Positions 1-32,178 of a DNA stretch of 32,178 bases are shown here, one piece after another (the first letter of the stretch is position 1; every line of letters begins with the position of its first letter). The notes under the pieces are model-generated. The model was not told where the DNA came from. It saw only the letters and a list, made by a program, of their open reading frames with translations, and searched no databases. This stretch comes from an uncultured Erysipelotrichaceae bacterium (lineage in GTDB: Bacteria > Bacillota_I > Bacilli_A > Erysipelotrichales > Erysipelotrichaceae): NCBI GenBank assembly GCA_902793635.1, contig CADBEA010000026.1:1-32178 (forward strand). The letters run 5' to 3'. A program made the translations under genes and the position numbers.

Positions 1-124
1 TCACCAAAATTCCTTTGCCAATCAATTTATATACTGCATACGGGGAATATCATTACGGTGTTTTTTCCCTTATCAACTAAATCTTTAAAAAGAGCGTTTC
101 GCAAAAAAAGGATAAACTATAAAC
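1..124. other. AT-rich left edge, possible 3' end of an upstream gene
   Basis: This stretch is visibly more AT-rich than the rest of the window. Frame 1 is open from the window edge to a TAG at 133-135, and frame 3 is open to a TAA at 78-80, so either could be the tail of a gene lying to the left; neither is long enough to identify. An AAGGA at about 108-112 sits 12 nt before the ATG at 125, a rather long spacing. I see no convincing promoter or terminator hairpin here. Confidence 0.3.
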
Positions 125-565
125 ATGAACAGTAGAAATATTGATTTGGAAATCAATGAAGCGGTAAATGCCGCCAATGACGCATTGTATTATCTGAGCA
201 ATGCCGAAGAAATGCTGAAGTCAGCCCGTAACTGGGGAATCGCCGATCTTCTGGGCGGCCAGATGATTATTTCCGCCGTCAAAAACGGCAAGATGCACAG
301 TGCGGAACTGGAACTGCAGAAAGCACAGAAAGCTCTGAGCAAACTGAACAAGGAACTCGGAGACATCGGCGAATTCTACACGATCCGGATCGATGCCAAT
401 TCACTGCTTGGCGCGGTTGATATCTTTTTTGACAACCCGATCACGGACATCCTGACCCAGTCCCGTATCAAAGACGCGATGCGGACAGTCAGTGAGACGA
501 TTGCTCAGGTAGAAGGGGTTCTCGATGCCCTGGATGAAATCACCATAGAAAGAAGCGGCCAATGA
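125..565 (+). CDS. conserved helical protein of unknown function
   Basis: A 146-residue protein that I cannot assign a function. It is predicted to be almost entirely alpha-helical, with a heptad-like middle (about residues 55-85, rich in Ala, Leu, Lys and Glu) and a second helical hairpin at the C-terminus. A Trp-Gly followed by Asp-Leu-Leu-Gly-Gly at residues 37-45 resembles a motif I have seen in uncharacterised Bacillota proteins of similar size. There is no signal peptide or membrane segment, so it is probably cytosolic. The start ATG follows an AAGGA 12 nt upstream. The stop overlaps the ATG of the next gene by four bases (ATGA), so it is translationally coupled to the patatin-like lipase, which may hint at a shared role. 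Confidence 0.8.
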   Translation: MNSRNIDLEINEAVNAANDALYYLSNAEEMLKSARNWGIADLLGGQMIISAVKNGKMHSAELELQKAQKALSKLNKELGDIGEFYTIRIDANSLLGAVDIFFDNPITDILTQSRIKDAMRTVSETIAQVEGVLDALDEITIERSGQ

Positions 566-1398
566 AAACAGGAGTTATTGATGTCGGCGGCGGACTGCGC
601 GGTGCCTACGGTGCGGGTGTTTTTGATTTCTGCATGGATCTGAAGATCCATTTTGATTATTGCATCGGAGTATCGGCCGGCAGTGCCAATATCATTTCCT
701 TTCTTGCCAACCAGAAGGGAAGAAACCATACTTTCTATACCGAGTTTTCCTTCCGCAAGGAATACATGAGTCTGCACAATTATCTGAAAGATCATAATTA
801 TGTGGACCTTGAATACATCTTCGGCGAACTGTCCAACTCGGACGGGGAATTCCCTCTGGATTATCCGGCTGCCGCGGCCAGTTCTGTACCATTTAATATC
901 GTGGCAACCAATGCTCTGAACGGCCAGGCTCATTATTTCGACATGTCTGACATCGAACAGGACGATTATGATGCGATCAAGGCTTCCAGCTGTGTGCCGG
1001 CTGTCAACAAACCGTTTTTTGTCAACGGTATTCCGTATTACGACGGCGGCATTTCCGATCCGATTCCAATTGTCAAATGTTTTGAAGAAGGATGTGACAG
1101 AGTCGTGCTGATCATGACCAGACCGAGAGATTACCAGCGGACACCTCAGAAGGATGAAATGATCGCCCGTCTGATCGCGGATGAGTATCCGCATGCGGCC
1201 ATGGCTCTGCGCAACCGGGCGGAGATGTACAATACTGAACTTGCGCTGGCCAAGGAATATGAAAAAACCGGCCGGGTACTGATCGTCGCGCCGGATGACA
1301 TCGGCGGCATGCGTACCCTGACCAAGGATAAATCAGCCATTGAAGAACTGTATCTGAAGGGTTTCCATGATGGTGAGAAGATAATGGATTTCATGTAA
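562..1398 (+). CDS. patatin-like phospholipase / acyl hydrolase
   Basis: A 278-residue patatin-family serine acyl hydrolase, expected to cleave acyl esters of phospholipids or other lipids with a Ser-Asp dyad. The glycine-rich oxyanion loop GGGLRGAYGAG lies at residues 9-19, the nucleophile elbow GVSAG places the catalytic serine at Ser38, and the DGG motif gives the catalytic Asp161. Length and order match bacterial single-domain patatins of the YjjU/RssA type. There is no signal peptide, so it should act in the cytosol or at the inner membrane face. It overlaps the preceding gene by four bases. Its stop codon lies inside a hairpin followed by T residues (1384-1413), so transcription into the next gene may be reduced. 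The physiological substrate cannot be read from the sequence. Confidence 0.9.
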   Translation: MKTGVIDVGGGLRGAYGAGVFDFCMDLKIHFDYCIGVSAGSANIISFLANQKGRNHTFYTEFSFRKEYMSLHNYLKDHNYVDLEYIFGELSNSDGEFPLDYPAAAASSVPFNIVATNALNGQAHYFDMSDIEQDDYDAIKASSCVPAVNKPFFVNGIPYYDGGISDPIPIVKCFEEGCDRVVLIMTRPRDYQRTPQKDEMIARLIADEYPHAAMALRNRAEMYNTELALAKEYEKTGRVLIVAPDDIGGMRTLTKDKSAIEELYLKGFHDGEKIMDFM

Positions 1399-1413
1399 CG
1401 AAATCCATTTTTT
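1384..1413 (+). terminator. intrinsic terminator or attenuator overlapping a stop codon
   Basis: ATGGATTTC (1384-1392) pairs perfectly with GAAATCCAT (1400-1408) around a 7-nt loop that contains the patatin stop codon, and is followed by a T run (1408-1413). The ribosome binding site of the next gene (GGAGGAG) begins directly after the T run. It probably sets partial termination between the two genes. Confidence 0.6.
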
Positions 1414-1422
1414 GGAGGAGAT

Positions 1423-2001
1423 ATGAACCTGAAAGAAGAACTGGAACAATATGAGCCGTTCAATGAACAGGAAGAGAAAGACCGGGAAGTGATCCTGAAA
1501 TGGCTTGCCATGGATCCGGATACGCTGTATACCCGTGCCAACACGGCAGCCCATCTGACCGCTTCCGCCTGGGTTGTTAATCCGGCCAAGACGAAAGTGC
1601 TGATGGCTTACCATAATATATATAACTCATGGGCATGGCTGGGCGGTCACGCTGACGGCAATGAGGATCTTCTGCAGGTGGCAATGAAGGAAGTCCGGGA
1701 AGAAAGCGGCATCCGCGAAGTGCACCCGCTCAGTGAGAAAATCTTTTCCATTGAAGCACTGACTGTCGACGGGCATATCAAAAAGGGAGAATATGTATCA
1801 TCGCACATCCATTTAAATATTACTTATCTTCTCGAAGCGGATCCCGATCAGCCGCTGCATCATAAAGCGGATGAAAACAGGGCGGCCGCCTGGTTTGATA
1901 TCGAAGAGGTCTATGAAAAAAGCAGTGAACCATGGTTTACGGAACACATCTACCGCAAGCTCAATGAGAAACTGATAAAGCGATATGGAAGAAAGATATA
2001 A
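1423..2001 (+). CDS. NUDIX hydrolase
   Basis: A 192-residue NUDIX-family pyrophosphohydrolase, expected to hydrolyse a nucleoside diphosphate linked to another moiety. The Nudix box runs from Gly75 to Ile97: Gly75, then Glu81, then the Glu90, Arg92, Glu93, Glu94 block and Gly96. The usual Arg at the start of the REXXEE core is Lys89, a conservative change. About 45 residues precede the fold, and the Ala-His-Leu-Thr-Ala-Ser-Ala-Trp strand is typical of NUDIX proteins that follow a short helical leader. A very strong GGAGGAG ribosome site sits 5-6 nt before the ATG. The 3' end overlaps the start of the radical SAM gene by 17 bp. The substrate cannot be predicted. Confidence 0.9.
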   Translation: MNLKEELEQYEPFNEQEEKDREVILKWLAMDPDTLYTRANTAAHLTASAWVVNPAKTKVLMAYHNIYNSWAWLGGHADGNEDLLQVAMKEVREESGIREVHPLSEKIFSIEALTVDGHIKKGEYVSSHIHLNITYLLEADPDQPLHHKADENRAAAWFDIEEVYEKSSEPWFTEHIYRKLNEKLIKRYGRKI

Positions 2002-2902
2002 CTCATTTGCCGGCTGGTGCCGAAGAACCTACGGCCGCCATCTTTACCGGATCGCGCTTGACGCCGGAATGACATGTCCGAACCGGGACGGAACGCTGGA
2101 CAGCCGCGGCTGTGCCTTCTGTGCCGGCGGATCCGGTGATTTCGCGGTTTCCTATACCGGCGAAAAACTATCTCATGAAGATCTGCAGGTTTCCGGAGCC
2201 AAAGGAGAAGAAGGGGACTATATTGCCTATTTCCAGTCCTATTCCAACACCTATGCCGAACCACAGCGGCTGCGGATTCTTTATACGGCCGCGCTTCGTG
2301 ATCCGCTGTTCGCTGGTCTTTCCATCGCCACAAGACCGGACTGCTTTTCGGAAGAAATCTATAACCTGCTGGCGGAACTGAAGAATACTTACAAAGAGAA
2401 ATTCATATGGATCGAGCTGGGTCTGCAGAGCGCAAACGAAGAAAGCGCTGTGCGGATGCGGCGCGGTTATCCGCTTTCCGTATATGAGAACTGCGTGAAC
2501 CGGCTGCATGCCCTGCAGATTCCCGTCATCACCCATATGATCATCGGCCTGCCGCAAGAGGATCTCAGTGATTATCTGAATACGATCCATTATCTGAATG
2601 AGACCGGCATCAGCGGCATCAAGATCCATCTGCTTCATTTCCTGCGGGAAACCGACTTTGGCAGGGAATACGAAGAAGGCTGGATCAGGGAACTGAGCAT
2701 GGAAGACTATGTGCAGGCAGCTGCGCTGTGTCTTGCCCATCTGGATCCGGACACTGTCATTCACCGGCTGACCGGTGACGGCAGCGGTGAAATACTGCTG
2801 GGACCGCAGTGGAGCCGGAATAAGAAGCAGGTGCTGAATGCAATTCGCCACGAAATGAAAATGAAAGGATATGTACAGGGCTGTCTTTATGAACAGAAAT
2901 GA
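1985..2902 (+). CDS. TIGR01212-type radical SAM protein (YhcC/YtqA family)
   Basis: A 305-residue radical SAM enzyme. The iron-sulfur cysteines are Cys31, Cys43 and Cys46, spaced CX11CX2C with a CPNRDGT opening, rather than the classical CX3CX2C. This is the hallmark of the TIGR01212 family (E. coli YhcC, B. subtilis YtqA). Further family features are the YFQSYSNTYA block, a WIELGLQS strand and the HMIIGLPQE strand in the barrel. The enzyme should bind a [4Fe-4S] cluster and S-adenosylmethionine and make a 5'-deoxyadenosyl radical; its substrate is not established to my knowledge. It overlaps the NUDIX gene at the 5' end and the editing-protein gene by 14 bp at the 3' end, so the three are probably translationally coupled. 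Confidence 0.92.
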   Translation: MEERYNSFAGWCRRTYGRHLYRIALDAGMTCPNRDGTLDSRGCAFCAGGSGDFAVSYTGEKLSHEDLQVSGAKGEEGDYIAYFQSYSNTYAEPQRLRILYTAALRDPLFAGLSIATRPDCFSEEIYNLLAELKNTYKEKFIWIELGLQSANEESAVRMRRGYPLSVYENCVNRLHALQIPVITHMIIGLPQEDLSDYLNTIHYLNETGISGIKIHLLHFLRETDFGREYEEGWIRELSMEDYVQAAALCLAHLDPDTVIHRLTGDGSGEILLGPQWSRNKKQVLNAIRHEMKMKGYVQGCLYEQK

Positions 2903-3383
2903 AGTTCTGAAACTGCTTGATCAGAAGAAAATCAATTACCGCTGTGTTGAACATCCGGCGGTTTACACGATGGAACAGATGCATGCTCTGCATCTGGACG
3001 GGGACGACTTGATCGCGAAAAATCTGTTTCTCCGCGATGACAAAAAGAAGAATTATTATCTGGTCAGTATCGGCACCGACGATGCTGTGAATCTGAAAGA
3101 ACTGCGGCAGGTGATTGGTTCCCGGCCGCTTTCCTTCGCTTCTGATGGAGATCTGAAGAAACTGCTGAATCTGGAAAAGGGAAGTGTGACACCGCTGGGT
3201 ATATTAAATGATGAGACATGCACGGTTCATTTCTTTGCCGACTTGCGGTTTAAGAATCATCTGATCGGTGTGCATCCGATGGAGAACACGGCCACTGTCT
3301 GGCTGCCGGCGGAAGACCTGATGGAACTGCTGAAAGAACACGGCAATCCGGTTCAGTATATACAGATACATCAGATTCTCTGA
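2889..3383 (+). CDS. ProXp-type prolyl-tRNA editing protein (YbaK/PrdX domain)
   Basis: A 164-residue free-standing aminoacyl-tRNA deacylase of the YbaK/ProRS-INS superfamily, closest in look to ProXp-ala/PrdX, which clears Ala-tRNA(Pro). Diagnostic features are the N-terminal VEHPAVYTMEQM, the AKNLFLRDDKKKNYYLV block with the conserved lysine, the Lys-Glu-Leu-Arg helix, and the GSVTPLGILND and HPMENTATVWL blocks. An in-frame ATG also exists at 2871, but ATG 2889 has an AGGG 8 nt upstream and fits the family's N-terminus. The start lies 14 bp inside the preceding gene. It acts in the cytosol as a translation quality-control factor. The exact tRNA specificity is inferred from family resemblance. 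Confidence 0.9.
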   Translation: MNRNEVLKLLDQKKINYRCVEHPAVYTMEQMHALHLDGDDLIAKNLFLRDDKKKNYYLVSIGTDDAVNLKELRQVIGSRPLSFASDGDLKKLLNLEKGSVTPLGILNDETCTVHFFADLRFKNHLIGVHPMENTATVWLPAEDLMELLKEHGNPVQYIQIHQIL

Positions 3384-3421
3384 GCATGGCATTTCGAAAG
3401 ACAACTGTGGTTTTGCCGAAT

Positions 3422-3427
3422 TATAAT
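3422..3427 (+). promoter_or_regulatory. putative -10 box upstream of the aldo/keto reductase
   Basis: A perfect TATAAT lies in the 73-bp gap 3384-3456, 30 nt before the ATG, but no good -35 hexamer sits 16-18 bp upstream. It could start a transcript covering the reductase and larC. A strong AAAGGAGGAG ribosome site follows at about 3439-3448. Confidence 0.35.
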
Positions 3428-3456
3428 AATAAAGGAATAAAGGAGGAGTTGTAGCA

Positions 3457-4584
3457 ATGAAAGAGTTCTTTGGTACCAAAATTCCGAAGCTGGGATTCGG
3501 AATGATGCGTCTTCCGCGTCTGGAAGACGGTACAACGATCGACATCGAGCAGACGAAAGTCATGGTCGACAAATTCATGGAAGCCGGTCTGATTTATGTA
3601 GACACAGCCTATGTCTATACCGGATCGGAAGAAGCAGTCAGAAAAGCGCTGGTGGAAAGATATCCGCGTGACAGATACTTCCTGACATCCAAACTGAACG
3701 CCGGTAACTGGGCTGCCAAGAATGAAGAAGAAGCGAAAAAGCAGCTGCAGATCTCTCTGGAGAGAACCGGCGCCGGCTATCTTGATTTCTATCTCCTGCA
3801 TGCCCTGTCCAAGGACAATGTTGACAATTATGAAAAATACGGCATCTGGGAATATGTAAAGGAAGCCAAGGAAAAGGGTCTGATCAGACACTATGGCTTC
3901 TCGTTCCATGACACACCGGAACTCCTGGATGAAATCCTGACCAAGCATCCGGATGCGGAATTCGTCCAGCTGCAGCTGAACTATGCCGACTGGGAGAATC
4001 CGTCCGTACAGTCCCGCGGCTGCTATGAAGTATGTGTGAAGCACAACAAGCCGGTCATTGTCATGGAACCAGTCAAGGGCGGCACGCTGGCCAATCCGCC
4101 GCAGGCTGTTCAGGATCTGTTCAAGGCAGCGGAGCCGGACATGTCAGTTCCTTCCTGGGCGATCCGTTTCGCGGCCAGCCTGGAAAATGTCATGGTCGTT
4201 CTGAGCGGCATGTCCAACATCGCCCAGATCGAAGACAACATTTCCTACATGAAAGATTTCAAACCTCTGGATGAAAAAGAACAGGCTGTTATCAAAGAAG
4301 CACAGGATATTCTGGCATCCATCGAACAGATTCCGTGCACCGGCTGCCATTACTGCACAGACGGCTGCCCGATGCAGATCAAGATTCCGGATTTCTTCAA
4401 TGCCATGAACAGAAACCTGGTTTTCGGCCAGTTTGAAGATGCCAAGAAGCGCACCGCCAACCTGATCGCCGGCGGCAGCGGCAAACCGAGCGACTGCATT
4501 CACTGCCTGCAGTGTGAAGATGCCTGCCCGCAGCATATCCACATCACCGAATGGCTGGAGAAAATCGCGGCAACTCTCGAATAA
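3457..4584 (+). CDS. aldo/keto reductase with C-terminal 2x[4Fe-4S] ferredoxin domain
   Basis: A 375-residue predicted oxidoreductase. Residues 1-270 form an aldo/keto reductase barrel with the catalytic tetrad visible as Asp49, Tyr54, Lys79 and His115. Residues 294-304 (CX2CX2CX3C) and 347-357 (CX2CX2CX3C) form two [4Fe-4S] cluster sites in a bacterial ferredoxin-like tail. This architecture is common in anaerobic Bacillota and is annotated as 'predicted oxidoreductase of the aldo/keto reductase family' with a 4Fe-4S domain; the substrate is not known. The iron-sulfur tail suggests electron transfer between NAD(P)H and a low-potential carrier. The start is set by a strong AAAGGAGGAG site. 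larC follows 14 bp downstream and is probably co-transcribed. Confidence 0.93.
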   Translation: MKEFFGTKIPKLGFGMMRLPRLEDGTTIDIEQTKVMVDKFMEAGLIYVDTAYVYTGSEEAVRKALVERYPRDRYFLTSKLNAGNWAAKNEEEAKKQLQISLERTGAGYLDFYLLHALSKDNVDNYEKYGIWEYVKEAKEKGLIRHYGFSFHDTPELLDEILTKHPDAEFVQLQLNYADWENPSVQSRGCYEVCVKHNKPVIVMEPVKGGTLANPPQAVQDLFKAAEPDMSVPSWAIRFAASLENVMVVLSGMSNIAQIEDNISYMKDFKPLDEKEQAVIKEAQDILASIEQIPCTGCHYCTDGCPMQIKIPDFFNAMNRNLVFGQFEDAKKRTANLIAGGSGKPSDCIHCLQCEDACPQHIHITEWLEKIAATLE

Positions 4585-4598
4585 GGGAAAGTCCAGAT

Positions 4599-5837
4599 AT
4601 GAAAGTACTTTATCTGGAATGCAAAATGGGCGCGGCCGGCGATATGCTGATGGCTGCCCTCAGTGAACTGACAGATCAGAAAGCCTTCCTGGAAAAAATG
4701 AAGAGCCTTGGTCTGGAAGGCCTGGAAATTCAGGCGGAACCGTCCGTCAAATGCGGCATTCACGGCACGCATATGAAAGTGACGGTCAGCGGCGAAGAAG
4801 AAACAAGTGAAGACGTCCTTGCCCACGAACACCATCATGTGCATGACCATGAGCATCACCATGACCATGAACACGGCCATGATCATCATTACCACCACCA
4901 TCATGTGCACCGTCACATGAGTGACATCGAGACGATCATAAATGGTCTGCATGCCTCCGAGCAGGTGAGAAGCGACGCATTGGCGGTTTACCGGCTGATC
5001 GCGGAAGCGGAAAGCCATGCTCATGACATGCCGGTTGAAGAGATTCATTTTCACGAAGTAGGCACGATGGACGCGATTGCCGATGTCGTCGGTGTCTGCA
5101 CGCTGATGGAAATGATCGGCGCGGACCGTATTTATACTTCACCGGTGGCGACCGGCAGCGGTATGGTCAGATGCGCGCACGGCATTCTGCCGGTGCCGGC
5201 TCCGGCCACAGCGTATCTTCTGCAGGGTATACCGAGCTATGCCGGTATCGTGGAAGGGGAACTGTGCACACCGACCGGTGCGGCCCTGCTGAAACATTTC
5301 GTAACGTCCTTTGAAAAACAGCCGGTCATGAGAACGGAAAAGATCGGCTACGGAATGGGCTTCAAGGATTTCCCGGCAGCCAACTGTGTCCGTGCCTTCC
5401 TCGGCGAAGCGGAGGAAGATGGCGAAGTAGTGGAACTGGTATGCAACATCGACGATCAGTCAGCCGAAGAAATCGGCTTCGCAGTCGATGAACTGTTCGC
5501 GGCCGGTGCCCTCGACGTCTATTGCACACCGGTGAACATGAAGAAAAACCGCCCCGGCATAGTCTTTACCTGCATGTGCCGGAACGACCAGAAGGAAACG
5601 ATGCTGAAACTGATGTTCCGGCATCTGACCACCCTCGGTATCCGTGAATATACCTGCCGCCGGCATTCGCTAAACCGTTCGCTTGAAACGGTGGAAACCG
5701 AATTCGGACCGGTGCGGATCAAGAAAAGTGAGGGGTATGGCGCTGTCCGGGCCAAATATGAATATGAAGACCTGGCGGAAATCGCCCGGCGTGAAAATCT
5801 GAGCGTGGCAGCTGTCCGGGCCAGACTGAAAAAATAA
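4599..5837 (+). CDS. larC: nickel-pincer cofactor biosynthesis protein LarC
   Basis: A 412-residue LarC (TIGR00299 family), the nickel insertase that makes the nickel-pincer nucleotide of lactate racemase-type enzymes in a CTP-dependent reaction. The N-terminus YLECKMGAAGDMLMAAL, the EIHFHEVGTMDAIADVVG block, the GTGxV-like 'ATGSGMVRCAHG' strand and the ELCTPTGAALL motif are characteristic. Residues 76-106 are extraordinarily His-rich (20 of 31), a likely nickel-binding loop. In Lactiplantibacillus plantarum larC is split into larC1 and larC2 joined by frameshifting; here the whole protein is in one frame. I chose ATG 4599 over the ATG at 4551 because 4599 has a GGGA site and starts exactly at the family's N-terminus, while the earlier one overlaps the reductase. 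larA, larB and larE are not in the window. Confidence 0.93.
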   Translation: MKVLYLECKMGAAGDMLMAALSELTDQKAFLEKMKSLGLEGLEIQAEPSVKCGIHGTHMKVTVSGEEETSEDVLAHEHHHVHDHEHHHDHEHGHDHHYHHHHVHRHMSDIETIINGLHASEQVRSDALAVYRLIAEAESHAHDMPVEEIHFHEVGTMDAIADVVGVCTLMEMIGADRIYTSPVATGSGMVRCAHGILPVPAPATAYLLQGIPSYAGIVEGELCTPTGAALLKHFVTSFEKQPVMRTEKIGYGMGFKDFPAANCVRAFLGEAEEDGEVVELVCNIDDQSAEEIGFAVDELFAAGALDVYCTPVNMKKNRPGIVFTCMCRNDQKETMLKLMFRHLTTLGIREYTCRRHSLNRSLETVETEFGPVRIKKSEGYGAVRAKYEYEDLAEIARRENLSVAAVRARLKK

Positions 5838-5847
5838 GGAACAATGG

Positions 5848-5894
5848 AAAGCAGATGGATTTGATCACTTGTCAAAAACATCTGTTTTTCTTTT
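5848..5894 (+). terminator. intrinsic terminator after larC
   Basis: AAAGCAGATG (5848-5857) pairs with CATCTGTTTT (5879-5888) with one G-U. A 2x2 internal loop separates this from an inner TTTGA/TCAAA stem (5860-5864 with 5872-5876). The T-rich tail TTTTTCTTTT covers 5885-5894. This separates the larC transcript from operon 1. Confidence 0.75.
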
Positions 5895-5987
5895 GATGAC
5901 GAAAAAGTGGCAGAAAACACGATTGTAAATATCCATTATTTTTTTCAGAAAGTTCTTCCCAAAGGTGTAAAAAATGTGAAAAAACTA

Positions 5988-6016
5988 TTGTTTAAAGAGA
6001 TGCCTATGAATATAAT
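5988..6016 (+). promoter_or_regulatory. promoter of peptide-uptake operon 1
   Basis: TTGTTT (5988-5993), a 17-bp spacer and a perfect TATAAT (6011-6016) form a good sigma-A promoter, with a predicted start at about 6023. The -10 box is the left arm of a perfect dyad TATAATT-CT-AATTATA (6011-6026), which could be an operator. Confidence 0.7.
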
Positions 6017-6025
6017 TCTAATTAT

Positions 6026-6055
6026 AGTTGGAGTTTTTTGCAGGAAACTCCGGCT
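6026..6055 (+). promoter_or_regulatory. predicted 5'-terminal mRNA stem-loop of oppA1
   Basis: AGTTGGAGTTT (6026-6036) pairs along its full 11 nt with AAACTCCGGCT (6045-6055), with two G-U pairs and an 8-nt loop. It begins about 3 nt after the predicted transcription start and ends just before the GAGAGGG ribosome site. 5'-terminal stem-loops of this kind are known to stabilise abundant mRNAs in other bacteria; that role here is inferred. Confidence 0.55.
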
Positions 6056-6077
6056 GGAAAAAAAGAGAGGGAAAAAA

Positions 6078-7715
6078 ATGAACAAGAAGTTATTGGTTTC
6101 TGCTCTGAGTTCCGTTCTCGCTCTGTCTGCACTGGCTGGATGCTCCAATCCGACAGCCAACACAGGCGGCGGCACAGAACCGACACAGGGCGAACAGACA
6201 CTGCGCTTCGGTCTGAGCGGATTCGAAGGCGTGTTTGACCCGATTCTGTCCGACAACGTTTATGACAATTATGTATGTTCCTTAATTTTCGAAGGTCTGA
6301 TTACAAATGACCCGACAGGTGAAGTTGCTATGAAACTGGCTGACCACGTTGATCTGTCTGAAGACAAACTGACTTACACCTTCACACTGAAGGATGGCAT
6401 CAAGTTCTCTGATGGCACACCGTGTACAGCAGAAGACGTTGCATTCACTTACAACACAATTAAAGAACCTGACTATGCAGGCCCGCGTACAGCTGTAGGT
6501 GCTGCTATTGCCGACATCAAGGTTATTGATGAAAAGACAATCGCATTCACAATGACAGATCCGTCTCCGGCAAACCTGCTGAACAACTTCACATACGGTA
6601 TCATGTCCAAGGATCACTATGCACACAGCAACTTCGAAGAGCTCGCAGCTCTGAACGACAAGCCGCTGGGCACAGGTCCGGTTGTTCTTGATGGCTGGGC
6701 TGCCAAGCAGTATGTCAGCATGGTCAAGAATGAAAACTACTGGGATGCTGAAAACGCTCTGAAGATCGACGGCGTTCTGTTCCAGAACGTTGAAGAAGAT
6801 GCTATTCTCGCTGCTCTGCAGAATGGCGAAATCGACTTCTGCCAGCCGGCTGCTAAGGCTGAGAACGTTGAAGCTGTTGAAGGCATGGACAATGCTCACC
6901 TGGTCAGCTACCTGGCTAACGGTTACACATTCATGTGCTTCAACACAACAAGACCGACCCTGTCCGACGTCAAAGTCCGTCAGGCTCTGGTTTATGCATT
7001 AGACCGTCCGAGCTTCCTGCAGGCTGAATACGGTTCTGATCAGTTAGTTTCCTTAGGTATGTGCCCGATTTCTCCGACTTCCTGGGCTTATCCGGATGTC
7101 AGCGACCTGAACGCATATTCCTATGACCTCGAAAAAGCAGCTGCTCTGCTCGACGAAGCAGGCTGCGTTGACACAGATGGCGACGGTATCCGTGAAATGA
7201 ACGGCGAACCGATGCACCTGCGTTGGCTGGTTTACCCGGAAGCTACATGGCCGGGAACACTGTCTGGTATGGCTTATGACTCCTGGAAGCAGATCGGCGT
7301 TGACCTCGAAATCGTTCAGATGGACTTCAACACAGTCGCTGCTACAGCTATGGATGCTGAACCAGGCCAGAAAGATTTCGACATCTACACAATGGGCTTC
7401 TCTCTGAGCATCGACCCGGATCCGACAGGCGGTCTGTTCGACGCTGACGCTTACAGCGCAGGCGGCTTCAACGCTTCTGGTTTCCGTGATGACAGATCTC
7501 AGGAACTGATCAAGCTGGGTCTCCAGGAATTCGATCAGGAAAAGCGTGCTGAAATCTATAAGGAATGGGCTGCTCGTCAGAACGAACTCGTTCCGACTCT
7601 GATCGTTGCTTACAGATCTGAGATCTGGGGCATCAACAACCGTGTACATGGTCTGGATGACATCGGTGTCTACACAGACTTCACACAGCTCATCTCCAAA
7701 GTTACACTTGACTGA
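6078..7715 (+). CDS. oppA: oligopeptide ABC transporter substrate-binding lipoprotein
   Basis: A 545-residue SBP_bac_5 family solute receptor that captures peptides outside the cell for the OppBCDF transporter. The signal peptide MNKKLLVSALSSVLALSALA is followed by a lipobox LAGC, with lipidated Cys22. A Gly/Thr-rich linker follows, then the mature fold: the 'LTYTFTLKDGIKFSDGTPCTAEDVAFTY' region, split here into its LKDGIKFSDGTP core, is the classical family signature. A frame opens earlier (5907), but ATG 6078 is the true start because it begins the signal peptide and has a GAGAGGG site. Codon use is strongly biased (Thr nearly always ACA, Ala mostly GCT/GCA), unlike its neighbours, which fits very high expression. 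A strong hairpin follows the gene. Peptide rather than another solute is inferred from the adjacent peptidase. Confidence 0.93.
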   Translation: MNKKLLVSALSSVLALSALAGCSNPTANTGGGTEPTQGEQTLRFGLSGFEGVFDPILSDNVYDNYVCSLIFEGLITNDPTGEVAMKLADHVDLSEDKLTYTFTLKDGIKFSDGTPCTAEDVAFTYNTIKEPDYAGPRTAVGAAIADIKVIDEKTIAFTMTDPSPANLLNNFTYGIMSKDHYAHSNFEELAALNDKPLGTGPVVLDGWAAKQYVSMVKNENYWDAENALKIDGVLFQNVEEDAILAALQNGEIDFCQPAAKAENVEAVEGMDNAHLVSYLANGYTFMCFNTTRPTLSDVKVRQALVYALDRPSFLQAEYGSDQLVSLGMCPISPTSWAYPDVSDLNAYSYDLEKAAALLDEAGCVDTDGDGIREMNGEPMHLRWLVYPEATWPGTLSGMAYDSWKQIGVDLEIVQMDFNTVAATAMDAEPGQKDFDIYTMGFSLSIDPDPTGGLFDADAYSAGGFNASGFRDDRSQELIKLGLQEFDQEKRAEIYKEWAARQNELVPTLIVAYRSEIWGINNRVHGLDDIGVYTDFTQLISKVTLD

Positions 7716-7748
7716 TCAGGTTTCACTGGTTAAAAACGTGTAATTAAC

Positions 7749-7788
7749 ATCGGCAGTGTTGTTCTGCTCAAGAAACAGCACTGCCGAT
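7749..7788 (+). terminator. intercistronic hairpin between oppA1 and oppB1
   Basis: ATCGGCAGTGTTGTT (7749-7763) pairs with AACAGCACTGCCGAT (7774-7788), 15 bp with one G-U, around a 10-nt loop. The following tail (TCATTGCTTTATTC) is only moderately T-rich. It probably works as a partial terminator or 3' stabiliser that makes the receptor more abundant than the membrane and ATPase subunits. No new promoter is obvious before oppB1. Confidence 0.7.
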
Positions 7789-7870
7789 TCATTGCTTTAT
7801 TCATTTCTCAACATTTGCCAATATATTTTGCATAACATTGAGAAAATATTTTGGAAAGGAATTGATTATT

Positions 7871-8836
7871 ATGAAAAACTATATAATCAGAAGACTCCTT
7901 CAGATCATTCCGGTATTCCTCGGCATTCTGTTTATTCTGTTCTTCATTGTAGACAAAGCACCGGGCGGTATCACATCCAACATTATGGACCCGAAAATGA
8001 CGCCGGAACTGAAGGCTGCCCTGAAGGCGAAACTGGACCCTGATCTGCCATTCTATGTAAAGTTCTGGAACTGGCTGGTTGAGGCTGCCCACGGCAATTT
8101 CGGTTTCTCCCAGAAGCATTACAGACCGGTACTCGATGTTATTAAAGACAATATTGGCTGTACATTTGCTTTATCACTGATCGCCATGATCTTCTCGATG
8201 CTGCTGGGTATTCCTGCCGGTATTATCAGTGCGACAAAACAGTATTCACACCTCGACAACTTCCTGACAGTATTCTCACTGATCGGTCTGGCTTTCCCGA
8301 CTTTCTTCCTGGGATTGCTGCTCCTGAAGGTTTTTGCCGTCGATCTGAAATGGCTGCCGTCGTTTGGCCTGAGTGATCCGAAACTTGCCAATGCACCGTT
8401 CTTTACACGTCTGGGTGACTATGCTTATCATCTGATTCTTCCTTCTCTGGTACTTGGTCTCGCTGAAACAGCAAGCTTCATGCGTTACACACGTTCCAGT
8501 ATGCTGGAAGTTATCCGTTCTGACTATATCCGTACAGCCCGTGCCAAGGGTCTGTCCGAAAAGGTCGTTATTTACAAGCATGCATTCCGCAATGCCATGA
8601 TTCCGATCATCACACTGATTGGTTTCCGTATCCCAGGTCTGATTTCCGGTGCGGTTATGACAGAAACGATCTTCTCATTGCCGGGTGTCGGCAAACTGGC
8701 TGTTGAAGCGACAACCACCAGAAACTATCCGCTTCTGATCGGTATCAACGCCATGCTGACACTTACGACATTGTTCGCAACACTGGTCGCCGACCTGCTG
8801 TATGCGGCAGTCGACCCGCGTATTAAATATGACTAA
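7871..8836 (+). CDS. oppB: peptide ABC transporter permease OppB
   Basis: A 321-residue inner-membrane permease of the DppB/OppB type. It has an N-terminal membrane segment beginning at IIRRLLQIIPVFLGILF, a periplasm-facing loop carrying the 'PGG' and 'DPDLPFYVKFWNWL' features, and about five further segments. The EAA coupling motif is in YIRTARAKGLSEKVVIYKHA, where it contacts the ATPases. I chose ATG 7871 over an upstream frame start at 7838 because AAAGGA precedes it at 7854-7859 and homologues begin at this point. It pairs with OppC, whose start is 15 bp downstream. It lies behind the intercistronic hairpin. Confidence 0.93.
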   Translation: MKNYIIRRLLQIIPVFLGILFILFFIVDKAPGGITSNIMDPKMTPELKAALKAKLDPDLPFYVKFWNWLVEAAHGNFGFSQKHYRPVLDVIKDNIGCTFALSLIAMIFSMLLGIPAGIISATKQYSHLDNFLTVFSLIGLAFPTFFLGLLLLKVFAVDLKWLPSFGLSDPKLANAPFFTRLGDYAYHLILPSLVLGLAETASFMRYTRSSMLEVIRSDYIRTARAKGLSEKVVIYKHAFRNAMIPIITLIGFRIPGLISGAVMTETIFSLPGVGKLAVEATTTRNYPLLIGINAMLTLTTLFATLVADLLYAAVDPRIKYD

Positions 8837-8851
8837 GGAGGTAGCTTACTT

Positions 8852-9745
8852 ATGACAACATTATCCCGTAATGAACAGATTAAGCTGGCTGCCAAGAAAG
8901 ATTCATACTGGCGCGGTGTCTGGAGACGTCTGAAGCAGAACCGTCTGGCCATGGTTTCCCTGGTCATTCTGGCAGTTATTATCCTGGCCTGCATCTTCGT
9001 TCCGATGTTCTCTGGTTATTCCATGTATCAGACTGCACCGGCTGAAGCCAACCAGGCTCCGAATCCGGCACACCTGCTGGGTACCGACAAGATCGGACGT
9101 GACCTGTTTGTCCGTCTGTTCTACGGCGGCCGTATTTCCCTGGGTGTCGCGGTAGCTGTTACTGCTCTGGAATGTGTGATCGGTGTTATTCTCGGATCTA
9201 TTTCCGGTTTCTTCGGCGGTCTTGCCGATACGATCATCATGCGTATATCGGAAATCTTCATGAGTTTCCCGTTCCTGATGATCTGTATCACACTGCAGTC
9301 GGTCTTCGGAAACTCTATTCCGACACTGATCGTAATTCTGGCCGTTCTTTCCTGGCCGAGTATTGCCCGTATCGTCCGTGGTCAGATCCTTTCCTTAAGA
9401 GAAATGGATTACATGGAAGCCTGCCGCGCTCTTGGTATTTCCAATAAGCAGCAGATCTTCAAGCACCTGTTCCCGAACGTTCTGGCTTACATCATCGTTT
9501 ACGTAACACTGTCTATGGCAAGTGTTATTCTGACAGAAACATCACTGAGCTTCCTTGGTCTGGGCGTTAACCCGCCGACACCGACCTGGGGCAACCTGAT
9601 TCAGGAAGCCCGTAACCTGCTGGTTCTGCAGCAGAAGTGGTGGTACTGGGTACCGCCGGGAACTGCGATTTTCTTAACAATTCTGTGTTTCAACATCTTA
9701 GGCGACGGCTTACGTGATGCCATCGACCCGAAGATGCAGAAGTAA
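8852..9745 (+). CDS. oppC: peptide ABC transporter permease OppC
   Basis: A 297-residue second permease of the transporter. It begins with the typical OppC cytosolic leader ending in WRRLKQNRLAMVSL, followed by a first membrane segment and the GTDKIGRDLFVRLFYGGRISL block that marks DppC/OppC proteins. Several further segments follow, with the EAA motif in YMEACRALGISNKQQIFKHL and the C-terminal GLRDAIDPK end. AAGGAGG lies directly upstream of the ATG. The next gene starts 15 bp after its stop. It forms the membrane pore with OppB. Confidence 0.94.
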   Translation: MTTLSRNEQIKLAAKKDSYWRGVWRRLKQNRLAMVSLVILAVIILACIFVPMFSGYSMYQTAPAEANQAPNPAHLLGTDKIGRDLFVRLFYGGRISLGVAVAVTALECVIGVILGSISGFFGGLADTIIMRISEIFMSFPFLMICITLQSVFGNSIPTLIVILAVLSWPSIARIVRGQILSLREMDYMEACRALGISNKQQIFKHLFPNVLAYIIVYVTLSMASVILTETSLSFLGLGVNPPTPTWGNLIQEARNLLVLQQKWWYWVPPGTAIFLTILCFNILGDGLRDAIDPKMQK

Positions 9746-9760
9746 GGGGAGGTGGAAAGA

Positions 9761-10750
9761 ATGACTGAAAATAAAAGAACACCGCTCCTGCAGGTTAAGA
9801 ATCTGAAAACCTACTTTCACAGCAACTCCGGTCTTGTAAAAGCCGTAGATGATGTTTCATTCGAAGTATATCAGGGTGAAACGCTGGGTATCGTAGGTGA
9901 GTCCGGATGCGGTAAATCCATTACATGTATGTCCCTTGCTCAGCTGGTTGAGTGCCCGCCGGGAAAATATGAAGGCGGTGAGATCCTGCTGGACGGCCAG
10001 GACATGCTGAAACTGTCCGACGTTGAACTGCGTAAGATCCGCGGTAACAAGATTTCCTATATTTTCCAGGAACCGATGACATCCCTGAACCCGGTCTTCA
10101 AGATCGGCTATCAGATTGAAGAAGTTCTGATGCTGCACCAGGGACTGTCCAAGGAAGAAGCCCGTGCCAGAGCGATCGAAGCTCTGGACCTGGTCCGTAT
10201 TCCGAACCCGGAACGTATCGTCGATGAATATCCGTTCGCTCTGTCCGGCGGTATGCGTCAGCGTGTCATGATTGCCATGGCTCTGGCCTGCAATCCGAAA
10301 CTGCTGGTTGCCGACGAACCGACAACGGCTCTGGACGTTACGATCCAGGCACAGGTTCTGGATCTGATGAACGATCTGAAGAAAAAGATCGATACATCCA
10401 TTCTGTTTATCACACATGACCTTTCCGTCATTGCTGAAATGGCTGACCGTGTCATGGTTATGTATGCCGGTAAAGTCGTTGAACTTGCTGACGTCAATAC
10501 GATTTTCGAGAATCCTCTTCATCCGTATACACGCGGTCTGATCGGATCACGTCCGGACATGAGCACAAACGCTTCACGTCTGAATGTTATTCCCGGAAAC
10601 GTTCCTGACCTTTCCGATCTGCCGGAAGGATGCTCGTTCGGTCCGCGCTGCAGCCTTGTCTGTGATCAGTGCAAAGCCGGAATACCTGAACTCGTTGAAG
10701 TTGAGCCGGGTCATTTCGTACGCTGCTTTGTAACGGGAGGTAAGAAATAA
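9761..10750 (+). CDS. oppD: peptide ABC transporter ATP-binding protein OppD
   Basis: A 329-residue ATPase. Walker A is GESGCGKS (Gly46-Ser53), the signature is LSGGMRQR, Walker B is [12 protein letters not shown], and the H-switch is ITHDLS. The C-terminal oligopeptide-transporter domain carries CX5CX6C plus a final Cys, the spacing associated with a [4Fe-4S] cluster in mycobacterial OppD. A GTG at 9752 is in frame, but it lies inside the AGGGGAGG ribosome site (9745-9752); ATG 9761 is correctly spaced from that site and is the likely start. The stop shares one base with the ATG of oppF (TAATG). It forms the motor heterodimer with OppF. Confidence 0.94.
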
Positions 10751-11757
10751 TGACAACTGAGAACAAAAATCTGATTGAAGTTCGCCATTTAAAGAAATAC
10801 TTCCCGATCAAAGGCGGTGTCTTCAAGAGCAAGATCGGTGATGTCAAAGCCGTTGACGATGTCTCGTTTGTCATCCCAAAGGGCAAGGTCATGGGCCTGG
10901 TAGGTGAATCCGGATGCGGCAAGTCCACGACCGGACGCACACTGCTCAGACTGCTTGAGCCGACAGCCGGTGAAATGCTTTATGACGGCACGGATATCTT
11001 CAAGCTCAACAATGCTGAACTGAAGAAGTACCGCACAAAGATGCAGATCGTTTTCCAGGACCCGTATTCTTCACTGAATCCGCGTCTGCCGATCTATGAC
11101 ATCATCGGTGAAGCCATGCTTGAACACAAGCTGGTTGCCAACCGTGAAGAAATGATGAACAAGGTCTATGAACTGATGGACAAGTGCGGACTGTTCCCGG
11201 AACAGGCCGGCCGTTATCCGCATCAGTTCTCAGGCGGCCAGCGTCAGCGTATCTGCATTGCCAGAGCACTGGCTGTTGATCCGGAATTCGTCGTCTGCGA
11301 CGAAGCCGTTTCCGCCCTTGACGTATCCATTCAGTCTCAGATCATCAACCTGCTGAAAGACCTGCAGGAAGACCTGGGCCTGACATATCTGTTCATCTCG
11401 CATGACCTGTCAGTCGTTAAGTTCATCTCCGACTCCGTCGGTGTCATGTATCTGGGTGAAATCGTTGAAATGGGCTCCAAGGAACAGATCTTTACCCATT
11501 TCGCACATCCTTATACGGAAGCTCTGCTGTCCGCCGCGCCGTCCTTCGACCCGCGCAAGCGCAACAACGCAAACCGTATCATTCTGCAGGGTGATCTGCC
11601 TTCACCGAGCAATCCGCCGAGCGGATGCCGTTTCCATACTCGCTGCCCGTTTGCGACAGAGAAGTGCAAGGCTGAAGTTCCGGAAACTTATGAGATCGAA
11701 CCGGGTCATACAGTCAAGTGTCATTTCGCGCACGAAAGAGCAGCGAAAAGAGGCTGA
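10750..11757 (+). CDS. oppF: peptide ABC transporter ATP-binding protein OppF
   Basis: A 335-residue ATPase partner of OppD. Walker A is GESGCGKS (Gly52-Ser59), the Q-loop is [12 protein letters not shown], the signature is FSGGQRQR, Walker B is [12 protein letters not shown] with Ala after the catalytic Glu where Pro is more usual, and the H-switch is ISHDLS. The C-terminal domain has CX5CX6C and a last Cys. Translation is coupled to oppD through a one-base TAATG overlap. Eight bases after its stop begins a small membrane-protein gene, so the operon continues. Confidence 0.94.
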
Positions 11758-11765
11758 TCTCCTGA

Positions 11766-12029
11766 ATGTTCTTCATTAACAAAGACCGCGTAGACAGCGA
11801 TCTTGAAAAGATTAAAGAAGCGAATCTGACACCGGAACAGCTGGAGAAGAAACGGGCGAAAGAAAAGGCGGAACAGGAAAGGCTCGCGGCGCAGGTCGAG
11901 GGCTGGACCTGGAAGGATACCCTGGCAATGACCATCGCGATCATTCAGGTGATTCTGCCGTTCATGCTTGTCATGGCTGCAGTCATGGCTCTGGTATTCA
12001 TGTTCTTTGTCTGGATGTCGAATCATTAA
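11766..12029 (+). CDS. small single-anchor membrane protein in opp operon 1
   Basis: An 87-residue protein I do not recognise. Residues 1-45 are highly charged and probably helical (Lys/Glu/Arg-rich, likely coiled coil at 20-43). Residues 52-84 are strongly hydrophobic, enough for one long membrane helix or a tight hairpin, ending in a Trp and a short His tail. It starts 8 bp after oppF without a well-spaced ribosome site (AGAGG is about 16 nt upstream), so translation is probably coupled to oppF termination. A hairpin follows its stop. Position suggests an accessory or regulatory subunit of the transporter, or a membrane tether for the following peptidase; both are guesses from context. Confidence 0.75.
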   Translation: MFFINKDRVDSDLEKIKEANLTPEQLEKKRAKEKAEQERLAAQVEGWTWKDTLAMTIAIIQVILPFMLVMAAVMALVFMFFVWMSNH

Positions 12030-12038
12030 TGTTTAATT

Positions 12039-12073
12039 GGAAGAGCAGGTCATATGACACTGCTCTTTCTTTG
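12039..12073 (+). terminator. hairpin between the small membrane protein and the M3 peptidase
   Basis: GGAAGAGCAG (12039-12048) pairs with CTGCTCTTTC (12060-12069), 10 bp with one G-U. The loop contains the palindrome GTCATATGAC. A short T stretch follows. The AAAGGA ribosome site of the next gene starts at 12074, so it is likely an attenuator or partial terminator. Confidence 0.55.
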
Positions 12074-12087
12074 AAAGGATGGATTTT

Positions 12088-13788
12088 ATGGAAAAATTCC
12101 AGGATTTGCAGTATGTGCGTCCTTCTGCTGAAGAAACTGAGGCAGAACTGAAACAGCAGCTTTCTGCATTCCGCAATGCGTCTTCCTATGAGGAAGCGAA
12201 AGACGCTTTTCTGAAGCGTCAGGATGTCATTGCCGAATTCAGAACCATGCAGGTACTTGCCAGTATCCGCGCCAACATGAATACGGGCGATCCGTTCTAC
12301 CGGGCGGAAGAAGACTTTTTCAACACCGTGACTCCGAAGCTCAGCGTCATTCTGAAGGAATTCAACGAAGCTGTCGCAACCAGTCAGTTCCGTCCGGACT
12401 TTGAAAAGGAATACGGTTCCCAGCTGTTCAAACTGCTGGATGCGGATATCCGCACCACAGGTGAAGCAATCATTGCGGAAAAAATCGAAGAAGCGAAGAT
12501 TTCCACGGATTACATGCGCACTGCCGCTTCCTGCAAGACGATGTTCCGCGGCGAAGAATGCAATTTCTACGGCCTGCTGAAGCATATGCTGTCGACTGAC
12601 AGAGAAGAGCGCCGCGCGGCGATGATCGCCTGGGCAGACCTCTACGAATCCGCCTCAAAGGATCTTGAGGACCAGTACGCGAAACTGTGCGCACTGCGCC
12701 GTACGGAGGCGGAAAAGCTCGGCTTTGAAAGTTATATCGACATGGTCTACCTGTCCCGTCACCGTTTCGACTATACGGCTGCGGATATTGAAAAATTCCG
12801 TGATGCTGTGGCGAAGTACGTCGTTCCGGCCGCGGTGCAGATCCGCGAAGCGCAGAGAGAGCGTCTCGGTGTCGAAAAGCTGGAATACTATGACGAAAGC
12901 CTGCTGTTTCCGGAAGGTAATTCCACACCGGATAAAGACACCCAGGGCATGATCAACGCGGCTCAGAAGATGTATCGCGAGCTGTCGCCGGAGACCGGTG
13001 AGTTCTTTGACTTCATGGTCGAACATAACCTGTTTGATCTGGAAACAAGAGCCGGCAAGCATCTTGGTGGCTACTGCACCCAGCTAATGAAGTACAAGGC
13101 ACCGTTCATCTTCTCGAATTTCAACGGTTCCTCCGCGGATACGGAAGTTCTGACCCACGAAGCCGGCCATGCCTTTGAAGGCTATGTCGCTTCCCGTGTG
13201 CAGGAACTGATGGAATACCGTCATTCCACGTCGGAAGTGAATGAAATCCATTCCATGGGCATGGAATTCTTCACCGATCCCTGGTATGGTCTGTTCTATC
13301 CGGAAGGACAGGGCGACCGTTACCGTTATGAGCATCTGTGCAAGAGCCTGGAAGTAATTACCTATCTGGTCAGTGTTGACGAGTTCCAGCACCGTGTCTT
13401 CGAAGGTGAACAGCCGGATGCGGACGGTCTCAGGAAGATCTGGAAAGACATTGAAGAGAAGTACATGCCATGGCGCAGCTATGACGGCAACGAGTTCCTG
13501 GAAAGCGGCGGTTTCTGGATGCAGAAACAGCATATCTTCCTGTATCCGTTCTATTATGTTGACTATGCCCTGGCGGCGATGTGCGCTCTGCAGTTCTTCC
13601 TGAGAATGCGCAAAGACCGTAAGGAAGCCTGGGATTCCTATCTCAAGCTCTGCCGTCTCGGCGGAAGTCTTGGCTATTTCGACCTGCTGGAGGCAGTTGA
13701 TCTGAACAATCCGTTCCGTGAGGAAACGGTCAGAGATGTTGTCGAAGGCGTGCAGGAAGTCATTGATGAACTGAAACAGACAATCTGA
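12088..13788 (+). CDS. M3 family oligoendopeptidase
   Basis: A 566-residue zinc metallopeptidase of family M3, of the compact type distinct from classical PepF (TIGR02289-like). The zinc site HEAGH is at His357-His361, with Glu358 the catalytic base. The third ligand is probably Glu386 in the SEVNEIHSMGMEF block. There is no signal peptide, so it works on peptides in the cytosol. ATG 12079 is in frame, but it overlaps the AAAGGA ribosome site; ATG 12088 has the right spacing and fits the family's start (MEKFQDLQYVRP). Coming after oppABCDF it would hydrolyse imported oligopeptides. It is followed 21 bp later by an amidohydrolase. Confidence 0.94.
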   Translation: MEKFQDLQYVRPSAEETEAELKQQLSAFRNASSYEEAKDAFLKRQDVIAEFRTMQVLASIRANMNTGDPFYRAEEDFFNTVTPKLSVILKEFNEAVATSQFRPDFEKEYGSQLFKLLDADIRTTGEAIIAEKIEEAKISTDYMRTAASCKTMFRGEECNFYGLLKHMLSTDREERRAAMIAWADLYESASKDLEDQYAKLCALRRTEAEKLGFESYIDMVYLSRHRFDYTAADIEKFRDAVAKYVVPAAVQIREAQRERLGVEKLEYYDESLLFPEGNSTPDKDTQGMINAAQKMYRELSPETGEFFDFMVEHNLFDLETRAGKHLGGYCTQLMKYKAPFIFSNFNGSSADTEVLTHEAGHAFEGYVASRVQELMEYRHSTSEVNEIHSMGMEFFTDPWYGLFYPEGQGDRYRYEHLCKSLEVITYLVSVDEFQHRVFEGEQPDADGLRKIWKDIEEKYMPWRSYDGNEFLESGGFWMQKQHIFLYPFYYVDYALAAMCALQFFLRMRKDRKEAWDSYLKLCRLGGSLGYFDLLEAVDLNNPFREETVRDVVEGVQEVIDELKQTI

Positions 13789-13809
13789 AGAAAGAGTGAG
13801 GAAAATAAA

Positions 13810-14946
13810 ATGCTGATTAAAAACGGAATGATTCACGACATGGTTCAGAGAGAACCCTACAAAGCAGATCTTCTGATCGAAGACGGAAAGATCAAAGCCA
13901 TCGGCACGGATCTGCCGGAAGAAGGCGAAGTCTTCGACGCTTCCGGACTCGATGTCTATCCGGGTTTCATCGATGCCCATTCCCATCTCGGACTGGACGG
14001 CTACGGTATCGGCTTTGAAGGTGCTGACTACAACGAAATGAACGACATCTGCACCCCGCAGCTCAGAGCTATCGACAGCTACAATCCGCTCGATCCAAGC
14101 GTTAAGCACGCTGCTCTCGGCGGTGTCACGACAGTCGCGACAGGTCAGGGAAGCTCCAATGCCATCGGCGGCACCTGGATCGCTGTCAAGACGACCGGCT
14201 GCTGCGTCGATGACGCAATCGTCAAGGATCCGGTTGCCATGAAAGGCGCCCTTGGTGAGAATCCGAAGAGATGCTACAGAGACAAGGGCAACAGCGCCCG
14301 TATGTCCACCGCGGCAGTCGTACGCAACATGATGTTCAAAGCAAAGGAATACCTTGCCAAGAAAGAAGCGGCCGGAGATGATCTTTCCAAGATGCCGGCA
14401 TTCGATTTCAAATGTGAGGCAATGATTCCGGTCCTGAAGAAGGAAATTCCGCTCAAGATGCATGCCCACCAGGCAAATGACATCCTGACAGCGATCCGTC
14501 TCGCAAAGGAATTTGATGTCAGACTGACACTTGAACACGTCACGGAAGGTCATCTGATCGCTGACAAACTCGCGGAAACGGATTACATGATGGCAGTCGG
14601 TCCGTCCCTGACACATGCGTCCAAATTCGAACTGCAGAACAAGTCCTGGACAACTCCGGGCATTCTCGCCGCGAAGGGCTGCCATGTATCGATCATCACC
14701 GACGCACCGGTCATTCCGCAGCAGTATCTGCCGTTATGCGCAAGCCTTGCGGTAAAGGCTGGCATGGATGAATTTGAAGCCCTCAAGGCCATCACCATCA
14801 ATCCGGCGGAACATATCGGCATCGCTGACAGAGTCGGTTCTCTGGAAGCGGGCAAAGACGCTGACATCGTCGTTTACGAAGGTTCACCGCTGGAGAATTC
14901 CTCCACGATCAAACTCGTGCTGATCGACGGCAACAAAATCAGCTGA
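13810..14946 (+). CDS. metal-dependent amidohydrolase
   Basis: A 378-residue amidohydrolase-superfamily enzyme (imidazolonepropionase/COG1228-like group). The N-terminal beta-sandwich leads into GFIDAHSHLG with metal ligands His57 and His59. Later candidate ligands are in MHAHQAND, in LEHVTEGH, and the Asp of IITDAPVIP. The C-terminus has the typical GSLEAGKDADIVVYEGSPLE closure. The reaction is hydrolysis of an amide or amine bond at a mono- or binuclear metal centre; the substrate is unknown. Position after a peptide importer and an oligoendopeptidase suggests a dipeptidase or modified-peptide hydrolase, which is inference. GTGAGG lies before the ATG, and a strong terminator follows. Confidence 0.9.
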   Translation: MLIKNGMIHDMVQREPYKADLLIEDGKIKAIGTDLPEEGEVFDASGLDVYPGFIDAHSHLGLDGYGIGFEGADYNEMNDICTPQLRAIDSYNPLDPSVKHAALGGVTTVATGQGSSNAIGGTWIAVKTTGCCVDDAIVKDPVAMKGALGENPKRCYRDKGNSARMSTAAVVRNMMFKAKEYLAKKEAAGDDLSKMPAFDFKCEAMIPVLKKEIPLKMHAHQANDILTAIRLAKEFDVRLTLEHVTEGHLIADKLAETDYMMAVGPSLTHASKFELQNKSWTTPGILAAKGCHVSIITDAPVIPQQYLPLCASLAVKAGMDEFEALKAITINPAEHIGIADRVGSLEAGKDADIVVYEGSPLENSSTIKLVLIDGNKIS

Positions 14947-14955
14947 CATTCATGC

Positions 14956-14992
14956 AGACAGCAGCAGAAGTAATCTGCCGCTGTCTTTTTTT
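14956..14992 (+). terminator. intrinsic terminator of operon 1
   Basis: AGACAGC-A-GCAG pairs with CTGC-C-GCTGTCT (14956-14967 with 14975-14986; one A/C mismatch) around a 7-nt loop, followed by seven T residues (14986-14992). Confidence 0.9.
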
Positions 14993-15027
14993 GCGAAAAA
15001 CAGTGTATTTTGTCAATTTCAGCATTA

Positions 15028-15033
15028 TATAAT
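15028..15033 (+). promoter_or_regulatory. putative -10 box for the GNAT-esterase pair
   Basis: A perfect TATAAT at 15028-15033 lies 20 nt before the chosen start. TTGTCA (15010-15015) is only 12 bp upstream, too close to be an ideal -35. The predicted transcript start (about 15040) falls after the in-frame ATG at 15032, which supports ATG 15053 as the real start. Confidence 0.45.
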
Positions 15034-15052
15034 GTTAAAAAAGAGGGGACTT

Positions 15053-15511
15053 ATGGCGAGACTGATCATACCGGAACTGGCGGAAATGAAATACCGGAAA
15101 AAACTGCTGGAACATGAAGGAACCATGGCTTTTCATCATGGCACGATTCCGTTCCCGGAAGAAAAATGGCAGGAATTCTATGACCAGTGGGTCGGCCAGG
15201 ATCCCTCAGACAGGTATTTTGCCTATATCTACTGCGGCGGCTGTGAAGACTTCACGGGCATGGTTTCCTATCATTATGACGAAAATGAGAAGGGACATGT
15301 CGTTGACGTTCTGGTAGAAAAAAAACGCCGGCATACCGGTTACGGCACATCGGGCATCCGGCTTCTGCAGGATGTCGCGAAACAACAGCAGATCAGCCGT
15401 TTTATCGCGCCGGTGGAAAAGGGCAATGACGCGGCAGCTTTCTTCGAGCATCTCGGTTTTAAAAAGGATCATACAACGGAAGATACCGTTGTTTATACAA
15501 TTGATTTTTAA
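15053..15511 (+). CDS. GNAT family N-acetyltransferase
   Basis: A 152-residue acetyl-CoA-dependent transferase. The central strand HVVDVLVEKKRRHTGYGTSGIRLL, read as two halves, holds the acetyl-CoA loop (Arg-Arg-His-Thr-Gly-Tyr-Gly-Thr), and the end 'NDAAAFFEHLGFKK' is the classical GNAT C-terminal motif. ATG 15053 follows AGAGGGG with 5-nt spacing; an earlier ATG (15032) lies within the likely -10 box. The acceptor substrate is unknown. The esterase gene begins 14 bp after its stop behind a strong AAGGAGG site, so the two form a small transcription unit. Confidence 0.88.
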   Translation: MARLIIPELAEMKYRKKLLEHEGTMAFHHGTIPFPEEKWQEFYDQWVGQDPSDRYFAYIYCGGCEDFTGMVSYHYDENEKGHVVDVLVEKKRRHTGYGTSGIRLLQDVAKQQQISRFIAPVEKGNDAAAFFEHLGFKKDHTTEDTVVYTIDF

Positions 15512-15525
15512 GGAGGAACAGTAGC

Positions 15526-16398
15526 ATGGCACTTATTCATCTTGACTTTGAATCTGAATTCATGGGCAGCAATCAGGACGTATATATCATCGTGCCTGAC
15601 AAACCCCGTACCAAGACTCCGAAGCAGTTCTACGGCAGTGATAAGAAATATAAAGTGCTGTGGCTTCTGCACGGAACCTTCGGCGGCTACAGTGACTGGA
15701 TCCGCAAATCCAACATTGAGCTGTATGCCTGTGAAAAAGATCTGATCGTCGTCATGCCGGGTGTCGGCAACAGTGATTATGAAGCCTGGGATAATTTCAC
15801 GCTGGGCTATGATGCCGACCGTTATCTTGTCGACGAACTGATGCCGCTGGTGTACAACTGGCTGCCGGCTTCCAGTAAGCGGGCGGACAATTTCATTGCC
15901 GGTCTGTCCATGGGCGGTGCCGGCGCTCTGAAATTCGCCCTGAAGTATCCCCGCAAGTTCAGCCGCTGCGCGTCGCTGTCCTTTGTGCCATGGAACTATG
16001 ACGCCCAAAGGGAGGAAATGGAGAAGCTGTTTGCCAAGAAACGCAGTGAAGTGATCAACCCGAAAGATGTCATGCATATGGATCTGAGACGCTACAACCA
16101 GATGCACAGATATGACAGCGTTGACGAGTATCTGGCTTCTTATTCCAACCTCTACCGCAAACTGATCGAAGCCGTCGACAGGAAAGGTTTGCCGAAATTC
16201 TTCTTCTCGACCGGCACGGAAGATCCGCTGATGGCGGAAAACTTCGTCGCTCTGAGGGATCGTCTCACCGATCTCGGCTTTGAAGCGGTATGGGTGGAAG
16301 GTCCCGGCTCGCATGAATGGCGGGTATGGGAAAGAGACATCCAGATGGCATTTGACTTCTTCGGCCTCAACGGCAAAGACAAAGGAAACGCCTTCTGA
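15526..16398 (+). CDS. alpha/beta hydrolase esterase (tributyrin esterase / esterase D type)
   Basis: A 290-residue cytosolic serine esterase. The catalytic triad is visible as Ser128 in GLSMGG, Asp233 in GTEDP and His263 in GSHEW. The YKVLWLLHGTFGGYSDW strand contains the HGxxG oxyanion element. It resembles the EstA/tributyrin esterase and S-formylglutathione hydrolase group, which cleaves short acyl esters. There is no signal sequence. A strong AAGGAGG site precedes the ATG, and an intrinsic terminator follows at 16426. It shares a transcription unit with the acetyltransferase, so acylation and deacylation could act on related compounds, though this is speculative. Confidence 0.9.
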   Translation: MALIHLDFESEFMGSNQDVYIIVPDKPRTKTPKQFYGSDKKYKVLWLLHGTFGGYSDWIRKSNIELYACEKDLIVVMPGVGNSDYEAWDNFTLGYDADRYLVDELMPLVYNWLPASSKRADNFIAGLSMGGAGALKFALKYPRKFSRCASLSFVPWNYDAQREEMEKLFAKKRSEVINPKDVMHMDLRRYNQMHRYDSVDEYLASYSNLYRKLIEAVDRKGLPKFFFSTGTEDPLMAENFVALRDRLTDLGFEAVWVEGPGSHEWRVWERDIQMAFDFFGLNGKDKGNAF

Positions 16399-16425
16399 AG
16401 CACACTCAGTAATGGATTTCAAGAG

Positions 16426-16453
16426 AAATGCCTGCATACAAGCAGGCATTTTT
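16426..16453 (+). terminator. intrinsic terminator after the esterase
   Basis: AAATGCCTGC (16426-16435) pairs perfectly with GCAGGCATTT (16442-16451) around a 6-nt loop, with a T run through 16453. Confidence 0.9.
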
Positions 16454-16487
16454 CACGAAACAAACACAAATGTAACAAAATTTTGAA

Positions 16488-16519
16488 ATTTTCATAAAAG
16501 CAGAAAAAAACATGAAAAT
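16488..16519. promoter_or_regulatory. inverted repeat upstream of the oppA2 promoter
   Basis: ATTTTCAT (16488-16495) and ATGAAAAT (16512-16519) are perfect inverted copies 24 bp apart start to start. They lie 14-46 bp upstream of the -35 box in an AT-rich tract. This could be an activator or repressor site; AT-rich chance pairing is possible. Confidence 0.3.
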
Positions 16520-16533
16520 ACCATTGAAAAGAA

Positions 16534-16563
16534 TTGACACAGTATTTTCACATTTTTTATAAT
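16534..16563 (+). promoter_or_regulatory. consensus promoter of peptide-uptake operon 2
   Basis: A perfect TTGACA (16534-16539), an 18-bp spacer and a perfect TATAAT (16558-16563), preceded by A/T tracts that resemble an UP element. The predicted transcript start is about 16570. This is the strongest-looking promoter in the window. Confidence 0.85.
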
Positions 16564-16595
16564 GCACCTATACATAAGAGAGGGGAAAGAAACTT

Positions 16596-18278
16596 ATGAA
16601 AAAGTCAGTATCTCTTTTGCTCTCCGGTGTACTGGCCTTAGGCCTGGTTGGCTGCTCCGGCAACGGCGGCGGCGAAACACAGCCGACAGGCGGTGACACA
16701 CCGGCAAGCGACTCTTCAACCTTGACAATCGCTATCGCGATGCAGTTTGACACACTGGATCCGGCATTGTCCACAACTGTCTATAACGCATATGTTATCG
16801 ACTCCATCTATGCCGGTCTTCTGAGACTGGGTGATGACAACCTGCCGCATCCGGATCTGGCTGAGGGGTACAGCATTTCCGACGATGGTCTGGAATGGAC
16901 ATTCAACCTCCGCAAAGATGCAGTATTCACAGACGGCACACCGATCAAAGCTGAAAACTATGTATTCACAGTACTGCGTGCTCTGTCCTATGGTACAGAA
17001 AATGCATTCCGTACAAGTTCTCTGTGCCAGTACATTGTTGGTGCTGAAGAATATCGTAACCATGCTGTTGAAGTCGGCGCAAGCTTCGACTGTCTGACAG
17101 AAGATCACAGTGGTGTCGGTGTTGAAGCAGTTGACGACTACACACTCGTTTACAAGCTGAAGACTCCGGTTCCGTACTTTGACCTCAACGTATGCGGCGG
17201 CGGCGTATTCTCTCCGCTTCCGACAAACACTCCTCAGCATGACTCCGTATGGGCACTGACACCGGGTTATCCGACAAATGGTGCTTACACACTGGAATCC
17301 ATCGATCTGAACGACAAGGCTGTTGTTGTTAAGAGCGATTCTTACTGGAACAAAGACGCTGTCAAGATGGAAAAACTCGTATGGCAGGTCGTTGCTGATC
17401 CGAACGCCCAGATGGCTCAGTTCGAATCCGGCGACATCGACGTTGCTCTGAGTGTTCCGACAGAAGCAGTTGAAAAGTACCTCGGTACTGAAAATCTGTG
17501 GAGCATGATGTATCCGTCCACATATTCTCTGTGCGTCAACTCCGGTCCGACAGGTCCTGAAGCTCTGAAAGACAAGAATGTCCGTAAGGCTCTGTACATT
17601 GCTCTGGATAAAGAAGCTATCGTTAACGTAATCGGCAACACGGATCTGTATCCGCTGCTTGAAGGTTATGTACCGTTCGGTCTCCCGGGCGTTGATGGTG
17701 ACTTCCGTACAGAAAGAGACAAGGAAGGCTATGACCTCCATTATGATCCGGAAGAAGCAGTCAGACTGCTGAACGAAGCCGGCTATGATGAGAACAACAA
17801 GCTGCATATCACATACAAGTATTCCAAGAACAGCTTCCACGAGGATGTTGCTACAGTACTGCAGAGCCAGTGGGCAGCTCTCGGATGTGTCGATGTTGAC
17901 TTCGACGCTTGCGAAGGTAATGTATACTACAGCCAGATCGACGAAGGCGCTATCGAAATCGGCCGTTATGGTCTGCAGACAGATGACTCAGCTATGACTA
18001 TGCTGAAGAACTGGACAGCAGTTAACCTCGTAACACCGCTGATGGATACACCTAAGCAGGAAGTATTCGATCAGATGATCAACGACGCTTGGGCTGTCGC
18101 TGCTGATCCGACTGCTTTCGCAGAAGCTCTGCATAAGGCTGAAGATTACCTGGTTCAGGAAGAAGTCCTGCAGTTCCCGCTGTTCCAGTTCGCACAGGCT
18201 GGTCTGGTTCAGTCCAACGTTCATGATTACAAGCTGCACATCGCAACTCTGGACTTCATGAGCTGCACAAAGGACTAA
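16596..18278 (+). CDS. oppA: second peptide ABC transporter substrate-binding lipoprotein
   Basis: A 560-residue SBP_bac_5 receptor. The signal peptide ends in the lipobox LVGC with lipidated Cys20, followed by a Gly-rich linker, and the mature domain carries the family signature LEWTFNLRKDAVFTDGTP. It is not a recent duplicate of the receptor at 6078, as similarity is limited to family motifs. Codon use is again strongly biased (Thr ACA, Ala GCT/GCA), consistent with its consensus promoter and abundant expression. AGGGG lies upstream of the ATG. The rest of its transporter begins 207 bp downstream after a structured intergenic region. The ligand is probably a peptide, but a dipeptide, nickel chelate or other SBP_bac_5 ligand cannot be excluded. 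Confidence 0.92.
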   Translation: MKKSVSLLLSGVLALGLVGCSGNGGGETQPTGGDTPASDSSTLTIAIAMQFDTLDPALSTTVYNAYVIDSIYAGLLRLGDDNLPHPDLAEGYSISDDGLEWTFNLRKDAVFTDGTPIKAENYVFTVLRALSYGTENAFRTSSLCQYIVGAEEYRNHAVEVGASFDCLTEDHSGVGVEAVDDYTLVYKLKTPVPYFDLNVCGGGVFSPLPTNTPQHDSVWALTPGYPTNGAYTLESIDLNDKAVVVKSDSYWNKDAVKMEKLVWQVVADPNAQMAQFESGDIDVALSVPTEAVEKYLGTENLWSMMYPSTYSLCVNSGPTGPEALKDKNVRKALYIALDKEAIVNVIGNTDLYPLLEGYVPFGLPGVDGDFRTERDKEGYDLHYDPEEAVRLLNEAGYDENNKLHITYKYSKNSFHEDVATVLQSQWAALGCVDVDFDACEGNVYYSQIDEGAIEIGRYGLQTDDSAMTMLKNWTAVNLVTPLMDTPKQEVFDQMINDAWAVAADPTAFAEALHKAEDYLVQEEVLQFPLFQFAQAGLVQSNVHDYKLHIATLDFMSCTKD

Positions 18279-18319
18279 GCTGGAATCAAACACAAAACTT
18301 AAAGTTTAAAGCACGATTG

Positions 18320-18357
18320 ATATTGAGAGGAACGTCTTCGGGCGCTCCTCTCAGTAT
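18320..18357 (+). terminator. long hairpin with a UUCG tetraloop after oppA2
   Basis: Seventeen base pairs with a single A/C mismatch fold 18320-18357 into one stem closed by C(UUCG)G, an exceptionally stable tetraloop. Only three T residues follow, so it is a better 3' stabiliser or partial terminator than a full stop. Confidence 0.7.
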
Positions 18358-18371
18358 TTCGTATAAGAGTG

Positions 18372-18465
18372 CGGACATACAGTCCGTTCTTCGTCTGTCC
18401 TGGTAAACAAAGGCAGGCGCTTGTTTACGAAGAGAAACGAAGAATGACTGCAGACATGTCTGCAG
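18372..18465 (+). promoter_or_regulatory. structured leader with nested inverted repeats before oppB2
   Basis: Four elements lie in a row: CGGAC/GTCCG (18372-18386); an outer pair TTCTTCGT (18387-18394) with ACGAAGAA (18437-18444); nested within it GTAAACAA (18403-18410) with TTGTTTAC (18421-18428); and the perfect 18-bp palindrome CTGCAGACATGTCTGCAG (18448-18465). It does not match a riboswitch class I recognise. It could be an RNA control element or a protein operator. Confidence 0.5.
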
Positions 18466-18482
18466 AAAGAAAAGAGGGATGA
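18444..18482 (+). CDS. possible 12-codon leader peptide before oppB2
   Basis: ATG at 18444 opens a frame encoding MTADMSAERKEG and stops at a TGA (18480-18482) three bases before the oppB2 ATG. The frame overlaps the palindrome and the ribosome site of oppB2. It has only a weak upstream GAAG-type site. It is short enough to be chance. Confidence 0.2.
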   Translation: MTADMSAERKEG

Positions 18483-18485
18483 AAT

Positions 18486-19406
18486 ATGCTCAAATACATA
18501 GGAAAACGACTGCTAATGGGCGTGGCGACACTGTTTGCCTTGATGACGATTACTTTTTTTCTGATGCACATGATTCCCGGTTCACCGTTTGCCGGTGAAA
18601 CCCAGGGACTCTCGGCAGCAGCGAAACAGCAGATCATCGAAGCATACCAGCTGGATAAGCCGATTTATGTCCAGTATATGACCTACCTGAAGAATTTCTT
18701 CAGCGGCCAGCTTGGCACATCCACAGCCCGTAAAGGTGTTCCGATCACGATGATCATCGCCAACGGTTTGCCCTATACTGCCAAAGTCGGTCTTTCCGCA
18801 TTCATCACGGCTATGGTTCTCGGCATTCTGCTGGGTGCTGTATCGGCATTCTCGAAAAAAGCCTGGATCCAGGGTCTCTCAGCGTTCGTGGCAACGATCG
18901 GTGTCAGTGTGCCGAGCTTCCTGTTCGCACTGTTCCTGATGTATCTGTTCGGTGTAAACATGAAACTTCTGCCGATCATGGGTCTGAAATCATGGAAGCA
19001 CTACATTATGCCGTCTCTGGCTCTGGCGCTTTCTCCGATTGCCATGATCTCACGTCTGACCCGCAGTTCCCTTTCCGAAGAACTGAGACAGGACTACATG
19101 ATCCTTGCCCTCAGTAAGGGTACTTCGTATAAGAAGGCTGTTTATAAGCATGCCCTGAAGAACGCGATCATTCCGGTCGTCACCTATGCAGGTCCGCTGC
19201 TTGCGACATTGCTGACAGGTTCGTTCGTTGTCGAATCCCTGTTCACGATTCCTGGCATCGGTTCCGAATTCGTAGCCAGTGTATCCGGCCGTGACTATCC
19301 GCTGATCATGGCGCTGACTGTCCTGTACGGCTCACTGGTCATTCTGGCTAATATCCTGACCGATATTATCAGTGCGTTGATCGATCCGCGTATCCGTCTG
19401 AAGTAG
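18486..19406 (+). CDS. oppB: second peptide ABC transporter permease, OppB-type
   Basis: A 306-residue permease with the DppB/OppB layout: an N-terminal segment starting IGKRLLMGVATLFALMTITF, the PGSPFAGE loop, and about five more membrane segments. The EAA coupling motif is in YMILALSKGTSYKKAVYKHA, and the end is ALIDPRIRLK. AAGAGGG lies 7-8 nt before the ATG. The gene is preceded by a 207-bp leader full of inverted repeats, which is likely to set its expression relative to oppA2. The OppC-type partner begins 11 bp after its stop. Confidence 0.93.
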   Translation: MLKYIGKRLLMGVATLFALMTITFFLMHMIPGSPFAGETQGLSAAAKQQIIEAYQLDKPIYVQYMTYLKNFFSGQLGTSTARKGVPITMIIANGLPYTAKVGLSAFITAMVLGILLGAVSAFSKKAWIQGLSAFVATIGVSVPSFLFALFLMYLFGVNMKLLPIMGLKSWKHYIMPSLALALSPIAMISRLTRSSLSEELRQDYMILALSKGTSYKKAVYKHALKNAIIPVVTYAGPLLATLLTGSFVVESLFTIPGIGSEFVASVSGRDYPLIMALTVLYGSLVILANILTDIISALIDPRIRLK

Positions 19407-19417
19407 GAGGTGAAAGC

Positions 19418-20356
19418 ATGAGTGAAGCTGAAGTAAAAATGGTTCTGCCGGAGAATGCTTTTGAAAAACTCCCGGAAGATGAGAAGAATAACGAATTTAT
19501 CGCGATGAAATCACGCTCCTATTTCCAGGACGTCTGGTTTCAGTACAAGAAAAACAAACTGGCTATGGTCAGTCTGGTCTTCATTATCATCATGATCCTG
19601 ATGGCGATCTTCATGCCGATGTTCTCACGCTACAGCTATGAGGCACAGGATCTGGCGAACCCGAATGCTCTGCCAAGTGCGGCACACTGGTTCGGAACCG
19701 ACAAGTTCGGCCGTGATATCTTCATCCGTATCATGTACGGTGCCCGTATCTCCCTGTCAGTAGGTTTTGCGGCAGCGGCGATCAACCTGGTCATCGGTAT
19801 TGTCTGGGGCGGCATGTGCGGCTATATCGGCGGCAGATTCGACATGATCCTGATGCGTATCGTCGATATCATCTATTCCGTACCGACATTGCTGTACGTC
19901 ATTCTGATCATGCTGATCTTCGGATCTAACATGTTCTCGGTGCTGTTAGCGATCTGTATATCCTCCTGGGTAGGTCTGGCCCGTCAGGTCAGAGCTCAGG
20001 TCATGTCCCAGAAAGAACAGGAATATGCACTGGCTGCCAAGGTCCTTGGTGCCAGTGACATGCGCATCCTGTTCCGTCACCTGGTTAAAAACTCCATCGG
20101 GCCGATCATCGTCAATACGACCCTGATGGTTCCGAGTGCGATCTTCACCGAAGCGTTCCTTTCCTTCGTAGGTATCGGTATCAGTATTCCGATGGCTTCC
20201 TGGGGAACCATGGCCAACGAGGCCAAGAACATGCTGTTCTCAGCACCGCTGCAGATGGTATGGCCGGTATCGGCGATCTGTCTGACCATGCTGGCTCTGA
20301 ACTTTATCGGTGACGGCCTGAACCAGGCGCTTGACCCGAAGAAACGTTCACGCTGA
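19418..20356 (+). CDS. oppC: second peptide ABC transporter permease, OppC-type
   Basis: A 312-residue permease. It has a longer acidic N-terminal leader (about 40 residues) than OppC of operon 1, then FQYKKNKLAMVSL and the first membrane segment, the WFGTDKFGRDIFIRIMYGAR block, and the EAA motif in YALAAKVLGASDMRILFRHL. The C-terminus is GLNQALDPK. TAGGAGGTG gives a strong ribosome site. The third ATPase gene begins only 3 bp after its stop. Confidence 0.93.
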   Translation: MSEAEVKMVLPENAFEKLPEDEKNNEFIAMKSRSYFQDVWFQYKKNKLAMVSLVFIIIMILMAIFMPMFSRYSYEAQDLANPNALPSAAHWFGTDKFGRDIFIRIMYGARISLSVGFAAAAINLVIGIVWGGMCGYIGGRFDMILMRIVDIIYSVPTLLYVILIMLIFGSNMFSVLLAICISSWVGLARQVRAQVMSQKEQEYALAAKVLGASDMRILFRHLVKNSIGPIIVNTTLMVPSAIFTEAFLSFVGIGISIPMASWGTMANEAKNMLFSAPLQMVWPVSAICLTMLALNFIGDGLNQALDPKKRSR

Positions 20357-20359
20357 TCT

Positions 20360-21121
20360 ATGACGTTTCTGAAAGTGGAACAGCTTTCCATTCACGCGGA
20401 AAAAGAAGAAGGCGACATCCGGCTTCTGAAAAGTGTTTCGCTGGAAATGGAAAAAGGCGAACGGACGGCTCTTTTGGGACATTCCGGCAGCGGCAAGACA
20501 ACCCTTGCCAATGCCATTATGGGATTTCTCAAGGCGGGTACCTTCTGCGATTACGGCACAGTGACCTTTGACGGAATCGTCAATGTTCCGAAACAGCTCG
20601 GTCTTGACTTCCTTGACAATGATCCCTTTGCAGAGATCAGAGGAAAACGTATGGCCTATGTCATGCAGAATGTGAAGGATGCTTTCGATCCGACAGAAAA
20701 GATCGGTGCATATATCGCTGAGTTATTTCCGGATGACGGTTTCTTCGAAAGAAAAAAGAAAGTCATTTCCTTTCTTGAAAAAGCAGGAATCAGCGATCCG
20801 AAAAAAGTCAGCCGGTCCTCACCGCAGGAAGTATCTGTCGGGGAACTGCAGAAGATCATGATCATGACGGCGCTTGCCAAAGATCCGGAACTGGTCATTC
20901 TTGACGAACCGTTCTCCGCACTTGATCCGCTGTCAAAGCAGCAGATGATCGAAGAACTGCAAAAACACGAAAGTATGGGAATCTTTCTGATTACCCATGA
21001 GCCGGAAACGGCGAAAAATCTATGCACTTCCTGCCTGTTTATGGCGGAAGGCAAAGTCAGTGAAAAACGGAATACGGCGGATCTGTCCACGCAGGAAATG
21101 GTCAGCTGTATGGAAGTATAA
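20360..21121 (+). CDS. additional short ABC transporter ATPase with degenerate signature motif
   Basis: A 253-residue ABC ATPase inserted between the permeases and OppD2/OppF2. Walker A GHSGSGKT (Gly40-Thr47), Q-loop Gln103, Walker B with Asp182-Glu183, D-loop SALD and H-switch His213 are all intact. The signature LSGGQ is replaced by Val158-Ser-Val-Gly-Glu162. It lacks the C-terminal oligopeptide-transporter domain and its cysteines, and its length resembles NikD-like subunits. It has no clear ribosome site and starts 3 bp after oppC2, so it depends on translational coupling. It may replace OppD2 in an alternative motor or form a third, regulatory subunit; the sequence cannot decide. Confidence 0.88.
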   Translation: MTFLKVEQLSIHAEKEEGDIRLLKSVSLEMEKGERTALLGHSGSGKTTLANAIMGFLKAGTFCDYGTVTFDGIVNVPKQLGLDFLDNDPFAEIRGKRMAYVMQNVKDAFDPTEKIGAYIAELFPDDGFFERKKKVISFLEKAGISDPKKVSRSSPQEVSVGELQKIMIMTALAKDPELVILDEPFSALDPLSKQQMIEELQKHESMGIFLITHEPETAKNLCTSCLFMAEGKVSEKRNTADLSTQEMVSCMEV

Positions 21122-21145
21122 ACGGAAACAGAGAGGTGGAAGCAT

Positions 21146-22147
21146 ATGGCACTACTTGAAGTTGAAAATCTGAAGACAGATTTTACCACCGATCAGGGAA
21201 TGGTACATGCAGTCAGAGATGTTACCTTTTCGGTCGAACAGGGCGAAGCTCTCGGAATCGTTGGTGAGTCCGGTTCGGGAAAAAGCCAGACAATGTATTC
21301 GATTATCGGTCTGCTCGCAGATAACGGTATCGTAAACGCGAAACGTATCACTTTTGACGGCAAAGATATCGCACCCGAAAACTTTGCGAATAAAAAGACA
21401 TACGAAGACGCCATGAAGGATATCCGCGGAAATACCATGGCCATGATTTTCCAGGATCCGATGACGTTCCTGAATCCGATCATGAAAATCGGCGATCAGC
21501 TGACGGAAACAATTATGAATCATAACAAAGTTTCCGAGAAAGATGCTCATGAACTCGCTCTTGAACTGATGCGCAAGGTCGGCATTCCTTCACCGGAAAA
21601 GAGAATCAATCAGTATCCGTTTGAATTCTCCGGCGGTATGCGCCAGCGTATTATCATCGCGATTGCCCTGGCCAACAATCCGAAGCTGATCATCGCCGAC
21701 GAACCGACGACTGCTCTGGACGTTACGATTCAGGCGCAGGTTCTCGAACTGATCGACGAACTGAAGAAAAACAGCGGTTCAGCGGTTATCATGATTACGC
21801 ATGACCTTGGTGTCGTTGCCAAGCTCTGCGACCGCATTGCCATTATGTACGGCGGCAAGATCGTGGAAATCGGAACCGACAAGGAAATCTTCTACGATCC
21901 GAAGCATCCGTATACAAAGGGTCTTCTGAACTGCATTGCCAATCCGGATGAGGATGACGATAAGGAACTGGAACCGATCCCCGGATCACCGCCGGATCTG
22001 CTGAATCCTCCTAAGGGATGCCCGTTTGTCGACCGCTGTACGGAAGCTATGCGGGTATGTAAGGAATATCAGCCGGACGTGACAAAGTTCACGGAAACCC
22101 ATCAGTGTGCATGCTGGCTGTGCCATGAAAAGGCGGTGACAAAATGA
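21146..22147 (+). CDS. oppD: second peptide ABC transporter ATP-binding protein, OppD-type
   Basis: A 333-residue ATPase: Walker A GESGSGKS (Gly40-Ser47), Q-loop [11 protein letters not shown], signature FSGGMRQR, Walker [13 protein letters not shown] and H-switch ITHDLG. The C-terminal domain has CX5CX6C and further cysteines at the end, as expected for the [4Fe-4S]-type tail of OppD proteins. GAGAGGTGG lies before the ATG. The stop overlaps the start of the OppF-type gene by four bases (ATGA). It is diverged from the OppD of operon 1. Confidence 0.94.
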
Positions 22148-23121
22148 GTGAGAAACCGATTTTAAGTGTACGTAATCTGAAGACATACTTTGATGTGACC
22201 AAAGGCCTTTTCAGCAAGAAACAGATCGTTAAGGCAGTTGATGATGTATCCTTTGACGTTATGCCGAATGAAACATTCGGTCTGGTCGGTGAGTCAGGCT
22301 GCGGCAAGACAACACTGGGACGTACCATTGTAAAACTGTACGATCCGGTCGAAGGCAGCATTGAATTCATGGGCAAGGATATCGCCAACCTGAAAGGTGC
22401 GGAACTGAAAGCCTACCGTAAGGATATGCAGATGATCTTCCAGGATCCGTATGCGTCATTGAATCCCCGTATGACCGTCGGTGAAATCATCAAGGAACCG
22501 ATGATCATTCACAACATCTATAACACCGATGCCGAGCGTGAAGAACGTGTCGTTGAACTGCTCCGCATCGTCGGTCTGAAACCGGACCATATCCGCCGTT
22601 ATCCGGCTGAATTTTCCGGCGGTCAGAGACAGCGTATCGGTATTGCGAGAGCCCTTGCAGTCAACCCGAAGTTCATTGTCTGTGACGAACCGATCTCAGC
22701 GCTGGACGTATCGATTCAGGCTCAGGTCATCAATCTTTTGGAAAACATTCAGAAAGAAATGGGACTGTCCTATCTGTTCATCGCTCATGACCTGAGCATG
22801 GTCAAACATATCTCCGATAAGATCGGTGTCATGTATCTTGGCCACATGGTTGAAATGGGAAAGAGCGAAGACGTTTATCACCGGCCGCTGCATCCGTATA
22901 CAACGGCGCTGCTGTCAGCAATCCCGATTCCTGATCCTGATGTGGCCAAAGCCAAGTCGCGTATTCTTCTGGAAGGGGAAATCCCCAGCCCGATCAATCC
23001 GCCGGCCGGCTGTCCTTTCTCAACCAGATGCCCGAAGGCAACCGAGAGATGTCATAAGGAAATGCCGCAGCCGATCGAAGTCGGCGGCCGTATGGTTGCA
23101 TGTCATCTGTATGAGCGTTAA
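22144..23121 (+). CDS. oppF: second peptide ABC transporter ATP-binding protein, OppF-type
   Basis: A 325-residue ATPase: Walker A GESGCGKT (Gly49-Thr56), Q-loop [12 protein letters not shown], signature FSGGQRQR, Walker [13 protein letters not shown] and H-switch IAHDLS. The C-terminal CX5CX6C plus a final Cys matches the other D/F subunits in the window. It is translationally coupled to the upstream ATPase by an ATGA overlap. No terminator lies between it and gmk, 26 bp downstream, so the kinase is probably in the same transcript. Confidence 0.94.
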
Positions 23122-23147
23122 TCTGTAAGTAGCAGGAGATAGTGTAT

Positions 23148-23726
23148 ATGGCAAAAGGATTGGTAGTAATTCTGACCGGCGCCAGCTCGGTAGGAAAAGG
23201 CAAGATCCGTGATCTGCTTCTGGCAGACGAGGAACTGAAGCTCTTCTTCTCCATTTCCGAGACGACCCGGCCGCGTAAGGAAAACGAAGTCGACGGCAAA
23301 GACTATTACTTCGTTTCCTATAAACAGTTCGCAGAATCTGTGAAAAACAAAGAACTTCTTGAATATACGGAATTCAACGGCTACTATTACGGAACACCGA
23401 AAGCCCAGGTCGATTTCCTGGTTTCCAAAGGCAAGAACGTTCTGATCGAAGTCGAAGCCCAGGGTGTCGGACCGATCAAGCTCAATATTCCTGACAGTGT
23501 GGCATTCTTTGTCATGCCGGCCAGCGAGGAAGAACTTGAAAAGCAGATCACTGAACGTTACAAGGATGATGAAGCATCTGTCGCAAGACGTCTGAACAAG
23601 GCCAAGATGGAAATGGAACTGGCACCGCTGTTCCGCAACGTCGTCACCAACGAAGACGGCGAAAAAGCTTATAAGCAGATCAAGGAAGTCATTCTCAAAG
23701 TTCTGGAAAACAGAAAAAACAGATAA
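23148..23726 (+). CDS. gmk: guanylate kinase, divergent
   Basis: A 192-residue guanylate kinase-family protein, expected to phosphorylate GMP (or dGMP) with ATP. The P-loop reads GASSVGKGK (Gly11-Lys19), where Gmk normally has GPSGVGKGT/S, so the last P-loop Ser/Thr is Lys. The GMP-binding SISETTRPRKENEVDGKDYYF stretch (given here as its SISETTRPR and EVDGKDYYF halves), the YYGTP motif, the EVEAQGV strand and the ARRLNKA lid region are recognisable. The late Tyr-Asp-Tyr near the conserved Asn is missing (LFRNVVTNED). ATG 23148 follows AGGAG with good spacing. Its placement at the end of a peptide-transport operon is unusual, and it may be a second, specialised paralogue. Confidence 0.85.
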   Translation: MAKGLVVILTGASSVGKGKIRDLLLADEELKLFFSISETTRPRKENEVDGKDYYFVSYKQFAESVKNKELLEYTEFNGYYYGTPKAQVDFLVSKGKNVLIEVEAQGVGPIKLNIPDSVAFFVMPASEEELEKQITERYKDDEASVARRLNKAKMEMELAPLFRNVVTNEDGEKAYKQIKEVILKVLENRKNR

Positions 23727-23731
23727 CATTC

Positions 23732-23758
23732 AAAAGGGAGGCAGAAAACCTCCCTTTT
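23732..23758. terminator. bidirectional intrinsic terminator between gmk and addA
   Basis: AAAAGGGAGG (23732-23741) pairs with CCTCCCTTTT (23749-23758) around a 7-nt loop, with T or A runs on both sides, so it can end transcripts from either direction. Confidence 0.9.
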
Positions 23759-23764
23759 ATAATG

Positions 23765-23792
23765 AAAAGGTGCAAGTATGTATTGCACCTTT
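23765..23792 (-). terminator. intrinsic terminator of addAB
   Basis: AAAGGTGCAA (23766-23775) pairs with TTGCACCTTT (23783-23792). On the minus strand it is followed by TTTTC. It overlaps the last base of the addA stop codon. Confidence 0.75.
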
Positions 23793-26700
23793 CAGTCGAT
23801 CTGAATCGCTTTGTTGTTGTGGAATGACCAGGCATATGTTCTGATGGCATGATCAGGATAGAAATGCTGAAGAACCATACGGTAGGTATTCAGCTGCGGG
23901 GCATACATTTCATGGATCTCGTCTTCTGAAGCACGGTCTGTCTTGAAGTCGATCAGTATGATTTCATCTTTACCAATTGCTGCGAAGTCCATAATACCGT
24001 TGATGCGGATCTTTTCATCTTCGTAGTAGAACGGATATTCTTTGTGAATATCCATTTTCTTTGCTGTCTGATACAGTTCCGATTCATAGAAACTGCGGAC
24101 GGAAAGAAGGGCGGCTTCCGGCAGTGAAGGATCGGCATACTGACGGATCAGTTCCATTGTCCACTCTCTGTCATCCGGAAGGGCGGCCGTCAGTTCATGC
24201 ACAAGTGTACCGTAGGAAGCACCGCGGCCGTTCTCATTCAGCGGCGGCAGGGTATATGTCTCCAAAACATTGCCGGCTTTTTCCAATGAACTCGGTGTCA
24301 GGATCTCCGGCAGTGCGGCATCCGTGCCGGTCCATCTGGGCAGTGATACGGCTTCCTGAAGAACTTCTTCCTGATCACCTTTGACCAGTTCATCTTCATC
24401 GAAGACGACCGTTCTGACTTTGAACAGACCGTTTTCATTGAGGCCTTCCTCATGATCGAGAGCGGCAGTGATCAGGCCGGTAATGCCTTTTCTCTCGGCA
24501 AGAACGGACAGGTCCATGTGCGGCTGTCTGGCCTGAACAGCGGCAGCATCGTCAACGATGATCAGCCGCTCCTCAGCTCTTGTCACGGCAACATAGAGAA
24601 GCCGGTTGTATTCTTCCATGTCTTCTTTGGCATCCCGCCATTCGACAGCCAGCCGCTGTACGGTCGGCAGGATGATCCTTGTTTCCGGATCGACGTCTTT
24701 GAAGCCAAGACCAAGCAGATCATCGACCATGACGCCGGCTGTCTGCGAGCGGTTGCGGTTGGCGGATGTCCCCCACAGGAAGACGATCTTATACTGCAGT
24801 CCCTTGGAATGGTGGATCGTTGTCACGGTGACGACGTCATCGTCTTTGCCGGAAGTTACTGCTTCCGAAGATTTTTCGTCACTGCCGGCATCGATCTCAT
24901 CGATCAGTTCACTGACGGTCAGAATACTGCTGTTGGTCACTTTATCAAACAGATAGTCAAAATTGGCCTGATCCTTGCGGGTGAGCGCTTCATAGAATGG
25001 TTTGCCGTTTGCATCCGCTGTCATGATCTGCTGCAGCAGGTAGAGCGGTCCGCTGCGCTCAGCCATTTCTGAGAAACGGGCAAAACGTTCGGGAATTTCC
25101 GGATGCTGTATCTTGACAGCTTCAGTCAGCTTTTTGCCGCAGGCAAGAACCATGCCGGCAATCTGTTCATCACTGAAGCGGTACATCGGACTGGTCAGCA
25201 CACTCAGCAGCGACAGCGCGTCATCCGGATCCTGCATGTATCTGAGCATGGACAGGATATCACGGCACAAATCGGATCGGTAGAAACCTTCCCGGGCGTC
25301 GATATCATACGGAATACGGAAACGGTCAAACTGCGACCGCAGGGCGATCTGCTCGCCATGGCTGCGGGTAAGCACAGCAAAGTCATGATAGGAAAGGGAA
25401 GGATCTTCCGTCATCATTTCATGGATGCGTGAGGCGATCCAGGCGGATTTCATATATTTCGCTTCGGACGCTTTCAAAGCTTTGCGTTTTCCCTTGGCGG
25501 TGACTTCCGGGTCCGGCTTTTCGAGAAGAACCAGTTCGACCCGGGCATCTTCAGCTGTTTTCTGCTTATCAAGACCGGCTGTCACATGGTCTTCGTCCAG
25601 ATAGGAATCAAGTGTGCCGTCAATGTTCATCAATCTTTCAAACAGCAGATTGGTAAAGCGGATGATCTGATGGGAAGAACGATAATTATAGCGCAGGTTA
25701 AACGATGCGATACCTTCCTGATCCATGATCAGATCGCGCATCAGCTGCGGGCGGGCCTGACGGAAACGATAAATGGACTGCTTGACGTCACCGACCCGGA
25801 AGATCATTTTGTCACCGGCAGCCAGTGAGATGATCGTATCCTGCAGGACACTGGTGTCCTGGAATTCGTCCACGAGGATCTCATCGAGTCCGGCACTGAT
25901 GCGTCTGGCAATCGTATTGTCATTGGCCTGCAGAATGTTCAGGGCATAGCGTTCCATATCGGCGTAGTTCAGGCAGGCTGCTTCTTTCTTCAGGCGGTCA
26001 AAGTGCGCCGAGACAAACCGGGCCAGTCTGATCAGCAGGGCGGCGATGTCAGCCTGTCTTGCCGAGCGGGATGCGAATACTTCCGAGGGATAGCAGATGG
26101 CCAGAAGTTCATCAATGCGGGCATAAATGATATCCCGGTATCTGGCCAGGAGGGGATCTTTTGAAGTGGCGATTTTCACCTGGGCTGCATCCTGCAGTTT
26201 GACGCGGAAGCCTTCGTAATCCTGTTCCTGCGCAAGACGGATCGCGTCATTGGCGGGATTGAGAATACCATACAGCATTGTCTCGGTGATCTTTTCACCG
26301 CCATCCAGGAACGTCAGACGTTCCAGAGCGCTCTGCAGAGCTGTGCTGATATCCTGACATTTCTCTTCCAGCATGGCAAACCAGGTATCCTTCACGGCTT
26401 TGGGAAGCTGCTTCAGGGATGTGAAGGGGACATACATCGCAGCGGCTTCGTCATACCAGCGATCCGGATCGGCGGCGGCATCCGCATGTGAGCGAATCGT
26501 GTCGACGATTTCATAGAGTGTGTCGAAGTCTTCACTGCGCTGGGAGAACCAGACTGTCAGCCGCAGCAGACCTTCCGGATCATCCGCATGCATGTCCTGC
26601 AGGGCGGCTTCATAAGCCTGCTTCTGCAGCAGTTCATTTTTCCCTTCACTGAGAATATTGGCAGTTACGGCCGGGTCGAGACCAATCACGTTGTAATACT

Positions 26701-27052
26701 TTTTAATGATATTGAGGCAATAGGAATCGATTGTCGTGATTTCCGCATTGACCAGCGAAGTGATCTGTTTTTCCAGATAGGCTTTTTCTTCGGCGGTTTC
26801 CGCTTTGGCCCGCATGGCATGCAGTTCAGCTGCCAGACGGTTTTTCATTTCCTCCGCCGCAGCCGCGGTAAAAGTCAGCGCCACGATGCGCTCGAGATCG
26901 ACATGGTCTTCGATGATGCGTTTCATGATCCGGGTAACGAGAACCTTTGTCTTGCCGGCACCGGCAGAGGCGGAGACGAGAATGTTCTTTTCACCGAGTT
27001 CCATGATGACCTGCTGCTGATAGCGGTCACTGCCTGCCAGTTCGACTTTCAT
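23792..27052 (-). CDS. addA: ATP-dependent helicase/nuclease subunit A
   Basis: A 1086-residue AddA, the UvrD-like helicase and nuclease of the AddAB complex that resects double-strand breaks up to Chi and loads RecA. Walker A ASAGAGKT is at about residues 28-35, Walker B is ILVDEFQDT, motif III-IV includes GDVKQSIYRFRQA, and motif VI is NRLLYVAVTRA. The C-terminal PD-(D/E)XK nuclease is seen in INGIMDF and ILIDFKTDRA with its Gln-Leu-Asn-Thr-Tyr helix. It is somewhat shorter than B. subtilis AddA. GGAGG precedes the ATG by 8 nt. The start overlaps the addB stop by four bases, so the subunits are made together. Confidence 0.95.
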   Translation of the reverse strand: MKVELAGSDRYQQQVIMELGEKNILVSASAGAGKTKVLVTRIMKRIIEDHVDLERIVALTFTAAAAEEMKNRLAAELHAMRAKAETAEEKAYLEKQITSLVNAEITTIDSYCLNIIKKYYNVIGLDPAVTANILSEGKNELLQKQAYEAALQDMHADDPEGLLRLTVWFSQRSEDFDTLYEIVDTIRSHADAAADPDRWYDEAAAMYVPFTSLKQLPKAVKDTWFAMLEEKCQDISTALQSALERLTFLDGGEKITETMLYGILNPANDAIRLAQEQDYEGFRVKLQDAAQVKIATSKDPLLARYRDIIYARIDELLAICYPSEVFASRSARQADIAALLIRLARFVSAHFDRLKKEAACLNYADMERYALNILQANDNTIARRISAGLDEILVDEFQDTSVLQDTIISLAAGDKMIFRVGDVKQSIYRFRQARPQLMRDLIMDQEGIASFNLRYNYRSSHQIIRFTNLLFERLMNIDGTLDSYLDEDHVTAGLDKQKTAEDARVELVLLEKPDPEVTAKGKRKALKASEAKYMKSAWIASRIHEMMTEDPSLSYHDFAVLTRSHGEQIALRSQFDRFRIPYDIDAREGFYRSDLCRDILSMLRYMQDPDDALSLLSVLTSPMYRFSDEQIAGMVLACGKKLTEAVKIQHPEIPERFARFSEMAERSGPLYLLQQIMTADANGKPFYEALTRKDQANFDYLFDKVTNSSILTVSELIDEIDAGSDEKSSEAVTSGKDDDVVTVTTIHHSKGLQYKIVFLWGTSANRNRSQTAGVMVDDLLGLGFKDVDPETRIILPTVQRLAVEWRDAKEDMEEYNRLLYVAVTRAEERLIIVDDAAAVQARQPHMDLSVLAERKGITGLITAALDHEEGLNENGLFKVRTVVFDEDELVKGDQEEVLQEAVSLPRWTGTDAALPEILTPSSLEKAGNVLETYTLPPLNENGRGASYGTLVHELTAALPDDREWTMELIRQYADPSLPEAALLSVRSFYESELYQTAKKMDIHKEYPFYYEDEKIRINGIMDFAAIGKDEIILIDFKTDRASEDEIHEMYAPQLNTYRMVLQHFYPDHAIRTYAWSFHNNKAIQID

Positions 27053-29724
27053 GCTGTTGCCTCCTTTCCCGGTTTAAGTTCTTTTTCATAGATCTTCGCG
27101 GGATCCCGGTTGTCACCATGGAAGCGGCAGACAGCCGCGTAATCACAGAAGGTGCAGGCGCCTTCAATCGGCGCAAGGGAAATACCGACCGGCATTTCCT
27201 GGCTTTCTTCCTGCCGCAGCAGATTCTGATAGAAATATTCATACAATACCTGCAGGCATTCTTCGACTGCAACAGGATCGTAGACGGTCTTTAAGGATGC
27301 CACGTGATCACCGTCGCGGTCGATGGCATCTGTCCTTTCGGTCAGAGCCCAGCCCTGCAGACGACGGCTGTCACGGACCAGCTGGCGCATCTTTTCACTG
27401 CCTTCCTGCAGGTCGTTTTCAATGACTGTGAACTTCCGGCGTTCGACATAGGCGGCCCGCAGTTCTTTCTCACTGCTGATGTTTTCTTCCTTCATGCTGA
27501 AGTAATAGGCGCCACCGGCCTCATAGTCCTGGTACAGACGCAGGGCAGTCATCAGGTAGGAAAGCAGCTGCAACTGCAGGCCTTCCTGTACTTTGGCGGC
27601 CGTCAGGTTCTTGGCGGAAGACTTATAGTCCATGATTTCCAGAAGGGAATTGGCACGGTCAGTATTAATGCGGTCAATGGTGCCGTTCAGACGCACGTGT
27701 TCACAGATTTCCATCTGATCGAAATGCTTTTCGGCACAGGCCGGCCGGAAGGTCGTGCAGGCTTCGTATTCCTTCAGGAAGGCAACGCTTCTGCACAGTG
27801 ATTTCAGCATTCTCTGACGGCTGATACGGATCAGGTTTTTATGATGCGGTTCGATAACTTCGAGAGCCTCGAAATAAGGTGCGATCAGTTCGCTGATATG
27901 TTCTTCATCAAGCCACTCGGCATAGTTTTCACCGGCTTCGTTCAAGGCGTTTTCCATGACTGCGTGCTGGATGGTACCGATGTGAGCAGCATCCACAGAA
28001 GGAATCTGTTCCTTGCGGGCATACAGACCGGATGCGATAAAGTAGCGGTAAGGACAGTTGAACCACGTTTCGATGGAACTGACGGAGCCGCGTATATAAC
28101 TGCCTTTCTGATCAGTTTTCGTAAACAGATCTTTAGCAGTTTCCGGATCAAGAAGATGATGGGTGAAACGGCTTTGGGAAACAGACAGCAGCGGCCATCT
28201 TTCGTCTTTGCCAAGCGGCAGAGAACCAAGATCAAAGGCCGGCATCATCTGTCTTCCTTCATAGTCGTTGGTGGCATAGGAATAATAGATTTCTTCTGCC
28301 GCGCTGTTATGGACCCACGCCAGCTGATCACGGTAAGCCTTTTCCCGCTCCGCAAGAGCCGGGAAGGCACTGATCTTTCCGACGTAATCTTCATCAAACA
28401 GACCGCTTCTCGCTTTGAAGCCGGGATAGTCACGGCCGCAGCAGCCCAGTACGTAGGAAACACTGCGGCGGGCCAATGGATGATACAGATCGGTGACCAT
28501 GCAGAAAGGTGAAAGGGAAGCAGTTGCCGGAACGGAAACGGAAAGGATGCAGCGGGCCGTAAACATGACGTCTTCTGCTGTATTGATATAGGGCAGCACT
28601 TCCATCAGCATCTTTCGGATCTGCATGCCGGCGCTTCTGTCTTCTTCATTCACCAGCAAAGGTGAAACAGAAAGGATCTCATAGGCAGCCGTCAGAATCT
28701 CTTTTGGCTCTGCCGCCTTCAGCATTTTCCGCAGAGGTTCATCAATTGTTTCAAAGTAGGCAGCTGCCTGCTGATCCAGTATCTGGAAGGAAGCGAGTTC
28801 GCGGTTTTTCATGACCGTATCATCTTCACGGGAATGGATGCGTTTCAGGATTTTTGCATATTGAACAGCGACGGAAGGTGCTTCCGTACCGGTCATGACC
28901 TGACGCAGATAGGCAAGCAGCTTTCCTTCACATGGGGCAAGCAGGCCGGATGAGAATACGTCGAGAAGATGGCCGGAATCCTTTTCCAGCATGAATGATA
29001 CAGCCTGGAAAAAAGCATTCTGCACACGGGTGAAGGATGTTTCCGTGATGAAGGAAACAGGGATGCCGTAACGGCTGAAAACCTGCCGTACCAGGGGAAC
29101 CTGTGTTTTCGGTGAGCAGAGAATGATCAGACATGGCTTCTGATGGCGGCAGATGTCCTGCGCGACGGCTTCCGCTTCCTGACGCATTGACAGGGCATGA
29201 CGGAGAAAGCCGCGCGGCTGCGCCGGTTCTTCTTCAATGACAGGAACACCTTTCTCCTGCAGTTTCTGCAGCAGACGGTAATGAGCACAGCTGCTTTCGA
29301 AGCCGGGTAAGATACGGATGTTTTCCATTGCGGCGATTTCATCCAGACGCTTGTCCGCTTCCGCATACAGTTTCTTCTCCGGCAGATCCATGGCGAGGAT
29401 CCAGCCAAGCAGTTTTTTCAGTTCTTCCTCACTGCCGTCCCGCACCGGCAGATCGTCTGCCGTGATGCCCCATTCGGCGCATTCTTTTCCAAAGGACAGC
29501 AGTTCCTGATAGAAAGCGGGGTACGCCAGCATCTCTTTGTAAAAATGCAGTTCTCCGGCATGGCTGCGGATCAGTGCGGCGCATTGAAAAAGCTGCAGAA
29601 AAGCGGATTGTTCCGCTTTGGCGTCCAGCAGGACGGAAAATGATATGATCTGCAGACCAAGTCTGCTTTTCAGCCGGTGCATCAATTCTTCCCGGCGGTA
29701 TTCATCAGCGATTATAGTTTCCAT
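27049..29724 (-). CDS. addB: ATP-dependent nuclease subunit B, short form
   Basis: An 891-residue AddB-type subunit. The C-terminal nuclease has the iron-sulfur staple, with one Cys in WFNCPYRYF and three in CTFCDYAAVC (Cys857, Cys860, Cys866), and the nuclease core IMDYKSS. B. subtilis AddB is nearly 1170 residues and begins with a P-loop; this protein has no Walker A at its N-terminus, and a TAG two codons upstream excludes a longer frame. The start is uncertain: ATG 29724 lies 1 nt after an AGGA and at the predicted transcription start, while ATG 29682 (Met15) is an alternative with a GGGAAG site. It is followed by addA with ATGA overlap. Confidence 0.9.
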   Translation of the reverse strand: METIIADEYRREELMHRLKSRLGLQIISFSVLLDAKAEQSAFLQLFQCAALIRSHAGELHFYKEMLAYPAFYQELLSFGKECAEWGITADDLPVRDGSEEELKKLLGWILAMDLPEKKLYAEADKRLDEIAAMENIRILPGFESSCAHYRLLQKLQEKGVPVIEEEPAQPRGFLRHALSMRQEAEAVAQDICRHQKPCLIILCSPKTQVPLVRQVFSRYGIPVSFITETSFTRVQNAFFQAVSFMLEKDSGHLLDVFSSGLLAPCEGKLLAYLRQVMTGTEAPSVAVQYAKILKRIHSREDDTVMKNRELASFQILDQQAAAYFETIDEPLRKMLKAAEPKEILTAAYEILSVSPLLVNEEDRSAGMQIRKMLMEVLPYINTAEDVMFTARCILSVSVPATASLSPFCMVTDLYHPLARRSVSYVLGCCGRDYPGFKARSGLFDEDYVGKISAFPALAEREKAYRDQLAWVHNSAAEEIYYSYATNDYEGRQMMPAFDLGSLPLGKDERWPLLSVSQSRFTHHLLDPETAKDLFTKTDQKGSYIRGSVSSIETWFNCPYRYFIASGLYARKEQIPSVDAAHIGTIQHAVMENALNEAGENYAEWLDEEHISELIAPYFEALEVIEPHHKNLIRISRQRMLKSLCRSVAFLKEYEACTTFRPACAEKHFDQMEICEHVRLNGTIDRINTDRANSLLEIMDYKSSAKNLTAAKVQEGLQLQLLSYLMTALRLYQDYEAGGAYYFSMKEENISSEKELRAAYVERRKFTVIENDLQEGSEKMRQLVRDSRRLQGWALTERTDAIDRDGDHVASLKTVYDPVAVEECLQVLYEYFYQNLLRQEESQEMPVGISLAPIEGACTFCDYAAVCRFHGDNRDPAKIYEKELKPGKEATA

Positions 29725-29730
29725 GTCCTA

Positions 29731-29739
29731 ATGATATCA
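29731..29739 (-). promoter_or_regulatory. putative extended -10 promoter of addBA
   Basis: On the minus strand TGATATCAT (29739 to 29731) is an extended -10 (TGn plus TATCAT). The predicted start, 7 nt on, coincides with the A of the addB ATG at 29724, which would make a leaderless mRNA. No good -35 is visible. Confidence 0.4.
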
Positions 29740-29776
29740 CACGATGGAAATGCGTGGCGTGACGCTCTAATTAACG

Positions 29777-29782
29777 TATAAT
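29777..29782 (+). promoter_or_regulatory. putative -10 box for the Gln-rich protein gene
   Basis: A perfect TATAAT lies 20 nt before ATG 29802. There is no convincing -35 at 16-18 bp. The predicted start (about 29789) falls on the AGGAGA ribosome site, giving a very short leader. It shares a 77-bp divergent region with the addBA promoter. Confidence 0.4.
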
Positions 29783-29801
29783 AGAACCAGGAGAATTGAT
29801 T

Positions 29802-30872
29802 ATGACAAATACAAATGATAATGTAACAAGAGTATTCCATGCTTTCGAAGAGAACCCGGCAGCCATGAGCGATCTGCTGAAAGGTGATGAAAAAGAAGTC
29901 ATCCGTTCTGTTCTGAATGACGAATCCCTCAGTGACGAGGAACTGCAGGAAGTTGTCCGTGAGGTCAACGATAACAATGTCATGAAACTGTATCTTTGCG
30001 CGGACGGTCAGATCGACGGCCAGCAGCTGCTGGAACAGACCGGCGGTTTCACTTCCGTGGAGAGAGGCAAGAAAACCGATGCGATCGGCGCATTGCTGGA
30101 CGGCAAACTGGATATCAAGGATCTGCTGGCTCTGATCACCCTGATGAGCGGCGGTCAGTCTTCCCAGGCTTCCTCCCAGACTGCCGGCGGCCTGCTCAGC
30201 ACTCTGCTGGGCGGTTCCCAGTCCCAGCAGCAGACATCCAGCCCGGCATCTCTGTTCTCACAGCTGCTCGGCGCTCAGCCGGCTCAGCAGCCGCAGGCGC
30301 AGCAGCAGACACCGTCGCTGTTCTCAAGCCTCTTCGGCACACAGCAGCAGTCTCAGCAGACCCAGCAGAACAGCAATGAACAGCTGAATGCTCTCCTGCA
30401 GACTCTGATGGCTCAGCAGCAGACCCTTCAGGCGCAGCAGCAGTCCCAGCAGGCTCTGCAGAATGCACAGCAGCAGACCCTTCAGGCCCAGCAGCAGTCT
30501 CAGCAGTCCCAGCAGCCGCAGGCTCAGACAATGAGCGGTCTGCTCGGTTCACTGTTCGGCCAGATCGTCGAAGCCCAGCAGCAGGCACCGCAGCAGACTC
30601 AGCAGTCCCAGCAGCCTCAAGGCGGTCTGCTCAGTCAGCTGCTTTCCGGCGGCCAGCAGAGCCAGTCTTCATCATCACAGATGCAGAACAGCGCGGTTCT
30701 CAATCAGCCGCTCTTTACCGAAGCTCCTTCAGCCAACACATCCACCGGTTCCACTGTCAATAACCAGGCGCTGAACCAGTTCCTCGGTTCCAGTCCGACC
30801 AACAGCAACGGTACCGTCAATGTCGGTTCGATGTTTGATCTGATCAACATCCTGATGGGAGCCAAGCAGTAA
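29802..30872 (+). CDS. Gln-rich low-complexity protein with repeated hydrophobic motifs
   Basis: A 356-residue protein I do not recognise. Residues 1-120 look folded: helical, acidic, with a DEKEVIRSVLNDESLSDEELQ-like helix pair and a short strand YLCADGQIDG. Residues about 138-274 are 41% Gln by count (55 of 135), with Ser, Ala, Thr and Pro making up most of the rest, and almost all Gln codons are CAG. Five copies of a motif [GS]-L-[LF]-[SG]-x-L-[LF]-[GS] occur at residues 130, 150, 172, 246 and 275. The C-terminus (about 285-356) is Ser/Asn-rich and ends in a hydrophobic helix. ATG 29802 has AGGAGA 7 nt upstream. The next gene begins 1 base after its stop. The architecture resembles prion-like, phase-separating proteins; function unknown. 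Confidence 0.85.
   Translation: MTNTNDNVTRVFHAFEENPAAMSDLLKGDEKEVIRSVLNDESLSDEELQEVVREVNDNNVMKLYLCADGQIDGQQLLEQTGGFTSVERGKKTDAIGALLDGKLDIKDLLALITLMSGGQSSQASSQTAGGLLSTLLGGSQSQQQTSSPASLFSQLLGAQPAQQPQAQQQTPSLFSSLFGTQQQSQQTQQNSNEQLNALLQTLMAQQQTLQAQQQSQQALQNAQQQTLQAQQQSQQSQQPQAQTMSGLLGSLFGQIVEAQQQAPQQTQQSQQPQGGLLSQLLSGGQQSQSSSSQMQNSAVLNQPLFTEAPSANTSTGSTVNNQALNQFLGSSPTNSNGTVNVGSMFDLINILMGAKQ
30414..30506 (+). repeat. 39-bp direct repeat within the Gln-rich gene
   Basis: A 13-codon unit (QQQTLQAQQQSQQ) occurs at 30414-30452 and 30468-30506 with two synonymous differences (GCG/GCC and TCC/TCT) and a 15-bp spacer, giving a 54-bp period. CAG runs make the tract prone to slippage. Confidence 0.85.
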
Positions 30873-30873
30873 T

Positions 30874-31119
30874 ATGCCGCGCGAATTTACTTACGAGATC
30901 GAAGAAGAGATCGCAACGCTTTCTTCTTACGAAGGTGCCCGCGGCCGCGTCTACAGCAAGGAACTTTCCCTGATTTCCTATAATGGCGCCAATGCTGTCT
31001 ACGATATCCGCAACTGGACGGACTACCATGATGAGGAAGCCCGGATGGGTAAAGGCATCACGCTGAACAGGGAAGAACTGAAAGCTCTGCGTGACGCGCT
31101 GAACGGGATGGATCTGTAA
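30874..31119 (+). CDS. ydbC: PC4/YdbC-type ssDNA-binding protein
   Basis: An 81-residue protein matching the YdbC family, bacterial relatives of the PC4 transcription coactivator that bind single-stranded DNA as dimers. Features are the N-terminal strand FTYEIEEEIATLSS, the KELSLISYNGANAVYDIRNW block and the HDEEARMGKGITLNREELKAL end; the MGKGITL motif is the clearest link. It starts one base after the stop of the Gln-rich gene (TAATATG), so the two are made together by coupled translation. Neighbouring addAB and the ssDNA-binding role suggest a DNA-repair or recombination context, which is inference. Confidence 0.9.
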   Translation: MPREFTYEIEEEIATLSSYEGARGRVYSKELSLISYNGANAVYDIRNWTDYHDEEARMGKGITLNREELKALRDALNGMDL

Positions 31120-31141
31120 ACCGCATGGATTGCATGCATTA

Positions 31142-31170
31142 TTGTCATGATTTCTGATAAAATATAGTTT
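31142..31170 (+). promoter_or_regulatory. putative promoter of sepF
   Basis: TTGTCA (31142-31147) with TATAGT (31163-31168) at a 15-bp spacing, or an extended -10 TGATAAAAT (31155-31163) without a good -35. Either would start a transcript just upstream of the GAGGTG ribosome site of sepF. Confidence 0.4.
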
Positions 31171-31191
31171 AGTTAATGTGAGGTGAATTAT

Positions 31192-31554
31192 ATGGGCTGG
31201 AAAGACATGTTTGCTACAGCAGAAGATATTGAAGATACACAGCCGGTCGTAACAGCAGCCGCTGCTCCGGCCGCTGCGACTACCGCAGCCGTCGGCGGTG
31301 CGATCGCTCTGTTCGAACCGCGTACGTTTGATGAGGCGACAATGATCGCTGACAAGATCAAGAACGGCAGTGCGGCCGCCGTCAACCTGCACCGTCTGTC
31401 AAAGGACTATGCACAGAGAACGATCGATTTCCTGACCGGTGTTGTCTACGCACTGAACGGCCGTATTGAAAAAGTCGGCCACAATCTGATTCTCTGTTCG
31501 CCGGCTTCCATGAAACTGTCGGGCGTCATCGAAATGAACCGTGACGCGGAATAA
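31192..31554 (+). CDS. sepF: cell division protein SepF
   Basis: A 120-residue SepF, the FtsZ-binding, membrane-attached protein that aligns the Z-ring in Gram-positive bacteria. The short N-terminus MGWKDMF is the membrane-binding helix, followed by an acidic and then Ala-rich linker (about residues 20-40). The C-terminal domain begins ALFEPRTFDEATMIADKIK and contains AAVNLHRLSKDYAQRTIDFL and GVVYALNGRIEKVG, all diagnostic. I chose ATG 31192 over a GTG at 31183 because that GTG lies within the AGGTG ribosome site. In many Bacillota sepF sits upstream of ylmG/ylmH and divIVA; here an unrecognised gene follows instead. Confidence 0.94.
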   Translation: MGWKDMFATAEDIEDTQPVVTAAAAPAAATTAAVGGAIALFEPRTFDEATMIADKIKNGSAAAVNLHRLSKDYAQRTIDFLTGVVYALNGRIEKVGHNLILCSPASMKLSGVIEMNRDAE

Positions 31555-31572
31555 TCCGCAAGAGGTATACTG

Positions 31573-32067
31573 ATGCACATTTATCCGATTTATAAGAATA
31601 CCCGCAGAGATATCATCGAATGTGCAACGTTTCTCAATGATGAGATCTGTTTGAAGGCTTATATCAAAAGAGAGCCTTCCATCGTTACATATATCGATGT
31701 TGCCAACATTCATCTGAAGAGTGATTTCGATCCGGAAACCACTCTGATCCCGGGTGTGACAAGAAGGATCGTCAAATACCGTGACAGTGATCAGACATTT
31801 GTCGAAATCTGCTGGAATGAGGATGAATCATTTACGCTGCGTTTCCCGGATGAGGAAGTCGACGTAGTACGTCAGAGCCGTTCCGCGTTCGCCTTCAAGA
31901 AAGGTGACCGCACACTGGCGACGATCGGCCGGATCCGTGCCAAAGATACCCGACAGGTTGGCCGTGAAACCTATGAAACAGTATATGATACGGAAGCGGA
32001 AGAAGACATTTCCCAGCAGGCATTATATGTCCTGTGGTGCTTCCCGATTCTCTACTTCGGTTTCTGA
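31573..32067 (+). CDS. unrecognised protein downstream of sepF
   Basis: A 164-residue protein I cannot place. It is rich in beta-strand-like alternation; the segment FAFKKGDRTLATIGRIRAKD has the feel of a Tubby/LURP-like strand pair, but this is a weak impression. It has no signal peptide; the C-terminus ends in a hydrophobic ALYVLWCFPILYFGF stretch too short and aromatic for a typical membrane anchor. AAGAGGT lies about 8 nt before the ATG, 18 bp after sepF, so it is probably co-transcribed with it. A link to cell division is suggested only by position. Confidence 0.8.
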   Translation: MHIYPIYKNTRRDIIECATFLNDEICLKAYIKREPSIVTYIDVANIHLKSDFDPETTLIPGVTRRIVKYRDSDQTFVEICWNEDESFTLRFPDEEVDVVRQSRSAFAFKKGDRTLATIGRIRAKDTRQVGRETYETVYDTEAEEDISQQALYVLWCFPILYFGF

Positions 32068-32103
32068 GAGGTAAAACTGAAGGGGCTGTAACGAATAGGT
32101 AAA

Positions 32104-32148
32104 TGATGATCGCTCATCAGGCACCTTGAGGTTACACCTCTTTTTCTT
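32104..32148 (+). terminator. hairpins and probable terminator at the right edge
   Basis: TGATGA-TCGC-TCATCA (32104-32119) is a 6-bp hairpin, and GAGGT-TAC-ACCTC (32128-32140) is a second hairpin followed by TTTTTCTT (32141-32148). The second is a short intrinsic terminator for the sepF unit, or part of a leader for a gene beyond the window. Confidence 0.5.
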
Positions 32149-32178
32149 ATCTGCCGAAATAGGCATTATCAGATCCGG

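Follow-up and report, generated by a model that had tools for sequence, protein, structure and literature searches.

A low-complexity protein with selectively maintained hydrophobic stickers in an Erysipelotrichaceae bacterium

The gene and its genomic setting

The window, a 32,178-nucleotide stretch of DNA from an uncultured Erysipelotrichaceae bacterium, carries on its forward strand an open reading frame of 356 codons plus stop (29802..30872) that begins with ATG at position 29802. A putative -10 element, TATAAT (29777..29782), and a good Shine-Dalgarno sequence, AGGAG (29789..29793), precede it on the same strand. Both are assigned from sequence and from their recurrence in the two nearest relatives (L002 and L003), where TATAAT and GGAG are identically spaced. 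No good -35 element was found upstream of the frame, and a consensus promoter scan made no call there. Purifying selection acts on every segment of the coding sequence, and the frame is thus a real gene rather than a fortuitous run of CAG. CAG slippage as the origin of the tract was ruled out, since CAG is the glutamine codon genome-wide (86 CAG to 1 CAA in the ribosomal genes of the same genome), and the CAG monotony of the frame follows from this bias. Its codon adaptation of 0.72, against 0.745 for the ribosomal set, is moderate to good and compatible with an abundant protein. No signal peptide is evident in the 356-residue product, with a maximum 19-residue hydropathy of 1.19, and we infer that the protein is cytoplasmic.

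Directly downstream (30874-31554) lie a gene for a PC4/YdbC-like ssDNA-binding protein, which starts 2 bp after the stop, and then SepF. The PC4 adjacency recurs only in three loci of the same clade (L025-L027) and, upstream of the gene, in L041. A role in division or in the nucleoid was considered on the basis of these neighbours and rejected, since the neighbours differ at nearly all other loci. No conserved enzyme neighbour was found across the relatives' loci. Since conservation of the neighbours does not extend beyond close relatives, the gene stands alone as a functional unit. Elsewhere in the window, a 164-residue reading frame after SepF (31573-32067) has no Pfam or NCBIfam match, and two oligopeptide/dipeptide-type ABC transporter clusters (5907-11757 and 16596-23121) are separated by peptidase and amidohydrolase-like genes, all assigned by eye.

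A predicted folded body and a sticker-bearing tract

The protein begins with a helical N-domain (29802..30155, + strand; residues 1-118) that had been described in an earlier note as folded and acidic. Its composition (23 D+E to 11 K+R) and its predicted helices agree with that description. In an AlphaFold model built on a shallow 32-row alignment, pLDDT is 83-88 over most of the N-domain, mostly below 50 in the tract that follows, and 72-79 in a C-terminal helix (341-353). The N-domain is homologous to a small Erysipelotrichaceae protein of the LGEDGK[LF] type (A6; hhalign probability 96.8, E 2.4e-10, residues 3-84), and none of the library entries provides it with a function. The repeat of these small proteins, [VI]LGEDGK[LF]xKxDxxRxA, occurs in one to three copies per protein in several Erysipelotrichaceae genera (for example L179, L180, L181, L183, L186 and L188), and the members tested have no Pfam match above cut-off.

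Within the N-domain, DG unit 2 (DGQIDGQQLL..., 30003..30056; residues 68-85) has G69 and D72 invariant in 21 of 21 sequences. DG unit 3 (DGKLDIKDLLALITLMSG, 30099..30152; residues 100-117) is the stretch of the protein that best matches its own C-terminal unit (NGTVNVGSMFDLINILMG, 30807..30860; residues 336-353), all three lying on the + strand. When the last ~18 residues of each family protein are compared with all other stretches of its N-terminal part, the best ungapped match falls on an internal DGx[IL]D unit in 20 of 29 proteins, where ~0.5 would be expected. Our reading is that the DG-loop helix unit is present four times and that the low-complexity tract has been inserted between the third and the fourth. 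The only beta-bridge residues in the model are I71, T333 and V339, which leaves the C-terminal segment as the only possible partner of I71. The model of a relative with a tail half as long (L049) has the same arrangement, with I81 against 235/241, and the two models thus agree on a bridge between the N- and C-terminal parts. A closed topology may therefore be envisaged, with the C-terminal unit predicted to dock on the N-domain. Given the position of the tract between units three and four and this predicted pairing, the low-complexity region is probably a looped-out insert. The conserved folded unit that comes after it shows in any case that it is more than a plain C-terminal tail.

The protein has no significant sequence match in the PDB and the folded part of the two models no significant fold match (best Foldseek E 2.0 and 5.7), and VIA-align against seven chains returned none with Z of 2 or more. 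Because the models are of moderate confidence, the absent fold match is weak evidence of novelty. The DG units resemble EF-hands loosely, through general likeness and a predicted loop-loop bridge only. Membership of that family was rejected: EF-hand_7 scores 13.5 bits against a Pfam cut-off of 30, and the loop of unit 2 has no acidic residues at positions 1 and 3, where a canonical calcium-binding loop is acidic at 1, 3, 5 and 12.

The almost uncharged tract (30156..30761, + strand; residues 119-320) consists largely of Q, S, T, G and P and was delimited by composition, shuffles and low pLDDT. Only 3 of its 202 residues are charged (1.5%) and Q+N make up 36%. It is prion-like in composition if this is taken to mean at least 60-80 Q/N-rich residues with almost no charge and predicted disorder. 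Glutamine accounts for 55 of the 137 residues between 138 and 274 (40.1%, close to the 41% reported earlier). Exactly five copies of the motif [GS]-L-[LF]-[SG]-x-L-[LF]-[GS] are present, as the earlier note had counted. These stickers, all on the + strand, are GLLSTLLG (30189..30212; residues 130-137), SLFSQLLG (30249..30272; 150-157), SLFSSLFG (30315..30338; 172-179), GLLGSLFG (30537..30560; 246-253) and GLLSQLLS (30624..30647; 275-282). A degenerate sixth, LNALLQTLMA (30384..30413, + strand; 195-204), coincides with a modelled helix at 193-204. The hydrophobic residues are spaced i, i+1, i+4, i+5, and AlphaFold tends to draw the stickers as short helices of low confidence. When residues 119-320 were shuffled 20,000 times, the motif count averaged 0.0006 and never reached five; a looser pattern of two hydrophobic residues, any two, and two hydrophobic residues again occurs seven times against 0.19 expected, and no shuffle reached seven.

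Comparison with a goat-ileum relative (L025, ~90% identity across the alignment) reveals where selection acts. By the Nei-Gojobori method, on this single pair and with small numbers, dN/dS is 0.060 for the stickers, 0.082 for the N-domain, 0.089 for the C-terminus and 0.272 for the spacers. Nonsynonymous changes amount to 3 in 54 sticker codons and 33.5 in 140 spacer codons. Purifying selection on the stickers is thus as strong as on the folded domain, while the spacers are held more loosely.

A lineage-specific family and a tail shared with DUF937 proteins

No Pfam or NCBIfam entry matches the protein above cut-off; together with the PDB result, this bears out the earlier statement that no family of this layout has been described. 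It belongs to an undescribed family, which in the searches made is confined to a single Erysipelotrichaceae genus from the guts of ruminants. When the N-domain was used as query against 60 relatives, 19 genomes matched, all in the genus of the window. Of 70 genomes from this genus, 40 matched a 21-row profile, mostly through full-length members at ~1-2 copies each; several weaker matches in this count are only to the tails of DUF937 proteins or to proteins that consist of the N-domain alone. Applied to 296 genomes that represent 165 genera of the class, the same profile matched only the window's own genome. A scan of an 84,980-species genome collection yielded 33 loci, every one of them labelled as Erysipelotrichaceae or Solobacterium; most come from ruminant-gut metagenome assemblies, and NK3D112, which is not marked as a MAG, is also represented. 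A phage origin was rejected, as the IMG/VR viral contigs held no relative. The family is missing from nearly half of the genus and is therefore not essential. The genome of the window itself carries a paralogue (G000:C32; L021, L173).

Across 34 family members the tail varies from 3 to 31% Gln and from ~4 to 24% Asn, with Gln swapped for N, Y, S or T. Its layout is kept, with Q+N+S+T+G+P at 58-71% and charge at 1-6%. Because Gln drifts while polarity and low charge persist, the conserved property is not Gln itself but the combination of polar, uncharged spacers with hydrophobic patches of the LLxxLL type. Stickers are significantly enriched in the Q-rich branch, but among the N-rich paralogues, which are shorter, this is true of only about one half. 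In one subclade (L029, L030 and L032), much of the middle of the tail is replaced by a VTLxGxQLxQxM repeat.

The family profile also picked up proteins of this genus that belong to DUF937 (PF06078; YidB-like), with an E of 5.7e-23 for the DUF937 identity. In their C-terminal tails, which contain stretches such as LLGSLFGGNQQQQVQQQPTSLLGSLFGGG and finish with DGSDLLNALTALMK, stickers of the LLGSLFG type and Q/P/S spacers are found again, as is a final LLxxLLxLMK helix; their N-terminal DUF937 domain is unrelated to the N-domain of the window protein by Pfam. With a profile built from family tails alone, 12 DUF937 tails score 13.8-50.5 bits against a maximum of 10.0 for 2,400 shuffled versions of these tails themselves. 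The likeness therefore extends to residue order, beyond composition, and may reflect either common descent or convergence. PF06078 does not match the window protein even at E <= 1, and a similar tail does not qualify it as a DUF937 member. No function for DUF937/YidB was found in the literature searched, so the shared tail names no process.

Among the DUF937 proteins, long Q tails are found for the most part in a single subclade; the remaining copies, including the one in the window's genome, keep about two stickers. A single origin of the long Q-rich tails would agree with the DUF937 domain tree. An apparently complementary distribution of long-tail DUF937 proteins and Q-rich family members (Fisher p 0.025) was rejected as independent evidence because of this possible single origin and because the thresholds were picked post hoc. 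The family and DUF937 co-occur (17 with both, 2, 6, and 11 with neither; p 0.0014, by a statistic that ignores phylogeny). Sticker-like inserts of the form NNLFNILGG...DIMNLLLGTAPAPQQ...NSLNSLLGGG were also seen in Clostripain-like peptidases of ~850 residues with a hydrophobic N-terminal anchor segment (L167 1274-3820, G020:C86; L168 639-3176, G027:C73; and L169), through weak profile matches (E 1e-5 to 1e-3).

Models of sticker function

Several known systems offer points of comparison. Bacterial Q/N-rich prion-like domains occur in clostridial Rho and in SSB C-termini (PMC6400439), and McdB is a glutamine-rich bacterial low-complexity protein (PMC10554743); for Rho (PMC6400439) and McdB (PMC10554743), the tract is linked to assembly or phase separation. 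Like Rho and SSB (PMC6400439) and McdB (PMC10554743), the window protein would place an uncharged, Gln-rich disordered tract beside a folded domain in the cytoplasm. Unlike them, it has regular, conserved LLxxLL stickers and a C-terminal folded unit after the tract, and no homology was found as far as tested. GLFG-type FG nucleoporins bear a superficial resemblance, with repeated LFG/LLG motifs in uncharged Q/N/S/T-rich spacers. The double hydrophobic LLxxLL unit with its helix periodicity is different, there is no nuclear pore context, and the sole PDB profile match, a nuclear pore protein, has a non-significant E of 8. The small LGEDGK[LF]xKxD proteins, one of which is encoded in the same genome (G000:C3), share the homologous N-domain but lack the low-complexity tail and are charged throughout. 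By analogy, the window protein would work most like sticker-and-spacer low-complexity proteins.

The strong selection on the hydrophobic patches and the sharing of the tail with an unrelated protein suggest that the Gln-rich stretch may serve to hold proteins together in the cell. The reading that we prefer, tentatively and at close to even chances, is that of a multivalent cytoplasmic scaffold or adaptor that associates with itself or with others. In this model, three N-terminal DG-loop helical units and the fourth, C-terminal unit would form one small folded body that extrudes a ~200-residue uncharged Q/N/S-rich loop. The five to six short amphipathic LLxxLL(G) segments of the loop would serve as weak multivalent stickers, which may bind one another or the groove that holds the chain's own sticker-like C-terminal helix. 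Copies of the protein would thereby join into a soft network or condensate, which would also take in other tail-bearing proteins such as the paralogue and the DUF937 proteins. The analysis establishes the sequence architecture, the selection on the stickers, the shared tail and the restriction to one lineage, whereas the closed topology, self-association, co-assembly and the condensate state are presumed steps of this model. A bolder version, which we consider improbable, holds that, in a sticker-tail system specific to the genus, at least two unrelated families co-assemble through the LLxxLL/Q-rich module into a shared cytoplasmic condensate, the module being looped out of a new helical DG-repeat fold and able to dock into it in trans as a bacterial counterpart of cohesive GLFG meshworks.

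The chief rival of the scaffold model is a hub for docking clients. Here a partner protein, or the N-domain of another copy, would recognise the LLxxLL segments as short linear motifs, and the protein would be a multivalent adaptor that does not itself phase separate. Short, capped, helix-compatible and strongly conserved motifs between freely evolving spacers do look like docking motifs, and their presence on DUF937 proteins could mean a common reader; however, no such reader can be identified and the gene neighbourhood is not conserved, which leaves docking an unlikely account. Somewhat less likely still is association with a surface, where the amphipathic segments, and also the paralogues' KEILLIILLLKLFKKK helix, would lie on the membrane or on a lipid or polymer inclusion of the kind covered by phasin-like coats. 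The patches are amphipathic, and in the paralogues lysines follow a hydrophobic helix with a 19-residue hydropathy of ~1.6; but the window protein lacks this helix (maximum 1.19), its stickers carry no positive charge, and no inclusion-synthesis gene was recognised near its gene.

A Gln/Asn-driven amyloid or prion-like switch, as the earlier note suggested, draws on the composition of residues 119-320 (36% Q+N, 1.5% charged) and is hard to reconcile with the pattern of constraint. Constraint is weakest in the Gln spacers, which makes amyloid less likely, and selection instead falls on hydrophobic segments whose i, i+1, i+4, i+5 periodicity, helical in AlphaFold, does not point to an amyloid core. 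That note was right about a tract with selectively kept stickers after a folded domain; its emphasis on Gln, which is not conserved among the 34 members, fits only the window protein's branch, and we regard a prion switch as quite improbable. Finally, a neutral low-complexity linker with no binding function would account for the relaxed dN/dS (0.27) and variable length of the spacers but not for the sticker dN/dS (0.06) or the 0 of 20,000 shuffles that reach five copies, and is strongly disfavoured.

We class the protein as a member of an undescribed lineage-specific family whose selectively maintained sticker code is common to two unrelated carriers. To our knowledge, the sequence rules of bacterial condensates are poorly known. 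Close relatives show selection on the hydrophobic stickers, not on the Gln spacers. This sticker-focused selection, together with the same tail on two unrelated carriers, makes a sticker-spacer model genetically testable.
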